This document shows positions 1-64,000 of a DNA stretch of 64,000 bases, piece after piece; positions within the stretch are counted from its first letter, which is position 1; the number at the start of each line of letters is the position of its first letter. Under the pieces are notes generated by a model that was given only the letters and a program-made list of their open reading frames with translations, made no database searches and was not told where the DNA came from. The DNA comes from an uncultured Acidobacteriia bacterium (lineage in GTDB: Bacteria > Acidobacteriota > Terriglobia > Bryobacterales > Bryobacteraceae): positions 1 through 64,000 of the forward strand of contig CAIYDY010000119.1 in the NCBI GenBank assembly GCA_903925015.1, in the 5' to 3' direction. Made by a program: the position numbers and the translations under genes.

Positions 1-99
1 AAGATGGTCAGCTAGTACCTTGAAATCCTCGATCCGCCAATCGAGCCGACTCCGACGCATCCTCGTCAGGATCTTCGCTGCGTTCGACACAGCAATCAT
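1..99 (-). CDS. HicA-like mRNA interferase toxin, 3' part outside the window
   Basis: A reading frame on the minus strand opens with ATG at 99 and stays open to the window edge (33 codons seen). An AGGTGA Shine-Dalgarno-like sequence sits about 5 bases upstream. The visible peptide has a basic helix followed by LDWRIEDFKVLADHL. This resembles the N-terminus of HicA-type toxins, in which a WRIEDL-type stretch precedes the double-stranded RNA-binding-like core and catalytic histidine. Those later parts lie outside the window, so catalytic residues cannot be checked. The family call rests on a short match and is tentative; the reading frame itself is well supported by its ribosome binding site. 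Confidence 0.45.
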   Translation of the reverse strand, partial: MIAVSNAAKILTRMRRSRLDWRIEDFKVLADHL

Positions 100-250
100 G
101 GTATCACCTGTGGAACCGGAACACGGTGGCGGAATCCAGCCATCACAGCAATCTTCCACCTATATTTCCCTTGTTTTCAATCACTTGCAAAAACCATGGT
201 TCGAAAGCACCCCCCGCCCCGCGTATTCTTGCAGGCGTGAGGAGACACAC
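100..250. other. Divergent intergenic region between the HicA-like gene and the SEC-C gene
   Basis: No gene is seen here. The right half (roughly 150-205) is more AT-rich than its surroundings and probably carries the promoter of the rightward SEC-C gene. The left end holds the AGGTGA ribosome binding site of the leftward HicA-like gene. A longer rightward reading frame starting near position 20 exists, but its first part has no family resemblance and overlaps the leftward gene. Confidence 0.4.
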
Positions 251-679
251 ATGCAAGAGCTGACCCCCAGGAACTTCGACGACCTCTACGTCCATGAAAT
301 CCACCGCTGCTACGACCGTATTCAAGAGTGCGAGGCCCGCGAGGCCGAACTCGATCCGGGGAGCGACCCCAAGATCCGCGCCGCCATCGACCGCGACCGG
401 GACCGCGCCTTCATTTCCCTCAACCGCGCCCTGAAGTGCCTGAAAGAACTCCGGGCCGAGGTGGCCAAGGCGGAACAAAAGGCCGCAAAAGCCACCCTCA
501 AACCCACCCTTGTCAAAACCGCGCCCAAGCCCCAACCCGCCGAAACCGCGCCCGCCCCCACCATCGCCCGCAACGCCCTCTGCCCGTGCAACTCCGGCGA
601 GAAATACAAGCGCTGCTGCGGACGTACCGCCCCTGCGCTACCGGGTGATTTCCGTAAACCACAACCGAGGGCGGCATAA
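251..679 (+). CDS. SEC-C motif protein
   Basis: A 142-residue protein. Start ATG at 251 was chosen because GAGGAG lies 8-10 bases upstream and the sequence before it does not look coding. The N-terminal two thirds are charged and helical, followed by a Lys/Ala/Pro-rich linker. The C-terminal SEC-C zinc motif (around residues 108-127) reads NALCPCNSGEKYKRCCG, with the CxC...CC pattern that binds zinc in the SecA tail. Small proteins with this motif are common in bacteria; some are chaperone-like or bind ribosomes or SecB, but the job of this one is unknown. It lies just upstream of the (p)ppGpp enzyme with only 26 bases between them and may be co-transcribed with it. Confidence 0.75.
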   Translation: MQELTPRNFDDLYVHEIHRCYDRIQECEAREAELDPGSDPKIRAAIDRDRDRAFISLNRALKCLKELRAEVAKAEQKAAKATLKPTLVKTAPKPQPAETAPAPTIARNALCPCNSGEKYKRCCGRTAPALPGDFRKPQPRAA

Positions 680-705
680 CCGCCCGCAACCGCTAGAATA
701 GGGAT

Positions 706-2973
706 GTGACTCCCCCATCCGGGATCGAGCTCGCGGGAGGGAATCCGCAGTCCCTTCCTGTTGTGCCTACGCCCGCTGAATCGTCGCCGATATCTCAGCC
801 CCAGCTGGCTTTGGAGTCCCAGCTAGCCGAACTCCTTGCTGCTTTCCGCGCCGCGCGGCCAAACGACGATACAGCGCCCATCGAAAAGGCTTACCAATAC
901 GCCGCCAAGTACCACTCCGGCCAATTCCGAGCCTCGGGTGAACCCTATCTATCGCACCCCTTGGCCGTTGCCAAGATCCTGGCCGACATGCGCATGGACG
1001 TGGTCAGCGTCGTCACGGGCCTCCTCCACGACATCGTCGAGGACACCATCGTCACCGCCTCCGACGTCCAGAAAATCTTCGGCGATGAAATTTCGCGCTG
1101 CGTCGACGGCGTCACCAAGCTCAGCAAGATCGATTTCTTCTCCGCCGAGGACCGGCAAGCCGAAAGCTACCGCAAGCTCTTGCTGGCGATGGTCAACGAC
1201 ATCCGCGTCATCATCGTCAAACTGGCCGACCGCCTCCACAACATGCGGACCCTCGGAGCCCTCAGCCCCGAGCGCCGCGAGCGCATCGCCAAGGAAACGC
1301 TGGAAATCTACTCGCCCATCTCCCATCGCCTCGGCATGGGCAAGATTCGCGGCGAATTGGAGGACCTCGCCTTCCGCCATCTCGATCCCGAAGCCTTCGA
1401 GGAAATCTCCACGGCCATCGAATCCCAGCGCTCGGCCCATGAGGACTACCTCAACCGCATGCGCCAAACGGTGGAGGAGCACCTCAAGCGCGAAGGCATC
1501 CCGGGCAAAGTCGAGGGCCGCGTCAAACGCGCCTTCTCCGTCTACCAAAAACTCAAGCGCCAAAAAATCTCCATCGACCAGGTTTACGACCTGCTCGCCA
1601 TGCGGATCATCACCGATTCGGTGAAAAACTGCTACGGCGCGCTCGGCATCATCCATAGCGAGTGGCGTCCCGTGCCCGGCCGGATCAAGGATTTCATCGC
1701 GATCCCACGCCCCAACCTCTACCAGTCGCTCCACACCTCAGTCGTCGGCCACGACGGCAAACACTGCGAAATCCAAATCCGCACCGAGGAGATGCACCGC
1801 ATCGCCGAGGAAGGCATCGCAGCCCACTGGAAATACAAGGAGGGCAAGCGCGGCGTTCAGGAGGACCAGCGCATCGCCTGGCTCCGCCAACTGGTCGAAT
1901 GGCAGCAGGACATGCGGGATCCGGCCGATTTCGGCAACACGCTGAAGCTCGACCTTTATCCCGAGGAAGTCTACTGCTTCACGCCCAAGGGCCGCGTCAT
2001 CGTGCTGCCCGCCGGTGCCAGCCCCCTCGATTTCGCCTACGCCGTCCACTCCGAGGTCGGAAACACATGCGTCGGAGCCAAGGTCAATTCCCGCATCGTC
2101 CCCCTCCGCTACGCCCTCCGCAACGGCGAGGTCGTCGATATCCTCACCCAATCCGGCCACGTTCCCAGCAAGGACTGGCTCGGAATCGTCAAGACTTCGC
2201 GCGCCCGCAACAAGATCAAGCACTTCATCAACGCCAACGAGCGTGAACGTGCCATCGAAATCGGCCAGAAGTTCCTGGAAAAGGAGGCCCGCCGACTCGG
2301 CGTGCAGCTCTCCCGGATTCCGCGCCAGGACTTGGAAAAAGTTGCCGCCGAGTACGGATCGGCGAAACTCGAAGACCTCTACGCTGCACTCGGGTACGGC
2401 AAGTTCTCCGCCCGCCAAGTGCTGCAGAAGGCGGCCCCGGACCAAGTGGTGGAGCAGCCCGCGCAGCACGTCCCGCCGCCGCCTCCTCCGCCCGGCACGT
2501 CAAAGGCCGATGACGACGCCGTCATCAAGGTTCGCGGCGTGGAGGACGTGATGGTCTACCGCGCCAAGTGCTGCAACCCGATCAAGGGCGACCCGATTGT
2601 CGGCTACGTCACACGGGGCAAGGGGATCGCCGTCCACTCCAAGGCCTGCACCAACGTCACCAATCTGATGTACGATTCCGAACGGCGCATCGAGGTGGAA
2701 TGGGCGCGCAATGTCGGCGACAGCTTCCCCGTGAAAATCGTGGTCCAAACCGACGACCGGCCCGGACTGCTGCACCAGCTGACCACCATCCTCGCCGCCG
2801 AAAACGCCAACGTCCGCAGCTTGGAAGCCAAGACCAATTTCGACGACAGCGCGGGCGGAGCCTCGGTGGAAATGACCGTCGACGTCCGCGACCGCAAGCA
2901 ACTCGACAAGCTCTGCGGAGCCATGCGCCGGATTTCCGGTGTCCGCGATGTCGAACGTCCGCAGCACACATAA
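706..2973 (+). CDS. spoT: Bifunctional (p)ppGpp synthetase/hydrolase (RelA/SpoT family)
   Basis: This 755-residue cytoplasmic enzyme makes and degrades (p)ppGpp in the stringent response. The HD hydrolase domain (about 60-210) keeps H84, H108-D109 and E112-D113 (LLHDIVEDT), so hydrolysis is probably active. The synthetase domain (about 270-390) has RIKDFIAIPRPNLYQSLHT and EIQIRT. The RxKD form is typical of bifunctional rather than RelA-only enzymes. TGS (about 425-485) and C-terminal ACT (about 680-750) domains complete the normal long RSH layout. A Pro-rich linker (VPPPPPPPG, about 586-594) precedes a cysteine-containing segment. Start is GTG at 706 because the ATG two bases earlier meets an immediate stop. 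Length is normal for the family (700-800). Confidence 0.95.
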   Translation: MTPPSGIELAGGNPQSLPVVPTPAESSPISQPQLALESQLAELLAAFRAARPNDDTAPIEKAYQYAAKYHSGQFRASGEPYLSHPLAVAKILADMRMDVVSVVTGLLHDIVEDTIVTASDVQKIFGDEISRCVDGVTKLSKIDFFSAEDRQAESYRKLLLAMVNDIRVIIVKLADRLHNMRTLGALSPERRERIAKETLEIYSPISHRLGMGKIRGELEDLAFRHLDPEAFEEISTAIESQRSAHEDYLNRMRQTVEEHLKREGIPGKVEGRVKRAFSVYQKLKRQKISIDQVYDLLAMRIITDSVKNCYGALGIIHSEWRPVPGRIKDFIAIPRPNLYQSLHTSVVGHDGKHCEIQIRTEEMHRIAEEGIAAHWKYKEGKRGVQEDQRIAWLRQLVEWQQDMRDPADFGNTLKLDLYPEEVYCFTPKGRVIVLPAGASPLDFAYAVHSEVGNTCVGAKVNSRIVPLRYALRNGEVVDILTQSGHVPSKDWLGIVKTSRARNKIKHFINANERERAIEIGQKFLEKEARRLGVQLSRIPRQDLEKVAAEYGSAKLEDLYAALGYGKFSARQVLQKAAPDQVVEQPAQHVPPPPPPPGTSKADDDAVIKVRGVEDVMVYRAKCCNPIKGDPIVGYVTRGKGIAVHSKACTNVTNLMYDSERRIEVEWARNVGDSFPVKIVVQTDDRPGLLHQLTTILAAENANVRSLEAKTNFDDSAGGASVEMTVDVRDRKQLDKLCGAMRRISGVRDVERPQHT

Positions 2974-2986
2974 CCCGCAATTCAAG

Positions 2987-3364
2987 ATGACACCCAATCC
3001 ATCGGCCGCATTGGCCACCACGCCCGAACACATCGCCATCTCGAAATCCAAGGGGATTGAAATCGATTGGAAGGACGGCCACCACACCAGCCTCGGCAAC
3101 GAGTACCTCCGCGACTGGTGTCCCTGTGCCCACTGCACAGGCTCCCACGGCACTGAGCCGCGTAAAAAAACATCGGAAGAACCACCAAATCCCTTCCAAA
3201 TGTACAAGCCCCGGATTAAGATGGAAGCTATCGAACCGGCGGGCAGTTATGCTCTCCGTATCGCTTGGAATGACGGCCATGGCAGCGGAATCTACTCCTA
3301 TGACCACCTGAGGAAGATCTGCTCCTGTCCGCAGTGCCGGGCGGCAAAGGACAGTCAGGATTAG
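2987..3364 (+). CDS. DUF971 (GBBH-like N-terminal domain) protein
   Basis: A 125-residue protein of the DUF971 family, a small domain also found at the N-terminus of gamma-butyrobetaine hydroxylases and often linked to iron-sulfur biology. It has the expected WKDGHHTSL, LRDWCPCAHC and alternating strand layout, plus ALRIAWNDGHGSGIYSYDHL. It carries two CxCxxC clusters (CPCAHC and, near the C-terminus, CSCPQC), which could bind a metal. ATG at 2987 lies just after the (p)ppGpp gene stop. Earlier in-frame starts (GTG 2939, ATG 2948) would overlap that gene and add sequence outside the domain. Spacing of 13 bases suggests a shared transcript. Confidence 0.75.
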   Translation: MTPNPSAALATTPEHIAISKSKGIEIDWKDGHHTSLGNEYLRDWCPCAHCTGSHGTEPRKKTSEEPPNPFQMYKPRIKMEAIEPAGSYALRIAWNDGHGSGIYSYDHLRKICSCPQCRAAKDSQD

Positions 3365-3380
3365 TATTCCTGAACAACGT

Positions 3381-4094
3381 ATGGCAAAGCGCATCGCCGT
3401 GGTGGAAGACGAGGCAGAACTGGCCTCGCTGATCGAATACAACCTGACCCGTGGCGGCTTCGAATCCCGAATTCTCACCGGGGCCGAAGGCACTGTCGCC
3501 GATTTGGAGGACTGGCAGCCCGACTTGATTGTCCTCGACATCATGCTCCCCGGCCAGGACGGCTTCGACATTTGCCGGCGCATCCGCAACGGCGGCAAGC
3601 TGGCCCGTGTTCCCGTCCTGTTCCTTTCCGCACGCGCCGACGAGGTGGACCGTGTCCTAGGCCTCGAAATCGGCGGCGACGACTACATCACCAAGCCCTT
3701 CAGCCCCCGCGAACTGATGGCCCGCATCAAGGCCCATCTGCGCCGCAGCGAGGCCGATGCCGAGCCCCAGCAGACCGAGGTCGTCATGGGCCCCTTCCGC
3801 GTCGATCTGCCCGGTCGCCGTGTTTTCATGAACGACCGGCACATCGAATTGACGTCCACCGAGTTCAAGCTGCTGGAATTCTTCCTCACCCATACTGGTC
3901 GTGCGTGGTCCCGCGAACAGCTCTTGCGCGAGGTCTGGGGAGAGCAGCACTTTGTGACCCCCCGCACCGTCGATGTCCACATCCGCCGACTGCGCGAGCA
4001 GATCGAGGTCAAACCGGACGAACCGACCTACCTGGTGACCGTCCGTGGTTTTGGATACCGGTTCGAAGCCCAACCCTCGGAACCCGCAGCATAG
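3381..4094 (+). CDS. OmpR/PhoB-family response regulator
   Basis: A 237-residue DNA-binding regulator. The receiver domain (1-120) has the acidic pocket (E9-D10), phosphoacceptor D53 in VLDIMLPG and K105 in ITKPFSPREL. The C-terminal winged helix (about 135-230) ends with the conserved TVDVHIRRLREQIE and VRGFGYRFE. The next gene encodes a PhoR-like kinase 13 bases downstream, so the pair is a canonical two-component system, most like PhoB-PhoR. No phosphate transport genes are in view, so a phosphate role is an inference from the family only. Confidence 0.9.
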   Translation: MAKRIAVVEDEAELASLIEYNLTRGGFESRILTGAEGTVADLEDWQPDLIVLDIMLPGQDGFDICRRIRNGGKLARVPVLFLSARADEVDRVLGLEIGGDDYITKPFSPRELMARIKAHLRRSEADAEPQQTEVVMGPFRVDLPGRRVFMNDRHIELTSTEFKLLEFFLTHTGRAWSREQLLREVWGEQHFVTPRTVDVHIRRLREQIEVKPDEPTYLVTVRGFGYRFEAQPSEPAA

Positions 4095-4107
4095 TTTAGA
4101 ACTGAAA

Positions 4108-5574
4108 ATGTCCAACATGACCGGCCGCATCTTCCTCAAACTGCTGGGCGTCATCGCCTGCCTGATTCTCGTAGCGCTAATGTCGGCGGATTTTCTGGCA
4201 TCCAGGGTCGCCGAACGCTATCTGCTGACCCATCTGCAGGCCGAACTGGCGGATAAGGGCCAGCTCCTGCTCCGATCCCAGGCCGTGCGGAACTTGGACC
4301 AAGCCGCGATCACCGAACTAGGCAAGTCGATTTCAACCCGCATCACCGTGGTCGCCCAGGATGGCAAGGTTCTGGCCGATTCCGAGGCGGATCCGGCAAC
4401 CATGGAGAACCACGCCGGCCGGCCGGAATTGCAGGAGGCTCTGCAGCAACACCGCGTCGGGGCGGCCACGCGCACCAGCCGCACTGTGGGCATCGAGCTG
4501 CTCTACGTAGCCATGCCCTACGAGAAGGGGGCCCTGCGCCTCGCAATTCCGATTTCCGCTGTCAATATCGAGGTCGGAATCATCCGGAACCGCATCCTCC
4601 AGTCGGTCGCATTGGCCTTCCTGCCCGCCGTTTTGATCGCCGCGTTCCTGTCCCGGCGGCTGGCGCAGCGGATCAGCGACATCATCGCCTACGCCGGTGA
4701 ACTCGCCAAGGCCAATTTCCGGGCCCGCCTACCGGAAGGCGCCACCGGCGAATTGGGCCTGCTGGGGCAAAAGCTCAACGAGACGGCTGTGAATTTGGAA
4801 CGGACCGTGCAACAACTTCAGGTTGAGCACGCCGAGCTCGACCGGTTGGAGCGTGTGCGGAAGGACTTCGTGATCAACGTTTCGCACGAGCTGCGGACCC
4901 CCCTCGCCTCCATCCTTGGGTACACGGAAACCTTGATCGACGGCGCGCTCTACGAGCCCGAGCACAACATCAAGTTCCTGAACATCATCCGCCACAACAC
5001 CGAACGACTCACCCGCCTGACCGCCGACCTTCTGACCCTTTCCCGACTCGAACTGCGGACCCAGGAATTCCGCTTCGCCTCGTTCCGCGTGAACGACCTG
5101 CTGGCGGATGTGGTCGACACCATCCGCCCCATCGCGCAAAAGCGGCAGATCGTGCTCCAGCATATACCCGGACCGGCGGACAGCGAAATCTTCTGCGATT
5201 CCGAAGCCTTCTACCAGGTGGTCAGCAATCTCCTCGACAATGCGGTCAAGTACACCCCGGATGGCGGCCACATCGAGGCGGGGGCCAATCCGCACCGCCG
5301 CCACGACGGTACCGAGTGGATTGAGTTTTTCGTCCGCGATTCGGGCACCGGGATCCCCGAAATCGACCAACCGCGTTTGTTTGAGCGCTTCTACCGCGTG
5401 GACAAGGCCCGTAGCCGGGAACTCGGCGGCACCGGTCTCGGTTTGGCCATCGTGAAGCATTTGGTGAAGGGACATGGCGGCGAAGTTCGCGTCGAAAGCG
5501 AGCCGGGCAAGGGCGCGACCTTCTTCTTCACCATGCCTGTGGAGCATGCCGACCTGCAAGCCCATCCGGCGTAG
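4108..5574 (+). CDS. PhoR-like sensor histidine kinase
   Basis: A 488-residue membrane sensor kinase. An N-terminal TM helix (about 10-30) is followed by an extracytoplasmic domain (about 35-165), a second TM helix (about 166-183), a HAMP region, and a dimerisation domain with phospho-acceptor H260 in NVSHELRTPLA. The ATPase core has N, G1 and G2 boxes (NLLDNAVKYT, DSGTGIP, GGTGLGLAIVKH). ATG 4108 is preferred over the upstream GTG at 4045, which would overlap the regulator gene and place polar residues before the TM helix. It should phosphorylate the regulator encoded just upstream and possibly also the second regulator downstream. Confidence 0.9.
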   Translation: MSNMTGRIFLKLLGVIACLILVALMSADFLASRVAERYLLTHLQAELADKGQLLLRSQAVRNLDQAAITELGKSISTRITVVAQDGKVLADSEADPATMENHAGRPELQEALQQHRVGAATRTSRTVGIELLYVAMPYEKGALRLAIPISAVNIEVGIIRNRILQSVALAFLPAVLIAAFLSRRLAQRISDIIAYAGELAKANFRARLPEGATGELGLLGQKLNETAVNLERTVQQLQVEHAELDRLERVRKDFVINVSHELRTPLASILGYTETLIDGALYEPEHNIKFLNIIRHNTERLTRLTADLLTLSRLELRTQEFRFASFRVNDLLADVVDTIRPIAQKRQIVLQHIPGPADSEIFCDSEAFYQVVSNLLDNAVKYTPDGGHIEAGANPHRRHDGTEWIEFFVRDSGTGIPEIDQPRLFERFYRVDKARSRELGGTGLGLAIVKHLVKGHGGEVRVESEPGKGATFFFTMPVEHADLQAHPA

Positions 5575-5596
5575 TTAACATTCACGGCTATTTGAT

Positions 5597-5618
5597 GTTT
5601 GCGTAACCGGTTTGTAAC
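5597..5618. promoter_or_regulatory. Imperfect direct repeat upstream of the second regulator gene
   Basis: In the 89-base gap between kinase and second regulator, GTTTGCGTAAC (5597-5607) is followed by GTTTGTAAC (5610-5618). The GTAAC ends are 11 bases apart, one helical turn, which is the layout used by OmpR/PhoB-family regulators. It may therefore be a binding site for one of the two adjacent regulators. The sequence does not match the enterobacterial Pho box closely, so the role is only suggested. Confidence 0.3.
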
Positions 5619-5663
5619 GCTGTTGGGGCTATTCTGGGTCTTGGGGTTCCCCTGGAGAGTATC

Positions 5664-6440
5664 GTGACAAAGAAAATCGTCCTGATCGAAGATGACGCGG
5701 ATCTCTACGCGCTGCTGAAGTACAACTTGGAAAAAGAGGGGTTCACGCTGGCCGGTTCCCAAACGGGACGGGGTGCGCTGGATCTTTGCCGCCGGGTCCA
5801 TCCCGATCTGATCCTGCTCGACATCATGCTGCCGGATTCCGACGGCTTGGACATCTGCAAGGGTATCCGTGCCGATTCCGAGCTTTCGCAAACGCCAATC
5901 ATCTTCCTGACCGCCCGCGCCTCCGAAACCGACCGCATCGTCGGCTTGGAGCTGGGTGCCAACGACTATATCGTCAAACCGTTCTTCATCCGCGAACTGA
6001 TCGCCCGCATCAAGTTGCAATTCCGGTCTCAGAACGCCCCAGCGCGCATCCTGAAGGCTGGCGGGGTGGAATTGGACCGCAGCAGCTGCCAGGTGCGCCT
6101 CAACGGCGAAACTTTGGCGCTGACGGCCACCGAGTTCCGACTGCTGGAATACCTGATGTCCCGCCCTGGAGTCGTGTTCAGCCGCGACCAGCTGTTGAAT
6201 GCCGTCTGGGGCCAGGACCGCGCCATTACAGACCGGACCGTTGACGTCTACATCCTGCGTCTGCGCCAGAAGATTGAAAAGGATCAAAGCGGCCCCCGCA
6301 TGATCCACTCGGTCCGTGGCTTTGGCTACTCGTTCGAGCCCCGTGCCGCCCGTCCCGATGAAATGCGCCGGGATGACAGTGCGCTCCCCGACGTCAGCAT
6401 GGCCGAGGCCAACGGCATGGCCCTCGAAGCCGTCAGCTAG
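5664..6440 (+). CDS. OmpR/PhoB-family response regulator, second copy
   Basis: A 258-residue regulator with phosphoacceptor D53 (LLDIMLPDSDG), acidic pair E9-D10 and K105 (IVKPFFIREL). The winged-helix domain has TDRTVDVYILRLRQKIE and VRGFGYSFEP. A tail of about 30 residues after the winged helix has no family counterpart. GTG 5664 follows a CTGGAGAG ribosome binding site. It is similar in build to the regulator at 3381-4094 but separated from the kinase by its own 89-base leader, so it may be separately controlled. Its stop codon overlaps the stop of the convergent DUF6282 gene. Confidence 0.88.
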   Translation: MTKKIVLIEDDADLYALLKYNLEKEGFTLAGSQTGRGALDLCRRVHPDLILLDIMLPDSDGLDICKGIRADSELSQTPIIFLTARASETDRIVGLELGANDYIVKPFFIRELIARIKLQFRSQNAPARILKAGGVELDRSSCQVRLNGETLALTATEFRLLEYLMSRPGVVFSRDQLLNAVWGQDRAITDRTVDVYILRLRQKIEKDQSGPRMIHSVRGFGYSFEPRAARPDEMRRDDSALPDVSMAEANGMALEAVS

Positions 6441-7309
6441 GGCAACCCCAGAGCGCGGGCTGGATTCGTTCGGGACATCAACTCGATGTCGGCTTGGGAA
6501 ATCCCTTCCTTGGCCAGACCGGCAAAGAACGCCTCCAGCCCGTCCGGGTGCAGCGGATTCCCCACCTGCCCCATATCGCTCGAAAGAATGCAGTACTTCG
6601 CTCCAACCGCGCGGATGGCTTTGGCGTAGTCGGCCATCTCGAATTCCTTGCCTTTCCCCGCAACCCCGTTGTAGACGAACTCCAGATAGGCACCCAAGGC
6701 AGTCGCTTCCCGCATTTGCGCGATGGTCATTTGGACCGGGGCCAACATCGCGTGCGTCACCACGATGTGCTCCACTCCGGCTTTCTTCGCTGCCCGCACG
6801 ATCATCAGACCCTCGGCCGGGGACGAATGTCCTGTTTCCAAGGTCAGGTGGTGCTTCGCGGCAAGGGCGATCACCTCCACGGTTTCGGGCAGTAGCTTGC
6901 CGCCGCGCACCACGGAAACAAACGGACGGTTTTCCTTCGAGAACTTCACTTGGTTTTCGGCGTCGAAAGTAGGCATCCAGACAACCCGTCCGAATCCACC
7001 TGCCAGCATCGCCATCCGCTCCACCGCCGCCGGATTCACGCCGCCGACCGACCGGTTGAGGTCGATTCCGCCGAAGATTTCGAGATCCGGGACCACCTTC
7101 CGGAGCAGGTAGGCCAAGGAGGCGGTCGATTCGTAGTGGTTCTTCAGCACCAGGCCGCGCATACCCCGGTCCTTCGCCAGTTTGGCCAGGCTCAGCGCGT
7201 CAATGGATCTCGGGACACTGTCGGGGCCGCTGTGGGCATGGATGTCGACCACCCCGGCGAGTTGTGCATGGGCTGCGAAAGCCGCGAGAAGGATTAGACC
7301 CAACTTCAC
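6437..7309 (-). CDS. DUF6282 (amidohydrolase-like) family protein, exported
   Basis: A 290-residue protein with a short signal peptide (about 1-15, ending AAHA) and a metal-dependent-hydrolase-like start VDIHAHSGPD. It also has GLVLKNHY, a phosphotriesterase/amidohydrolase-like LETGHSSPAEG and VVTHAM. These His positions fit a TIM-barrel metal centre. The family (DUF6282) has no established substrate that I know. Start GTG 7309 overlaps the TGA of the upstream PLP-enzyme gene in GTGA, which implies translational coupling and perhaps a shared pathway. An upstream extension to 7414 would lie inside that gene and is rejected. Confidence 0.7.
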   Translation of the reverse strand: MKLGLILLAAFAAHAQLAGVVDIHAHSGPDSVPRSIDALSLAKLAKDRGMRGLVLKNHYESTASLAYLLRKVVPDLEIFGGIDLNRSVGGVNPAAVERMAMLAGGFGRVVWMPTFDAENQVKFSKENRPFVSVVRGGKLLPETVEVIALAAKHHLTLETGHSSPAEGLMIVRAAKKAGVEHIVVTHAMLAPVQMTIAQMREATALGAYLEFVYNGVAGKGKEFEMADYAKAIRAVGAKYCILSSDMGQVGNPLHPDGLEAFFAGLAKEGISQADIELMSRTNPARALGLP

Positions 7310-8391
7310 GCGATACTCCGGCCCATCACGGACCAGACATCTTCCACCACCCTGCCCCGATAGGCGTGGATCTTGGCGTACAGATTCACCGTGGGGTCGC
7401 AGTGGGGTGGCCAAAACTGGATTTTGTCCCCCAATTTCGGCTTGGTCTTGCAGTCGAACAGGTCCAAGTAGCCGAATTCATCCCCGCCCCACCGGTACGC
7501 TGCGCCCTGTAGCGAGACCGGTTCCGGCCCAAAAGCGCGGTCTGTGGAGAAGGCTTTGAAACCGGCGTCCACCGTTACGAAATCGGAGTGGTTGGCGCTG
7601 ATCACGGTGGCGAGCACGGACATCGCAGGCTCAAAGTCCACCCCGATCCGCCGGTAGGCCATATCCATGAGCGCATAGGAACCGGCCTGGATTTCGTTCA
7701 CGCCCGCAATCGATTGGTCCACATCCCACGTGCCGGTGCTGCCGCCGGAAACCACATCGGAGTGCAGGCCGTGGCGCGCACAGGCCGCCACCACCTCCAA
7801 TGCGAAGGAAAAAGTGGTTTGCGAGTAGGCCAGTCGTTCATCGGCGTCCTTGCCGTGCGATCCGGCCACTGAATAGGCCTGAACCCCGCGCAGCCACAGG
7901 TGGCTGGCTTGATCGATGGCCAACGCGATTTCGACGGCCTGCTCCAAGGTGGCGGCCCCGGTGCGGTGGTCGCCGGGATCCAGATCCACCAGAACGGCCA
8001 GCTGGACATTCGCCGCGCACGCCGCCTCCTGGTACCAGCGGACTTGGCGAAGGTTGTCCACCACCACCATCGCGCCGGTCTGCACCACGCCGGCCATCTT
8101 CAGGGGATCGGCCAAGGGGGAGGTCAGCAGCAAGTCGTCGATTCCGCCGCGCGCCACCATCGTTGCTTCGGCGGCAGTGGCCACGCAGACGCCGACGGCA
8201 CCGGCGGCAATCTGGCGTTTGGCGATCTCGACGCACTTGTGCGCTTTGGCGTGCGGGCGCAATTTCTTGCCCGCTGCCGCAGTTTCGGAAGCCATGCGCG
8301 AGATGTTGGCTTCGAATTTGTCCAGCTCGACCAGCAGGGCCGGCGTTGGTAGGTTTTCTATTTCCAGTGCCACGTTGGTATTTTGGATCAT
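7306..8391 (-). CDS. D-threonine aldolase / D-serine dehydratase-type PLP enzyme (DSD1 family)
   Basis: A 361-residue fold-type III PLP enzyme. LPTPALLVELDKFEANI at the N-terminus and LRPHAKAHKC (PLP lysine in PHAKAHK) are hallmarks of the alanine-racemase-like N domain in D-threonine aldolases. The C-terminal part holds FVTVDAGFKAFSTD and a metal-site-like FWPPHCDPTVNLY. Likely reactions are retro-aldol cleavage or dehydration of D-3-hydroxy amino acids; the exact substrate cannot be read from sequence. ATG 8391 follows GGAGG, 4 bases upstream. It is divergent from the aminotransferase gene, with start codons only 6 bases apart. Confidence 0.85.
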   Translation of the reverse strand: MIQNTNVALEIENLPTPALLVELDKFEANISRMASETAAAGKKLRPHAKAHKCVEIAKRQIAAGAVGVCVATAAEATMVARGGIDDLLLTSPLADPLKMAGVVQTGAMVVVDNLRQVRWYQEAACAANVQLAVLVDLDPGDHRTGAATLEQAVEIALAIDQASHLWLRGVQAYSVAGSHGKDADERLAYSQTTFSFALEVVAACARHGLHSDVVSGGSTGTWDVDQSIAGVNEIQAGSYALMDMAYRRIGVDFEPAMSVLATVISANHSDFVTVDAGFKAFSTDRAFGPEPVSLQGAAYRWGGDEFGYLDLFDCKTKPKLGDKIQFWPPHCDPTVNLYAKIHAYRGRVVEDVWSVMGRSIA

Positions 8392-8397
8392 ACCTCC

Positions 8398-9591
8398 ATG
8401 CTCCTTGTAGACATGCTCCCTGTAGATCGCATCGCATCCCTTCGACCCACCGCCGTAAACGCAATCCTTGCCGAGGTGCGCGAACTGCAGGCCAAGGGTG
8501 CTGACCTGGTGTCCCTGATGCGCGGCGAACCCGATCTGCCAACACCCGCCCACATTGTGGAAGCTTGCACCCAGGCGCTGCATGCCGGTCGCACCGGCTA
8601 CCCCGACAACCGGGGCGAAAAGAATCTCCGGGAAGCCGTGGCGTTGAAGCTGCGGCGCGACAACGGACTGGCGTATGATCCGGCAACTGAAATCCTAGCC
8701 ACCACCGGTGCCACATTCGGAATCCACGCCGCGCTGACGGCGATTCTGCAGGAGGGTGGCGAAGTGCTTCTGCCGGATCCGGTCTATGACGCCTACTATT
8801 CGCCGATCCGTCTAGCCGGGGGGATGCCGAGGGCCGTTCGCGCGGAAATTTGGGGGGGGCGCTTCCATATTCCAGATGGTGCCTTGGACGAGGCATGGAC
8901 CCCGTCCGTGCAGGCGATGATCCTGAACACGCCGTGGAACCCTGTCGGCACCGTCTTCACGCAGGCCGAGCTGGAGCGCATCGGCGAATTCTGCCTTCGG
9001 CGCAAGATCACTCTCATTTCCGATGAGATCTACGAAACGATCCTGTTCGACGGACACCGGCACATTTCCCCCCTCGCCGCCGTGCCGGAGTTGCGGGAAA
9101 GCGCGGTTTACGTCAACAGCCTATCGAAAACCTACTCGATGACCGGATGGCGGGTTGGCTATTGCGCCGGACCCGCCGCCATAATCCAGCGGATGTTCAT
9201 GGTGTTGGCGCAATCGAGCCGCGGCCCCTCCACCTTTGTCCAGGACGCGGCTGCTGTGGCGTTGGCCGGTTCCCAGGATTGCGTGGAATCGATGCGGCTG
9301 GAGTATGCGGCACGTCGGCAAACCGTGCTGGATGCATTGTCGGGCATCCCGGGGGTGGATGTGTTGGCCCCGGAGGGCGGGTTCTTTGCGATGGTGGATG
9401 TTCGCGGATTGGGCCAGACTTCGGATGCCGTGCGCCGCCGGTTGCTGCACGATTTCGGCGTCGTGGTTGCACACGGTTCTGCCTACGGGGACGCCGGCGA
9501 GGGAACGCTGCGTGTTTCGTTCGCCAGTGGCGGGGAGACGCTGCGCAAGGGCTTGGTTAGGCTACGCGACGGGCTCGCGCACCGGCCATAG
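8398..9591 (+). CDS. Class I/II pyridoxal-phosphate aminotransferase
   Basis: A 397-residue fold-type I aminotransferase of the aspartate I-gamma group. MRGEPDLPTP and the glycine-bearing GYPDNRGEKNLREAV form the substrate/PLP entrance. LNTPWNPVG, SDEIYE and SLSKTYSMTGWRVGY (PLP lysine in SLSK, arginine in GWRVG) are all present. The substrate is probably an alpha-amino/keto acid pair, but specificity is not readable. Start is uncertain: ATG 8398 is used here, with ATG 8413 and TTG 8383 as alternatives. The 3' end overlaps the convergent PEP-CTERM gene by 35 bases. Confidence 0.88.
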   Translation: MLLVDMLPVDRIASLRPTAVNAILAEVRELQAKGADLVSLMRGEPDLPTPAHIVEACTQALHAGRTGYPDNRGEKNLREAVALKLRRDNGLAYDPATEILATTGATFGIHAALTAILQEGGEVLLPDPVYDAYYSPIRLAGGMPRAVRAEIWGGRFHIPDGALDEAWTPSVQAMILNTPWNPVGTVFTQAELERIGEFCLRRKITLISDEIYETILFDGHRHISPLAAVPELRESAVYVNSLSKTYSMTGWRVGYCAGPAAIIQRMFMVLAQSSRGPSTFVQDAAAVALAGSQDCVESMRLEYAARRQTVLDALSGIPGVDVLAPEGGFFAMVDVRGLGQTSDAVRRRLLHDFGVVVAHGSAYGDAGEGTLRVSFASGGETLRKGLVRLRDGLAHRP

Positions 9592-10291
9592 CGATCAGCA
9601 TCCCGCCCGCCATCAGCATCAATGTGCCGGGCTCGGGGGCCGCCACGTCGAGCTCCATAATTGCGGTGGTGGAGGTCGCCCCATTGGCAACGGTGGCGCT
9701 GCTGCCGAGCGTTGATCCCTGGCCCTGGTAGGATCCGCTGGTGTTGGGATCGGAGTCGACGAGGACAGCCGTCCCTTGGCCGTTGCCCGAAGTGCGGATC
9801 GTGATCAGGAGATCCCCGCCCGCGTAGGTGAACGGCATGGAGAAGTGGATTTCCGGGCCGAAGGAATTCGGCGTGTGGCCGGTGGGAAAGGCTCCGGCGG
9901 CGAAATTGAGCGCACCGCTGCGCACGGTGGTGGCGTCGGTACCGGCGTTTGTGGCGAAGGTGGTGCTGAGCGATCCTGGTGCGGCGGTTGAGGTCGCGAT
10001 CTGGATATCGAACTGCGTCCACGAAAGGGCACCGCTGATCGCGCCCACGCCGGTGTTCAGGCGGAAGGCGAGGCCGATCAGACTGTCACCCGGATGGAGG
10101 GTGAGGACGGAACTCGAATAGTCGTACTGGAAGGTTCGGGCATTCGGACCGAGTACGCCGCCGTTGGAATTGCCGCCTTCCGTCGACGCAAAGGCTGATG
10201 GGATGACGACAAGACTGGCGTTCGCGGAGATGCAGGAGACGAACGCGGCGATCAAGGTAGGGAGCGCCGACGAGAACGAGGATCGGATCAT
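9557..10291 (-). CDS. PEP-CTERM sorting domain protein
   Basis: A 244-residue exported protein. It has an N-terminal signal peptide (about 1-25, ISANA) and a Ser/Thr/Gly-rich beta-type middle. The C-terminal tripartite sorting signal is APEPGTLMLMAGGMLIAMAG followed by a basic RARR. That is the PEP-CTERM pattern recognised by exosortase/archaeosortase-like enzymes, which cleave and anchor the protein at the cell surface. No exosortase gene is in the window. The middle has no recognised fold. Its gene converges on and overlaps the aminotransferase gene. Confidence 0.85.
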   Translation of the reverse strand: MIRSSFSSALPTLIAAFVSCISANASLVVIPSAFASTEGGNSNGGVLGPNARTFQYDYSSSVLTLHPGDSLIGLAFRLNTGVGAISGALSWTQFDIQIATSTAAPGSLSTTFATNAGTDATTVRSGALNFAAGAFPTGHTPNSFGPEIHFSMPFTYAGGDLLITIRTSGNGQGTAVLVDSDPNTSGSYQGQGSTLGSSATVANGATSTTAIMELDVAAPEPGTLMLMAGGMLIAMAGARARRVA

Positions 10292-10334
10292 TACCCTAAC
10301 AACGGAATGAATCCGGAAAATCGCTCACGAATTC

Positions 10335-11066
10335 TTAGGGCAATCGGCGTAAAAGTACAACGGTGACGTTGTCGGGGCTGCCCTTGGCGTGTGCGGCCGC
10401 GATCAGGTCGGCGCACTTGTCTTCAAGGGTGCCGGCTTCTCCGAGGATTCGCTCCATGTCGCCGACGGAAACCACGCCGTGGAGGCCGTCGCTGGAAAGC
10501 AGCATGGTTTCGCCCGGCTTCAGCGGCACAGAGTAGTACCGGTACCGGAGTGCGGTGCCAACGCCGACAGCCATGGTGAGCACGTGGCGCATCGGATGCG
10601 TGCGGAGGCTGGCTTCGTCCAGACCCAATGGACGCCCTACTTCCTGCACCCAAGTTTGGTCTTCGGTGATGGCGCGCAGCCTTCCGGCACTCAGAACGTA
10701 GGCGCGGCTGTCACCCACACTGACGATGGCCAAGTCCTCGGGCCCCGCTTCGAGGACCGCCACGAGGGTGGTGCCCATGCCTTCGAGCCGGGGGTCCGCC
10801 GTGGCTTCGGCAAACACACGGGCATTGGCTTCCTCCACAGCGGCTGTGAGCGCGGAGGCGTCCCGATGGGAAACCCGGCGCAGGGCATCCTCCACGGAAT
10901 CGACTGCGTAGTTCGATGCGCGTTCTCCGCCGCGGGCCCCGCCCATGCCATCGGCAAGGAGGTACAGGCCCAATTGGGGGAAAATCCGGAAAGCGTCTTG
11001 GTTGGATGATCGGACTTTTCCGGTGTCCGTTTTACCTATGGCTTCGAGCATTGCCGCAATGTTCAC
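10335..11066 (-). CDS. PP2C-family serine/threonine phosphatase
   Basis: A 243-residue metal-dependent protein phosphatase of the bacterial Stp/PstP type. Motifs in order: GKVRSSNQDAF, LLADGMGGARGGERAS (metal-binding Asp), VSVGDSRAYVL, ITEDQTWVQE, LLSSDGLHGVV and GSPDNVTVVLL. No extra domains or membrane segment are seen, so it is cytoplasmic. It would normally oppose a Hanks-type kinase, but none is encoded in view. Start is GTG 11066 or the in-frame ATG at 11051; neither has a strong ribosome binding site. Confidence 0.9.
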   Translation of the reverse strand: MNIAAMLEAIGKTDTGKVRSSNQDAFRIFPQLGLYLLADGMGGARGGERASNYAVDSVEDALRRVSHRDASALTAAVEEANARVFAEATADPRLEGMGTTLVAVLEAGPEDLAIVSVGDSRAYVLSAGRLRAITEDQTWVQEVGRPLGLDEASLRTHPMRHVLTMAVGVGTALRYRYYSVPLKPGETMLLSSDGLHGVVSVGDMERILGEAGTLEDKCADLIAAAHAKGSPDNVTVVLLRRLP

Positions 11067-11118
11067 TATAGAACAAGGGTTGGTGTTTACGCCAAAGTGG
11101 AGGGGTTAAACTTGACAC

Positions 11119-12009
11119 TTGGAACTAGTACCCGCTGGCCCACTTGTCGACAACCGATCCGTGCTGGAGCATGGGAACCTTCTCTATTTCCCCCCGGCAC
11201 CGGGCGGGGCGGGGTTTCCGATCCCACCGGAAGTGATCGCGGCACTGACGGGGACCACGCAGGACGCCCGCGCCATCCACAAGAATATTGCGTACAAGCC
11301 GAACAAGGACGCGGTGTCGGGGTTGGTGGACAAGTCCCAGGCGGGAGTCACGCGGGACGCGATGCGCGAGTATTCGAAGCGGGCGTTGGCGTTCATGGCC
11401 GGAATTCTGCCCGAGTACGCCGCCCAGTGGAAAGTGGATTACGCCAGTTTCCGTTCCATTGAGGAGCGGGGCCGCAAGCTGCCGCTGACCAAGCGCAACG
11501 ACCTCCTGCATGTGGACGCCTTCCCGACGCGACCAGTTTTCGGCGACATGATCCTGCGCTGCTTCACGAATGTTAGCCCGTCGCAACAGCGCGAGTGGCT
11601 GACTTCGGATCCGTTTCCCGCTTTGGCGGAGCGGGAGGCCCGCAATGCCGGGTTGGACCGGTATGCGGCGCTCCCGGGACCCGATTCGGCGAAGCGCGCG
11701 GCGGTCCGGGTGTTGCATGGGATGGGTTTACCGGTAGTGGACCGGTCCCCGTACGATGCGTTCATGCTGCACTTCCATGACTGGATGAAGGCGAACGCGG
11801 AGTATCAGAAAAATTGTTCGAAGTACCGGTTTGACCTGCCGCCAGGCTCAACTTGGCTGGTGTTCACCGACGTGGTGCCGCATGCCGTGCTGGGGGGTAG
11901 GTTGGCGATGGAACAGACGGTGATTGTTTCGCGGGAGAGTTTGGGGGACCGGGCGCTGGCTCCGGCATCGATTTTGGAGCGGATGGCTGGGAAGGGTTTG
12001 GCGGCGTAG
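11119..12009 (+). CDS. kdoO: Kdo hydroxylase homologue (Fe(II)/2-oxoglutarate dioxygenase, lipid A inner core)
   Basis: A 296-residue protein matching the Kdo 3-hydroxylase family (KdoO), which converts Kdo of lipopolysaccharide to Ko. HVDAFPTRP supplies an HxD iron pair (H131, D133), and H255 in TDVVPHAVLGG is the expected third ligand. Other family signatures are FTNVSPSQQREW, RSPYDAFMLHFHDWMK, KYRFDLPPGSTWLVFTD and LAMEQT. Start TTG 11119 keeps the conserved N-terminal strand; GTG 11161 is a possible shorter start. It stands alone between a phosphatase and an MFS gene, with no other lipopolysaccharide gene beside it. The call is from motif recognition without a search. Confidence 0.8.
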   Translation: MELVPAGPLVDNRSVLEHGNLLYFPPAPGGAGFPIPPEVIAALTGTTQDARAIHKNIAYKPNKDAVSGLVDKSQAGVTRDAMREYSKRALAFMAGILPEYAAQWKVDYASFRSIEERGRKLPLTKRNDLLHVDAFPTRPVFGDMILRCFTNVSPSQQREWLTSDPFPALAEREARNAGLDRYAALPGPDSAKRAAVRVLHGMGLPVVDRSPYDAFMLHFHDWMKANAEYQKNCSKYRFDLPPGSTWLVFTDVVPHAVLGGRLAMEQTVIVSRESLGDRALAPASILERMAGKGLAA

Positions 12010-12149
12010 GGTTTGGTGGTTAGCCGGGTTTGTTCGGCTACACAAGTTTCCGAAATTCATCGACAGACAGTCGGCAGTCCCTCAGAATCTTCTGTTTAAG
12101 AGACTAGGTCCGATGTCATGGATGTCGGCTCAGTTCCCATTGTATGGGT

Positions 12150-13304
12150 TCAGCGCGATGGATTCCGGGAGGGTGCCACAAATCCCGCCAGCGCGGTCGC
12201 CACGAGGCTGAAGAGGGCGATTATCCCGAGGCCCGCGCGCATGGAGAGCGCCTGGGCCGTGAATCCGATCAGTGGCGGGCCCAGCAGGAAGCCGACATAC
12301 CCGATTCCGGTGACGGTCGCGACGCCCGCTCCGGCACTGACGCCGGGAACGCGCCCTCCCGCTCCGTACGCCAGCGGCACGATGACGGAGAATCCGGCAC
12401 CCGTTGCCGCAAAACCCGGCAGTGCCCACCAGACCGACTGCGCCGAAATCGCCAACCCCACCCCGGCAGCCGCCAGGAGGCTAGCGTAGCGAACGGTGCG
12501 GACCGGTCCCAGACGTTGCGTGATGGAGTCCCCCACCAGCCGGAACGTGCACATGGCGGCGGAGAAGACGGTGTAGCCCGATGCCGCCATCCCCGGTCCC
12601 GCCCTGAGCGTGTCGCGCATGTAGATCGCGACCCAATCGGCCATGGCTCCCTCGCATACCAGCAGGCAGAAGGCGATGGCGCAGATGGCAAGCAGGCTGG
12701 GGGGAATTTGGCGGAACGGGAGCCGGTGGCCTTCCTGCGCGATGCCTCCATGGGTGTCGATCATACCGGGTGCCAGCGCGATTCCCGCCGCCATCAACAA
12801 CGCACCGGCCACCGCGAAATGCCACAGCGGGGAGACCGCGCGGGCCGCTACGAATCCGCCCAGGGCTGCGCCAGCCATGCCGCCCAGGCTCCACATCGCG
12901 TGGAAGCGCGACATGGTGGGTTTCCCCAGCGCCTTTTCCACCTCGACGGCCTGAACGTTCATGGCGACGTCCATCATGCCCGCCATGGCACCGAAGGCAA
13001 ACAAGGCCAGTGCCAGCGAGACCATGCCGGTGGTGGTCGCGAGCGGCACCAGCGTGAGGCAGAAGCCGATGGCCGTGGCCAGCGTGATGCGGGAGCTGCC
13101 GAATTTGGTCACGAGAAATCCGCAGACCGGAATCGACAAGACGGAACCCAGAGCCGAGCCAAGCAGCGCCAAGCCGAACTGCGCCGGATTCAGGCCGGTG
13201 CGGGTCTGCATCGCCGGAATTCGCGACACCCAGGTGGCCACGATCAGGCCATGCAGCAGGAAGTTGGCGACTGTTGAAAACCAGGCACGGGGCACGGGGT
13301 TCAT
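12150..13304 (-). CDS. MFS transporter, YbjJ-like
   Basis: A 384-residue integral membrane permease with about 12 hydrophobic helices. The N-terminal TWVSRIPAM, GSALGSVLSIP and FGAMAGMMDVAMNVQAVEVE match the YbjJ-like MFS branch, in which substrates are mostly unknown. SRFHAMWSLGGMAGAALGG lies around helix 5. It is divergent from the PEP-CTERM gene at 13465. The 140 bases beyond its stop (12010-12149) hold no recognisable gene. Confidence 0.8.
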   Translation of the reverse strand: MNPVPRAWFSTVANFLLHGLIVATWVSRIPAMQTRTGLNPAQFGLALLGSALGSVLSIPVCGFLVTKFGSSRITLATAIGFCLTLVPLATTTGMVSLALALFAFGAMAGMMDVAMNVQAVEVEKALGKPTMSRFHAMWSLGGMAGAALGGFVAARAVSPLWHFAVAGALLMAAGIALAPGMIDTHGGIAQEGHRLPFRQIPPSLLAICAIAFCLLVCEGAMADWVAIYMRDTLRAGPGMAASGYTVFSAAMCTFRLVGDSITQRLGPVRTVRYASLLAAAGVGLAISAQSVWWALPGFAATGAGFSVIVPLAYGAGGRVPGVSAGAGVATVTGIGYVGFLLGPPLIGFTAQALSMRAGLGIIALFSLVATALAGFVAPSRNPSR

Positions 13305-13324
13305 GGTATTCGATGCGCGGTCAT

Positions 13325-13366
13325 GGCCGCCTGAAAGGCGGTCACAGGCAAGAATGCTTGCCCCAA
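13325..13366. repeat. Bipartite hairpin repeat, copy A
   Basis: Two adjacent inverted repeats. Hairpin 1 pairs 13325-13332 with 13336-13343 (8 bp, one G-T pair, loop GAA). Hairpin 2 pairs 13347-13352 with 13357-13362 (6 bp, loop AATG), and CCAA follows. Copy B at 27006-27050 has the same layout with different stem sequences. The copy sits in the 160-base divergent gap between the MFS gene and a PEP-CTERM gene; nothing else is recognised in that gap. Confidence 0.6.
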
Positions 13367-13464
13367 CGCTGGTTTACTTGCGGGCGGCGCGAAACAGCTG
13401 AGCGATCCGCACCGCTCCATCCGTTGTCTAGAACGAAGCCTCACATCCATCCTCAAATCACACC

Positions 13465-14148
13465 ATGACAAACCCTTCCACGCTATCCCGTGCCCCAGGC
13501 ACGCTCGCCTTGGCGTTCCTCGCGGTTGCCTCCCTGCCCCTCGTTGCACCGGCGGCCGTGATCTTCGAACAACCCGTGCCCGCCACCACGGTCACCTTCG
13601 ATCCCGGAGTGGGATCCAGCGGCTGCACCTCCGGCCCGCAGACGGCAATCGACGCGGGCCTCAGCATTTCCTCGGACGGGGACTCGTGTTTCCCCTATTC
13701 CGGAGCCTGGACCTTCGGGGACAACGGCGAATGGGGCAGTCTTTCGCTGATCGGGGACGGCAGCGGGAATACTACCCTCACCATCAACCTGGGAGGCCTT
13801 TACTCCTCCGTAGGTGGATTCATGAACTACCAATTTTTCTCCGGCCATTCCTCGGGCGTGTACACCTTCAACGGATACGATCCCACCATCGCCGCACTGG
13901 ATGCCGATGGCCATGTGATCGAGTCCTATGACCTCTTCTGGGACCCCAACTTCGGCTTTGGCGGGCTCGGCAATGGCCACTTCGCCGGTTTCACCGAGTC
14001 GAGCAACGAGATCGCCTACTTCCAAATTTCGGGAGACGGAATCGCCATGCACAACATCTCCCTGGGCACCCCGGAACCGACCACCTGGCTCCTCTGCGGA
14101 GTCGGCCTACTTGCGGCCGCCCGCCGCCGTCACACGATGAACCAATAA
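13465..14148 (+). CDS. PEP-CTERM sorting domain protein
   Basis: A 227-residue exported protein. A signal peptide (about 1-31, ending VAPAA) is followed by a cysteine-containing beta-rich domain (SSGCTSGPQ, SDGDSCFP) with repeated Gly/Asn/Thr strands. The C-terminus has PEPTTWLLCGVGLLAAARRR, a classic PEP-CTERM signal of PEP motif, hydrophobic helix and Arg cluster. The protein is expected to be processed by an exosortase and retained at the surface or in extracellular matrix. The function of the middle domain is unknown. It converges on the FG-GAP gene with 64 bases between. Confidence 0.85.
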   Translation: MTNPSTLSRAPGTLALAFLAVASLPLVAPAAVIFEQPVPATTVTFDPGVGSSGCTSGPQTAIDAGLSISSDGDSCFPYSGAWTFGDNGEWGSLSLIGDGSGNTTLTINLGGLYSSVGGFMNYQFFSGHSSGVYTFNGYDPTIAALDADGHVIESYDLFWDPNFGFGGLGNGHFAGFTESSNEIAYFQISGDGIAMHNISLGTPEPTTWLLCGVGLLAAARRRHTMNQ

Positions 14149-14212
14149 GGCCACGCCGGCGTCGCTGCGGTCCAGCGTCCCGATCCCGAACTTTCTCCGC
14201 AATCCGAAGGGG

Positions 14213-15382
14213 TCAGCGGCGCCGGGTCTTGGTCAGGTTTTCGGCCCAGAAGAGACCCGCTTTGCCGCCGCTGACGATGTCGAGGTCGCCGTCGCCGTCC
14301 AAATCCTTGACCACGATCTGCATGCCGCCGCCCATGCGTCCGCCGTAATCGACGATGTGCCGGATCCATTCGACGGCACCTTTGGAATCCTTCCGGTATT
14401 CGTACCAGTACAGGCCGACAGGCTCCCGCTCGCCTGGGTCGTTGCCGTTGTGGGCCATGTAGCGCTTTCCTGTGACGAGGTCCAGCTTGCCGTCGCCGTT
14501 CAGATCCACCAGGGTGGAGGCGTGCGACTGCGACCACGTGTTGTCGATGACGCGCTTGGTCCAGCCGCCGTCGGCCTTCTGTTCGAACCAGAAGATGCCG
14601 TAGTCGTGGGCTGCGGTGGTGAGGATGTCGGGCTTGCCGTCGCCGTTGATATCGAGCACGTACATGAAGCCGTATTGCGCGGGTTTGCCTCCAGGGGTCG
14701 AGGGGGCAGCCCAATCGGTGGCGTGGAAGGTCCATTCGGCGGTCGAGTTGAGGTCGGCGGGGGCTTCGAGCCAGCCCATGGGGGTCAGGATGTCGTTGCG
14801 GCCGTCGCCGTTGACGTCGCCGACACCGATGCCGTGCCCATAGCCGCCCTTGGCCACCACGTGCTTGACGAACTTGCCGCCCTTGAGCTCAAACCAGGCC
14901 ATGGGGACATCCTTGCGGTCGATTTCAGGGAGGAGTTCGAGCGCTTTGCCGTCGTTGTTGAGGTCGACGAGGAAGGCGAATTCGGTGGGACCGCTCGAGT
15001 CGATCTCGTGCTCCTCCCATTTCGCGCCTTTTTTGCCTGGATTCTTCAGCCAGACGATGCGCTTGGAAAAATACCCGAACTGGACGATGTCGATGTAGCC
15101 GTCGCCGTCGACATCGAGCGTGAGGTCGCTGAAGTTGTCGACGTAATTGCTGGCGAATTCGATCTCGCGGAGGGGGTGCTTGGCCCAGTTGGGGGCCTCG
15201 TACCAGAATTCGCTGGAGACGAGATCGGGCTTGCCGTCGTTGTTCAGATCCGCCACTGCCAGCGTTTCGCTGAAGCCGGGGTCGATCATGTGGGTGCGAA
15301 AGGCGATGTCGGCAGGGCGGCTGGCTCCGGCGAGCAACAAGGCGGAACAGAGCCACGGGGCGGATTTGGTGGAGATCTTCAT
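14213..15382 (-). CDS. FG-GAP/VCBS repeat secreted protein
   Basis: A 389-residue exported protein with a signal peptide (about 1-25) and a beta-propeller made of VCBS/FG-GAP repeats. At least seven calcium-binding DxNxDGxxD-type loops are visible, among them DLNNDGKPD, DVDGDGYID, DVNGDGRND, DINGDGKPD, DLNGDGKLD and DLDGDGDLD. Each is followed by an aromatic-rich strand such as WYEAPNW, IVWLKNP or IFWFEQ. Such propellers bind partners or polysaccharides outside the cell. Start ATG 15382 overlaps the upstream gene's TGA (ATGA), so it is translationally coupled to the DUF4038 glycosidase-like gene and may help it bind substrate. Confidence 0.8.
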   Translation of the reverse strand: MKISTKSAPWLCSALLLAGASRPADIAFRTHMIDPGFSETLAVADLNNDGKPDLVSSEFWYEAPNWAKHPLREIEFASNYVDNFSDLTLDVDGDGYIDIVQFGYFSKRIVWLKNPGKKGAKWEEHEIDSSGPTEFAFLVDLNNDGKALELLPEIDRKDVPMAWFELKGGKFVKHVVAKGGYGHGIGVGDVNGDGRNDILTPMGWLEAPADLNSTAEWTFHATDWAAPSTPGGKPAQYGFMYVLDINGDGKPDILTTAAHDYGIFWFEQKADGGWTKRVIDNTWSQSHASTLVDLNGDGKLDLVTGKRYMAHNGNDPGEREPVGLYWYEYRKDSKGAVEWIRHIVDYGGRMGGGMQIVVKDLDGDGDLDIVSGGKAGLFWAENLTKTRRR

Positions 15383-16896
15383 GGAATCCTCTTGAACCGG
15401 ACGGCCATGTAGGGCGCTCCGGGCAACTTCAATTTTGTCTTTCCGGTGAACGTTCCCGCAACTGGCGTGACTGCCATCTTCCACGGGTCGATGATGTTGG
15501 CTTGGAACTTGCCGTTTTCTGGCAGGACGAAGTCGGACTCCACGGGTTGGTGGTAGTCCAGATAAAACAGGTAGTACTCGCCTGTCTTGGCGGCACCGGG
15601 GTAGTACGGGTTGGGCAAGGGGGTCAGGCCGCCGACAGGCCCATCCTCCAGAATCTTGCGGAGGAATGCCATCCTCGGGGCGCTTTGGCCGCGCAGGGTG
15701 CCGCCTTTGGACCACCAGAGGACCCCCTCGTTGTTCCAGCCCTCGGTATTGAGGTAGGTTTCGCCATGTCCGGCATAGGCTCCGGCTGTGACGGCGAGCC
15801 AGAAGCGGCGCGTCATTTCCTCGGCGGAAATATTGCCCCAACGTTGGGGGATGTTGCCTTCGTACTTGCACTCGTCGTAGATGACGGGCTTGCGGAAGGT
15901 GTCGAGCCAGAGTTGGGTCTTGGAGAAATCGTCGTCCTGAATGGAGGCGTGGGTGGCCCAGGGTTTTCCGTGGTCGTACATCACTTTGCTGTGGTGCACG
16001 GAGCGGAGGCGCTGGTAGGGGTCGTTTTCCTGCACGATGCGGAAGTAGCGGTCGAAATCGGCCAAGGTTTTGAACTTCATCAGGTCCCACTCGTTGGCCA
16101 TGGACCACCAGACGTTGCGGTAGGCCGAGAGGCGGGCGGTGATGTAGCGCAGGTAGCGGTCGTCAACCTCGGGAGCCATTTTCTGGTAGCCCCAGTTGTC
16201 GTAGGGGTGGAAAAGGATCAGGTCGGCTTCGATGCCGAGATCGCGGAGCTGGCCGACGCGGGTTTCCAGATGCTGGAAGAAGGCGGGGTTGAAGCGGGTG
16301 TAGTCGTTTTCAGATTTGGCGTTCTTTTCGAAGGGGTGCCGGGGTGGTTCGCCGTGGTTGTAGGTGTACCACTTGGGGAAGACGCACATGCGCATCTTGT
16401 TGAATCCAGAGGTGCGGAGGGTGGCCAGAGTCTGCTCCTCCAGTGCGTCCAACTGATGGTTCCAAGCGTAACAGGTGGTGCCGAAGGGGAAATACTTGGT
16501 GCCATCGGCGTAGGCGAAATGGGAGGTGTTGCGGACGATGACGGGTCCGTGGTTGTTTCCGGTGGGCGGCGCGCAGATGAAACGGCCGGTCTGGTTGTCG
16601 AGGTCTTTCAGTGTGGAGCGCGTGGTCCAGCTCCATTCGCCGTCCGCGTCTGGGGAGAAACGGAAGCGGAAGGTGTCGGCACCGTCGTAAAAGCCGTTGG
16701 TATCGACGGTGCGGTTGCCGTGCCGGAACTGGATGGTGAACGGGATGTCGAACGGGTTGCCGGGAGCCGAGGCCGACAACGCTTGTTCAAAAAGGCCCCA
16801 GCGTTCAATCTGAAAAACAGCCCGTGTGGATTGGCCGGCAAGGGGTTGGAGTCCCGCAAGGGAGCCCAAAACCGCGTGCCGTCTGGAAATCTTCAT
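15379..16896 (-). CDS. DUF5060/DUF4038 glycoside-hydrolase-like protein
   Basis: A 505-residue exported protein. It starts with a twin-arginine-like leader (MKISRRHAVLGSLAG). Residues of about 25-105 match DUF5060, an Ig-like N-domain with IERWGLFE and FRFRFSPDADGEWSW. Next comes a DUF4038 (apiosidase-like) TIM barrel with KYFPFGTTCYAWNHQ, FNKMRMCVFPKWY, FHPYDNWGY and WWSMANEWDL, whose glutamate is the likely acid/base. A second candidate acid, in VIYDECKYEG, could be the nucleophile. A C-terminal DUF5605-like beta domain follows. Probable role: plant or microbial polysaccharide breakdown. ATG 16896 follows a GAGG; a TTG one codon earlier is ignored. Confidence 0.8.
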   Translation of the reverse strand: MKISRRHAVLGSLAGLQPLAGQSTRAVFQIERWGLFEQALSASAPGNPFDIPFTIQFRHGNRTVDTNGFYDGADTFRFRFSPDADGEWSWTTRSTLKDLDNQTGRFICAPPTGNNHGPVIVRNTSHFAYADGTKYFPFGTTCYAWNHQLDALEEQTLATLRTSGFNKMRMCVFPKWYTYNHGEPPRHPFEKNAKSENDYTRFNPAFFQHLETRVGQLRDLGIEADLILFHPYDNWGYQKMAPEVDDRYLRYITARLSAYRNVWWSMANEWDLMKFKTLADFDRYFRIVQENDPYQRLRSVHHSKVMYDHGKPWATHASIQDDDFSKTQLWLDTFRKPVIYDECKYEGNIPQRWGNISAEEMTRRFWLAVTAGAYAGHGETYLNTEGWNNEGVLWWSKGGTLRGQSAPRMAFLRKILEDGPVGGLTPLPNPYYPGAAKTGEYYLFYLDYHQPVESDFVLPENGKFQANIIDPWKMAVTPVAGTFTGKTKLKLPGAPYMAVRFKRIP

Positions 16897-16957
16897 CAAT
16901 GGACCTCGGGCATGATTATCTCAAATCGGGCGCGGGGCGGTATGATGGCAAGAGTTC

Positions 16958-17533
16958 ATGGCCGTACTTATCGATGCAATCAATGTGAAGCGCAGGACGC
17001 TGATTGAACACGAAAACGTTCCGTTTTCTTGTTTGGAAGCGGAGGTGAGTTCGCCGACGGCGCGCGGCGGGCAGACCCTGGTCCGGTTGAAACTGCGCAA
17101 TCTGCTCACCAGCGCCGTGTTTGAAAAGACCTTCAAGGCGGGCGACAAGTTCAAGGAACCGGATCTGACGGTTGTCCAGGCCTCGTATCTCTACAGCGAT
17201 TCGGAGGGCTCGTATTTCCTCGACCAGGAGAGCTTTGAAACGCTCACGCTCACCGAGAACATGCTGGGGAGCGCGCTGGATCTTCTAGTGGACGGGACCG
17301 TCATCGAGCTGCAAAAGTTCAACGGGAACCCGATCGGGCTGGAACTGCCGATCCACGTGGAATTGGTGGTGGAATTCGCGGAACTGGGCTCGAAGGGCGA
17401 TACCTCCAGTGGCGGCGCAACGAAAATGGCTCGTTTGGAGACCGGTTTGGAGCTTCGCGTGCCGTTGTTCATCAAGGAAGGCGAGAAGATCAAAGTCGCC
17501 ACGGAAACACGGAGCTTCGCCGGACGGGCGTGA
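16958..17533 (+). CDS. efp: Elongation factor P-like protein with an atypical tip loop
   Basis: A 191-residue three-domain protein of the EF-P family, which rescues ribosomes stalled at polyproline. Strong matches are LRNLLTSAVFEKTFKAGDKF, GNPIGLELPIHVELVV, SSGGATKMARLETG and the C-terminal LRVPLFIKEGEKIKVATETRSFAGRA. The N-terminal domain is more divergent. In the loop that is normally PGKG or PGRG, this protein has SPTARGGQT, with Arg36 at the tip and one or two extra residues. Family knowledge says the tip Lys or Arg is modified by EpmA, EarP or other enzymes; none of these genes is in view. It may be a second EF-P paralogue. It is not a YeiP, judging from its C-terminus. Confidence 0.85.
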   Translation: MAVLIDAINVKRRTLIEHENVPFSCLEAEVSSPTARGGQTLVRLKLRNLLTSAVFEKTFKAGDKFKEPDLTVVQASYLYSDSEGSYFLDQESFETLTLTENMLGSALDLLVDGTVIELQKFNGNPIGLELPIHVELVVEFAELGSKGDTSSGGATKMARLETGLELRVPLFIKEGEKIKVATETRSFAGRA

Positions 17534-17575
17534 GCGGGCTTTGAGCCCTCCCACGCCATATTCCGGATACGGGAG

Positions 17576-18103
17576 CTAGCGGCCGGGACCGCGGGGAGCG
17601 CTGGACGGCGGCACAACGCCCTTCAGGCGCAGGTACACGGCGGTGTAGCCATATTCTTCGCTGGAGTGCACCGTATTGTATTCCAGAGCGGCCAAGCGTG
17701 AGCGCTGCTGGCGGCCTTGGCCGACGGTTTCGAATGCGTTGGCTTCGGTGACGGAGTCGAAGGCGGCGTCGCACAGAGCGATGGAGTCCTTCATGGCGGC
17801 CACGAGATCGGCCTTGGCCGTCTTTTTGGCGACGCTTTCGGGCTTTGGCTTGCCGGCGGCCATGGAGCAGAAAAGGCCCTGGGCATCGGCGATGTGGGCG
17901 ATCAATTCACCAAAACTACGGATGTCGGCGGTGGGCTTGAAGCCGTAGCTTTCCTCCGGCATGGCTTCGGCGAGCTTCTGGAGGTTGCCTTTGGCACCGG
18001 TCCAGATGGTTTTGGCCTCGGCGATGTGGGCTGTGGTGCTTTGCGCTTGCAGGGCGAAGGTGCCGGCAAGCACGAAAATGGCGAGTGCGAGTGTTTTCTT
18101 CAT
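17576..18103 (-). CDS. DinB-superfamily protein with signal peptide
   Basis: A 175-residue protein. The signal peptide (about 1-20, ending ALQA) precedes a four-helix DinB/YfiT-like domain: IAEAKTIWTGAKGNLQKLAEAM, SYGFKPTADIRSFGELIAHIADAQ, then LAALEYNTVHSSEEYGYTAVYLR. Two histidines (in LIAHIAD and YNTVHSSEEYG) fit the usual metal-binding His triad in part. DinB-like proteins often act as metal-dependent thiol S-transferases, but exported members in Acidobacteria are uncharacterised. Start ATG 18103 is followed by a clear KK leader; upstream in-frame sequence is not signal-like. Confidence 0.75.
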   Translation of the reverse strand: MKKTLALAIFVLAGTFALQAQSTTAHIAEAKTIWTGAKGNLQKLAEAMPEESYGFKPTADIRSFGELIAHIADAQGLFCSMAAGKPKPESVAKKTAKADLVAAMKDSIALCDAAFDSVTEANAFETVGQGRQQRSRLAALEYNTVHSSEEYGYTAVYLRLKGVVPPSSAPRGPGR

Positions 18104-18126
18104 TATGGAAATGCCTCGCTTGATTT

Positions 18127-18150
18127 TAGCCCGTCGGGGGCTACGGGCTA
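18127..18150. terminator. Perfect 8-bp inverted repeat at the end of the glycosyltransferase-methyltransferase gene
   Basis: TAGCCCGT (18127-18134) pairs perfectly with ACGGGCTA (18143-18150) around an 8-base loop. The right arm contains the stop codon of the leftward fusion gene. No run of T follows on the minus strand, so it could be a weak or factor-dependent terminator, or an mRNA 3' end stabiliser. Confidence 0.35.
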
Positions 18151-19590
18151 TTTGCCAGCCGGGTCTTCCTTGCGGCGGGCGATGGCGATGATCGATGTGG
18201 GCTCCCATGGAAGCTTGGCATCAATGCTGCGCCAGAGCCAGACGAATTTGTCGAAAACCCGCATGCCGTTGGGCGTGAGGTTTTTCGATTTCAGGACTTG
18301 GCCCACGATCCTCCAACCGGGCATGGAGACGCGATTGAAGTTGAGGATCGTTTCCACGTCGTAGCCAGCGGCTTCCATCAGCGTTTTCAGACCTGCGGGC
18401 ACGTAGCGGCGGTAGTGGCCGACGGCCTTGTCAAGACTCCCGTAGGCTGCGGGTCCGTTCGGCACCAGCAGCAGCAGGTATCCGCCGGGGGCTAGCAAGG
18501 TGCGGATTCGCTCAAGGGTACCGGCGTCGTCCTTGATGTGTTCGAGGACGTTCAAGCAGACCACGGTATCGAGTTGGCCCTCGAACGGGCGGAAATCCTC
18601 GGCGTTTTCGGCGTCGAGGTGCTGCACTTCCACGGCCGGCCGGTTGCGGAAACGGATCCGGAGCTGCTCGAGATGCTCGCGCTCCAAGTCCGTCGCGACA
18701 TAGCGCTTGCGACCGGGGCAGAGGTGCTTGGCCATGTTGCCGGTACCGGCTCCGATTTCCAAAACGCGCTGCCCAACCCACGGGGAGATGGTTTCCGCCA
18801 TCCAAGCGTTGAATTTGGGTGCTGCGGCCATGGCGTCGAGCGCTGCCGGGCCACCGTCGGTGTAGAGTTGGCCGCTGAACCGGGCTCGACCGATGGCATA
18901 GACGGCTTCGAAGGCGTCCTTCAAGCCGATCTTTTTGCCTTCCTCATAGGTGCGGCCGTGGTAGCTGATGGCGGTTTCGTAGATGCGGGCCTTGCGGCGG
19001 GCAAGCTTGATGGTGATTTCGGGCTCGATGCCAAAGCGGTCGTTCTCAATCGGGATGGACTTGGCGAGGGTCGTGCGGAAGACCTTGTAGCAGGTCTCCA
19101 TGTCGGTCAGATTGAGGTCGGCGGCGATGTTGCAGAGGGTGGTGAGGGCGTGGTTGGCGAGGGAGTGCCAATAGTACAGAACGCGGCGCTCCTCCGAGGC
19201 GAGGAACCGGGAGCCAAAGACGGCGTCGGCCTTGCCTTCGAGCAGGGGGGCAAGCAGTTTGGGGTATTCGGCGGGATCGTATTCGAGATCGGCGTCCTGG
19301 ATGAGGCAATAGTCGCTGTCGGACGCGACGTTGGCGATGGCGGTGCGGATGGCGGCACCCTTGCCCTGGTTCTTCGCCTGGCGGACGAGGCGGATGGAAA
19401 TTTCCGGGTGCTCGGTACTAAAGTCTTCGACCAATTCTGCCGATCCATCTGTAGAGCAATCGTCCACGACGATGATTTCGCGGGTGATTCCATCGGGCAA
19501 GGGCGCGTGGAGGACACGGCCAAGAACTTCTCGGATGTACTGCTCCTCGTTGTAAACGGGGATAAGGACGGATAATTTTGCTGACGCCAT
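18148..19590 (-). CDS. Fused family 2 glycosyltransferase and SAM-dependent methyltransferase
   Basis: A 480-residue two-domain protein. Residues 1-230 form a GT2 transferase resembling dolichol/undecaprenyl-phosphate mannose synthases: SVLIPVYNEEQYI, EIIVVDDCSTDGS, NQGKGAAIRT, and QDADLEYDPAEYP with the DxD nucleotide-sugar site. The second half (about 250-475) is a class I methyltransferase with VLEIGAGTGNMAKHL, ATDLE and CLNVLEHIKDD, followed by PGGYLLLLVPNG. It has no obvious TM helix. It probably modifies a lipid-linked sugar or a surface glycan, but the acceptor is unknown. ATG 19590 starts directly at the conserved first beta strand. A 170-base divergent region separates it from a PEP-CTERM gene. 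Confidence 0.85.
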   Translation of the reverse strand: MASAKLSVLIPVYNEEQYIREVLGRVLHAPLPDGITREIIVVDDCSTDGSAELVEDFSTEHPEISIRLVRQAKNQGKGAAIRTAIANVASDSDYCLIQDADLEYDPAEYPKLLAPLLEGKADAVFGSRFLASEERRVLYYWHSLANHALTTLCNIAADLNLTDMETCYKVFRTTLAKSIPIENDRFGIEPEITIKLARRKARIYETAISYHGRTYEEGKKIGLKDAFEAVYAIGRARFSGQLYTDGGPAALDAMAAAPKFNAWMAETISPWVGQRVLEIGAGTGNMAKHLCPGRKRYVATDLEREHLEQLRIRFRNRPAVEVQHLDAENAEDFRPFEGQLDTVVCLNVLEHIKDDAGTLERIRTLLAPGGYLLLLVPNGPAAYGSLDKAVGHYRRYVPAGLKTLMEAAGYDVETILNFNRVSMPGWRIVGQVLKSKNLTPNGMRVFDKFVWLWRSIDAKLPWEPTSIIAIARRKEDPAGK

Positions 19591-19709
19591 GTCGAATTGC
19601 TATTGTAAACGTCCGCCGCGCACGCCGTGGGCGTTGGCGGCTACCCCCATCGGGAAATAAGAGGTATTGTGCAGGTGACGGAGACTTCACTATGATGCAA
19701 ATCAGGGAT

Positions 19710-19738
19710 GGTTTGCGGGAGCGCAGTGCTCCGCAACC
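19710..19738. promoter_or_regulatory. Hairpin in the leader of the third PEP-CTERM gene
   Basis: GGTTTGCGGGAGC (19710-19722) can pair with GCTCCGCAACC (19728-19738), with small bulges and a five-base loop. It lies about 22 bases before ATG 19761, where the transcript leader would fold, and could affect translation. The role is inferred from position only. The rest of the 19591-19760 gap shows no gene. Confidence 0.3.
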
Positions 19739-19760
19739 GGGAGGAAGAGTGGGACTATTG

Positions 19761-20279
19761 ATGCATCTCCGCGAGGCTATTCAATTTGCGCACAGGGCCC
19801 GCGTATGGTCACTTTGCCTGTTGTTTCTACTGTGTTCGGTGGCAGGACTCGCAAATTCGATTGGACAGCCCAATGCTTCGTTGGTGGTGGATGCGAACGC
19901 GAACCAGTTGAGTTTTGGCTCCCTGACGCCGTCGGTTTACCAGTATTTCAATATCGGCAGCAGCTTGTTTGATCCGGGACTGCCGTCGTTTGGCAACTCG
20001 CCGAACAATTTCCTCTCGACCGGCAACACTATGAATATCCCCACTTGGAATCCACAGTTGCTTGTTGGGGTGTCGCAGCTGGTGCCGGGGAGCACGAGTT
20101 CGCAACAAGCCTCATCGGAGCAAGCGGCGGCACCGGAGCCCCGGACGGCGATGTTGTTCAGCTGTGGGCTGATGGTTCTGGCGTGGCGGGTTCGGCGGTC
20201 GATGAATCTTGAGGGTGGAGCCCGCTATACAGCTGCAGGAACTGGGCCACCGTCAATTGCTCCGCACGTTGGCCCATAA
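19761..20279 (+). CDS. Small PEP-CTERM-like surface protein
   Basis: A 172-residue exported protein. ATG 19761 begins with basic residues and a signal helix (VWSLCLLFLLCSVAGLANS). The middle is Asn/Ser/Leu-rich without a recognised fold, and includes a low-complexity SSQQASSEQAA. The sorting region reads APEPRTAMLFSCGLMVLAW and then RVRRS. It matches the PEP-CTERM pattern, although about 24 residues follow the Arg cluster, more than usual. That tail overlaps the convergent rsmA gene by 122 bases, so either the stop has drifted or the frame continues by chance. Longer upstream starts are possible but do not look like a signal peptide. Confidence 0.7.
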   Translation: MHLREAIQFAHRARVWSLCLLFLLCSVAGLANSIGQPNASLVVDANANQLSFGSLTPSVYQYFNIGSSLFDPGLPSFGNSPNNFLSTGNTMNIPTWNPQLLVGVSQLVPGSTSSQQASSEQAAAPEPRTAMLFSCGLMVLAWRVRRSMNLEGGARYTAAGTGPPSIAPHVGP

Positions 20280-20979
20280 ATTCCGCAACGGCCTCCAGTT
20301 CCTGTGGAGTATTGGTGCCTGACAGGTTGTTGCGAAGGGTCTTGCGCTTCTGGCGGAAGCAGCCGGAGGCAAAGTCGAGGAATGCCGCGACGTCCAAGTC
20401 TGCCGGAGGCAGGTGCGGAGTGAGACGGATGACGGTGGAATCCACCATCGGTGGCGGTCTGAAGGCTCCGGGCGGTACTTGGAATAGACGCGCGGTTTTG
20501 GCTAGGAGCTGGCATTCGACAGAGAAATAGCCGAAATCACGGGTCCCGGGTGTTGCTGTGATCCGTTCAGCGACCTCGCGCTGGATGAGGAAGACTGCTT
20601 GGCGCAACGGTCCGGGTTTTCGGAGGAATTTGGAAATGATTGCGGTGGAGGCGTAGTAGGGGAGGTTGCCGACTAAATTCCCTTCGCCCCAAGTGGTCCA
20701 ATCGATGTTGAGGGCATCACCCTCAACCACCTCCAGCTTGGGTTCCCAACGCCAACGGACACGGAGCTGCTCGGCGAGTGCAGGGTCCAGTTCGATGACG
20801 ACGACCCGCTTGCTGTACTGGAGGAGGCGTTCAGTGAGAGCACCCTTGCCCGGTCCGATCTCGATTGTGAGGTCGCTCGGCTCATCAAGTGCGAGTGGGT
20901 TGACGCAGCCTGCTTTTGCGATGCGTTCGAGTGCTTTGGGGCTTGCCAGAAAATGCTGGCCGAGCTTCTGTCTTGACAA
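20158..20979 (-). CDS. rsmA: 16S rRNA dimethyladenosine transferase RsmA (KsgA)
   Basis: A 273-residue methyltransferase that dimethylates two adjacent adenosines near the 3' end of 16S rRNA. It has KLGQHFL at the start, the SAM motif IEIGPGKGALTERL, the acidic VVVIELDPALAEQL, GDALNIDW, and the catalytic NLVGNLPYYAST (NLPY). A C-terminal domain contains FRQKRKTLRNNL. Length is normal. It lies 7 bases downstream of the anti-sigma factor gene, suggesting read-through from that operon. Confidence 0.95.
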   Translation of the reverse strand: MSRQKLGQHFLASPKALERIAKAGCVNPLALDEPSDLTIEIGPGKGALTERLLQYSKRVVVIELDPALAEQLRVRWRWEPKLEVVEGDALNIDWTTWGEGNLVGNLPYYASTAIISKFLRKPGPLRQAVFLIQREVAERITATPGTRDFGYFSVECQLLAKTARLFQVPPGAFRPPPMVDSTVIRLTPHLPPADLDVAAFLDFASGCFRQKRKTLRNNLSGTNTPQELEAVAEFMGQRAEQLTVAQFLQLYSGLHPQDSSTAEPATPEPSAHS

Positions 20980-20986
20980 TGTCCGG

Positions 20987-21688
20987 TTAGCTCTTCTCTC
21001 TCAGGTGCCGAATGGAGAACAGGCGCTTGCTGGCGACGGGTCGACCCAGCCGGGTGGCCGGCGTAAAAGTGCTGTAGAGGACCAGATTGCTGATCTCGCG
21101 CAGTTCTTCGGGGGTCGGATTGATTTCCTGGGGCTCGTAGTTGGTGACGCGACCACCGGCATCGACTGTCAATTTGACCATGACGTCGCGGCCCTTGAAG
21201 GAAAACGGAGTCAATTCGTCGATCATGACTTCGGTCGAGTAGCCGACCGGCATTTCCTCGTCCCATTCGGGTGGGAGGTGCAGGGTGTTTACGATGACGC
21301 CGAAGCAAAGGAACGAGGTCAAGATGCCGCCTGCGGCAGGGACGGCGAAGGGCTTCAGCAGATTGTCGAAAAAGCGGCGGATGCGCGTTTCCGTGCTAAC
21401 GCGCCAAGTGGAGAAGTCCTGTTTGGCCAGCTGACGCGAACGTTCGCGTCGTGCCATGCCGAACAGTCTGGACTGTAGGGTCTGCGGAACCCGGCGGCCG
21501 GGCAAATGCCGAAGGCCCGCCCGAAGAGATTGGACGTCGGTCCGGTACCGTTCGCATTCGCGGCAATAGTTCAAATGGGAATCCACCACGTTTCGGTTGG
21601 CCCCGGTTAGGCCGCCCGAAATGTAGTCCCACATGGACTCGCGGATTGTGGCACAACTTGGTTGCTGCATCACTTCAACATCCCTCAT
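20987..21688 (-). CDS. Anti-sigma factor with zinc-finger and TonB-like C-terminal domains
   Basis: A 233-residue membrane protein. The N-terminal ZAS-like region has HLNYCRECERY (HxxxCxxC), after MWDYISGGL. One TM helix lies around residues 120-140 (GGILTSFLCFGVIVNTLHL). The C-terminal domain (about 160-230) has MVKLTVDAGGRVTNYEPQEI and LREISNLVLYSTFTPATRLG, which resembles the energy-transducing TonB C-terminal fold. It should bind and silence the ECF sigma factor encoded just upstream. ATG 21688 overlaps the sigma TGA (ATGA). ATG 21670 is a second possible start. Confidence 0.75.
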   Translation of the reverse strand: MRDVEVMQQPSCATIRESMWDYISGGLTGANRNVVDSHLNYCRECERYRTDVQSLRAGLRHLPGRRVPQTLQSRLFGMARRERSRQLAKQDFSTWRVSTETRIRRFFDNLLKPFAVPAAGGILTSFLCFGVIVNTLHLPPEWDEEMPVGYSTEVMIDELTPFSFKGRDVMVKLTVDAGGRVTNYEPQEINPTPEELREISNLVLYSTFTPATRLGRPVASKRLFSIRHLREKS

Positions 21689-22347
21689 ACTCTTGGTACC
21701 AATTGCAACGAGGTTTGCGGTTCCAGCCGGTTGGCCAAGTACTTTCGCAACGCCTCGCGTCCGCGCATGATCCTGGATTTCACGGTGCCGATGGACACCT
21801 CCAGGATCTCCGCAATCTCGTCGTAGCTGAGTCCGTCCACTTCCCGCAAAACAACTGCGGCGCGGAAAACCGGACTCACTGCCGCCAAGCCCTCTTCCAA
21901 GAGCAATTGGGCTTCGCGGTTCATCGTGAAATCGAAGGGCGTCTCGCCGGAATCCACCAACTGGCGCTCGCGTACCTCGGAATCCTCGAACGTCTCCTCC
22001 AAGCCGGTTTCGCCCCGCCGGTGGCGAAACAGCCACCGCCGCCGGTTGTGGGATTCGTTGACGGCGATCCGATAGACCCACGTCCGCAAACTGCTCTCGC
22101 CGCGGAAATTCTCCACGTTGCGGAAGATCTTCAGGAAAACCTCTTGGACGACATCGGCGGCATCGGACGGATCGTTCAACAACCGCCACGCCAAGTTGTA
22201 GACCGGGGCTTGGAAGCGCCGGATCAATGTCTCGTAGGCATCCTGATCGTTGGCCTGCAGGCCCGAGATCAGGCGTTGGTCCGCCAGAGCAGCTTCCTGC
22301 TCCGGGGTGAGGCACGCGGTTAGGTTGAGGTACGACGTTCCGGTCAC
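21685..22347 (-). CDS. RpoE-like ECF sigma factor
   Basis: A 220-residue sigma-70 family factor. Region 2 (about 45-115) has RRFQAPVYNLAWRLL, DAADVVQEVFLKIFR and SLRTWVYRIAVNESHNRRR. Region 4 (about 150-205) has VVLREVDGLSYDEIAEILEVSIGTVKSRI with the helix-turn-helix. Its start overlaps the stop of the radical SAM gene (ATGA), and its stop overlaps the anti-sigma start, so three genes are translationally coupled. It likely responds to envelope or oxidative cues through the anti-sigma factor. Confidence 0.93.
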   Translation of the reverse strand: MTGTSYLNLTACLTPEQEAALADQRLISGLQANDQDAYETLIRRFQAPVYNLAWRLLNDPSDAADVVQEVFLKIFRNVENFRGESSLRTWVYRIAVNESHNRRRWLFRHRRGETGLEETFEDSEVRERQLVDSGETPFDFTMNREAQLLLEEGLAAVSPVFRAAVVLREVDGLSYDEIAEILEVSIGTVKSRIMRGREALRKYLANRLEPQTSLQLVPRV

Positions 22348-23246
22348 GGTAGAACTGCCCCCAATTTATCAGACTCCGCGGGTTCGCGGCTAGTTCCCGG
22401 CCGCGACAGGTATCCGAAACCGCTGGGACCCCATGCGAAGATGCGACCGGCCGCCGTCGCCCTCGAACGCATGGTTTCGAGCGTCTGCTGGTGAAATGCC
22501 GGGTCCAACCATTGCTCCCAGCCATAGTGGCGGCAGATGGCGGCGGCTGGCTCCCGGGTAGTGGCTCCGGATCGTTTGACGGAGCGGACGTGGAACGGAT
22601 CGGCGACGATCGGCCCGTCGGTATACCGCAGGGCTTGGTCAATCAATGGAGCGGGATCGCAGGGCAGGAGCGGCGCGAGGGTCGCGGAGACGTCGATTCC
22701 CGCGTCGCGCAAGGCGGCCACCGTCCGCCAACGCTCCTCGATGGTGGCGCAGTGGGGTTCGAAGATCTTGCGGATATCGTCTCGGTTGGTGGTGAGGGAG
22801 AATCCGACTCGGAGGCAGGTGCGGGTGGAAAGCTTCAAAAGCAGGTCCAAGTCCCTTAGAATCAGGGGCCCGCGTGTCTGGATGGTGAAAACGGCGGGGG
22901 GGCTGGCGATGACTGCGCGCAGGATGCCCGGCATCAGGATTGCCTCGGCCTCGGCGGGTTGGTAGGGGTCCGTGAGGGGCGAGCAATAGATTCGCTGGGT
23001 CGGCCGGAGGGATTTCGCCAGCAATTCGGCGGCGTTGCGCTTGAGCGTGGTGAGCTGGCCCCAGTGGGTCCAGTCCTCCGGCTTCAGGCCACCCTGGAAC
23101 CGCATGGTGGGGACGTAGCAGTATGTGCAGCCGAAAGTGCAGTTTCTGGCAGGGGTGAGAGAATGGGTGAATCCGGCCTCCAGAATGAAGCCCGAGACGG
23201 GGCTTAGGATAGTGCGGGCCTCGGATTCCACGATTCTGAAGGGCAT
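22344..23246 (-). CDS. SPL-like radical SAM protein (Rv2578c type)
   Basis: A 300-residue radical SAM enzyme. The CX3CX2C cluster is C36, C40, C43 (NCTFGCTYCYVPTM). Other motifs are YCSPLTDPYQPAE, FTIQTRGPLILRDLDLL and VGFSLTTNRDD. It matches the spore-photoproduct-lyase-like group often annotated as Rv2578c-family or DNA-repair photolyase, whose reaction is unknown. The last part (FAWGPSGFGYLSRPG) is typical. It is the first gene of a coupled run to a sigma and anti-sigma pair, so its expression is tied to stress control. Confidence 0.85.
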   Translation of the reverse strand: MPFRIVESEARTILSPVSGFILEAGFTHSLTPARNCTFGCTYCYVPTMRFQGGLKPEDWTHWGQLTTLKRNAAELLAKSLRPTQRIYCSPLTDPYQPAEAEAILMPGILRAVIASPPAVFTIQTRGPLILRDLDLLLKLSTRTCLRVGFSLTTNRDDIRKIFEPHCATIEERWRTVAALRDAGIDVSATLAPLLPCDPAPLIDQALRYTDGPIVADPFHVRSVKRSGATTREPAAAICRHYGWEQWLDPAFHQQTLETMRSRATAAGRIFAWGPSGFGYLSRPGTSREPAESDKLGAVLP

Positions 23247-23253
23247 GGGTGGC

Positions 23254-24279
23254 CTACAAATCCAGCGATGCGCGCCCGTAGTTCAGGCAAATCTTGATGT
23301 TTTCCTCTTCGGCGCGCAGTTGGGCATCCTTGCGGAGGCGGCTGAACCGGGGCAAAGGCTGCAGGTGGCGCGACTCCTTGGCGACCATCGCCAACGTGCG
23401 GGAGAGGAAGCGACCGTTGCGTTCCGGGAATGTGATCCAGTAGTTGTCCTCGAGGCATGGCACCTCCAAGGGGTCGCGGGTGATCATTTCGAGGGAGAAC
23501 CGGACCTTGGGGTTGGCTGTGCGGATGGTGGAAACGAATTTCTTCAAGTCCAGGATGCCGTCGCCGAGCGGGACTTCGGAAAGCAGGAAGCCCTTGGCCG
23601 AGGGCTCGACAGCCATATCCTTGACGTGACACATCTTGGCGTAGGGAGCGAGGTCGAGGACGGCTTCGGGTGTGTCGAGGAGCGCGATGTTGTTCCCGAA
23701 ATCGAGCAGGGATCCGAAGTATTCACCGCCGAACTGTTTCATCAGGCCGACCTGCTCGGCGATCGTCCAATCCTTGTGGTTCTCCATGCCGACCGGAATC
23801 TTGAGCTTGTCTGCGATCCCGGCGACTGCTTTCACGGCGGCGGTGCTTTCGGCGACGAACGCCTTCCAGTCGGCCAGAGCAGTCCACTTTTCGTAGCGCC
23901 GGCCTCCGTTGGTTCCGGTGCGAACAGCCACGGCTCCGGCTTCCTTGGCAACCTGGAGCCCGGTCTCGAAGGGCGCGGTGTCCGTTGATTTCGGCATCGG
24001 AACCATGCCTTCGACGTACATGCCAAGCTGGTCGGCCTTCGCGCGGACCTTGCGCGCGGTTTCCATATCCGGCGGCAGTTGCATTTGAACCCCGGCGGCA
24101 CCGAGGGTGTGGCAATGTTCGAGGAACCCAAGCGGCTCGGTGAGCTTGGCGTAGGTCATGTAGCAGGTGGTCGCCATGCCCATTTTCGACTTTGGGGGGT
24201 CTGCGGAGAGGTTCCGATCCAAAGCGAAGGTGGCCGCAGCGGCGGCTACGAAATTGCGGCGGGTGAGAGAGCTTTCCAC
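23254..24279 (-). CDS. Sugar phosphate isomerase/epimerase-like protein with Tat signal
   Basis: A 341-residue protein with a twin-arginine-type leader (LTRRNFVAAAAATFAL) and a xylose-isomerase-like TIM barrel (about 35-300). Barrel signatures include IPVGMENHKDWT (metal glutamate), GSLLDFGN, MCHVKDM and VRFSLEMITRDPL. The family includes myo-inositol and keto-sugar epimerases; many Acidobacteria carry exported versions in sugar catabolism. GTG 24279 is the chosen start. It lies 9 bases after the PIG-L gene stop and is probably co-transcribed with it. Confidence 0.82.
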   Translation of the reverse strand: MESSLTRRNFVAAAAATFALDRNLSADPPKSKMGMATTCYMTYAKLTEPLGFLEHCHTLGAAGVQMQLPPDMETARKVRAKADQLGMYVEGMVPMPKSTDTAPFETGLQVAKEAGAVAVRTGTNGGRRYEKWTALADWKAFVAESTAAVKAVAGIADKLKIPVGMENHKDWTIAEQVGLMKQFGGEYFGSLLDFGNNIALLDTPEAVLDLAPYAKMCHVKDMAVEPSAKGFLLSEVPLGDGILDLKKFVSTIRTANPKVRFSLEMITRDPLEVPCLEDNYWITFPERNGRFLSRTLAMVAKESRHLQPLPRFSRLRKDAQLRAEEENIKICLNYGRASLDL

Positions 24280-24288
24280 AGGAAAATG

Positions 24289-27006
24289 TTAGCGCGCGGG
24301 GTTCTTCGGCAGGCTGAGCAGGTTGGCGAAAATCCGGTACGCCCCCGGCACGCCCTCGGGAAGCTGGCGGTAGAAGGCGTAGGCGTTGTAAATGTAGACG
24401 CCCTTGCCGTATTTGGCGTAGAGGAGGCCGCCTTTTTGGGGGGGCTGGTCGGCGTCGTGGGTTTCGAGAAGTGCCTGATAGCGGGGGTCCCAGGTTTGCA
24501 TCCATTTGGAGCCGCGCTCCTCCACCCAGCCCTCGAAGTCCTTACCTGTGATTTTGTTGGGCCACTGGAAAAGCGGGTTGTCGGGTGCCAGGATCGAGAT
24601 TTTGGAAGCCTCGTCGGTGACCTCTTCAGGGTTGTTCCCCATGTCGTAGGGGTATGGGCCGAAGTTGTGGTCGAATTCCGGGGTGTTGTACTGGACCACC
24701 AGCACGCCGCCGCTCTTCACGTAGTCAAGAAGCCGGGCATTGTGGGTTCTCAGCTCTTCGCGGGCGGCATAGGCGCGGACGCCGAGCACGATTGCATCGA
24801 ATTTTGCCAGATCGGCTGAGGCGATGTCGGATGGACCGAGCAGGGTGGGCTTGATCCCGAGGTGCTCCATGGAGGCAGGTACGTTGTCGCCGGTGCCCAT
24901 GATGTAGCCGATGCGGAGGCCGGGGGCGGTTTTGACATCCACGCCGGAGACCTTGTATTCGGATGGCGCGTAGAGGAAGTAGGGGCGGAGGCCGGGGTAG
25001 CCGGTAATTTCGAAGCCTTCGGTGTATTTTTTGCCGCCAGACTCTGCGACGGCTTGGATTTTGTATAGCTTCTCGCCGAGGGCGGCGGGGGTAACCCTGA
25101 AGGTGGCGGCGACTTCCTGTCCATCGTTGTTGCTGGAAAAGGGGACGGACGCTGGTTTCGAGGTCCAGCCTGGAGGCAGTTCGAGGCGCAGGGTACCGTT
25201 GACGGGACCTTGAACGTTGCTGCGAACAACTGCCACGACCTCGAACGTCTTCGAGCCGAGCGGTACGATTCCCATCCGGGGCTGGATCGCCACACTCAGG
25301 GCCGGGGCTACGACGAGGGGTTCCTTGACGGTACCGGGACCTGTGACCCGCTTCATTGTTTGCACAACCTGGCCGATCCGAATCGGCGCTGCTTGGAACG
25401 TGAAATCGGCCCACGCGGCGAGTGGGTAGGGGGCGAGGGGGTGCCCGGCGAAACTTGGGTCGGGGATGTCGTAATACGACTGCTCTATGTCCGGCCGGGT
25501 GAAATAAGGGCGGGTGGGAGCAGCCGCGTCGGGAACGGTGACTTCAACCCGATGGTCGAGGGCTTTGCCGGGTGGCAGGGGCGCCGTGGCGGTCGGTTGG
25601 ACGGGGTTGATCGTCCACGCAGGGTTCCGACTGGCGGGTTCGACCGTTGACGAGACTAAAGTTACCTGTGAGGCTCCCTGGTTTGCGACGTGGACCTTGA
25701 CGGTAAATCGCTGGCCGGGAATTGCGGCGCGGAAGGTTTCGGGGTCGGGGGCAAAGGGGGATGGGGACTCGACGGCGGCGGCAACACTGGCTGAAATCGA
25801 CAGGCCCAGGGCCTCGGCCAAGGCATTGTTGAACTGGACACGCTTGATTTCCAATTCGTGGCGAATGTTGAATTTCGACGCCGCGTCCAAAGCGCTGGAT
25901 TCCACCGCTTGCATGAGCGCGATGGTCCGGTTCATGCCTGTGGCGAGGTCCGGTGCTGTGGCTTCGGGATTGGTCGCGGAGAATTTGGCCGTGGCGCTTT
26001 CGACGGCAGAATTGATCTCCCTAAGTCCGGCGACAAGAAACGCGGGGCTGGGCGGACTTGCCGAAGTGGCGATTCCGGCTAGGGAGATGTCCAAACCATC
26101 GAAAAAGCGCGCGTCCATGCCGGGGCCGTCAGGGACAAAGCGGTGATATGCGCTGGTTGCCGGTCCTGGAGCGGGGATGGAGGTGCCGCCGTTCTGCGAT
26201 TTCTGGAATCCCAAGCCTTCGCGCGCCAGTTGCTGGTAGGAAACGCCGAGCAAGGGGTCGTAGGTGCCGGTTGGGATTTCCAGGTTTGCCGGAAAAGCCC
26301 CGGCGGCGGAACGGCGGTTGGGCACGCGGGCGTAGACCTTCAGCGGAGACCAAGGTTTCAGACCGGCTTGGATCTGGTCGGGAAAAACGGTGGGGTCGCC
26401 AGCGGCCCGGATCACTTCCTGGGCCATGGCTCCGGCGGTTTGGTGGTTTCCGTGGCCGTCGGAATCGCCTCCGACGAACACCGATGTGATCACCAGGGGA
26501 CGGACTTGGCGCACCGTGCGGACAACGTCGTAGAGGACGCGGTCGTGGGTCCATTTGCCGATGGATTCGGCCTTGGTTTTGGAGAAGCCGTAGTCGATGA
26601 CGCTGGTCCAGTACTGTTCCACGCCGTAGTAGCGTCCGGCGGCGAGGAGTTCCATTGTGCGGACTAGGCCGAGGGCGTCGAAATAGTCGCGGGACATGAC
26701 GTTGGCCCCTCCCTCACCGCGGTTGAGCGTGAGGAGGGAGACCCGGGTGCCTTGATGGCGGGATTCGTAGGCGAGTGTTCCTCCATCCTCGTCGTCGGGA
26801 TGGGCGGTAATCATCATGAGGCTTGCACGGGTGTGGAGCTTGCGGAGGCTCTGCCAGAGGGCCGCGGAACCGCGGTTTGCGGGGATCTCCTGATCGTTCA
26901 GGCCCGGTTCGAGGGTTGTGGTGTAGGGGAGTTGGGCGTGGGCGTGGGTGGTGGAAAGGAGGACCGCGAACAACGGGAGGCAAACCGCGTGCCTGATGGC
27001 ACGCAA
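24289..27006 (-). CDS. Large exported PIG-L family deacetylase with C-terminal glutamine-amidotransferase-like domain
   Basis: A protein of about 905 residues. A signal peptide (ending AHAQ) is followed by a PIG-L deacetylase domain starting MMITAHPDDEDGGTL, with the metal-binding AHPDDE, TLNRGEGG, and GGDSDGHGNHQTAG supplying the third ligand. The middle (about 420-680) is beta-rich, with NEW3-like segments (KVHVANQGASQVTL, FEVVAVVRSN). The last 200 residues (LRIGYIMGTGDNVP, FDAIVLGVRAYA, GGVLVVQYNTP) resemble a class I glutamine-amidotransferase fold without a clear Cys nucleophile. The start is uncertain: TTG 27006 gives a normal signal peptide, while TTG 27072 would translate a palindromic repeat into the N-terminus. 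Substrate is probably an acetylated amino sugar. Confidence 0.8.
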   Translation of the reverse strand: MRAIRHAVCLPLFAVLLSTTHAHAQLPYTTTLEPGLNDQEIPANRGSAALWQSLRKLHTRASLMMITAHPDDEDGGTLAYESRHQGTRVSLLTLNRGEGGANVMSRDYFDALGLVRTMELLAAGRYYGVEQYWTSVIDYGFSKTKAESIGKWTHDRVLYDVVRTVRQVRPLVITSVFVGGDSDGHGNHQTAGAMAQEVIRAAGDPTVFPDQIQAGLKPWSPLKVYARVPNRRSAAGAFPANLEIPTGTYDPLLGVSYQQLAREGLGFQKSQNGGTSIPAPGPATSAYHRFVPDGPGMDARFFDGLDISLAGIATSASPPSPAFLVAGLREINSAVESATAKFSATNPEATAPDLATGMNRTIALMQAVESSALDAASKFNIRHELEIKRVQFNNALAEALGLSISASVAAAVESPSPFAPDPETFRAAIPGQRFTVKVHVANQGASQVTLVSSTVEPASRNPAWTINPVQPTATAPLPPGKALDHRVEVTVPDAAAPTRPYFTRPDIEQSYYDIPDPSFAGHPLAPYPLAAWADFTFQAAPIRIGQVVQTMKRVTGPGTVKEPLVVAPALSVAIQPRMGIVPLGSKTFEVVAVVRSNVQGPVNGTLRLELPPGWTSKPASVPFSSNNDGQEVAATFRVTPAALGEKLYKIQAVAESGGKKYTEGFEITGYPGLRPYFLYAPSEYKVSGVDVKTAPGLRIGYIMGTGDNVPASMEHLGIKPTLLGPSDIASADLAKFDAIVLGVRAYAAREELRTHNARLLDYVKSGGVLVVQYNTPEFDHNFGPYPYDMGNNPEEVTDEASKISILAPDNPLFQWPNKITGKDFEGWVEERGSKWMQTWDPRYQALLETHDADQPPQKGGLLYAKYGKGVYIYNAYAFYRQLPEGVPGAYRIFANLLSLPKNPAR

Positions 27007-27050
27007 ACCGGCTCGAAAGCCGGTTGCAGCCTGGAAAGGCTGCCCCACAA
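27006..27050. repeat. Bipartite hairpin repeat, copy B
   Basis: Hairpin 1 pairs 27006-27013 with 27018-27025 (8 bp, perfect, loop CGAA). Hairpin 2 directly follows, pairing 27026-27032 with 27037-27043 (7 bp, perfect, loop GGAA), and CCCACAA comes after. The layout matches copy A at 13325-13366, but the stem sequences differ, so structure rather than sequence is kept. It lies between thiG and the PIG-L gene on the same strand and would be transcribed with them. Confidence 0.65.
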
Positions 27051-27074
27051 GGTTTGAGGTCCTCCGAGGCAAGG

Positions 27075-27848
27075 CTAGCTCCCGATCACACCGGTCAACG
27101 GGCTGCTGGCGCTGGCGTAGAGCCGTTTTTCCATGCGCCCGGATTCGAAGGCGAGCCGTCCGGCCTCCACGGCCAACTTCATGGCGAGGGCCATTTTTTC
27201 GGAATCGCCCGCAGCGGAGATTGCGGTGTTCATCAGGATGCCGTCGGCACCCAACTCCATGGCAATGGCGGCGTCGGACGCGGTGCCGACGCCCGCGTCC
27301 ACGATCATCGGGACTTCGGTGATCATTTCGCGCATGATCCGGAGGTTGGTCAAATTCTGGATTCCGAGACCCGAGCCGATGGGTGACGCCAGGGGCATCA
27401 CTGCTGCAGCACCGGCGTCGATCAGGCGGCGGGCGTTCACGATGTCGTCGGTGGTGTAGGGGAGGACGACGAAGCCCTCCTTCGCCAGGACGCGGGTTGC
27501 TTCGAGGAGTCCGGCGTTGTCGGGGAACAGGGTTTTCTCATCGCCGATCACTTCGAGCTTTACCCAGTTGGAAAGACCGACTTCGCGGCCGAGGCGGGCG
27601 GTGCGGATGGCATCGTCGGCGGTGTAGCAACCGGCGGTGTTGGGAAGGATGAAGAGCTTCGACCGGTCGATGTAGTCGATGAGGGATTCCTTGGTGCGGT
27701 CGGTGAGATTGACGCGGCGCACGGCGAGGGTGACGACCTCGGCACCGCTTGCGGCGTGGCAGCGCGCCATTTCCGGGAAGCTCCGGTACTTGCCTGTGCC
27801 AATGAGAAGCCGCGACTGGAAAGTGCGGCCCGCGATAACTAGGGGCAT
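27075..27848 (-). CDS. thiG: Thiazole synthase ThiG
   Basis: A 257-residue TIM-barrel enzyme that condenses deoxyxylulose phosphate, dehydroglycine and ThiS-thiocarboxylate into the thiazole part of thiamine. Motifs: [25 protein letters not shown] (catalytic Lys region follows in the barrel), [35 protein letters not shown] and [16 protein letters not shown]. Length is normal. ATG 27848 starts at the conserved MPLVIAGR. No thiS, thiF, thiH or other thi gene is adjacent, and the 54-base gap upstream is too short for a TPP riboswitch. Confidence 0.95.
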
Positions 27849-27902
27849 GCCTCTAGCGTATAGGATGGGCGAAATCGGGGTCGAAACTTTCGTTGCGCGA
27901 GT

Positions 27903-28547
27903 GTGTTCGAATTGATTGACGGGCGCATGATCGCATTTGCCGGGGTTGGAAGCGCGGGGATTGGTGGCGAGGCGGACTTGGACGCCTCGTTGATGCTGCG
28001 CGTCCGGGATGGCGATGAGGAGTGTTTCCGCTTGCTGTTGAACAAGCACCGGATTCCCGTGGTGAATTTCCTGTACCGGATGGTGCAGGATCGGGCGGTG
28101 GCCGAGGAGTTGGGGCAGGAGGTGTTCCTGCGGATCTATCGGTCGCGCGGCAGTTACGAGGTGTCGGCCAAGTTCACAACTTGGATGTTCCGGATTGCGA
28201 CACATGTCGCATTGAACAATCTTAGGGACAACCGGCCGGAACGGGCTGGCCGTAGGGTGGACGAGGATGCCGAGGGTCGGGCGAGGGAGTTGCCGGACCG
28301 GGTTCCGAGCACCGAGCAGCGCATGATCGAGCGAGCCCGGCTGCAGCAAGTTCGGGATGCCATAGGCCGGTTACCGGAGAAGCAGCGGGCGGCAGTGCTG
28401 ATGCACAAGTACGAAGAGATGGAGTATTCGCAAATCGCGGGGGTCTTGGAGTGTTCGGAATCGGCTGTGAAGAGCATGCTGTTCCGGGCGTATGAGACTC
28501 TGCGTGCGCGGCTTTCGCATATGGCGATGGCAGGAGGTGCCCGGTGA
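27903..28547 (+). CDS. ECF sigma factor
   Basis: A 214-residue sigma-70 family factor. Region 2 has [26 protein letters not shown] and [19 protein letters not shown]. Region 4 has [41 protein letters not shown] 27903 opens the frame; ATG 27927 is an alternative. Neither has a clear Shine-Dalgarno sequence. Its TGA overlaps the GTG of the anti-sigma gene in GTGA, and that gene in turn overlaps a DUF3106 gene, so it heads a three-gene coupled operon. It is divergent from thiG. Confidence 0.92.
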
Positions 28548-29029
28548 AACGAGATTCGGACGAACGAGGGTGCGGGTTTTTGGACAACCAGACCTTGCTG
28601 GATTACGCGGCTGGGAATTTGGAGGCGCGACGGGCCGACTTGGTCAGGGAACACTCGCGAACGTGCAGTTCCTGTGAAGCGCTGATGGTGGAGCAGGCCG
28701 CGATGTGGGTGGAATTGGACTGCTGGGTGCCGGAACCGGTTTCCGATGGATTCAACCGTGCGCTGTGGCAAAGAATTACGGATTCGGAGACGGCTCCCTG
28801 GTATCGCCGACTCCTGGAGTCGATGCGTTCCGGTGGCTGGAGGCCAGCGGTGTCCCTGGCCGCAGGCGTGGCATTTGTGGCGGTTGGTTTCGTATTCGAC
28901 CATTCGGTGGAACGAACAGCCAGCCCTGTTGCCAGTGCCGTGGCGTCTGGGTGGGGAATGACCGCGGTTGAGGCCGACCAAGTGGAGAGCAGTCTCGAAG
29001 ACATCCAACTTTTGCGGTTGATCGAATGA
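28544..29029 (+). CDS. Zinc-finger anti-sigma factor
   Basis: A 161-residue protein with an N-terminal ZAS-like motif (VREHSRTCSSCEALM: H..CxxC) at about 35-48. One TM helix (about 103-123, AVSLAAGVAFVAVGFVF) is followed by a short extracytoplasmic tail. It is expected to hold the sigma factor encoded immediately upstream inactive at the membrane. Start GTG 28544 lies within the last codons of the sigma gene; its stop overlaps the next start (ATGA). Confidence 0.8.
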   Translation: MKRDSDERGCGFLDNQTLLDYAAGNLEARRADLVREHSRTCSSCEALMVEQAAMWVELDCWVPEPVSDGFNRALWQRITDSETAPWYRRLLESMRSGGWRPAVSLAAGVAFVAVGFVFDHSVERTASPVASAVASGWGMTAVEADQVESSLEDIQLLRLIE

Positions 29030-29568
29030 CCAAGCGACTGCTGGCTACTGGAATGTTGTGCGGACTCTGGCTGCAGGCCGCCGGACAAACGGCCGACAAG
29101 CCTGCGAGGAAAGCTGCTTCGGCCAAACCGCCGGCGTCCGGACGGAACCCGCGTCCGGCGAACGCGCCCCAAACACTGGACAAGCTTTACCGATTGTCTC
29201 CCGGGGAGCGGCAGCGGGCGCTTGCAAAGCTGCCTCCACAGCGAAAACAGAACATCGAGAAGAGGTTGCAGGATTTCGACAAGATGCCTGCAGCTCAGCA
29301 GGACCGTGTGCGGGAACGATTGGAGAAGTTGAACGCCCTGCCGCAGGAGCGGAGGGTGGAAGTACGCCGGTCGATCCAGGAGTTTTCCAAGTTTCCGCAG
29401 GAGCGCAAGATGGCGCTGAACCGCGAGGTGAGGAAGCTTGCGGCGATGGATGCAGTAGATCGGGAACAGTATTTGGCGTCCTCCGGGTTCCGGGACAAGC
29501 ACTCCGAAGGCGACCGGCGGCTTATTGGCGATCTGTTTGAAGTGGCTCCGTCGGTGGCCCGCCAGTAG
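29026..29568 (+). CDS. DUF3106 domain secreted protein
   Basis: A 180-residue protein with a signal peptide (about 1-21) and a basic Lys/Pro/Ala-rich linker. A helical DUF3106-type region follows, built from short repeats: LSPGERQRALAKLPPQRKQNIEKRL, MPAAQQDRVRERLEKLNALPQERR and FPQERKMALNREVRKL. It resembles extracytoplasmic heavy-metal or stress-sensor partners of anti-sigma factors (as in CnrX/CpxP-like helical proteins). That comparison is my inference. Its coupling to the sigma/anti-sigma pair suggests it senses or responds to the same stress. After it, 129 bases hold no gene. Confidence 0.7.
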   Translation: MTKRLLATGMLCGLWLQAAGQTADKPARKAASAKPPASGRNPRPANAPQTLDKLYRLSPGERQRALAKLPPQRKQNIEKRLQDFDKMPAAQQDRVRERLEKLNALPQERRVEVRRSIQEFSKFPQERKMALNREVRKLAAMDAVDREQYLASSGFRDKHSEGDRRLIGDLFEVAPSVARQ

Positions 29569-29697
29569 GGCCCTTGCCATCTAGGCACGGAGGGGTGGAA
29601 CATGCCGGCGGAACAGCGGCGGTGGGACAAGCTTCACTGGATAGTGGAAGTTTCGAACAACGTGTTGGGCTAGTCAAAAATTCGCGCTTGCCCCACA

Positions 29698-30087
29698 ATG
29701 GAAACTATGGACGGTGTTCGCATCGACAAGTGGCTGTGGGCGGCGCGATTTTTCAAGACCCGCTCGATTTCGCAAAAAGCATGCGAGCTGGGGCGGATCC
29801 AGGTGAACGGCGTGGAGGCCAAGCCTTCGCGGGATGTCAAACTCGGCGACACCCTTCGCATCCGGAATGAAGGCGGGGAATTTGTGGTGGAGGTCCTGAT
29901 TGTCAGCGACATGCGTGGGCAGGCTGCCATCGCGCAGGCCATGTACCGCGAAACCGACGCCAGCCGGGACGCCCGCGCGCGGCTGGTTGAAGAGAAGAAA
30001 CTGATGCCGCAATTCGATTCCTATCGGGATGGAAAACCTTCCAAACGCGACCGGCGGGACATTGGCAAACTGCGTGGCCGGTACTAG
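29698..30087 (+). CDS. hslR: S4-domain RNA-binding protein, Hsp15/RqcP type
   Basis: A 129-residue basic protein. The S4 domain (about 8-70) has VRIDKWLWAARFFKTRS, ACELGRIQVNGVEAKPS and KLGDTLRI. The C-terminal tail is rich in Lys/Arg (KPSKRDRRDIGKLRGR). The Hsp15/RqcP family binds stalled 50S subunits carrying peptidyl-tRNA and recycles them. Length and domain order match. It lies upstream of metK on the same strand, separated by 108 bases containing a promoter-like sequence. Confidence 0.85.
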   Translation: METMDGVRIDKWLWAARFFKTRSISQKACELGRIQVNGVEAKPSRDVKLGDTLRIRNEGGEFVVEVLIVSDMRGQAAIAQAMYRETDASRDARARLVEEKKLMPQFDSYRDGKPSKRDRRDIGKLRGRY

Positions 30088-30102
30088 TGGAAGGTCCCGG
30101 TT

Positions 30103-30132
30103 TTGACGCCATACATATGAATCCGGTAAACT
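30103..30132 (+). promoter_or_regulatory. Possible sigma-70-type promoter of metK
   Basis: TTGACG (30103-30108) and TAAACT (30127-30132) are 18 bases apart. They match the -35 consensus at five of six and the -10 at four of six positions. They lie about 63 bases before ATG 30196. The leader between them and metK shows no recognisable SAM riboswitch. Confidence 0.35.
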
Positions 30133-30195
30133 GAAAGTTTGCTTTGACCAGCGGTTCCCGCCTCAATCAAACAGCCCACTGAAAACGGAGAGTGC

Positions 30196-31347
30196 ATGGC
30201 AGAAGTCCAAAAGTTCCTATTCACGTCCGAGTCCGTCACCGAAGGCCACCCCGACAAGGTAGCCGACAATATTTCGGATGCGGTCCTCGACGCGGTTCTC
30301 GCCCAAGATCCAACCGGGCGCGTAGCGTGCGAAGTCCTCGTGACCACAGGTATTTGCATTGTGGCGGGTGAAATCACCTTCCGCGGTACCATTGATGTCC
30401 CCACGATCGCCCGCAAGACCATCGCCGAGATCGGTTACACCGACGCGGCCTTCGGTTTTGATGCAGCAACCTGCGGCGTCCTCAACGTGATCCAGACCCA
30501 GTCGCCCGACATCGCGATGGGCGTGGACACGGGCGGAGCCGGCGACCAAGGCCTGATGTTCGGCTACGCCTGCGACGAAACCGAAGAACTGATGCCGCTG
30601 CCGATCCAGCTGGCGCACCAGTTGACGCGGCAGCTTTCGGAAGTCCGCAACTTCGGTACCCTGAAGTGGCTGCGGCCCGACGGCAAGAGCCAAGTCTCGG
30701 TAGAATATGTGGACGGCAAGCCCACCCGCATCGATGCAATCGTGATCTCGACCCAGCACGGTGACGACGTTTCCACGGAAGACCTCCGCGAAGCCGTCCG
30801 CAAGCACATCATCGACCCGGTTGTTCCGCAGGCGATGGTGGACGAGAACACCAAGTACCACATCAACCCGACCGGTCGCTTCGTCATCGGCGGACCGAAC
30901 GGCGACACCGGCTTGACCGGTCGCAAGATCATCGTGGACAGCTACGGTGGCATGGGCCGTCACGGCGGTGGCGCGTTTTCGGGCAAGGACCCGACGAAGG
31001 TCGACCGCTCGGCTTGCTACATGGCCCGCTACATCGCGAAGAACGTGGTGGCGGCTGGCTTGGCAACCAAGGCGGAAGTGCAGTTGGCGTACGCGATCGG
31101 CGTTGCGGACCCGGTATCGGTGAACGTGAACACGTTCGGCACCGGCACCATCTCAGAAAACGAGATCACGGACTTGATCCGCGCGAACTTCCCGCTGACC
31201 CCGAAGGGAATCATCGAGCACCTGCAATTGCGCCGTCCGATCTACAAGAAGACTGCCGCGTTCGGCCACTTCGGCCGTAGCGAGGACACCTTCACGTGGG
31301 AGAAGACGGACAAGGCGGAAGCCCTCAAGGCCGCCGCAGCCAAGTAG
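30196..31347 (+). CDS. metK: S-adenosylmethionine synthetase
   Basis: A 383-residue enzyme making S-adenosylmethionine from methionine and ATP. Signatures in order: [94 protein letters not shown] and [13 protein letters not shown]. The start has a GGAG ribosome binding site 7-10 bases upstream (AACGGAGAGTGC). It is monocistronic, followed by a strong terminator. Length is normal for the family. Confidence 0.97.
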
Positions 31348-31368
31348 TTTTCGGTATTACGCATAATA

Positions 31369-31407
31369 GGGCCGGTTGTCATCTTCGGATGGCAACCGGC
31401 CCTTTTT
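31369..31407 (+). terminator. Rho-independent terminator of metK
   Basis: A 15-bp stem pairs 31369-31383 with 31388-31402 (one G-T pair) around a TTCG tetraloop, and is followed by TTTTT at 31403-31407. The C(UUCG)G loop is exceptionally stable. It ends the metK transcript 22 bases after the stop codon. Confidence 0.92.
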
Positions 31408-31572
31408 CTTTGCGAACTCCCTATAGGTCAACGTAGGTGCGGACCGGACCCCCTCTCGAAGTGTGCGCTTCCTCGCCGAGTGTATCCGCCCGATCCACCG
31501 AGCATCCCCTCTGACGCAACTGATTGCCCCCACTGGCATTCCATCCCGGAATGTTGGACAATTCATTTCAGG
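31408..31572. other. Leader of the Oar-like receptor gene
   Basis: This gap between the metK terminator and the receptor start carries no recognised gene. No convincing promoter is seen, although expression of the next gene must start here. The longer reading frame from 31480 gives no signal peptide until ATG 31573. Confidence 0.4.
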
Positions 31573-34500
31573 ATGACCCGTCGCACCCTGGTTCTCATGA
31601 TTGGACTGCAAGTCGCAGCCCTGACCGCCCCAGCCCAAAACATCACAGCCACGGTTGCGGGCAAGGTTTCAGACCAGAACGGGGCGGCCATCCCGGATGC
31701 GGTCGTCGCACTCGCGAATGTCGCCACCAATGTGACATTCCCTGCGCGCAGCAATGAGACCGGCCAATTCGTTTTTCCGTTGGTGAAACCCGGCAAGTAT
31801 CGTTTGACTGCCGAGAAGCAGGGCTTCCAGAAATATGCCACGGAGGCCTTCGATCTGGATGTGGACCAGACCCAGCGCGTCGACGTCACCCTGAAGGTGG
31901 GCGAAATCAGCGAGTCGGTGACTGTCTTCGACAAACCAGCGCTTGTGGAGAGCGAGACATCGTCGCTGGGACAGGTCATTTCCACCCGCGAGATCGAGGA
32001 TCTTCCCATGAACGGGCGCAATCCGATGGCGCTGGCCGAATTTACACCGGGATTCCAACCGCTGAACACGTTCGGCGATGGACTGCAAGCCACCCGTGCC
32101 GCCGCCCAGATGGTGGGGGCGGGGAATTTCACATCCAACGGTGGGGTGAGCGGAAACAACGAGAGTCTGTTGGACGGCGTGCCTATGACGGTTTGTTGCC
32201 AGGGGCAGGCAGTGCTGGTTCCGTCGGCCGATACCGTCAGCCAGGTCAAAGTAATTACCAATTCGTCCACCGCCGAATTCGGGCGGACCAGCGGCGGCGT
32301 GCTGAACATGCTAACCAAGTCCGGCACCAACAAGTTCCATGGCAGCGCCTATGAATTCTTCCGCAACGAACAGTTGGATGCCGCCAACTTCTTCACCAAC
32401 CGCAGCGCCAAGCCGCCGATTCCGGGCCGCAACGACTACCGCGGACCGCTCCGTTTCAATCAGTTCGGGTTTACGGCGGGCGGCCCCCTCGCGATTCCGC
32501 ATTTCTACGACGGCAAGAATCGGACCTTCTACTTTGTGGGATGGGAGGGCGCGCACACCCGGACCTCGAACTTCAACAGCACCGTGGTGCCACCCACGGC
32601 TTTGCGCGCCGGTGATTTCACGGAATCCCCGTTTGCGATCTACGATCCTGCAACGAGCCACGCCTCGGCTACCGGAGCCACAGTGCGCGACCCGTTTCCG
32701 GGCCAGAAAATCCCAGCCAACCGGATTTCGCCCATCTCGCAGAACTACCTGAAGCTGTTTGCCCCGCCCGATATTGCCGGGGTGATCCAGAACTACAGCT
32801 GGACCGCGTCCACGGCCACGGATGACAACCAGGGGAATGTCAAGGTTGACCACAATTTCAGCGAGGCCAGCCGGTTCTTCGCGCGCTTCAGCATCAGCGA
32901 CAACACAAACATCGTCCCGGACTGGCTGGACCCGTCGGGTCCGAGCGGTAACAAACAGTACGTGACGGCCAATACCTATGTGATGGACTATGTCCGTGTC
33001 CTGAGCCCGTCGAAAGTGCTGGATGTCCGCTACGCTTTCGCCAAGCAGCGGAACAAGAACTTCGGCAACGCGAACCTGTTTGACGCGGGATCGATGGGGT
33101 TCTCCAAGAATTTCCTATCCGAACAGCTGTTCACCGGACTGCCGGTGCTGACGGTTTCAGGCTACCGCACCATTGGGGCCAACGCCCGGCGCGACTGGGA
33201 CCACTACACGCATGCGTTGAACGCCAATCTCACGTGGATTGCGGGCAAGCACACGGTGAAAACCGGGTGGGACGGGCGCATGTTCATCGACAACACGGTG
33301 ACATTGGACAACGGTGCCGGGACATTCACTTTCGACGGCGGCTGGACCAAGGGGCCGTCGCCAAACGCCTCCATGCCCGCCGGATCGCAACCTTATTACT
33401 CCATGGCGACGTTCCTCCTCGGTACCATCGGCGGTGGAACTCTAGTTTACAAGGATTCCGTGGCGCGTTACCAGCTTTACAACGGCCTATTTGTCCAGGA
33501 CGACTGGAGAGTTTCCCCCAAGCTCACGGTCAACGCCGGATTGCGGTTGGAGATGGAAACAGGGTTCCGGGAACGGTACGACCGCCAGTCAAGTTTTGAT
33601 CCCAACGCGGTGAGCCCCTTGTCCGCGAAGGTGCAGGGGGCATTGGGGCGGCCCGTCACCGGGGCCGTCGTGTTCGCAGGGCAGAACGGAGCCCCGCGCA
33701 ACCTGTGGGCGACCACGCGGAATTTCGGTCCGAGGCTGGGATTCGCCTACTCACTCTCGCCCAAAACAGTTCTACGGACCGGCTTCGGCATGACGTTCTT
33801 CCCCACTACGCAACGGGCCTACATCCTAAGTTCCGGTACGGGATATTTCGTCACTAACACGGTAACCACGAACATCGACGGCATCAATCCGATTGCCTCG
33901 TTCGCCGATCCGTGGCCGTCGGCGTATCCGATTCTTCGCCCCACCGGAAATTCCCTGGGCGCTTCCACCGGCTTCGGCAGCAATCCCAACGGCGGAATTT
34001 TCAACGCCTCGAACTCCTACGTGGAGCAGTGGAATTTCGGCTTCCAGCACCAGTTTTCGGGGTCCCTGGTGGCGTCGCTCTCCTACGGGGGCGGACATGG
34101 CGTGAAGCTCCCGCTCCATTTCAATGCCAACGACATCAATCCGGTCAATTACGGTGCTGTGGGGAGCACGGCAGGGGTGACGGCCCTGCAGAAGTTGGTC
34201 CCGAATCCATTTTTCGGCCTGATCGATACCGGCAGCCTCCGGAATTCCACCGCCTCGGTCCAAGCCCTGAGCCTTTTGTTCCCGCAATACAGCAGCTTGC
34301 AAATGCAGTACATGCCGTGGGGGAATTCGAGCTACAACTCGATGCAGGCGAGCGTCTCGAAGTCCCTGCATTCCGGCTTATCCCTGAGGGCGGCGTTTAC
34401 GTGGGCGAAAAGCCTCGGGAACATCAACAATCTGACGACTGCGGACAGCGTGGGCGAGGGCAATGCGAACTACCAAAACGCGTGGGCGCGCGGAATTGAG

Positions 34501-35088
34501 AAGTCGGTGTCGACGGCCGACGTTCCCCTGCGTCTGGCGGTGAATGGTACCTACGAGCTACCGTTCTTCAAGAAGCGTGGGGCCGGACTGGCGAATCGCT
34601 TGGAGCGAACATTCCTAGGAGGCTGGCAGACCAACGAAACGTTCAGCGTCCAGAGCGGCCTGCCGCTCCAGTTCACCGCTACCGGACAGGCTACCTACGG
34701 CGGCAGCCGACCCAGCTACACGTCGCCGGACCCGCATTTATTCACGTCGGGCTCGGTGGAGGAGCGGTTGGGCGGCGCATCCGGCGGTCCCGGATTTTTG
34801 GACAAGACCCAGCTCCGGTTGCCAACATATTTCGAATTTGGCGACGTGCCGAGGGTCAACGGAAAATTCCGCGCACCCGGCCTCATCAGCCTCAACGCGT
34901 CCCTGAACAAGTCGGTTGTCCTGATGGAAGGCGTCCGGCTGCAATTCCGTGCGGAGGTGTTCAACCCGATGAACCATCCCGTGTTTGGAGGCCCCAATGT
35001 CCAGCTGGGGAACGCGGCGTTCGGGACAATCAGCGGGCAGTTGAACCGGCCCCGAAATGTGCAGTTGGGATTGAAACTGCTTTGGTAG
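31573..35088 (+). CDS. Oar-like TonB-dependent outer-membrane receptor with carboxypeptidase-regulatory domain
   Basis: A 1171-residue outer-membrane protein. The signal peptide (about 1-21) is followed by a carboxypeptidase-regulatory-like Ig domain (about 25-110; ITATVAGKVSDQNGAAIPDAVV). A plug-like region (about 120-250) contains DLPMNGRNPMAL, NGGVSGNNESLLDG and TNSSTAEFGRTSGGVLNM, and a long beta-barrel ends in LGLKLLW with a terminal aromatic residue. This is the large TonB-receptor type that is abundant in Acidobacteria and is expected to import carbohydrate or peptide ligands. No TonB, ExbB or ExbD gene is in the window. It is followed after 13 bases by an FAD oxidoreductase gene, probably in one operon. 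ATG 31573 has a weak ribosome binding site. Confidence 0.88.
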   Translation: MTRRTLVLMIGLQVAALTAPAQNITATVAGKVSDQNGAAIPDAVVALANVATNVTFPARSNETGQFVFPLVKPGKYRLTAEKQGFQKYATEAFDLDVDQTQRVDVTLKVGEISESVTVFDKPALVESETSSLGQVISTREIEDLPMNGRNPMALAEFTPGFQPLNTFGDGLQATRAAAQMVGAGNFTSNGGVSGNNESLLDGVPMTVCCQGQAVLVPSADTVSQVKVITNSSTAEFGRTSGGVLNMLTKSGTNKFHGSAYEFFRNEQLDAANFFTNRSAKPPIPGRNDYRGPLRFNQFGFTAGGPLAIPHFYDGKNRTFYFVGWEGAHTRTSNFNSTVVPPTALRAGDFTESPFAIYDPATSHASATGATVRDPFPGQKIPANRISPISQNYLKLFAPPDIAGVIQNYSWTASTATDDNQGNVKVDHNFSEASRFFARFSISDNTNIVPDWLDPSGPSGNKQYVTANTYVMDYVRVLSPSKVLDVRYAFAKQRNKNFGNANLFDAGSMGFSKNFLSEQLFTGLPVLTVSGYRTIGANARRDWDHYTHALNANLTWIAGKHTVKTGWDGRMFIDNTVTLDNGAGTFTFDGGWTKGPSPNASMPAGSQPYYSMATFLLGTIGGGTLVYKDSVARYQLYNGLFVQDDWRVSPKLTVNAGLRLEMETGFRERYDRQSSFDPNAVSPLSAKVQGALGRPVTGAVVFAGQNGAPRNLWATTRNFGPRLGFAYSLSPKTVLRTGFGMTFFPTTQRAYILSSGTGYFVTNTVTTNIDGINPIASFADPWPSAYPILRPTGNSLGASTGFGSNPNGGIFNASNSYVEQWNFGFQHQFSGSLVASLSYGGGHGVKLPLHFNANDINPVNYGAVGSTAGVTALQKLVPNPFFGLIDTGSLRNSTASVQALSLLFPQYSSLQMQYMPWGNSSYNSMQASVSKSLHSGLSLRAAFTWAKSLGNINNLTTADSVGEGNANYQNAWARGIEKSVSTADVPLRLAVNGTYELPFFKKRGAGLANRLERTFLGGWQTNETFSVQSGLPLQFTATGQATYGGSRPSYTSPDPHLFTSGSVEERLGGASGGPGFLDKTQLRLPTYFEFGDVPRVNGKFRAPGLISLNASLNKSVVLMEGVRLQFRAEVFNPMNHPVFGGPNVQLGNAAFGTISGQLNRPRNVQLGLKLLW

Positions 35089-35101
35089 ACTCGGAGCTTT
35101 G

Positions 35102-36715
35102 ATGAAACTCCTACCGCTTTCGCTGCTCACCGCCTTGCTGGCCCACGGGGCCGCGCGCAATTTCGACGTTGTCGTCTATGGCGGCACGGCGGGGGGTGTT
35201 GTGGCCGCAGTTTCCGCGGCGCGCGAGGGTCTGAAGACCGCTTTGTTGGAGCCCGGCCAGCATTTGGGCGGCATGGTTTCGGGCGGCCTCGGATGGACGG
35301 ATTTCGGCAAGAAGGAAGTGATCGGGGGCACCGCCCTGGAGTTTTACCTGCGGGTGGGCCGCCATTACGGCCTTCCCAAGTATGGTCAACCGATTGGCTG
35401 GATGCACGAACCGCATGTCGCGGAGGTGATTTTCCGGGAAATGGTTGCGGAATCGGGCGTCCATTTGTTTGAACATTCTCGCATCAAACAGACCGGCGGG
35501 CTGGCGAAAACCGGGATGACGGTGACCAGCATCACCACGGAATCCGGAGATGTGTTCACTGCCAAAGTGTTCATCGATTCCAGCTACGAGGGCGACGTAA
35601 TGGCGCGGGCCGGAATCATCTACACCTACGGTCGCGAGGGCTCCGCGCAGTATGGGGAAACGTTGGCGGGAGTCCGCGACCGAACGCCGCTTCACCAGTT
35701 CCTTGTGGATGTTCCGGCTATGGACGGCAAGCTGCTGCCCGAAATTTCGACCCGGAAACTCCCTGAGCCGGGTACAGCCGACAAAGCGGTGCAAGCGTAC
35801 AACTACCGAATGTGCTTTACGGACGTTCCGGAAAACCGGGTGCGCTTTGCCAAGCCAGCGGGCTACGACCCGGCCCGGTACGCGCTGTTCGCGAAGTTGT
35901 TGGCCGCACGTGTTGCCAATGAGGGCAAGGCGCCCATCCTCAATTCAGTGCTGAAGGTGGACCGGATTCCGAACGGCAAGGCCGATGTGAACAACCAGGG
36001 TGCCTTCTCCACGGATTTCATCGGCGGCAGCTGGGACTATCCGGACGCCACCTATGTCCGCCGGGCCGAGATCTGGCAGGAACACAAGACGTACCAGCAA
36101 GGGCTGCTGTACTTCCTGGCCACTGATCCACGGGTTCCGGAGGCTCTGCAGCGCGAGACGAATCTCTGGGGCTTGTGCAAGGACGAGTTTGCGGATACCG
36201 ACCACTGGCCCAACCAGCTCTATGTGCGCGAATCCCGCCGCATGGTGGGCGAATACGTGATGATCCAGCAGGACTTGCAGACGGAGTTGACGAAACCCGA
36301 CCCGATCGGGATGGGGTCCTACAACAGCGATTCGCACAACGTGGAGCGGATTGTGGACTCGCAGGGTTTTGCCCGAAACGAGGGGGACATGCAGGTGGGC
36401 GTGAAGCCCTACCAGATTCCCTACCGGATCATGCTTCCCAAGCGGACCGAGGCTACGAATGTTTTGGTGCCCGTGGCGTTTTCGGCCAGTCACGTGGCAT
36501 ACTCATCGGTCCGCATGGAGCCCCAGTACATGATTCTGGGCCAAGCGGCGGGACTTGCGGCCAAAATGGCGATTGCCGGTGGGACATCGGTGCAGGAAAT
36601 CCCGGTGGCGAAATTGGTGGACGGGTTGAAGAAACAGGGCGCCGTGACGGAGTATGTGCCCTCGCCGCAGAACTTGGGGATTTCCTTGTTCGACAAGCTG
36701 GTGCGAAAACCGTAG
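35102..36715 (+). CDS. FAD-dependent oxidoreductase, exported
   Basis: A 537-residue protein with a signal peptide (about 1-20) and a Rossmann FAD site VVVYGGTAGGVVAAVSAAREG. GQHLGGMVSGGLGWTDFG, FIDSSYEGDVMARAGIIYTYGREG and the C-terminal QYMILGQAAGLAAKMA match the FAD_oxidored (PF12831-like) family of exported oxidoreductases found beside polysaccharide-use genes. The substrate is unknown. Start ATG 35102 follows CGGAG. Gene order after a TonB-type receptor suggests it handles an imported compound. Confidence 0.85.
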   Translation: MKLLPLSLLTALLAHGAARNFDVVVYGGTAGGVVAAVSAAREGLKTALLEPGQHLGGMVSGGLGWTDFGKKEVIGGTALEFYLRVGRHYGLPKYGQPIGWMHEPHVAEVIFREMVAESGVHLFEHSRIKQTGGLAKTGMTVTSITTESGDVFTAKVFIDSSYEGDVMARAGIIYTYGREGSAQYGETLAGVRDRTPLHQFLVDVPAMDGKLLPEISTRKLPEPGTADKAVQAYNYRMCFTDVPENRVRFAKPAGYDPARYALFAKLLAARVANEGKAPILNSVLKVDRIPNGKADVNNQGAFSTDFIGGSWDYPDATYVRRAEIWQEHKTYQQGLLYFLATDPRVPEALQRETNLWGLCKDEFADTDHWPNQLYVRESRRMVGEYVMIQQDLQTELTKPDPIGMGSYNSDSHNVERIVDSQGFARNEGDMQVGVKPYQIPYRIMLPKRTEATNVLVPVAFSASHVAYSSVRMEPQYMILGQAAGLAAKMAIAGGTSVQEIPVAKLVDGLKKQGAVTEYVPSPQNLGISLFDKLVRKP

Positions 36716-36820
36716 GTGCCTGACAGCAGGTGCCAAGCAATAGCTCAACAAGTCCTGTCTCAATCCCCAGCGTGGTAAAAGTGACACGCTGCGCGGAAAG
36801 GCGCAAGAACTCAATTTGGC

Positions 36821-36852
36821 TTGTTTTCAGTAGGATGGGTGTTGTTTTCAGT
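36821..36852. promoter_or_regulatory. Direct repeat TTGTTTTCAGT upstream of the ATP-grasp gene
   Basis: TTGTTTTCAGT occurs at 36821-36831 and again at 36842-36852, exactly 21 bases (two helical turns) apart. It lies 64-96 bases before ATG 36917 in a 201-base gap. An exact 5-bp inverted repeat GGCAC-TTTTT-GTGCC lies at 36871-36885, close to the start. The two may form an operator for a dimeric or tandem-binding regulator. The start codon has no evident Shine-Dalgarno sequence. Nothing else is recognised in 36716-36916. Confidence 0.4.
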
Positions 36853-36916
36853 CGCAGATAGAGACAAGGGGGCACTTTTTGTGCCATACTCGTCTGAAGA
36901 ACGGCACCCCTAAAAA

Positions 36917-38272
36917 ATGACGCAGTTGGACGAGGCGATCAGCCGGTACCATCGGATCCTGGAATCCGAACCGTACCGCGACCTGCGGTGGGTCAAGACC
37001 CTGCAAGAAGAGATGGAGGCGCGTCAGCTATCGGCTGGCGGGCGCTTGTTATGTCCCTTCCTCAGGCCAAATTTTGTCACCCAGAAGCAGTACGACAACT
37101 TGGTGAAGACCGGCGAGGCACTTGTTTCGGCCGTGGAGCGAATGCTGCGCCAAGCGCTGGCATCCCCGCAATTGCTGTCCCATATGCAGTTGCTTCCCGC
37201 CGAAAAAATGCTGGCGGCGATCGATCCGGGCTACGAGGTTTCCGAAGTCTCCGCCCAGCTCGACTTGCAGATCCACAACGGATCACTGCATGTCTTGAAG
37301 TATAACGCGGACGCTTTGTCGGGCGCGGCATACTCCGAGGGGCTCTCGGACCTGTTCTTCGAATGCCCTCCGGTGCTGGAATTCCGGCGGCGCTACAACC
37401 TCACTCCCGTCGGTGGCAAGCAGCCGTTTCTCACGGCGCTGCTGAAGGCTTACAACCAGTTTTCGGGCGGCGATGGATCCAAGAAGCCGAACATTGCGAT
37501 TCTTGAGTTCCGCAGCGCCACCGGGCGCAGCGAATACGAAATTTTCCGCGAGTACTTCCGTGCCGCGGGCTATCCGACGGAATTGGTTTCGCCGGAACAG
37601 CTGGAGTACAAGAACGGTGTCCTCCGGGCAAACGGTTTCGACATCGATTTGATCTACCGCCGCGTCTCGGTGATGGAGTTCCTGCTCCGCTTCAACCTCA
37701 GCCATCCGCTCCTGCAGGCCTATCGCGACCGCCGCGTCTGCGTGGTGAACGCGTTCCGGTCCGAATTGTCCCACAAGAAGGCGATGTTCGCCCTCTTGAC
37801 CGAGGACCACCTGACGGCAACCTTCCCCGCCAACGAGCGCAAGGCGATCAAGGAACACCTGCCGTGGACCCGTGTTGTGAAGGCCGGCAAGGCGACCTAC
37901 AAGGACGGCACGGTGGATTTGCTCGATTTCATCAAGGCCGAACGCGAAAAGCTGATACTCATCCCCAATGACGAGTATTCGGATCTCCACAGCTTTGTGG
38001 GTTTCGAGCACGACGAGGCTTCCTGGGCCCGCGCCATCCGCGAGGCTCAGCGCGCCCCGTACGTGGTGCAGGAGCACGTCAAGCCCACCCGCACCGTATT
38101 TCCGCTGATGACTTACGGGCATTTGGAGTTCAAGGAAATGCAGGTCGACGTCCAACCACAGGCATTCCTCGGCAAAGTTGAAGGCTGCTCCAGCTATGTT
38201 TCAGCTGCAGGCGTGGGCAACTACTCGCCGTCCTCGGGCATCGCTCCGACCTTCATCATCGACACCAAGTAG
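36917..38272 (+). CDS. Circularly permuted ATP-grasp-like protein
   Basis: A 451-residue cytoplasmic protein. The N-terminal region is helical (about 1-100). The later part resembles the circularly permuted ATP-grasp / glutathionylspermidine-synthetase-like family: ILEFRSATGRSEYEIFREYFRAAGYPT, DIDLIYRRVSVMEFL, SELSHKKAMFALLTED, KLILIPNDEYSDLHSFVGF and RAPYVVQEHVKPTRT. Known relatives form amide bonds with ATP, often beside an alpha-E or transglutaminase partner; no such partner is nearby. Whether the ATP-binding residues are all intact needs an alignment. The next gene encodes a TPR-HTH protein 60 bases downstream. Confidence 0.65.
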   Translation: MTQLDEAISRYHRILESEPYRDLRWVKTLQEEMEARQLSAGGRLLCPFLRPNFVTQKQYDNLVKTGEALVSAVERMLRQALASPQLLSHMQLLPAEKMLAAIDPGYEVSEVSAQLDLQIHNGSLHVLKYNADALSGAAYSEGLSDLFFECPPVLEFRRRYNLTPVGGKQPFLTALLKAYNQFSGGDGSKKPNIAILEFRSATGRSEYEIFREYFRAAGYPTELVSPEQLEYKNGVLRANGFDIDLIYRRVSVMEFLLRFNLSHPLLQAYRDRRVCVVNAFRSELSHKKAMFALLTEDHLTATFPANERKAIKEHLPWTRVVKAGKATYKDGTVDLLDFIKAEREKLILIPNDEYSDLHSFVGFEHDEASWARAIREAQRAPYVVQEHVKPTRTVFPLMTYGHLEFKEMQVDVQPQAFLGKVEGCSSYVSAAGVGNYSPSSGIAPTFIIDTK

Positions 38273-38290
38273 GAACCAAAGGCCCCAGCA

Positions 38291-38314
38291 GGTGGTCCAC
38301 CACGGACCACCCTT
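38291..38314 (+). terminator. Probable weak terminator after the ATP-grasp gene
   Basis: GGTGGTCC (38291-38298) pairs perfectly with GGACCACC (38304-38311) around a five-base loop ACCAC, followed by CTTT. The T run is too short for a strong intrinsic terminator, and it lies just 22 bases before the next start codon. An attenuator-like or mRNA-processing role is equally possible. Confidence 0.4.
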
Positions 38315-38332
38315 TGATACGCTGTTACGCAG

Positions 38333-39919
38333 ATGACATCTGCGGTTCGCACAGATCTCCTGGATGGTCTCCGCGAAGACCTTGGCCTGCGCCGGATTGA
38401 AAACGGGATGGCCCGTCTCAATGAATATTGGCGGGGCTTTTCACAATTTGATCCCGATGAACCTGAGGCTGCGGCGCTTCTCTGCTACGTGGCCCAGTGG
38501 GTCGATGCCGGCTGGAAGACGATCGACGTAGTGGTCGAAGGCCTCAGCGCATTTCCCAAAGGCTACCGGTCCCGGCTCAGGCTTTCGGACTTCATCCATG
38601 TCCTGATGGCGGAGGGTGTGGTTTGGGTGCACGACGAACATGTCGACAAGGCCCTCGCCAACTTCGGCCAAATCCTCGCCCTCAAGCACGAAACCACTGA
38701 TCTCCGCCTCATCGCGTTGGCGCATTTTTGGTCGTCGCGCTGCCACCGCAAGAGCGGCGAGTACGACAATGCCCTCTTCCACGCTGCCGAAGGGTACCGC
38801 TACGCTTCCGACGCCGGCATGGAGCCCATGGCGGCCGCAATGCGAGTGGCGGAGAGTTGGCTGTTGTTCCAAAAAGGTCGCACGAAGGATGCGCTGAAGC
38901 TGCTTTCGGAGGCCGACGCCGTCCTTAGTCTGACCGACGACTTCATCACCCGCGGCAACATCCAATCCAGTTACGGCCGCATGTACCGCCGCGAGGGCCG
39001 CTATGACCTCGCACTGCGGCACTTCTCCCAAGCAATCGTCGAGTACAGCCAGCGCGATCCCGAGCACCGCAATCTCGCCCGGTCGCTCGCCAACATGGGC
39101 TACGTGGAGCGCCTTCTCGCCCTGCAGCTCAGGAAGAGAATTGATGCGGACGCCGCGCAAAGGCGCAAGGCGGAACCGGATCTCAGGCGCGAATACGAGG
39201 CGATCCGCGAGCAGGCCCTGGCCCACTTGGACCGAGCGTCAGAGATCTACAACATCCACGGCCAGAACCGTGGCGCGGGCACGGTATGCGTCAACCGTGG
39301 CCACCTTCACTTGGACTCCGGGGATCTCGACAATGCCACGGCCGAGGCCAAGCACGCCTACACCCTGGGAGAGGCCAAGAACGACTACATCCTGATGGCC
39401 CGGGCGAAGCTGTTGGAGTGTATGGTGGAGAACAACAAGCTGGAGGAAGAGATCGAGGATCCCGCCTGGGTTGCCCACTTGGCTCTGGAAGCCGGACGGG
39501 AGTCGGTCGAACTGGCGAAGCGGACGGAAAACAGGCGTCTGCAGGCCCGAGCCCTGATCTGGCACGGCTTGACCATTTGCAACACCTCGCCCGGCACTGC
39601 AGATGCAGCACGCGATTTGTGCGAGCAGGCCGGCGCACTGCTCAAGAACGAGGTGCAGGACCACATCTGGGAAGACCTGCAGACCCTGAAATCGAAGGTC
39701 GTGCGCGCCGGCAACATGGACGCGACATTGCAGGCGTGGTCGCAGGGCGTGGTGGGCGAACGCACATTCCAGCAGTTGACCGAAGACTTTGCCGACCTGA
39801 TCATCCCCAAGATCTGGGACCATGAGGGGCGCAAGGTGGCCAGGGTCGCCAAGCGTCTCTCGATTTCACCGAAGAAGGTGCGCCGGGTGCTTGCCCGGTT
39901 GGGGTTGCACGGAGCATGA
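38333..39919 (+). CDS. TPR-rich protein with a C-terminal Fis-like helix-turn-helix
   Basis: A 528-residue all-helical cytoplasmic protein. Residues of about 80-460 contain TPR-like repeats: ALANFGQILALKHETTD, SGEYDNALFHAAEGYRYA, EGRYDLALRHFSQAIVEYS and SGDLDNATAEAKHAYTLG. The last about 45 residues are EDFADLIIPKIWDHEGRKVARVAKRLSISPKKVRRVLARLGL. That resembles the Fis/NtrC-type HTH (HTH_8), in which the second helix follows RLSIS. I therefore suggest a sensor-type transcription regulator, with TPRs as the signal or partner domain. There is no ATPase or receiver domain. It sits between the ATP-grasp gene and the CoA-transferase gene. Confidence 0.65.
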   Translation: MTSAVRTDLLDGLREDLGLRRIENGMARLNEYWRGFSQFDPDEPEAAALLCYVAQWVDAGWKTIDVVVEGLSAFPKGYRSRLRLSDFIHVLMAEGVVWVHDEHVDKALANFGQILALKHETTDLRLIALAHFWSSRCHRKSGEYDNALFHAAEGYRYASDAGMEPMAAAMRVAESWLLFQKGRTKDALKLLSEADAVLSLTDDFITRGNIQSSYGRMYRREGRYDLALRHFSQAIVEYSQRDPEHRNLARSLANMGYVERLLALQLRKRIDADAAQRRKAEPDLRREYEAIREQALAHLDRASEIYNIHGQNRGAGTVCVNRGHLHLDSGDLDNATAEAKHAYTLGEAKNDYILMARAKLLECMVENNKLEEEIEDPAWVAHLALEAGRESVELAKRTENRRLQARALIWHGLTICNTSPGTADAARDLCEQAGALLKNEVQDHIWEDLQTLKSKVVRAGNMDATLQAWSQGVVGERTFQQLTEDFADLIIPKIWDHEGRKVARVAKRLSISPKKVRRVLARLGLHGA

Positions 39920-39929
39920 GGTGGGCCCG

Positions 39930-41132
39930 GTGAGTCCCCTTGACGGCCTCAAAGTTCTCGATTTCTCGCACGCTCTGGCCGGTCCCTACGCCACGTTGCT
40001 GCTTTCCGACTACGGAGCCGATGTGTACAAGCTGGAAGCACCCGGCGGAAGCGATATGGGCCGTGGGTGGGGTCCTCCGTTTGTCGGACCGGAATCGGCC
40101 TTTTTTCTTGGGCTGAACCGCGGGAAACGCGGCATTGCCATCGATCTGAAGAAGCCGGAGGGGATCGACCTCTGCCTTCGGTTGCTGGACAAGATGGACG
40201 TGATGATCGAGAACTTCCGTCCAGGCACCATGGATCGCTTGGGACTGGGCTACAAAGCGGTCCGGGCGAGGAATCCCCGCCTTGTCTACTGCTCGATCTC
40301 GGGCTATGGCCAGACAGGCCCTTCCCGCGACGATGCCGCGATGGATCTGATCGTGCAGTGCTCCAGTGGGTTGATCAGCGTCACAGGCACTGAGGAGGGC
40401 GAGGTGGCCCGCTGTGGCTATTCCGTGGCGGATGTGACGGCGGGTCTGTTTTCGGTGATCGGAATCCTGATGGCGCTCCGTGCCAGGGAGAAGACGGGCG
40501 AAGGACAGTTCGTGGATATCTCGATGCAGGATTGCATGGTTTCCACGATGACGTCCAACTTCATGTACTATTTGGCGTCCGGTGTGGTGCCGGGGCCGCT
40601 GGGTACGGGTTTCTCGACAATCGCGCCGTATCGGGTGTTTGACGCGTCCGACCGTGGGTTTTCAGTCGCCGTAGGCAGTGAAAAGCTGTGGGCGGCGTTC
40701 TGCGCGGCAATCGGGCGGCCGGACTTGGAGTGCAATCCCGATTTTGCCGACAATCGCCGTCGATGCGCGAACCGGGCTGCACTCGAACGGGAGCTGAACG
40801 CCGTCTTTGACGCTGGGACTGCCGGCGAATGGGTGGAACGGCTCAAACTTGCAGGGATCCCCGCCGTGCCAGTTCGCGACCTCGCCGATGTGGCATCGCA
40901 TCCGCAGTCGGCTGCCCGGGAAATGTTCCCGGAGATCGCCCACCCAACAGGCGGGCCCCAGCGGGTAACTGGACCTCCCATAAAGTTGTCCGCCACCCCG
41001 GGCCAAACGCCGACCGCATCCTCTCCCGCGCCAGGCGAACATTCCCTGGCGGTCCTGGCCGAACTACTTGGAATGTCCACCCAAGCAGCAGAAGATCTGG
41101 TTGGGGCCGGTGTCGTGTCCGCCGCCGAATAG
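39930..41132 (+). CDS. Class III CoA-transferase (CaiB/BaiF family)
   Basis: A 400-residue enzyme that moves CoA between carboxylic acids. Family motifs: LKVLDFSHALAGPYATLLLSDYGADVYKLEAP, RGKRGIAIDLKKPEG, VMIENFRPGTMDRLGLGY, YCSISGYGQTGPSRDDAAMDLIVQ (catalytic Asp in AMDL), FVDISMQDCMVSTM and WVERLKLAGIPAVPV. Start GTG 39930 has GAGG 9 bases upstream; GTG 39921 is an alternative. The preceding TPR-HTH gene ends 10 bases earlier, so co-transcription is likely. The substrate is unknown. Confidence 0.9.
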   Translation: MSPLDGLKVLDFSHALAGPYATLLLSDYGADVYKLEAPGGSDMGRGWGPPFVGPESAFFLGLNRGKRGIAIDLKKPEGIDLCLRLLDKMDVMIENFRPGTMDRLGLGYKAVRARNPRLVYCSISGYGQTGPSRDDAAMDLIVQCSSGLISVTGTEEGEVARCGYSVADVTAGLFSVIGILMALRAREKTGEGQFVDISMQDCMVSTMTSNFMYYLASGVVPGPLGTGFSTIAPYRVFDASDRGFSVAVGSEKLWAAFCAAIGRPDLECNPDFADNRRRCANRAALERELNAVFDAGTAGEWVERLKLAGIPAVPVRDLADVASHPQSAAREMFPEIAHPTGGPQRVTGPPIKLSATPGQTPTASSPAPGEHSLAVLAELLGMSTQAAEDLVGAGVVSAAE

Positions 41133-41155
41133 GTGCGTTCGCTATATTTGAACCG

Positions 41156-41932
41156 GTGCCAGTAAATAAAAACCTGATCAGTTTGCTCGTAGTCGCGGTC
41201 CTGTTCGCCGCCATCATCACCTATGGTCTTGTGGGAAGTATCAAGACCGGGAATTATGTCAGCATCACCATCGTCTTCACCGGCTTGGCCCTTTGCGGGA
41301 TTATCATTTGGTTGAACCACTTCCGTACCCGCCTGTTCCTGCGGGAGAAGACTCCGGACCGGATCATCACCTATTACCACAAGAGCATTCGGCGGATTCC
41401 GCACGCCGATGCTGCCGCCGCGTATCTTTCGGCCTTGGCCGCCGCGTTCTTCGGCAAGTATGACCGGGCCCGGACCGAATTGGATGCCATCGAATGGAAC
41501 TCCACCACGCCCATGTACCGCGGACATCGGCTCTATGTGCTTTCGTTTCTGGCCTTGCTGGAGGAAACTGACTATCCGAAGGCATTGCGCTTGGCCGATG
41601 AGGCGGAATTGTTGGAAAGCAAGGACGCGGCTGGGGGCTTGAAGGTTTTGGACGGCGTGATTCGCCTGGTGGCGGAAGGTTCCGAGGGTAGCCCTTCCAC
41701 TCCGTCCAGGGTGGCCCTGCTGGACAAGGTCGCTAAGCGGCAGCACGGGTTGATGCCGGGAATGTGTGCTTGGGCGCTGGCCGTTCACCACATGCGGAAC
41801 AACGATCCGGAGAAGGCTGCGGAGAACAAGGAATTGCTCCGGCTTGCCGTGCCCCACTCGGCACCGATGCAGGGGAACAAGCCGATTGTGCCTCCGGGCC
41901 CGTCGGGTATCTTCTCGGGCCCGGACGCTTAG
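41156..41932 (+). CDS. Two-TM protein with a cytoplasmic helical-repeat domain
   Basis: A 258-residue protein. Two TM helices lie at about 6-27 (LISLLVVAVLFAAIITYGLVG) and 35-53. A soluble domain follows with TPR-like helical pairs: DAAAAYLSALAAAFFGKYDRARTELDAIEW, GHRLYVLSFLALLEETDYPKALRLADEAELLE and MCAWALAVHHMRNNDPEKAAENKELLRLA. No catalytic motif is seen. Start GTG 41156 lies 23 bases after the CoA-transferase stop. Its role is unknown. It converges on the next gene with 4 bases between the stops. Confidence 0.6.
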   Translation: MPVNKNLISLLVVAVLFAAIITYGLVGSIKTGNYVSITIVFTGLALCGIIIWLNHFRTRLFLREKTPDRIITYYHKSIRRIPHADAAAAYLSALAAAFFGKYDRARTELDAIEWNSTTPMYRGHRLYVLSFLALLEETDYPKALRLADEAELLESKDAAGGLKVLDGVIRLVAEGSEGSPSTPSRVALLDKVAKRQHGLMPGMCAWALAVHHMRNNDPEKAAENKELLRLAVPHSAPMQGNKPIVPPGPSGIFSGPDA

Positions 41933-41936
41933 ACTG

Positions 41937-42815
41937 CTAACGGGTCGGTCGGGGACCACCTTGGGTACGCGTCTTGACCGTGTAGCCGGGCGGAACCACG
42001 AAGAGCGACTGGCTGGGCTCGGCGGTCACAATACTCGTCAGGTCCATGACGGTGGTGCCGAAGCGGGGATCGGAACTGCGGATCTGCACAGGAACCTTCA
42101 AGTCATTCGAAATCCACATCTGACGGGAAATCTGAATGGCTTTCTCGTTGCCGATTTCGCCTGCCGGAATGGTCTGGACATGGTGGGTGCCCGATGCCAG
42201 TACGCCATTGACCATCTGGGGATTCAGCGTTGTCCTCGTGATCGCTGGCGCGGCCATCGGCGAGCTATCCGTTCCACCGCCGGGCCCGCGCCTGCCGCCG
42301 GGCACCGAAGGTCCGCCGGTACGGGTGGCGGGAATCCGCAGGGGGCTCTGGCTGGCCGTCATCGTCGATGAGTCCAGAACGTAGCGCGTACCGGCCACAT
42401 AGTCCAGGATTGTTACGATCGTGTACGCCTGCTTGCCGCTGGATGCCGGCGGGGTCACGGTTTGTTCTGTACGCACGCGGCCCTGCCCGTCGCGGTGGAC
42501 GATGGTCTGGGACTTGTGGTTGATGCTATTGCCGTCGGCGAGGGGCTCCATTGTCTGAACCACTTCGACGGCCGAATAGGGTGCTCCGGTGACGTACGAC
42601 TGGGGTCCGCCGAGCGAGCCCAAGCCGAAGCCGTCCATTCCTCGTCCACCGAACATGCCGCGCCCGCCGAAACCGCCGGGAGGTTGGCCGGACGGGCGTC
42701 CATTTTGACCGATCCCGTGCGCTCCAAACTCACCCCGCAGGCCTTGGGCCATCGCTGAACTGGTGACACCTATTCCCGTCAATACCAGAACCGAGACTTT
42801 CGCACTAAGCTTCAT
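41937..42815 (-). CDS. Exported protein encoded after a sigma/anti-sigma pair
   Basis: A 292-residue secreted protein. The signal peptide (about 1-23, SSAMA) is followed by a Gly/Arg-rich stretch with repeats of FGGRGM. A beta-rich body follows, with YSAVEVVQTMEPLADGN, VRTEQTVTPPASS and ISNDLKVPVQIRSSDPRFGTT. The alternation of polar strands resembles lipoprotein- or matrix-type domains, but I do not recognise a family. It lies 27 bases downstream of the anti-sigma gene, so it may be a target or effector of that sigma system. Start ATG 42815 gives a typical KL.. leader; the earlier TTG-type start is rejected. Confidence 0.55.
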   Translation of the reverse strand: MKLSAKVSVLVLTGIGVTSSAMAQGLRGEFGAHGIGQNGRPSGQPPGGFGGRGMFGGRGMDGFGLGSLGGPQSYVTGAPYSAVEVVQTMEPLADGNSINHKSQTIVHRDGQGRVRTEQTVTPPASSGKQAYTIVTILDYVAGTRYVLDSSTMTASQSPLRIPATRTGGPSVPGGRRGPGGGTDSSPMAAPAITRTTLNPQMVNGVLASGTHHVQTIPAGEIGNEKAIQISRQMWISNDLKVPVQIRSSDPRFGTTVMDLTSIVTAEPSQSLFVVPPGYTVKTRTQGGPRPTR

Positions 42816-42842
42816 GATTGTCTGTCTCCGCAATTTCCACGC

Positions 42843-43511
42843 TCAAAACCCTTCGCTACGCGGCTCGTCGGAAAGCCGCACCGCGCGCGGAAATCCATCC
42901 GCGCCCACCAATACGTCGGCGGGGAATCCCGCCTGCATCCCGGCCGAGGAGTTCGAATTCATGGCGGCCAGCCATGCCGGATCCACATCCACGCCCAAAC
43001 TCGCAAGCTCCACGGGTTGCAACTCGCGGTGGACCATCCGTACCATTTCACCCTCGGCCAGAGGCGGGGCGAAGGGTACGGCCATGAAACCTTCTTCCGA
43101 AGAACCGTAACCGGACTCCATGTCGCCCGCCGACTGTGCGATCGCCGCTTGGACGGACGCCAATTCGGCAGCTTGGCGCCTCGACTGCCACATGTTCCAG
43201 AACAGCGATGTGGCCAACAGGAAGGCAGCTGCCGCAGCCAGAGCCCAACTCCATTGGGCGGCGCGCCGGGGCATAACTCGAATGGGAAGGGCGTCGAATT
43301 GCCTCAACAAGTCCTGCTTGGAGGCCTCTGACGATCGGAGTCCGGATGCCAAGGCGTTGAGGCGGCGCATTTGGGCCGTGAGTGCCTTCTCCGCTTCCCA
43401 GCGATCCATGCAGACGCCGCATCCCAGCAGGTGCGCCCTGGTGGCGGGGTCCGGACCCGTGCGCCGCCGGGCACATTCCACCAATCGTTCCGTCGCGATC
43501 GAACACTTCAT
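42843..43511 (-). CDS. Anti-sigma factor with one TM helix
   Basis: A 222-residue protein. The N-terminal cytoplasmic part has RAHLLGCGVCMDRWEAE, a zinc-type HLxxCxxC motif (about 25-34). A basic stretch precedes one TM helix (about 86-106, WSWALAAAAAFLLATSLFW). The periplasmic region includes GFMAVPFAPPLAEGEMVRMV. Its ATG overlaps the TGA of the sigma gene (ATGA), as expected for a sigma/anti-sigma pair. Sequence further upstream in the frame lies inside the sigma gene and is excluded. Confidence 0.75.
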   Translation of the reverse strand: MKCSIATERLVECARRRTGPDPATRAHLLGCGVCMDRWEAEKALTAQMRRLNALASGLRSSEASKQDLLRQFDALPIRVMPRRAAQWSWALAAAAAFLLATSLFWNMWQSRRQAAELASVQAAIAQSAGDMESGYGSSEEGFMAVPFAPPLAEGEMVRMVHRELQPVELASLGVDVDPAWLAAMNSNSSAGMQAGFPADVLVGADGFPRAVRLSDEPRSEGF

Positions 43512-44080
43512 CTCGCAGCGCCTCCCAGCACTTGGGTCTGCACGTTTCCGCTTGGCAATCCCCGTTTGCGTAGCTTCGCGGCCAACAAGCCCCGAGCCCG
43601 ATGGAGGCGGGAGCGGACGGTGCCGATAGGGCATCCGATGATTCCCGACGCTTCCTCGTAGCTGCGTTCCTCCAAATCGCACAGGACAACTGCGCAACGG
43701 TAGGCTTCGGGCAGTTCCGCCACGGCCGCGCGCAACGCGGCCAAGTCCTCATCATCAATCAGGCCGCCCAGAATGTCATGGTCCACCCTTTGGTCGACCG
43801 CTTCCTCGACACCGCCCTTGCGCCTGAAAACGCGCACCAAGTTCCGGGCCACCCCGAACATCCATCCTTCCAACGCACCTCGCGCCTCGTCGAAACGGTT
43901 GACCGCGGACGCCAACTGGATGAATACATCGTGGGCAATTTCCTCGGCCGCCGCCGTGCTGCCGGTCATGTGCAAGGCGTAGCGGTACAGACCGGGCTCG
44001 CGCCGCTCATAGAGCTCCGCGAAGGCCCCACGGTCACCTAGCCTCATCAGGCGGTACAGATCCTCGTCGGTCCTCTGCAT
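43508..44080 (-). CDS. ECF sigma factor
   Basis: A 190-residue sigma factor. Region 2 has FAELYERREPGLYRYALHMTG, EEIAHDVFIQLA and RGALEGWMFGVARNLVRVF. Region 4 has AVVLCDLEERSYEEASGIIGCPIGTVRSRLHRARGLLA. ATG 44080 was chosen over a TTG at 44125; neither has a convincing ribosome binding site. It belongs with the anti-sigma factor and exported protein downstream. It is the third sigma/anti-sigma pair of the window. Confidence 0.88.
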   Translation of the reverse strand: MQRTDEDLYRLMRLGDRGAFAELYERREPGLYRYALHMTGSTAAAEEIAHDVFIQLASAVNRFDEARGALEGWMFGVARNLVRVFRRKGGVEEAVDQRVDHDILGGLIDDEDLAALRAAVAELPEAYRCAVVLCDLEERSYEEASGIIGCPIGTVRSRLHRARGLLAAKLRKRGLPSGNVQTQVLGGAAR

Positions 44081-44143
44081 TCGGACGTTCGTCTTGTATT
44101 GCGCGGAGCCTCCCAAAGGTTCCAAGGGAGTTCGAACTGGAGA

Positions 44144-44764
44144 CTAAAAACGGTAAAATTTGTGCCGGCAGGCGCGGCAACGGAACGGGGCGATGAAGAA
44201 GAGCCGCAAGAACTCCTCGAACAGTCCGCTGCGGTTGGCACGACGCACGTTATGGGAGGTGCAGTTCGGGCAAAAGCCGTACTTGGACTTCCCATCCTCG
44301 GCCTCGACCACCTCTTGCGTGTCCGCCTTTACAACATTGCCCTTGGGCGCTTCCAAGCGGAATTGCCTGTGGTCGTAGGCTGTTGGTGCCGGTGGCATCG
44401 AAGGCGGATCCAGTTTGAAACCCGGGACGGCCGCAGCCAAGCTTCTTTCGATGGTATCGACGACCTGGCTTACCTTCTGTTCCGCGATTCGCGAGGAATC
44501 CCGCAGACTCAGCAGGGTGCCTGACTGCAGGTTGGAGACCTTTTCGAGGGTCTCGATTCGACCGCCCAGCTCATCGTTCAGAACGGCCGTGCCCTCTTCG
44601 ATCGCCCGCTGGCCCATGTCCTTGAACTCGTTGATCAGTTTGGCTTCGAGCTTCTTCATGTGCTCGCCAACCTGGTCCTGAATGATGGCGGGTAGATCGC
44701 TCTGGAGCTGCATCACCCTTTGTCTCGACCGGACCAACTCCGTCGCCCGCTCTTTTTCGGCCAT
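44144..44764 (-). CDS. Coiled-coil protein with C-terminal zinc ribbon
   Basis: A 206-residue protein. A long helical region (about 5-120) is predicted to be coiled coil: TELVRSRQRVMQLQSDL, EHMKKLEAKLINEFKDMGQ and SRIAEQKVSQVVDTIERS. The tail (about 160-206) has FCPNCTSHNVRR and then RCRACRHKFYRF, two CxxC pairs forming a zinc ribbon, separated by a hydrophobic turn (FLRLFFIAPF). Similar ribbon tails occur on bacterial proteins of unknown function. No enzyme motif is visible. ATG 44764 is the best start; 74 bases separate it from the PIN gene upstream. Confidence 0.6.
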   Translation of the reverse strand: MAEKERATELVRSRQRVMQLQSDLPAIIQDQVGEHMKKLEAKLINEFKDMGQRAIEEGTAVLNDELGGRIETLEKVSNLQSGTLLSLRDSSRIAEQKVSQVVDTIERSLAAAVPGFKLDPPSMPPAPTAYDHRQFRLEAPKGNVVKADTQEVVEAEDGKSKYGFCPNCTSHNVRRANRSGLFEEFLRLFFIAPFRCRACRHKFYRF

Positions 44765-44838
44765 GAGGTCGCGAATCGGATTGGGTCTCCGAGCTGGAAT
44801 GTTCCGAGGAGTGCGGCGAATGGTGGCCAAGAAGTTCC

Positions 44839-45303
44839 TCAGGGCAATTGTAGCGCGACGGGTGGACCGGATTGTGGTCCGGTGACCGGATGCACGTCCA
44901 ACTCGTCCAAAAGGCCCCGGGAATTGACGACTCTTGTCGCGTTCCAAAGGGCCGGAAAGTGGCGCAGGTTCCCGGTTACCAAGTAATCCGCCTGACAGGC
45001 CGCCGCGCATTCGAGGAACCGGTTGTCGTCCTCATCGCTTGCGGCGGAGACGGGCGTGCCAGCTGTACAGGGGAGTGCGAGTGCGTCGATGGCTGCAAGT
45101 AGCGCCTCCGCCCGTGCCCTCATGCCATGGAATTTCGGGCGCAGGAGGACGTCGCGGTATTCGGCCCGGATTTCCTCGGTCACGTGGGTGGTCATGCCCC
45201 CGTTTTGGACCATGGCGACAACCTGCGCCTCCAACCCCCCCGGCTTTAGGCAGGCGGAAATCAGGATGTTGGTGTCGAGCACAACATTCGCGGAGGTTTT
45301 CAT
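44839..45303 (-). CDS. PIN-domain ribonuclease (putative toxin)
   Basis: A 154-residue PIN-domain protein. N-terminal NVVLDTNILISA gives the first acidic residue, with later acidic residues at VTEEIRAEYRDVL, ASDEDDNRFLECA and AACQADYLVTGN, as in COG1569-type putative toxins. ATG 45303 begins at the PIN domain. No antitoxin-like gene sits beside it: the upstream gene is a small exported protein and the downstream one a coiled-coil protein. It may be a solitary PIN enzyme. Confidence 0.75.
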   Translation of the reverse strand: MKTSANVVLDTNILISACLKPGGLEAQVVAMVQNGGMTTHVTEEIRAEYRDVLLRPKFHGMRARAEALLAAIDALALPCTAGTPVSAASDEDDNRFLECAAACQADYLVTGNLRHFPALWNATRVVNSRGLLDELDVHPVTGPQSGPPVALQLP

Positions 45304-45319
45304 GGCGGGCCTCGCGCGT

Positions 45320-45676
45320 CTACTTCGACCGCTTGGCCAACAACTCCTCGACCGCGAACTCCGCAACCTTGCGCGTGAACTTGATCTCGTCGCCCGAGAT
45401 CTTCCCGGTGTATTCGATCCGGATCGGCATCCCTTGGAAATTCAAATTCTCCACAAACGTCACCGTATCTCCGGAGACCTTGCCTTCCAGCAACTCGCTC
45501 TCCCCGTTCGCCGATACCGCCCTGCCCGTCAGCTTCTCGCCCGCTACTTCAAATTCGTAGGTATAGCTCTGGGTTCCGATCTGCGTCTCGAACACCGCCG
45601 TCCACTTCCCGGCTATCTCGGCCCCGAAAAGCAGCCCCGCGCATACCAGTAGTACCGCTGCCAGACGGGCGATCAT
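45320..45676 (-). CDS. Small exported lipocalin-like beta protein
   Basis: A 118-residue protein with a signal peptide (about 1-19) and a beta-strand-rich body: IAGKWTAVFETQIGTQSYTYEFEVAGEKLTGRA, LEGKVSGDTVTFVE and YTGKISGDEIKFTRKV. This two-repeat layout resembles a small secreted beta-barrel/lipocalin-like domain common in Acidobacteria. Its ATG overlaps the stop of the molybdoenzyme large-subunit gene, so it is translationally coupled to it. Function unknown. Confidence 0.6.
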   Translation of the reverse strand: MIARLAAVLLVCAGLLFGAEIAGKWTAVFETQIGTQSYTYEFEVAGEKLTGRAVSANGESELLEGKVSGDTVTFVENLNFQGMPIRIEYTGKISGDEIKFTRKVAEFAVEELLAKRSK

Positions 45677-47817
45677 GCGAACAGCTCCGGCCGAATCGGC
45701 AGGCTGCGGACCCGTTTCCTGGTCGCGGCGAAGATCGCATTGGCAATTGCCGGAGCCACCGGCGGCACCGAAGCCTCGCCAATACCCCCCGGATTGTTGT
45801 TGGTCTCCAGGATGTGCACGTCAATCTTCGGCATCTCGTCGATCCTCAGCATGTCGTATTCATGGAAATTGCCTTGCTTGACGCGACCCCGGTCAATCGT
45901 GATCTCGCCCTTGAGCGCGGCGGTCAGGCCGTACACAATACCGCTCTCGATCTGCTGCTTGACGATGGCAGGATTCACCACCGGACCGCAATCGACGGCG
46001 CACACAAACCGGTGGACCTTCAACTTCTTGTTGACCACGGAAACTTCCGCCACCATCGCCGTGTAGCTGCCGATATTGTTCACCACTGCGACGCCTTGGT
46101 GGTGACCGGCAGGGGCCTTGCCCCAATTCGCGCCCTCGGCAGCTCTGTTCAGGACCGCCAGCAGCCTTGGGGAACCTGCCAGCATGCGCCGACGCACTTC
46201 CAGCGGATCCTTACCGCCAAGCGCTGCGAGTTCGTCGATGAATCCTTCCGCGAAGAACGTGTTCTGCGTGTAGCCCACCGCCCGCCAGAACGTGGTGGGA
46301 ATGCCCGGATCCGCCTTGCGCCAATCCACTTGGATGTTCGGGATGGCATATTCCAACGTGTGGATACCCTCCACCGCTGTCCCGTCCACAGCGCCGCCAC
46401 GACCGCCGCCGAAGAACGAGGGGCACGCGACCTTCGCCGTGAACGCCACCGGCCAACCATCGCCATCGACCGCGCCGCCGAATTTGACGTAGGAAGCCGG
46501 GCGATAGAGGTCATGCCGCATGTCGTCCTCGCGGGACCACGTGAGCTTCACATGCTTCCCGGGATTCAATTTGGCGATTTCCACCGCCTCGGTGACATAA
46601 TCCGTGCCGCTGCGCCGCCCGAAACCGCCACCCATAAAGGCGGAGTGGACGATGACGGATTCCGGTTTCAGACCGGTTATCTGCGCAGCCACTTGGCGGG
46701 TGCCGGTCTGGCTCTGGGTGGACGCCCAAACTTCGCATGCGCCATTCCCATCAACCCCCGTCGTCACCAGAACTGTGCAGTTCATCGGCTCCATCGGCGT
46801 ATGAGATTGGTACGGTGCGTGGTACTCGGCCTCGATCTTCTTTGTGGCCGAAGCCATCGCCGCAGCTGCGTCGCCGGTCGTTTTTGCGACCGCACCGGGT
46901 TTCTGCGCGTATTCCTGGAACATCTTGGTGATGTCCGGCGTGCTGAACGCTGCCACTGGACCTTCGTCGAACTGTACGGACAGCGCCTTGCGGCCCTGCA
47001 TCGCGGCCCAAGTGTTTTCCGCGACCACCGCGACGCCGCCCGAGATCTGCACCACATCCTTGACGCCGGGTACGGCCTTGGCCTTGGTGGCATCAAATCC
47101 CGACACCTTGCCGCCGAAGACAGGGCAGCGTTCCACAACAGCGAAAAGCATTCCGGGGAAGTGCGCATCCAAACCGAACTTGGCCGTGCCATTCACCTTG
47201 GATTTGGTGTCGAGCCGCTTGACGGACTTGCCGATGTACTTGAATTGTTTCGGGTCCTTCAACGCGACACCCTGCGGAACCGCGAGCTTGGCGGCATCCT
47301 CGGCGATGGAACCGTAGGAAAGTTTCGCGCCCGTAGCAGGATTCAAAACAAACCCAGAATCCGTACGTAGTTGAGCCTTGTCGGCGGACCACTTCTGTGC
47401 CGCCGCCTCGATCAGCATGGCGCGGGCGGTGGCTCCGGCTTGGCGCAGCGGGAAATACGTTGCCCGGATGCTCTGGCTGCCATACACGCCCTGGTTGCCG
47501 TAAAGTGCTGGGTTGACCGGTGCGAATTCGGTCGAAACGCGCTTCCAGTCACAATCCAGCTCGTCGGCCAGGAGTTGGGAGAGCGACGTGACCGTCCCCT
47601 GGCCCATCTCGGCTTTCACGATGATGAACCGCACCGACTCGTCCGCCCCGATATGGATGTAGGCGTTCGGGTTGACGGCACCCTGGCCCCGACCGCGGCC
47701 CTGGGCATCCAGAAACCGCTCCGGGAGGAAGAAGCCGAGGAACAGGCCCGCGCCTGTTCGCAGGGCGTCGCGCCTGGTGAAATTGGAGTTGGTCGCATTC
47801 GAAACCATCACGCTCAT
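45673..47817 (-). CDS. Molybdopterin-binding subunit of a xanthine-oxidase-family enzyme (IorB-like)
   Basis: A 714-residue exported molybdenum hydroxylase subunit. The Tat leader ([21 protein letters not shown]) is followed by IorB-type features: [68 protein letters not shown] and [20 protein letters not shown]. This subunit pairs with the [2Fe-2S] subunit encoded upstream (isoquinoline 1-oxidoreductase / aldehyde-dehydrogenase type); there is no separate FAD subunit, as in that subfamily. It would oxidise an aromatic or aldehyde substrate in the periplasm. ATGA overlaps link it to its partner on both sides. Confidence 0.88.
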
Positions 47818-48293
47818 GCCCTGCCTCCCTTGACTCCGCTCTTGATCTCGACGGCCCTATGGATCGCAGCCCGAATCTGTGTGTATGTTCCGCAACGGCA
47901 AATATTGCCGCGCATGGCCTCGTCAATGTCGGCGTCGGACGGCTTGGCCGTCTTGGCCAACAGCGACGCCACCGCCATGATCTGGCCGGACTGGCAATAC
48001 CCGCACTGCGGGACATCCTCCTCAATCCACGCTTGTTGGACCGGATGGGTGGTATCGGGCGAGAGGCCCTCGATGGTGGTCACGCTTTTCCCCGCCACAT
48101 TGGAGACCGGGGTGATGCAGGAGCGGATCGCCCCGCCATTCATGTGGACCGTGCAGGCACCGCAAAGCGCCATTCCGCAGCCAAATTTCGTGCCCGTTAG
48201 CCCTAGAACGTCCCGCAAGACCCAAAGAAGTGGGGTTTGCGGGTTCACGTCAACGGATGTCTGGGACCCATTGAGGGTAAAGTTGATCGCCAT
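47814..48293 (-). CDS. [2Fe-2S] subunit of the molybdoenzyme (IorA-like)
   Basis: A 159-residue ferredoxin-like subunit. The first cluster is [15 protein letters not shown] (plant-type, preceded by GTKFGCG). The second is [11 protein letters not shown] with [12 protein letters not shown]. It transfers electrons from the molybdopterin subunit. It starts 31 bases before the DUF2911 gene stop. Its stop overlaps the large-subunit start, so the two are made in a fixed ratio. Confidence 0.92.
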
Positions 48294-48323
48294 CTGAACC
48301 TCCTCGCCGAACTGTTGTCGTGC

Positions 48324-48845
48324 CTATTTTACAGTGATTGTGACTGACGCGGAGTGTTTTTCCCAGGACAAATCGAGCTTGGCCTTCTTGCCGCCCAAAT
48401 CGGTCAGGGTGTACTTGCAGACTTCCACGATTGCCGCCGGTTTCGCCATCGTCATCTTGACGCGGCCCAAGTCCTCGGACTGCTTGTATGTGAGTCCCCA
48501 CTGGCCGGTTTGCTTGCTGATGATCAGTTCCCAGTTGTCTGGATCTTTTACGAGTGCGTACAGGGAATAGTTGCCCGCCGGTACTGCCAAGCCGTTGATA
48601 TCCAAGTCGGCGTCGGTGTGGAAGGCTGTGGCGGAATTCGCTCCTGCGCGCCAGACGGGGTAGTTTGGATCATGCGAGACCAGCCCACCGTCTCCGAAAA
48701 TCTGGCGACCGCGAACCGACGGCGCAGAGTAATTGATCGTGATGGCCTTGCTCCCGATTGTGACCGATTCGGTGGCTTTCGGACTTTGGGCGAAAGACGT
48801 TGTGGAAAGTGCCAGCACGGCGGCGGCAGCGAAGAGAATTTTCAT
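48324..48845 (-). CDS. DUF2911 exported protein
   Basis: A 173-residue protein with a signal peptide (about 1-20) and a DUF2911 beta domain: ITINYSAPSVRGRQIFGD, YPVWRAGANSATAFHTDADL, VPAGNYSLYALVKDPDNWELIISKQTGQWG and a final LDLSWEKHSASVTITVK. The family is periplasmic with unknown function and is widespread in Bacteroidota and Acidobacteria. It probably precedes the molybdoenzyme genes in one transcript. Confidence 0.85.
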   Translation of the reverse strand: MKILFAAAAVLALSTTSFAQSPKATESVTIGSKAITINYSAPSVRGRQIFGDGGLVSHDPNYPVWRAGANSATAFHTDADLDINGLAVPAGNYSLYALVKDPDNWELIISKQTGQWGLTYKQSEDLGRVKMTMAKPAAIVEVCKYTLTDLGGKKAKLDLSWEKHSASVTITVK

Positions 48846-48899
48846 GTCGATGGGACCCTCGTCTATGAAAGTAGCACCCGGCCATCGACCGTTTGTTTT

Positions 48900-49004
48900 C
48901 TATGGTTCCGGACGCGGCGGTTCAGCGACCGCGTAGTATATGATGCAGCCGACCCCAACCAGCACCACAAGGGCTACGACCACCCCCAGTATCACCCATG
49001 GCAT
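48900..49004 (-). CDS. 34-residue single-TM microprotein
   Basis: ATG 49004 opens a frame of 34 codons: a short hydrophobic helix (VILGVVVALVVLVGVGCIIYYAV) and a Pro-rich tail EPPRPEP. It sits in the 211-base gap between the MFS gene and the DUF2911 gene. A GGA lies 4 bases upstream of the start, which is weak. The composition is typical of real small membrane proteins rather than a chance frame, but no homologue is known to me and it could be spurious. Confidence 0.4.
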   Translation of the reverse strand: MPWVILGVVVALVVLVGVGCIIYYAVAEPPRPEP

Positions 49005-49056
49005 GATCCAATTCTAACGACCCCGACCTAAGTGGGGCATAAGTAAACCCTGCTTT

Positions 49057-50343
49057 TCACTTGCAGTTGCGTGTTTTTGACAGTTCAATGTCTCGGGTTA
49101 TAGTTCTAGAACCCATGTAAAGCACCGCGCAAAGCAGTACCGACAGTACCGGCATCACCAGCATTGCCTGACGCAATCCAATTGCCCGGAAAGCCTCGCT
49201 GACCACCGTCGAACCGGCTGCGTCCGCCGCCCTCCGTGCCCAAAGATCGCTCATCTTTCCCGTCAAGACCGGACCGAACGAGGCCCCGCACAGGTACATT
49301 GCCATGAAATACACGGCCATGGCGGTCGCGCGTGCGCCCGGAGGGACGATATCCTGGATCGACGAATAAACAAAGCCATAGTATGCGCACAGGGTCAAGT
49401 AGAACCCGGCAAGCAGCGCCACGGTGGCGGCGGTGGATTCGGCCTGGATCCCGAAATAGGCGGCCGGCGCACCGGCGAGGGCAAATGCCGCACCCCATCG
49501 CAACCGCCCGCTCTTACTGCCGATGGCCACCCGGTCGCCGAGCCATCCGGCCAACAGACTCCCGGCCACACCCCCCGACATATATGCGATGCCGGTAGCA
49601 ACGCCGGATTGCGCTAAAGTGACGTGGTGGACACGTGCGAGAAGCGCGGGCATGAACGTGCCAAGCGCATAGTGGCTGAAGTTCACAAGTGCCCCGGAAG
49701 CAATGATCCACCAGAAAGTTGGGATGCGTAGAACGGCGCGGATGGAGCCTGAAGGGCCCGCATCGCCGCCGTCGGAAGCACCGCGGACCGGTTCGTCCAA
49801 GCGCAAGAGCAATGGAATCAGCAACAGTGCCGGAGCTGCCGCCACCACCATCGCCATTCTCCAGCCAAAGGCTTGCGCGATCGATCCGCTGAAGAAATAG
49901 GTCAGCGCGGCACCTGCCGGAACGCCGATCATGAAGAGGGCCAACGGTCTGGCGCGCTGCGTCGCCGGAAACAGGTCGCCGATCCAGCTGGTGGCCGTCG
50001 GTGCCACTACCGCTTCTCCTACTGCGAAACCGAGGCGCGACACCAGGAGCATCGAATAGCTGCCCGCCATCGCGGCCACAGCCGTCAGCAGGCTCCATGC
50101 GGCCATCCCACACGCCAGCAGGACTTTGCGGCTCCGCCGGTCTGCAATTCTGCCGAGAGGTACCCCGACAATCGCGTACAGCCAGATGAAAACGCTGCCC
50201 AGCAGGCCGATCTGGGTGTCGTCGAGGTGGAACTCGCGGCGGATCGGCTCCGCCAATGCCCCCACAACATTGCGGTCGTAGAAATTCAGGATGTTGACGG
50301 CCACCAGTACCGCGAGCGAGGCGTTTTTTCCGTTTGGGCGCAC
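49057..50343 (-). CDS. MFS transporter, spinster-like
   Basis: A 428-residue permease with about 12 TM helices. Motif A-like sequence GVPLGRIADRRSRKVLL and LNFYDRNVVGALAEPIRREFHLDDTQIG at helix 1-2 suit the spinster/anion-cation MFS group. FGWRMAMVVAAAPALLLIP lies in the middle, and GYVYSSIQDIVPPGARATAMAV-type sequence lies at helices 10-11. Its start GTG 50343 is divergent from the tannase-family gene with 63 bases between. Substrate unknown; it may export or import a product handled by the neighbouring esterase. Confidence 0.82.
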   Translation of the reverse strand: MRPNGKNASLAVLVAVNILNFYDRNVVGALAEPIRREFHLDDTQIGLLGSVFIWLYAIVGVPLGRIADRRSRKVLLACGMAAWSLLTAVAAMAGSYSMLLVSRLGFAVGEAVVAPTATSWIGDLFPATQRARPLALFMIGVPAGAALTYFFSGSIAQAFGWRMAMVVAAAPALLLIPLLLRLDEPVRGASDGGDAGPSGSIRAVLRIPTFWWIIASGALVNFSHYALGTFMPALLARVHHVTLAQSGVATGIAYMSGGVAGSLLAGWLGDRVAIGSKSGRLRWGAAFALAGAPAAYFGIQAESTAATVALLAGFYLTLCAYYGFVYSSIQDIVPPGARATAMAVYFMAMYLCGASFGPVLTGKMSDLWARRAADAAGSTVVSEAFRAIGLRQAMLVMPVLSVLLCAVLYMGSRTITRDIELSKTRNCK

Positions 50344-50406
50344 TCGGGGGATGCTATCACAAATTTTTCAAGCCGTAGCGCGTCCAATATTGATACGATC
50401 AGGGCG

Positions 50407-52104
50407 ATGTCCATTGCAGCCCGTTCCACACGCTTCTTGGGGGCTTTGTCCCTTGCCACCTTGTTTGCCTTCCAGCTCGAAGCGCAATCCGGTAGCCCGG
50501 CCGAACTGAAGGTTGTGCCTCCGCGCGTGGCATGCACCGCGCTGAAACTGGTGGATGTTTCCGGTCCGGTGGGAGCCAAGACCACGCTGCAGGAAGCGGT
50601 GGAAGTCCAGGACGGCCAACCCGCCCCCTACTGTCGCGTTCTTGGCACCATCGCCCCCGCCATCCAGTTCGAAGTTCGACTCCCCCTGGGCGGTTGGACG
50701 CAGCGCTACCTCCAAACTGGCTGTGGCGGACTTTGCGGCACCTTGAACATCTCAACTCCGCGGGCCGATTCGTGCGTGCCGGTCACGAACGGGGATGTTG
50801 TGCTGGCATCCACGGACATGGGCCACAGGAACGGTCCGGGACGCGGGAACGCCGATCCCACTTGGGCGGTCGAAAACCCCCAATCCAAAATCGACTTCGC
50901 CTACCGGGGGGTCCATCTGACTGCAATTGCGGCCAAGGCCCTGATTGAGAAGTTCTACGGCCAGAAACCCCGCTACTCCTACTTCAGCGGCTGCTCGGAC
51001 GGTGGACGGGAGGCGCTGATGGAGGCCCAACGATACCCGCAGGATTTCGACGGGATCGCCGCAGGTGCCCCGGCCATGAATTTCGTCACCCAGAACACGT
51101 TCTACCACGGCTGGAACGCATGGAAGAACACGGATTCCACAGGCAATGCGATTCTGACGCCGGACAAGCTTCCCATCCTGCATCAAGCCGCTTTGGATGC
51201 CTGCGATGCCCTCGACGGCCTGAAAGACGGCCAGATCACGGTTCCCAGCGCCTGCCATTTCGACCCCGCCGTTACGATTTGCAAGGATGGCCAGGACGGT
51301 GCGACCTGTCTCACCCCTGCCCAGGCTGCAACCGCAAAGGCGATCTACCAAGGCGCACGGACCGAAACGGGCAAGAAACTGGTTATCGGAGGTCCGCAAC
51401 CCGGCTCGGAACTCTTCTGGCAGGGCGTCTACGTGCCCCAGCGCGCCGGTGCAGCGATATTCAGTACCGGAATTTCACTCGGCACCATCAAGTACCTAGC
51501 CTATGAAAAGCCCCTCGCCCCGGAATTCGGCCTCAAGGATTTCCACTTCGACCGCGACAATTTCGACGCAATCGCCCAGATGCACCCGATCTACGACGCC
51601 ACAGACCCCGACTTGGAGAAATTTTCCGCCGCCGGGGGCAAACTCCTGATGTTCCATGGCTGGTCCGACCCCCACATCTCGCCCCTGAATTCGATTGCCT
51701 ACTACATGGCTATGGAGCGGACCATGGGCGAGGCCAAGGTCTCGAAATTCGCCCGCCTTTTCCTATTTCCGGGCGGAGGCCACTGCAACGGCGGCGACGG
51801 GCCCTTTGATTTCCCGTTGCTCAGCCTGCTGGTGAACTGGGTGGAAGGCGGCACCCCGCCGAACGCCATCTTGGCTTCGCGAAAGCAGGGCGGCAAGGTG
51901 GACCGCACACGACCGGTGTACCCTTTCCCGATCATTGCGAAGTACAAGGGCACTGGAGACCCGAATTCGGCCTCCAGCTTTGAGGGCGTGCGCGATCCCC
52001 AAGTAACTCCGGAACAATTGGACTGGCTGGGTGCCGCTTTCTACTTGCCAGGTTATGAAAAATCCTGCGAGTGGACCGGGACTGAAATGAAGTGTAAGCG
52101 CTAG
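50407..52104 (+). CDS. Tannase / feruloyl esterase family hydrolase
   Basis: A 565-residue exported esterase. The signal peptide (about 1-26) precedes the alpha/beta-hydrolase core. The nucleophile is S197 in FSGCSDGGREAL, with a disulfide-like neighbouring Cys. An Asp in FHGWSDPHISP and a His in FPGGGHCNGG complete the triad. Other family features are LQTGCGGLCG, AGAPAMNFV and a cysteine-bearing lid SACHFDPAVTICKD. It would release gallic or hydroxycinnamic acids from plant esters. The start ATG 50407 gives the signal peptide; the much longer upstream frame lies opposite the MFS gene and is rejected. Its stop overlaps that of prmA. Confidence 0.9.
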   Translation: MSIAARSTRFLGALSLATLFAFQLEAQSGSPAELKVVPPRVACTALKLVDVSGPVGAKTTLQEAVEVQDGQPAPYCRVLGTIAPAIQFEVRLPLGGWTQRYLQTGCGGLCGTLNISTPRADSCVPVTNGDVVLASTDMGHRNGPGRGNADPTWAVENPQSKIDFAYRGVHLTAIAAKALIEKFYGQKPRYSYFSGCSDGGREALMEAQRYPQDFDGIAAGAPAMNFVTQNTFYHGWNAWKNTDSTGNAILTPDKLPILHQAALDACDALDGLKDGQITVPSACHFDPAVTICKDGQDGATCLTPAQAATAKAIYQGARTETGKKLVIGGPQPGSELFWQGVYVPQRAGAAIFSTGISLGTIKYLAYEKPLAPEFGLKDFHFDRDNFDAIAQMHPIYDATDPDLEKFSAAGGKLLMFHGWSDPHISPLNSIAYYMAMERTMGEAKVSKFARLFLFPGGGHCNGGDGPFDFPLLSLLVNWVEGGTPPNAILASRKQGGKVDRTRPVYPFPIIAKYKGTGDPNSASSFEGVRDPQVTPEQLDWLGAAFYLPGYEKSCEWTGTEMKCKR

Positions 52105-52907
52105 GCCCGCAGCGCCTCGATCATCCGCCAGTCGCGCTCGCCAAATTCGCCCACGATCTCCAGTCCGGCTTTCCGCAGCGCAGCCGTAACCGTCGGCACA
52201 TCCACCGCCTCGAAGCCGCTCAGAATCGCGCGGCCGCCCGGTTTCAAAATCCGGAACCAATCGGACGCCAGTTCGGCTACCCAGGCCGGGCTGATATTCG
52301 CTACAACGATATCGGCGCAACCCTCCCCGACCGCATCCGCCGAGCCGGTAAAGACCGGCACGACGACGCCTGCCCGCTCGAAGTTCTCCTTCGCCACGGC
52401 AACGGCGTCGGGATCCGTATCGGATGCGAAGGCCCTGCCAGCCCCCAGGCGCACGGCGACCTCCGAAAGAATCCCGGACCCGGTTCCGATATCCACCACG
52501 ACGAACCCCGGCCGAACCAGGCGCTCGATCGCCTCCAGACACAGCCGTGTGGTCTCGTGCGCGCCGGTGCCAAACGCCAGACCGGCGTTGATCACCACGC
52601 GCATGCGGCCCACCGGGGTCGGCTCGTCGCGCCACTCGGGAATCACGAAAATCTTGTCACCGATTTCCATCGGTTGCAGGTACTCGCGCGCAAACGCAAC
52701 CCAGTCACGGGTGTCCGCCGGAGTGGCCTCGCCGCCGAAGCGGGACACAATTGCGGCTTGGTCTGCATGGGAGTCGAAGAAGACCCGGATGCGGGCGATG
52801 TCGTCCCAATCCTCCAGTTCCACGATGCCCGTGCACCCCGCCTCCCAAAGGTCGGCGATGGCAATTTCCTTCAGGTCTTGGCGGCAATCAAGGTCAATTG
52901 AGAACAT
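52101..52907 (-). CDS. prmA: Ribosomal protein L11 methyltransferase PrmA
   Basis: A 268-residue SAM methyltransferase that methylates ribosomal protein L11. The C-terminal core has the PrmA signature VINAGLAFGTGAHETTRLCL, SAM-binding VVDIGTGSGILSEVAVRLG, ASDTDPDAVAVAKEN and the motif VVANISPAW. The N-terminal L11-recognition domain begins IDLDCRQDLKEIAIADLWEAGCTG. ATG 52907 is used; a longer GTG start at 52928 would overlap the neighbouring start. Its start and that of the divergent DHDPS-fold gene are only 11 bases apart. Confidence 0.92.
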   Translation of the reverse strand: MFSIDLDCRQDLKEIAIADLWEAGCTGIVELEDWDDIARIRVFFDSHADQAAIVSRFGGEATPADTRDWVAFAREYLQPMEIGDKIFVIPEWRDEPTPVGRMRVVINAGLAFGTGAHETTRLCLEAIERLVRPGFVVVDIGTGSGILSEVAVRLGAGRAFASDTDPDAVAVAKENFERAGVVVPVFTGSADAVGEGCADIVVANISPAWVAELASDWFRILKPGGRAILSGFEAVDVPTVTAALRKAGLEIVGEFGERDWRMIEALRA

Positions 52908-52918
52908 AGTAGTTTCCG

Positions 52919-53821
52919 ATGAGCGCACAGGGCAAAATGAAGCTTCAGGGTATTCTGGCGTCGGTCGCGACGCCGTTCGACCACACAGGCGCGATTTACC
53001 GCGTCAAAGTCCAGCATAACTTTGAGAAGTGGTGCCGGACATCTTTGGGCGGATTCGTCGTTGGATCGCTGGCCGGCGAGGGACCGTTGCTGGAGGCCGA
53101 TGAGAAGCTGGAGTTGATCAAGCTGGCTGCTCCCATTGTCGATGATGCACGCGCGTTGATCCTGGATGTGTCCTCGGAGGGCGTGAATTCCGCGGCAACC
53201 TTGGCCGCCCGGGCTGCCGACGCCGGTGCCACCGCCGTCGTCACTTCCACCCCCTTCCGCTACCGTGAGACCGAACGCTCCGCCGAGTCCCAGTCCACCT
53301 ATTTCCGAGCTTTGGCGGACCGGTCGCCGATCCCGGTGCTGATCCACAACAACCCGGGCGCGACCGGCATCGATCTTTCAGCTGAAGTGGTGGCGGGTTT
53401 GGCAAGCCACCCGAACATCATCGGCGTTCTGGAAACCGGCACCCCGTCCAGCCGCATTTCGGAAATCCGTGCGCTCACCGGGAAGACGTTTACGATTCTG
53501 ACCGGAACCGACGCCCAGCTGTGGGACGGACTCCGGGCCGGTGCCAACGGGGCCGCCCTCGCCACCGCTTCCGCAGCCCCGTACGCCACCATCGCGATCT
53601 GGGAGGCTTTCCGTACCCGCGAGGAGGACGCCGGCATCGATTGGCAGGCGCGCATCGCCCATCCCTCGTACTTGATCACAACACTGCACGGTCCCGGCGG
53701 GCTCAAGCATGCCATGGATCTCAACGGGTACTACGGCGGACCGCCGCGTTTGCCCCTTGCTGTGCCCACGCCCGATGTCCGGGACGCCATCGAAGACGCT
53801 TTCCGCGATCTGAAGGGATAG
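52919..53821 (+). CDS. DapA/DHDPS-fold family protein lacking the catalytic residues
   Basis: A 300-residue TIM-barrel protein of the dihydrodipicolinate synthase / N-acetylneuraminate lyase family, recognisable from GILASVATPFDHTG, GGFVVGSLAGEGPLLEADEKLEL and NPGATGIDLS. The Schiff-base lysine is replaced: the usual GIKEA reads GVLETG (L171 where Lys is expected). The catalytic tyrosine that precedes NxPxRTG is H143 (IHNNPGATG). The TPYY strand reads TPFRYR. Aldolase chemistry by the normal mechanism is therefore unlikely. The rest of the barrel is intact, with no frameshift. Start ATG 52919 is 11 bases from the start of prmA. Confidence 0.8.
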   Translation: MSAQGKMKLQGILASVATPFDHTGAIYRVKVQHNFEKWCRTSLGGFVVGSLAGEGPLLEADEKLELIKLAAPIVDDARALILDVSSEGVNSAATLAARAADAGATAVVTSTPFRYRETERSAESQSTYFRALADRSPIPVLIHNNPGATGIDLSAEVVAGLASHPNIIGVLETGTPSSRISEIRALTGKTFTILTGTDAQLWDGLRAGANGAALATASAAPYATIAIWEAFRTREEDAGIDWQARIAHPSYLITTLHGPGGLKHAMDLNGYYGGPPRLPLAVPTPDVRDAIEDAFRDLKG

Positions 53822-53892
53822 CGATCCTGCAGGACGCCGACGGGGCAAAGTTTTTTAGCAACCGGGCACGGTTTCGTGGAATCATCCATGGC

Positions 53893-54861
53893 ATGAAGTC
53901 GCTCTTGGTCGCAGCCCTCACCTTTATATGTCTCTGCACCTCGGAAGGGCTTGCCCAGACGGCTGCCCTGTCCGGCACGGTGGTGGACACCGCCGGGGCC
54001 TCCATTGCCAATACGCGGGTGGTCTTGTCGATGGAGGGCCGGACGGCCAGCCCGGAGACCTTGACGGACAGTTCCGGTGCCTTCCTGTTCGCCGATCCCG
54101 GAGTCGGTCCCTACCGGCTGGCGTTCACCGCAAAGGGCTTCGCGACGAAGACGGTCACCGGAGAACTGTCTGCCGGCCAGACGCTTCAGCTATCGCCAAC
54201 AACGCTGGCGATTGACGCGCTGGCGACCGAGGTCAACGTCACGCAAACCCAGGTCGAACTCGCCCAAGCCCAGATCGCAGTCCAGGAACGACAGCGCTTG
54301 CTGGGGGTGATCCCCAACTTTTTTGCCAGCTATGATCCCGACGCGGCTCCCCTCACCACCAAGCAGAAGTTGGAACTTACGGCGAAGAGCTGGGTGGATC
54401 CGTCATCGTTCGTGATCGGCGGCATCATCGCGGGAGTCTGGCAGGCGCAGAACACCCATAAAGGCTTCGGGCAGGGAGCCCAAGGCTATGCGAAACGCTA
54501 CGGGGCCAGCTTTGCCGACTACGGCACCATGCTTCTGTTGGAGAAAGTGGTCACTCCGTCCATCTTCAAGCAGGACCCGCGCTATTTCCACAAGGGCAGC
54601 GGCAGCAAGGGCTCAAGGGCACTCTATGCCGTCAGCCGAACGTTTGTATGCCGTGGGGACAACAAGAAGGACCAGTTCTGCTACTCCAGTCTCATCAATC
54701 GTTTCGGTACCGGCTTCGTCACCAACTACTATTACCCGGCGGCAGACCGTGACAAGTCCAGCGTCATCCTGCGCAATTCCGCGATCGGCATCGGGGGTGA
54801 GGCACTGGGTTACCTATTCCAGGAGTTTGTGGCGAAGAAAATCACCCGCAAACGGAGATAG
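53893..54861 (+). CDS. Exported protein with a carboxypeptidase-regulatory-like domain
   Basis: A 322-residue protein. The signal peptide (about 1-21) is followed by a CarboxypepD_reg-like Ig domain (about 23-105; ALSGTVVDTAGASIANTRVVLSM). A second part with glycine-rich helical and beta character follows (FVIGGIIAGVWQAQNTHKGFGQGAQGYAKRYGASFADYG, and FGTGFVTNYYYPAADRD). No barrel or catalytic motif is evident. Start ATG 53893 begins the signal peptide 71 bases after the DHDPS-like gene. Such domain architectures are frequent in acidobacterial surface proteins; the function is unknown. Confidence 0.65.
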   Translation: MKSLLVAALTFICLCTSEGLAQTAALSGTVVDTAGASIANTRVVLSMEGRTASPETLTDSSGAFLFADPGVGPYRLAFTAKGFATKTVTGELSAGQTLQLSPTTLAIDALATEVNVTQTQVELAQAQIAVQERQRLLGVIPNFFASYDPDAAPLTTKQKLELTAKSWVDPSSFVIGGIIAGVWQAQNTHKGFGQGAQGYAKRYGASFADYGTMLLLEKVVTPSIFKQDPRYFHKGSGSKGSRALYAVSRTFVCRGDNKKDQFCYSSLINRFGTGFVTNYYYPAADRDKSSVILRNSAIGIGGEALGYLFQEFVAKKITRKRR

Positions 54862-54865
54862 GGCT

Positions 54866-56305
54866 TCATCTGGGGCGGCTATAGCCCTGCGATTTGTATT
54901 TCTCCAGCAGCGTCGCCAGCCGGTCCACCACATCCGGGCGTTTTTGGTAGAGGTTGTAGCGCTCCTCGGGGTCTTTTGAAAGGTCGTAGAGTTGTCCGGC
55001 GGGCCCTCCCGGAGCTTGCTCCACGGTCGAGGGCGGACTGAAACCGCCCGAACCCAGCCCCAACTCCAGCTTCCAAGTGCCTTCCCGAATTGCGAACATG
55101 CCGCCGTTGGAATGGTGCACGATCGCTTCCCGAACGGGTTTGGCGGGTGGACCCAGCAATTCCGGCATCAGGTTGTAGCTGTCCTCGCCAGCGTCTTGCG
55201 GCAACTTCGCGCCGGTCAGGGCCGCAAGTGTTCCCATCAGGTCAGTCAGGCAACCCAGATGGTTGTTCACGGAACCCGGCTTGATATGTCCGGGCCAGCG
55301 AGCGATGAACGGAATCCGGTGGCCACCGTCCCAGACGTCGGCCTTTTCACCTCGCCATGTGGCGTTGGCGAGATGCGCGTAGCGCTCCTTATCCTCCACC
55401 TTCCAATCGGCTCCGTTGTCGCTGGTGACAATGAAAAGCGTGTTGTTGGCAATTTTGGCGTCGTCGATCGCCTTGGATATCCGGCCAACAAGGTCGTCGA
55501 CCTCGGTAACGAAATCGCCGTAATCGCCAGCCTTCGAACGGCCCTTGTTCTCCGCCTTGGGTAGCCACGGCGTGTGCGGACCTGAAAACGCGACGTAGAG
55601 GAAGAACGGCTGGGTCGGTGTCTTGGCCCGATCCTGAATGATGCTTACGGCCTTCTCGGTGATTGTGGGAAGGACTTCCTCGAGCTTCAGACTGGGCGAA
55701 ATGGGGCCGGGTCGCCAGAAGACCCCGCGCGGCGCATTTTGGCCGGGGGTGTTGGCGGTGGGCTGCTCGACGGCGTGGTCGTTTTCGAAAAATAGGTACG
55801 GCGGCATGTCGAGCGAGGCCGGAATACCGTAGTAGTAGTCAAAGCCCCGGTCGGTCGGGCAGGGGTGGAGCGGCTTGCTGTAGTCGGTCTTGGCGTCGGT
55901 GCCCAATCCCAGATGCCACTTGCCGACCCCGGCGGTGTAATAGCCCTGCGATTTCAGCATCGCCGGGACCGTGAGGCGTCCATCCTCGATCAGATAGGGG
56001 CTGTAGCCGTCCAGCACCCCCTTCTTGAGGCGCGTCCGCCAGCTGTAGCGGCCTGTGAGGATGCCGTAGCGGGTGGGCGTGCAGACGGCGGACGGCGAAT
56101 GCATGTCTGTGAATCGCATGCCTTGGGTCGCGAGCCGGTTGCCGTTGGGGGTGGGGATGGCGGATTCGGGGTTGTAGCAGGACATGTCGCCCCAGCCCAA
56201 GTCGTCGGCGAGGATGTAGACGATGTTGGGGTGGTTTTCGGCGGGAAGCGCCGTGGCGGCGGCTAGGCCAAGGGCTGCGGTGCGGCAGAAGTCGCGGCGG
56301 TTCAT
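54866..56305 (-). CDS. Type I sulfatase with Tat signal
   Basis: A 479-residue exported sulfatase. The leader (MNRRDFCRTAALGLAAATAL) has the twin-arginine pattern. The metal site starts IVYILADDLGWGD. C75 in CTPTRYGILTGR is the C-x-P-x-R formylglycine site, which needs a maturation enzyme that is not in view. VALSGPHTPW-type and SDNGADWK residues complete the active site. It would release sulfate from sulfated polysaccharide. The ATG overlaps the upstream small gene's stop. It converges on the preceding gene with 4 bases between stops. Confidence 0.92.
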   Translation of the reverse strand: MNRRDFCRTAALGLAAATALPAENHPNIVYILADDLGWGDMSCYNPESAIPTPNGNRLATQGMRFTDMHSPSAVCTPTRYGILTGRYSWRTRLKKGVLDGYSPYLIEDGRLTVPAMLKSQGYYTAGVGKWHLGLGTDAKTDYSKPLHPCPTDRGFDYYYGIPASLDMPPYLFFENDHAVEQPTANTPGQNAPRGVFWRPGPISPSLKLEEVLPTITEKAVSIIQDRAKTPTQPFFLYVAFSGPHTPWLPKAENKGRSKAGDYGDFVTEVDDLVGRISKAIDDAKIANNTLFIVTSDNGADWKVEDKERYAHLANATWRGEKADVWDGGHRIPFIARWPGHIKPGSVNNHLGCLTDLMGTLAALTGAKLPQDAGEDSYNLMPELLGPPAKPVREAIVHHSNGGMFAIREGTWKLELGLGSGGFSPPSTVEQAPGGPAGQLYDLSKDPEERYNLYQKRPDVVDRLATLLEKYKSQGYSRPR

Positions 56306-56535
56306 TTCGAGTCCTTATTGTGGCGGGTGTGGATTTGGTCGTCGAGGGTGATCCGCCGCCACACTTCCGTGGCCCGCTTCTGGAGTTCGATCAGCGCAAC
56401 GCGCGATTTCTCGAAAACGTCGTCGCCCGCGCGCTCTCCGAGTTCCGCCAGGATCTCGCCGATGAGGCGGAGTTGGTCCGATGGGGGCAGTCTCTGGATG
56501 CGGCGGCGTGCTTTTTCGTAGGGAGTCGCGAGCAT
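56302..56535 (-). CDS. Small helical protein, possibly an antitoxin-like N-terminal segment
   Basis: A 77-residue charged protein, mostly helical: TPYEKARRRIQRLPPSDQLRLIGEILAELGERAG. A similar IQxLPPxxQLRLIxEI motif occurs in some antitoxin and addiction-module proteins, but the resemblance is weak. It has no toxin partner. ATG 56535 was chosen from the leader; a longer frame overlapping the next gene is spurious. Its TGA overlaps the start of the sulfatase (ATGA), so it is coupled to that gene. Confidence 0.5.
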   Translation of the reverse strand: MLATPYEKARRRIQRLPPSDQLRLIGEILAELGERAGDDVFEKSRVALIELQKRATEVWRRITLDDQIHTRHNKDSK

Positions 56536-56542
56536 GGGGGAA

Positions 56543-57202
56543 TTATAGCGGTTCCACACCCACCACCCATGGCTCGAACGACTTGCCGAAGCGCAGGTGG
56601 ACGTGGAAGTGGGGGCTGCTCCGGCCCATTTTCTGGATCTGGTCCGAAAAAGGTCGGGGCACATGGATCTCGTTGTTGGCCGGAGAAATCCACGCATATA
56701 GATTGGGCTTGCTCGGCGATCCTGAAGACATCCCGACCACAGCCGCCATCACGAGGACCTTGGACCTATCCGGATATTTCGCGCGCAGGCGCTCGGGGTT
56801 CAAACCCGCGTCAATTGCAACCAACTGGCTCAGTTTGTCGGGGTTGAATTGCCCCAGGGTATCCCCCCTCTGCGCTTGGGCCGCCCACGCGGGTCCGGCG
56901 TACTCGACGGCGGCATACACTCGTCGCGGCTGCTGTGGCTCGAAGTTGTCGTTGAAGCCGAGGCTCCGCAATTTGTTCCGGTCCAGAAAGTCCGCCTGCT
57001 GCCGGAAGGGTGACACCCATTGCATCCGCAACGCGACACCGGAGTCATCGTCGTTGGGCATCGGGACTTGGGTCAGCTCGCGTTCCGAAAGCACGAGCTC
57101 GGAATCGGCTGAACCGGTCCGATTTGCGTGCGCATGGAAAAGCACGAATGCGTTCGCGACCAGCAATGTCACGATGGCTGCAACCAACGATCCAGTCTTC
57201 AT
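56543..57202 (-). CDS. DUF4824 / GDYXXLXY-type membrane-anchored protein
   Basis: A 219-residue protein with an N-terminal signal anchor (about 5-25, LVAAIVTLLVANAFVLF). The extracytoplasmic part begins SELVLSERELTQVPMP, followed by GVALRMQW and RRVYAAVEYAGPAW. Such pairings with a DUF2157 membrane protein (the next gene) are common, and in that pattern this partner is called GDYXXLXY or DUF4824. Its ATG overlaps the stop of the DUF2157 gene. Function unknown; the pair probably forms an inner-membrane complex. Confidence 0.65.
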   Translation of the reverse strand: MKTGSLVAAIVTLLVANAFVLFHAHANRTGSADSELVLSERELTQVPMPNDDDSGVALRMQWVSPFRQQADFLDRNKLRSLGFNDNFEPQQPRRVYAAVEYAGPAWAAQAQRGDTLGQFNPDKLSQLVAIDAGLNPERLRAKYPDRSKVLVMAAVVGMSSGSPSKPNLYAWISPANNEIHVPRPFSDQIQKMGRSSPHFHVHLRFGKSFEPWVVGVEPL

Positions 57203-58278
57203 GCGGCACCAACTTCCGGAGTGATCGCCAATCGGGTTCGCAGATTCTTGAATGCGGCCACCAAGCCGATGGCCAACAAGCCGATCAAGGCGAAGAACAG
57301 ATACTTCGGCATCCACAGCCACCACCAGTGGTAGAGGCGGGTGAAGAGAAATATGGTGAAGAAGACGGCACCAGTGTTGACCGTACCCGTCCAACCCCGC
57401 GCGATCCCCCACCAGATGGCTCCGACCGACACCGCGAGTCCTACCAATTCATAGAGCCGCGCGATGGTCTCGCGATCCCAAGGCAGATAGCTGGGTACAC
57501 CCGATTCGGCCAAGGCCAGGATGGCGGTAAGGAGGGTTACCGCGCCTACTTGGCGGCAGACTGGGTCGAAATCAGTGTTGCCGGACCGTCGGATTGCAAA
57601 CGGTGCGAGGAATACTGCCAAGCCCAGGGGCAGGAATACCTCGGGGCGACCCGCGAAGTAGTTCCATGGATTGCCCTGCAGGGTTGTGACCGTTGCCGCG
57701 GCATAGGCGGTGAGAAGGGCGATTCCGATGGCCAAATGGAGCCGAAGTCCGTACCGGTAGGCGAGCAGGAGGGCGAACACACCCCACGGGAGCAGTGCAC
57801 CTTCCGTGGGAACCAGATTGAAAATGCTCCCCAGCACCGCTAAGTTCATGATGAAGGCGGTCAGTGCCACCAAGCCGAACAAGCCCGTGAAATAGCGGGC
57901 ACGCTCACGACGGGCGGCAAACTCGGTTGTTGCCAGGAGCAGCATCGGGGTGGCGATCAGGATTGCGACCTGCTGCCAAGTTTCCAAGTATCCCCAGTAG
58001 CGCAGAAAGAACAGGACCAGGGCAGCGCATAGGGCGAAACCACCGAGGGTGGCTGCGATTCGCATCCCCCACGAAACGCGTCTCTGCGAGGAGGTGGTAT
58101 CTACGTCGAATTGCCGTTCGAGCTCCTGCAAGCCGTTGCGCGACCATTCGTCGAAACGGGCCAGTTGTTCGTGGGTCAGCTGTAGAACGTCGCGCAGCTC
58201 GGCACCCGAAATTTCCTCGCGCAGAGCCCGGATCCGGTCGGCCTTTCTTTGCGCGGCGGCTGCAGTCGAATTGGCCAC
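57199..58278 (-). CDS. DUF2157 multi-pass membrane protein
   Basis: A 359-residue protein. A cytoplasmic N-terminal part (about 1-70) is followed by about 10 hydrophobic segments, such as IAATLGGFALCAALVLFFL, VAILIATPMLLLATTEF and AIGIALLTAYAAATV. The DUF2157 family is uncharacterised and occurs with the DUF4824-type partner encoded downstream. It ends one operon; the next gene to the right is on the other strand. Confidence 0.7.
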   Translation of the reverse strand: MANSTAAAAQRKADRIRALREEISGAELRDVLQLTHEQLARFDEWSRNGLQELERQFDVDTTSSQRRVSWGMRIAATLGGFALCAALVLFFLRYWGYLETWQQVAILIATPMLLLATTEFAARRERARYFTGLFGLVALTAFIMNLAVLGSIFNLVPTEGALLPWGVFALLLAYRYGLRLHLAIGIALLTAYAAATVTTLQGNPWNYFAGRPEVFLPLGLAVFLAPFAIRRSGNTDFDPVCRQVGAVTLLTAILALAESGVPSYLPWDRETIARLYELVGLAVSVGAIWWGIARGWTGTVNTGAVFFTIFLFTRLYHWWWLWMPKYLFFALIGLLAIGLVAAFKNLRTRLAITPEVGAA

Positions 58279-58347
58279 AGCGTTATCGTATCCGATGTTG
58301 GGTCTTGAGTGAATAGCTCCCGGCCCGGAAGTTGTAAACTAGGCGAC

Positions 58348-58668
58348 ATGGACAGGCCACACGGACAGGCCATTTTGAGGGATGATGTGCTCACCCGACT
58401 CCGGCAACACCAGCGGGAGTTAACGGATTTGGGGATAGAGCACCTGTCGCTGTTCGGCTCGATGGCACGGGGCGACGAGACTGCGTCGTCCGATATCGAC
58501 CTGCTTGCCGTTCTTGACGCGACGAGGAAATTCTCGCTTTTGGAAATGGTGGCTCTGGAAAACCGGTTGTCCGACCTGCTGGAGAAACCTGTGGATCTGG
58601 CCCCCGAGCGATCACTGCGGGACACCATCCGGGAGCGCGTCTTGAGCGAGGCCGTTGTTGCCTTTTAG
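58348..58668 (+). CDS. MNT-type nucleotidyltransferase (MntA-like antitoxin family)
   Basis: A 106-residue protein with a minimal nucleotidyltransferase domain: LSLFGSMARGDETASSDIDLLAVL (GS-x-DID, with acidic pair) and KPVDLAPERSLRDTI (third acidic residue). In known MntA/HepT systems, such a protein AMPylates the HEPN toxin HepT; no HEPN gene is adjacent here. Start ATG 58348 follows AGGCGAC. It lies at the right edge of a more AT-rich stretch and faces a three-gene minus-strand operon across 74 bases. It may be an orphan or a partner of that operon. Confidence 0.75.
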   Translation: MDRPHGQAILRDDVLTRLRQHQRELTDLGIEHLSLFGSMARGDETASSDIDLLAVLDATRKFSLLEMVALENRLSDLLEKPVDLAPERSLRDTIRERVLSEAVVAF

Positions 58669-58742
58669 GGATTCGGACCGGTCCTTGCGGGATTTTTGCT
58701 GATGCGAATCGACCCGCCTTGTTAAGATACTCCTCGCCGGAC

Positions 58743-59324
58743 TTACCGCCGAGCGATAAGGAGCATCATAGCGATCAATTCGTTTGCGAATTGGCGAAAG
58801 GCCGACCTGATCAATCTGGTCGATGCTGAGTCGTAGGGACCCGGAAACGGACTGTCTTCCAAGGCATCCTTGAGGGCACCACGCGCATCCTTCAACTTCT
58901 CCAACGTGATCCCCGGTTCGGGACATAATTGAAGCGCCATGTCCAACGAAAGAACCGAGTTTGATAGCTCTCGTTCCGTTTCCAACAGCCGTTGCTGTTC
59001 ACCTGGTGTGAGCTTGTGTGAGGTTCGGCAGAACTCCGCACTCGCGCGGAGTTCTGCCAGCGCTTTTTTTACGTCGCGAGCAACGTCAAGCAATATCTCT
59101 GTTTCAGCTTTTCTTGATGCGGACTGGGTCACGAACAGATAATTGACCCAGTAAACCAAAACCAGCGTAGTGGCAGTGCTAAACACTGTTGCGATAGCCG
59201 CCAATACAGCGCCTGGATCGATTTCACGATTGAACTTTAGGGATTGCACCGAAAGTCCCAACCAAACCGATAGGGCTAGGCAGACTAGGAAAGCGGCCCC
59301 AGCAAGCCATCGAACCCATCTCAC
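58743..59324 (-). CDS. Two-TM protein with a helical cytoplasmic tail
   Basis: A 193-residue protein. TM helices at about 6-26 (WLAGAAFLVCLALSVWLGLS) and 40-66 (VLAAIATVFSTATTLVLVYWVNYLFV) are followed by a long helical region: AETEILLDVARDVKKALAELRASAE and QQRLLETERELSNSVLSLDMALQL. It has no recognisable enzyme motif. Its ATG overlaps the stop of the STAS-like gene upstream, as last gene of a coupled three-gene operon. A membrane effector is a possible role, but that is speculation. Confidence 0.6.
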   Translation of the reverse strand: MRWVRWLAGAAFLVCLALSVWLGLSVQSLKFNREIDPGAVLAAIATVFSTATTLVLVYWVNYLFVTQSASRKAETEILLDVARDVKKALAELRASAEFCRTSHKLTPGEQQRLLETERELSNSVLSLDMALQLCPEPGITLEKLKDARGALKDALEDSPFPGPYDSASTRLIRSAFRQFANELIAMMLLIARR

Positions 59325-59659
59325 GATTGGAACTTCGCCTTCTCGATGTAGCGGTGAATGTCTTCCTCCAAATAAGGCTCATCTAGGCAATCTATTTCGA
59401 TAGATCCTCGAACTTTAGCCCCCCCAAACTCGCGGGCTAAGCCGCCGAACGCCTCTTCAAGGAACGACGTGGGGTATCCTGCAGCACCATCCAGATTGAC
59501 CCGCAGTGTTGCACCAATTTTGAGCGCTTCTACGAACAAAGGCCGAAGCCACTCTTCCAAGAACTCCTGTCCAGAAAACTTTCCCTCGGTACGTTTGCGC
59601 GGACCGGGCGTGACGCTGAACTGGGAGGCGATATTCAAATCCAAATTCGTTGCGGTCAT
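59321..59659 (-). CDS. STAS-like DUF4325 protein
   Basis: A 112-residue protein matching the STAS-like DUF4325 family: GKFSGQEFLEEWLRPLFVEALK, ATLRVNLDGAAGYPTSFLEEAFGGLAREFGG and SIEIDCLDEPYLEEDIHRYI. A phosphorylatable serine, as in anti-anti-sigma STAS proteins, could be the residue in TSF. Such domains bind GHKL-type ATPases, and the gene directly upstream encodes one. ATGA overlaps on both sides couple its translation to its neighbours. Confidence 0.72.
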   Translation of the reverse strand: MTATNLDLNIASQFSVTPGPRKRTEGKFSGQEFLEEWLRPLFVEALKIGATLRVNLDGAAGYPTSFLEEAFGGLAREFGGAKVRGSIEIDCLDEPYLEEDIHRYIEKAKFQS

Positions 59660-60660
59660 GGTCTCACCACCTCCCAGTATAATAACGTTCCGTCGAACCC
59701 GAGGCTTAACTTGTGAAAATCACCCGTCTCCACATTGCCATAGGCATCGTTGGCGATCACCGTGAGGTTTCGAATGCGTCCGGCCCTGCAGTGGGTACAG
59801 ATTCCAGGAAGTCCATTTCCCCTCCCGTCGGTTCCCGTGCTTGATCGAACCTCCCCGTCAAGGATTTTCTTGAGTATATCCGAAGAGCTGAGGGTCCGGA
59901 TGGTCTGCATTAGTCTCAAGCGCATGGTAAGCGTGTGGCTTTCAAATATACCCACCCCTTGATCTAGGAACGTGAAGCACGCTCGCTCACGGTCGGCGTC
60001 GTAGTACACTGAGGCCCACCAAGGTTCGGGCGAGTGGCCTTCCGTGGCCGCGTGGTTCACGGTGTTCAACATTGCCTCACTCAGAACGGCGTAGCTGGGA
60101 CGGTGAGTGACCGCAACACCTGTCAGTTTTTCCATTGCAAATTTCACAAGCTCGTATGACACCTGCTGGTTGAACTTCTGCTCGACCGCCTCGCTGACGT
60201 TTGCACGTTTGATAACCCTGCCGTTTACCGGCTTGGGGAACGTATCCCTCGACGTTCTGACAAATTGGTGAAAACCCGAAGACTCGATCATTGCCTTGGG
60301 CATTGGGTAATCGGGAAGGTTGCCCGAGATCCGAGCGCCAGGCAGGCGAATGCGACGGATAATTGCCAGAAGGCAAGCGACGGCATCCGAAGTCAGATCC
60401 TTGACATTCTTGAGATCGACAAAAACCGACCGGTCCAGGCCCCGTTTTCGAAGTCGAGCTAGGAACCGTATCGTTTCATCCGTGTTGCGTATCAGAGAAA
60501 ATACAACGGGTGCCTCGAGCCGAATCTCCTTTCGTGTCGTCGCCCGGAGATTGCCCAAGTCGACTGGGTTGCCAGCCAAACGTGATCTAGCCCGCAATTC
60601 ATGACGTGAGCGTGCCGCGAGATGCCGCTTCCATTTTTGGCGGACGATCAGCCGTTTCAT
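59656..60660 (-). CDS. STAS-like plus GHKL ATPase protein (anti-sigma-kinase-like)
   Basis: A 334-residue protein. A strongly basic first 30 residues precede a STAS-like segment (about 75-135; SVFVDLKNVKDLTSDAVACLLAIIRRI). The C-terminal half (about 185-334) is a GHKL ATPase: N box LSEAMLNTVNHA (E195, N199, H203), G1 DQGVGI (233-238) and G2 GRGNGLPGI (279-287). The E-x3-N-x3-H form matches anti-sigma kinases of the SpoIIAB/RsbW group. It heads the operon with DUF4325 and two-TM genes. The upstream TAAAAT, 8-13 bases before ATG, hints at a leaderless start. Base composition is more AT-rich than flanks, suggesting acquisition. Confidence 0.72.
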   Translation of the reverse strand: MKRLIVRQKWKRHLAARSRHELRARSRLAGNPVDLGNLRATTRKEIRLEAPVVFSLIRNTDETIRFLARLRKRGLDRSVFVDLKNVKDLTSDAVACLLAIIRRIRLPGARISGNLPDYPMPKAMIESSGFHQFVRTSRDTFPKPVNGRVIKRANVSEAVEQKFNQQVSYELVKFAMEKLTGVAVTHRPSYAVLSEAMLNTVNHAATEGHSPEPWWASVYYDADRERACFTFLDQGVGIFESHTLTMRLRLMQTIRTLSSSDILKKILDGEVRSSTGTDGRGNGLPGICTHCRAGRIRNLTVIANDAYGNVETGDFHKLSLGFDGTLLYWEVVRP

Positions 60661-60716
60661 CGATCTATTTTAGACTGGACGGGGTGTCGAATATAACGTT
60701 ACCGGTTGTCGCATAC

Positions 60717-60749
60717 GGCGACGGCTTTCAGTTCTCGAAAGCCATCGCC
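60717..60749. terminator. 13-bp hairpin between the rho and STAS/GHKL genes
   Basis: GGCGACGGCTTTC (60717-60729) pairs with GAAAGCCATCGCC (60737-60749), with one G-T-type mismatch and a seven-base loop. It lies 11 bases beyond the stop codon of the leftward rho gene, where a rho terminator is expected. No T run follows. It would fold in the rho mRNA 3' end. Confidence 0.5.
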
Positions 60750-60759
60750 CGGAGCGTTC

Positions 60760-62505
60760 CTATCCGTTCATAGCAGCTAGGAACTCGGCATTGCTCCGCG
60801 TCCTGCCCAGCTTATCCAGCAGCAACTCCATTGTTTCCACCGGCGACAACGGGCTCAGCACCCGGCGCAAAATGTAAACGCGGTTGAGCTCGTCCTTCGG
60901 GAGGAGCAACTCCTCTTTCCGGGTGCCGCTCTTGTTGATGTCGATGGCCGGGAACACACGCTTGTCGATCAGCTTCCGGTCCAAGTGGATTTCCATGTTG
61001 CCGGTACCCTTGAACTCTTCGAAGATCACGTCGTCCATGCGGCTGCCGGTATCGACCAGCGCGGTCGCGATGATGGTGAGCGACCCGCCTTCCTCGATGT
61101 TCCGAGCCGCACCGAAAAACCGCTTCGGGCGTTGCAGCGCATTCGAATCCACGCCGCCCGAAAGCACCTTGCCCGACGGCGGCACGATCGTATTGTAGGC
61201 GCGGGCCAGACGGGTGATCGAATCGAGCAGAATCACCACGTCCTTCTTGTGTTCCACCAAGCGCTTGGCCTTCTCGATCACCATTTCAGCAACTTGCACG
61301 TGGCGGGTTGCGGGTTCGTCGAAGGTCGAACTGATGACTTCGCCCCGGACTGACCGCTGCATGTCGGTGACTTCTTCCGGCCGCTCGTCGATGAGCAGCA
61401 CGATCAGATTCACTTCCGGGTGGTTGGTGGTTACCGAATTGGCGATCGCTTGCAGCAGCATGGTTTTGCCGGTGCGGGGCGGGGCGACGATCAGGCCGCG
61501 CTGGCCCTTGCCGATCGGGGTAACCAGATCCATCACTCGGCCCGAGAAGCCGTCACGGGTGGTTTCGAGCTTCAGACGCTTGTCCGGATAGAGCGGCGTC
61601 AGATTGTCGAAGAAGATCTTGTTGCGCGCTTCCTCTGGCGGTTCGAAGTTGATCGCATCCACCTTGATGAGGGCGAAATATCGTTCGCCTTCCTTCGGGG
61701 GGCGGATCTGGCCGGAGACGGTGTCGCCGGTGCGGAGGTCGAAGCGGCGGATCTGCGAGGGCGAGACGTAGACGTCGTCGGGGCCGGGCAGGTAGTTGTA
61801 CTCGGGGGCGCGGAGGAAGCCGAAACCGTCCGGCAGGCATTCGAGAACACCCTCGGAGAAGATCAGACCGCTCTTTTCCGCCTGCGTCTGGAGGATCTTG
61901 AAGATCAGTTCCTGCTTGCGGAAACCGGCGGCGTTCTGGACGCCCATTTCCTTGGCGATGTTGTTGAGGTCGACGATGCTCTTGTCTTTGAGCTCCACCA
62001 GATCCAAACGGTTTTCCTTGCCCTGCAGCTGGGCCTTGCGGCGCTGCTGCTGGCCAGGGTGCAGATTCTGCTGGGGCTGGTTCTGGTTGCCCCCTTGGTT
62101 CCCCCCCTGATTGCCGCCCCCCTGATTGCCTTGTTGGGGCTGGCTGGCGGGCGGAACAACCGCCTGCGGCGCGGCGGCAACCGGCACCGCAGCCACCGGC
62201 ACCGCGACAGGAACTGCCGCAGGCGGAGCAACTGCAACCGGAGCAACTGCAACCGGAGCGCTCTCCACCTTCTCGACCGCCTTTGCAGCGGCCTCAGCCT
62301 GCTTGTGCTCGCCACTATGTTTGGCGGGCTGGCGTGGTGGACGCGGCGGACGTTCCTGGTGCGGCTTGGAGTCGTCGTGCTTGGCGTGGTCTCTAACAGC
62401 GGCCGTTTCCCGGGCGGGGCGGTCAGCCGTCTTCCCGGAAGCCTGCTGCTCCTGGGGCGGTGTGTCTGTGTTTACTGTAGGTGTGAATTCGTTATCGCTT
62501 GCCAA
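60760..62505 (-). CDS. rho: Transcription termination factor Rho with a long disordered N-terminal extension
   Basis: A 581-residue hexameric RNA helicase. The first 160 residues are low complexity: Pro/Ala/Val blocks ([10 protein letters not shown]) and Asn/Gln/Gly repeats ([12 protein letters not shown]). The Rho N domain follows ([23 protein letters not shown]), then the RNA-binding cold-shock-like domain ([16 protein letters not shown]). The ATPase core has Walker [21 protein letters not shown] (Walker B region), [14 protein letters not shown] and [21 protein letters not shown] typical Rho is about 420 residues, so the extension adds about 160. Start TTG 62505 has AGGG upstream; an ATG further upstream lies inside engB. 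Confidence 0.93.
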
Positions 62506-63032
62506 ATTTCCCTCACTCCCCGGCCCGTTACGGCCGAGAACGGCAACGGCTCGGCATATTGCCGAATGGCGTCCAAGCTTTGCCGTTGCTCTTTCTGATT
62601 CAGTTTGTCGATCTTCGAGGCGACGACGAGATATGGATGGCCGTTGGATTCGAGCCAGGACTTCAGGTCGAGATCCTTTTCCATCCACGCGCGGCGCGCA
62701 TCCAGGATGATGAATGACAACTTCAGAGTCTTTCGGGTCGCCAAATAGCTTTCAATGAGCTTCGCCCAGCCCGCTTTCGCGGCCAGAGGCACTTTGGCGT
62801 ACCCGTAGCCGGGAAGGTCGACCATATACATGCGGTCTTCCACCCGGTAATAATTGATGGACTGCGTCCTGCCCGGCGTGTTGCTGGTGAAGGCCAGCTT
62901 TTTGTGCTCGGTGATCGCGTTGATCAGGCTGGACTTGCCGACGTTGCTCCTGCCGAGGAATGCCACCTCGGGCAACCCGTCAACCGGGAAATGCTCCGGA
63001 CTGTTTGCGCTAAGGACGAATTCCGCTTTCAA
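62472..63032 (-). CDS. engB: Ribosome biogenesis GTPase EngB (YihA/YsxC)
   Basis: A 186-residue GTPase needed for 50S assembly. G motifs: [10 protein letters not shown] (P-loop), [11 protein letters not shown] (switch), [10 protein letters not shown] (G3) and ASKIDKL (G4), ending [12 protein letters not shown] (G5). Length is normal. It overlaps the start of rho by 34 bases, so rho is translated from inside this gene. A 156-base gap upstream to the HIT gene contains a possible promoter (TACAAT on the minus strand around 63140). Confidence 0.95.
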
Positions 63033-63188
63033 GGTTGCTTTCGGGTTCAGGGCTTCTATTTAGCGTACGGCAGAATCTGGCAGGGGAGTCGGTGGCAATG
63101 GGTACCCGGAAAATGATGCCCGGACAAGCGGTAAGCACCATTGTAGCGCTTTTCCGGTTGCGCGTGTTCGATGGAAAATCGCGGTACC

Positions 63189-63683
63189 TCAAAACACCGC
63201 CCGGAGCCGACGCCAAGTCTCGCTTAGCTCCTCCGGCAACACGCGGGTTTCCCCCACCACGGACATAAAATTCGCATCGCCATGCCAGCGTGGAACCGCG
63301 TGCAGGTGGATATGGGCCGCGATTCCAGCCCCGGCGCTCTCCCCAAGATTCATCCCGATGTTGAGGCCGCCAGGTTTGTACACGGCTTTCAGGACGCGTT
63401 CCGCACGCCGGACCAGGAACATCATCTCGGCAGCGGTCTCATCGGGAACCACGTGCAACTCCGATGCGTGCTCGTAAGGCACAACCATGAGGTGTCCGCT
63501 GGTGTACGGATAGCGGTTGAGGACTACAAAATTCCTCTGCCCCCGCAGGACCACCAAGTTGGCCTCATCCTGTTCCGGGGTATCCGATCCAATCCGGCAA
63601 AACACACAGCCTGCTGGCGTTCCTTCCGACGACTTGTCGGCCGTCAGGTAACGATACCGCCATGGACTCCAAAGGTGGTCCAT
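63189..63683 (-). CDS. HIT-family hydrolase/phosphorylase-like protein
   Basis: A 164-residue HIT-domain protein. It begins MDHLWSPWRYRY and has a zinc-type pair CVFCRI near the N-terminus, as in Ap4A phosphorylase-type HIT proteins. The HIT motif is HIHLHAVPRW, with the catalytic His in HxHxH. NIGMNLGESAGAGIAAH precedes it. ATG 63683 was chosen; a TTG three codons earlier is less likely. Substrate is probably a dinucleoside polyphosphate or nucleoside phosphoramidate. Confidence 0.88.
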   Translation of the reverse strand: MDHLWSPWRYRYLTADKSSEGTPAGCVFCRIGSDTPEQDEANLVVLRGQRNFVVLNRYPYTSGHLMVVPYEHASELHVVPDETAAEMMFLVRRAERVLKAVYKPGGLNIGMNLGESAGAGIAAHIHLHAVPRWHGDANFMSVVGETRVLPEELSETWRRLRAVF

Positions 63684-63707
63684 CAAGCACAATCCCGGAT
63701 GCCGCGG

Positions 63708-64000
63708 CTAATCTTCGGAATCGTCCGACTCGCCGCCATTCACGGTGTCCTTCAGTTCCTTGCTCGGCTTGAAGTAGGGAATTTTCTTCGCAGGAACTTC
63801 CACCTTTGTTCCAGTCTTCGGATTTCGACCCAAGCGTGCTTGGCGCTGGCGGGTACGGAAGCTGCCAAAACCGCGGATCTCAATCTTGTCGCCACCCCGC
63901 AGCGAGCGGACGATGCTGTCAAAGATGGCCTCAACGATGACTTCGGATTCCTTGCGGGTCATTTCGACCTCTCGCGAGACCTCTTCAATCAGATCGGCTT
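63708..64000 (-). CDS. HU/IHF-family DNA-bending protein, 5' end outside the window
   Basis: The coding frame reads through the right edge of the window: codons before ATG 63962 spell ADLIEEVSREVE, the normal HU/IHF N-terminus, so the ATG at 63962 is internal. The visible 97 codons contain EAIFDSIVRSLRGGDKIEIRGFGSFRTRQR, LGRNPKTGTKVEVP and FKPSKELKD, the DNA-binding beta-arm and core, followed by an acidic tail (GESDDSED). These proteins bend DNA in nucleoid packing and recombination. The IHF-beta/HU type is suggested, but which one is not certain. Confidence 0.9.
   Translation of the reverse strand, partial: ADLIEEVSREVEMTRKESEVIVEAIFDSIVRSLRGGDKIEIRGFGSFRTRQRQARLGRNPKTGTKVEVPAKKIPYFKPSKELKDTVNGGESDDSED

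Follow-up and report, generated by a model that had tools for sequence, protein, structure and literature searches.

A conserved HOGA1-like gene without the Schiff-base lysine in a genus of Bryobacteraceae

The window, the whole 64,000-nucleotide stretch of DNA analyzed here, carries a gene of the DHDPS superfamily whose product has no Schiff-base lysine. The lysine is missing from every readable member of the genus, and the gene is conserved, under selection, and found at a locus that it has in common with lysine-bearing orthologues. We lean toward explaining the product as a selected pseudo-aldolase. Such a protein would form no imine, would keep an older non-catalytic role, and would hold a rebuilt pocket that probably binds a ligand.

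The window gene and its catalytic positions

52919..53821, + strand, DHDPS-superfamily HOGA1-like pseudo-aldolase gene (ORF and translation, PF00701, HOGA1 nearest by sequence and fold)

The ORF encodes 300 amino acids and is free of stops and frameshifts. The protein belongs to the DHDPS/NAL superfamily by its match to Pfam DHDPS PF00701 (E 7e-37, residues 9-294; 127.2 bits against a gathering threshold of 22.1) and also by its predicted fold, a (beta/alpha)8 barrel with a C-terminal bundle. Both parts are complete in the AlphaFold2 model (mean pLDDT 94.7, pTM 0.92), and an earlier reading made from the sequence alone was correct in describing an intact barrel and an unbroken frame. Human 4-hydroxy-2-oxoglutarate (HOG) aldolase, HOGA1 (PDB 3s5o/3s5n), whose reaction splits HOG into pyruvate and glyoxylate, is the nearest solved relative by sequence (HMMER, 2.5e-36). 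It is also the top fold match (Z 43.4, rmsd 1.5, 293 residues, 30% identity) in a VIA-align ranking of the 1000 best Foldseek chains, and both proteins carry the C-terminal segment YYGGPxRxPL. Eight NCBIfam models match the window protein, and it scores under the cut-off of all eight. E. coli DapA and N-acetylneuraminate lyase are members of the same superfamily, and DapA entries have the same fold, but the window protein lacks their catalytic set and stays below the curated cut-offs. It reaches 121.6 bits against 206.15 for DapA (TIGR00674), which does not make it a DapA equivalog, and 76.5 against 281 bits and 66.4 against 382 bits for the NAL models. A PF00701 match in genes of this kind should not be taken as evidence of DapA or aldolase activity.

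The true start may be Met7 (52937), considered because two genus genomes (G001 and G005) have stop codons at the 5' edge of the match; their open frames (296 and 294 codons) do not start before about residue 5-7. Antisense ORFs overlap the gene and were set aside because its low dN/dS accounts for conservation of the forward frame. A search for a plasmid origin gave no matches among 72,556 plasmid records at 1e-20.

Extracts of PMC3188589 describe Lys196 of HOGA1 as the nucleophile and Tyr168 and Ser77 as the proton relay. Asn78 and Ser198 handle the substrate, and Tyr140 enters from the neighboring subunit (PMC3188589, same extracts). The corresponding positions and others discussed below are as follows.

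53069..53074, + strand, Leu51-Ala52 in the GXXGE loop, at the HOGA1 Ser77-Asn78 position (alignment; HOGA1 residues from extracts of PMC3188589)
53165..53167, + strand, Asp83 (18/18 in the genus) at the strand-3 end, where the lysine-bearing comparison set has Gly
53258..53260, + strand, Arg114 for HOGA1 Tyr140' (E. coli DapA Tyr107; alignment)
53345..53347, + strand, His143 for the catalytic Tyr168 (E. coli DapA Tyr133; alignment)
53429..53431, + strand, Leu171 for the Schiff-base Lys196 (E. coli DapA Lys161; alignment)
53510..53512, + strand, Asp198 after strand 7, Ala in the lysine-bearing comparison set (Glu in 16 and Asp in 2 of 18 genus members)
53660..53662, + strand, His248, Arg in 23/28 rows of the lysine-bearing prmA clade (18/18 in the genus)
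53705..53755, + strand, C-terminal segment K263-P279 (KHAMDLNGYYGGPPRLP region; alignments)

The sequence-only reading had proposed three replacements, and each is borne out with its residue numbering. GVLETG replaces GIKEA, with G169-V170-L171-E172-T173-G174 standing at GxKExx. H143-N144-N145-P146 occupies Y-N-x-P, which puts His143 at the catalytic tyrosine. TPFRYR replaces TPYY, where Arg114 takes the place of the first tyrosine of TPxYY and the second is retained as Tyr115. The GXXGE loop had gone unmentioned. It reads S50-L51-A52-G53-E54 in the window protein and G-Ser77-Asn78-G-E in HOGA1, so the hydroxyl of the proton relay is also gone, Leu51 occupying the Ser77 position. HOGA1 Lys196, Tyr168, Ser77, Asn78, Ser198, and Tyr140 therefore correspond to Leu171, His143, Leu51, Ala52, Thr173, and Arg114, and only Thr173 is conservative. 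Residues reported as essential in HOGA1, in the extracts of PMC3188589, are absent. A misalignment concealing a lysine is ruled out by the agreement of the HMMER and MAFFT alignments, and no lysine aligns at the Schiff-base site.

An imine might still form through a displaced lysine, for example the invariant Lys263. This residue is present in 18/18 genus members and in 54/54 rows of alignment A1, and some pseudoenzymes may have migrated catalytic residues (extracts of the review PMC10211241). However, Lys263 is equally invariant in orthologues with the normal lysine and in eroded copies that have no active site, so it is probably a residue of the fold; it also lies in the C-terminal helix 258-268 of the model. 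Imine formation by this route is very improbable. The surrounding K263-P279 segment is largely retained in lysine-bearing, lysine-less, and eroded copies.

Absence of the lysine in the genus and in wider relatives

All 19 genomes of the genus hold one match at 1e-40 or better, and the match in G017 is a fragment (residues 208-300). In the 18 readable members, position 171 is Ile in 11, Leu in 4, Val in 2, and Met in 1, and is never Lys. Position 143 is His in 16, Glu in 1, and Phe in 1, and thus His143 is less fixed across the genus than the loss of the lysine. Position 51 (L10 H3 P3 M2) and position 114 (E9 Q7 R2) also vary. None of the 18 has the lysine, either tyrosine, or the relay hydroxyl, while Asp83, Arg116, Glu172, Glu/Asp198, and His248 are each present in 18/18. 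The marks of a class I (Schiff-base) aldolase, namely the strand-6 lysine, the strand-5 tyrosine, the Ser/Thr of GXXGE at the Ser77/Thr44 position, and the tyrosine from the neighboring subunit, are not found. A strain-specific loss or a sequencing error is ruled out, since the lysine is missing in all 18. The sequence-only reading had named two outcomes that would count against it, a lysine aligned at the Schiff-base position and a recent loss in only one strain, and neither was seen. It had also asked whether relatives share the changes; they do so genus-wide for the loss of the lysine and in 16/18 for the histidine.

That reading had also proposed either a pseudoenzyme with a binding or regulatory role or a different, metal- or acid-base-type chemistry. 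The absence of Schiff-base chemistry is well supported, as the catalytic set is absent in 18/18. A metal site is not supported, as His143 becomes Glu or Phe in 2/18. The term pseudoenzyme applies in that an enzyme fold (predicted model) without the catalytic motif (alignment) is maintained by selection (dN/dS).

Across the whole family, matches at 1e-25 are present in 203 of 237 genomes, and 15 of the remaining 34 were searched again at looser limits. Eight of these hold shortened copies (G022, G120, and G127-G132), and G091 and G068 carry fragments. The looser search of the 15 found no orthologue in G078, G101, G125, G137, or G153. Three of these genomes, G101 (97% complete), G153 (90%), and G125 (90% or higher), yielded not even an eroded orthologue and are possible cases of complete loss.

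An alignment of 166 rows contains the lysine in 106 and no lysine in 60. Thirteen named loci, mostly contig-end fragments but including the nearly complete L082 and the broken L199, were excluded beforehand, together with rows shorter than 235 aa, near-duplicates, and all rows under 33% identity save three outgroups. The lone K among the shortened rows (L201) sits in a gapped stretch after a deletion and was scored lysine-less. The lysine is also missing from two rows that retain the tyrosine, L029 (Thr) and L167 (Asn); these could reflect sequencing errors or early loss, and both were counted as lysine-less. The second family of the order (f3) has no lysine in any of the 14 rows sampled, which were taken into the alignment from 18 genomes searched. 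The f3 version (L173-L188 without L182 and L184) carries other common changes, such as T52W and G196R.

The lysine is therefore missing beyond the genus, having also been lost in other lineages of Acidobacteriota. The tree of the 166 rows, with the eroded segments omitted, has at least seven state changes, and its well supported branches force two. Another tree, in which L201 is scored K and the fragment L104 lysine-less, has well supported branches that force four. The eroded copy L198 falls within the group of genus code g36 (support 100), and an eroded group of L084, L087, L088, and L100 joins a lysine-bearing g78 group (support 87). Eroded g5 rows do not group with lysine-bearing g5 rows. 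An AU test against a single lysine-less clade gave p 0.021 on 74 rows (32 lysine-less, 42 lysine-bearing) chosen after the 166-row tree was seen, a subset in which the fewest changes are three. One loss common to all lysine-less proteins is disfavored by this test. Many lysine-less rows have long branches, which limit the tree, the loss counts, and the AU test.

Locus, selection, and eroded copies

52101..52907, - strand, prmA (ribosomal protein L11 methyltransferase), divergent neighbor (Pfam PrmA 2e-53; head-to-head arrangement common to relatives)

The ATGs of prmA and the pseudo-aldolase gene are 11 bp apart (window 52901-52940), or 29 bp if Met7 is the start. With so little room, the promoter of either gene presumably overlaps its neighbor or is contained in it. 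Some relatives likewise have almost no gap to prmA, and in others the gap is hundreds of bases long. The head-to-head arrangement is found in the lysine-less genus genes and in many lysine-bearing orthologues of about 46-50% identity. Lysine-bearing Bryobacterales orthologues (about 45-50% identity), such as L028 beside prmA and L058, which matches HOGA1 at 7e-56, also have the C-terminal segment and retain G-S-T-G-E, Y, Y, and K, catalytic side chains of which the window protein keeps none. Because many of them too sit head-to-head with prmA, we infer that a HOGA-like aldolase was converted in place.

Neighbors were counted in 165 rows, the window row being left out. Of the 106 rows with the lysine, 22 have prmA upstream, 50 have atpB and/or atpE there, and 2 have bshC nearby, with 32 in other settings or at contig edges. 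The 59 lysine-less rows have prmA upstream in 25, atpB and/or atpE in 17, bshC nearby in 11, and other settings or contig edges in 6. Pfam searches of representative neighbors confirmed PrmA, ATP-synt_A, ATP-synt_C, BshC, and TRCF. In g5, 6/6 lysine-bearing and 8/8 eroded rows lie directly behind atpB-atpE, as do 5/5 lysine-bearing rows of g36 and its lone complete eroded copy (L198). For g5, only gene position argues for in-place conversion, because the gene tree separates its eroded and lysine-bearing rows.

In 67/165 rows, some with the lysine and some without, the HOGA-like gene immediately follows atpB and/or atpE (F0 subunits a and c) in the same orientation; examples are L063, L209, L198, L087, L206, and L217-L226. 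In 11/14 f3 rows, bshC (bacillithiol synthesis) adjoins the gene in place of prmA or atpBE. The neighbors prmA, atpB-atpE, and bshC vary by lineage and point to no partner, and they give no clue to the substrate of the lysine-bearing relatives.

A dead paralogue can serve as a partner, and by analogy with the prozyme of trypanosome AdoMet decarboxylase the window protein could assemble with and control an active DHDPS-fold paralogue. Activation of this kind is a known mechanism, according to extracts of PMC5201418, and the same genome has six other matches to the window protein. Those six, however, are only 21-25% identical and lie on other contigs, every one of the 19 genus genomes has a single match at 1e-40 or better, and genes with and without the lysine occupy the same positions. 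The single match per genome and the common positions make the dead gene look like a replacement rather than an extra copy, and a regulatory partner is an improbable explanation. Outside the genus there is an exception, as G024 holds both the lysine-less L027 and the lysine-bearing L138 (36-38% identity).

The window gene is under purifying selection in its nearest comparison, the 93 codons of the G017 fragment (dN 0.015, dS 0.58; dN/dS 0.025). Fifteen lysine-less pairs with dS below 0.5 have dN/dS of 0.094-0.294, and the eroded pairs among those below this limit have 0.094-0.213. A pair that includes the broken copy L199, kept out of the 15, has 0.123. Six lysine-bearing pairs with dS below 0.5 range from 0.033 to 0.242, or to 0.109 without one Bacteroidales pair. 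The medians are 0.145 for lysine-less and 0.216 for lysine-bearing pairs, which are neither independent nor matched in dS, so a Mann-Whitney test was not used. Since their dN/dS is far below 1, the lysine-less genes are read as functional, though constrained somewhat less tightly.

Shortened proteins of about 240-280 aa have evolved in several lineages. The parts lost differ among them and comprise the loops at GXXGE and strand 4, helix 5 together with the strand-5 end, and helix 6 together with the strand-6 end; the first half of the protein and everything from roughly strand 7 onward are retained. One such copy, L229 (248 aa), was modeled with a pLDDT of 94.7 and a pTM of 0.91, a result that may be helped by the full-length relatives in its input alignment. 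The model lacks helices 5 and 6, has six strands of at least three residues and two shorter remnants, and can be superposed on HOGA1 along 247 residues (Z 32.0). Within their genera, the eroded copies remain conserved.

These data also bear on whether the gene is a decaying relic headed for loss. Many lysine-less rows are on long branches, several lineages have missing pieces, and close lysine-less pairs show somewhat higher dN/dS than lysine-bearing ones, as decay would have it. Decay is nonetheless a most unlikely account: dN/dS is far under 1, the eroded copies are maintained, and the only stops flagged among the 18 genus copies (in G001 and G005) precede the Met7 start.

The pocket and the possible roles of the protein

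The catalytic face was defined by hand as 58 sites from the strand ends of the model, after a first list of switches had been seen. As a ratio to the protein overall, mean entropy on the face is 0.61 for the lysine-bearing prmA clade and 0.25 for lysine-bearing g5. The values are higher for this genus (0.94), f3 (1.14), and eroded g5 (1.38). A fixed switch was one held at 85% or more on both sides. Between the genus and 76 lysine-bearing rows there are 20, of which 12 fall on the 58 face sites of 289 (Fisher 5e-5): T52A, S55G, V56P, G83D, G85S, S88G, K116R, Y143H, S174G, G175T, A198E, and N218S. The lysine-bearing comparison sets, 28 and 76 of the 106 rows, were picked by hand. Two lysine-bearing controls placed 0/1 and 0/5 switches on the face, few in each case, and f3 placed 10/35 (p 0.13; 9 of its 14 rows). 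As a whole, the face of the genus is no better conserved than chance (P 0.30; 109/288 mask shifts), whereas in lysine-bearing groups 8/288, 1/288, and 2/288 shifts are as conserved. We read the pocket as rebuilt in the window's genus and neglected elsewhere. From their strand-end positions, the pocket side chains would share one space. A concerted and then fixed change of this kind fits binding or new chemistry better than passive decay.

New chemistry would mean an acid-base or metal active site that uses Asp83, Glu172, Glu/Asp198, His143, His248, and Arg116 and forms no imine. These residues are fixed or nearly fixed in the genus (18/18; His143 16/18), and apart from Glu172 none is the residue usual in lysine-bearing orthologues. 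The switches also cluster on the catalytic face. Yet His143 gives way to Glu or Phe in two of the 18 copies, His248 sits in the C-terminal bundle and not at a strand end, and the face overall is not better conserved than the rest (109/288), unlike that of lysine-bearing groups. A new active site is therefore rather unlikely.

The pseudo-aldolase explanation can be set out as a sequence of steps. A HOGA1-like class I aldolase would have been converted in place into the window protein. The ancestral enzyme may already have had a second, non-catalytic role, in binding or assembly, that depended on regions away from the active site, probably including the C-terminal helical bundle. Because such a role needs no catalysis, the gene could survive the loss of the lysine here and of helices 5 and 6 elsewhere. 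In this genus the pocket would then have been refitted with the fixed polar residues Asp83, Arg116, Glu/Asp198, and mostly His143, with Glu172 kept, and it probably still binds a small ligand non-covalently. The window protein would thus be a ligand-responsive binding or scaffold protein and not an aldolase.

Among the parts compared in the genus, conservation is highest in the C-terminal bundle (236-300; entropy 0.572 against 0.800 overall). The bundle does not stand out in this way in the lysine-bearing prmA clade (0.586 against 0.574) or in eroded g5 (0.576 against 0.503). For the bundle core (236-280), 18/288 shifts are as conserved in the genus, against 31/288 and 17/288 in lysine-bearing groups, and the conservation of the bundle may just reflect the fold. 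Because conservation of the core is about the same in lysine-bearing groups and the face was hand-drawn, our confidence in the second role and the ligand pocket is slightly lower. A few genomes that seem to be without the gene, such as G101 and G153, also speak against a retained second role.

Extended beyond the genus, the reading is tentative and somewhat less probable than its opposite. The second role of a Bryobacterales HOGA-like aldolase may have outlived catalysis more than once, with the lysine, tyrosine, and relay residues lost in place, followed in some lineages by helices 5 and 6 and the active-site loops, and with the pocket of the window's genus rebuilt as an imine-free ligand or reaction site. 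Most known pseudoenzymes are duplicated copies. Here a single gene seems to have been converted in place, in several lineages, with the same pieces of the barrel repeatedly removed. The likeness to other pseudoenzymes is the absence of the family's conserved catalytic motif (extracts of the review PMC10211241). No comparable case in the DHDPS superfamily appeared among the titles and abstract openings listed in searches of open-licence PubMed Central. At one locus, living relatives of one gene would preserve the full enzyme, the loss of residues, the rebuilt pocket, and the removal of helices. If true, this is a natural series for studying the non-catalytic roles of an aldolase and the extent to which a TIM barrel is dispensable under selection.

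Elsewhere in the window, 45673-48293 on the - strand holds ORFs of 714 aa and 159 aa that by eye resemble the two subunits of a molybdenum hydroxylase (aldehyde or isoquinoline oxidoreductase type).
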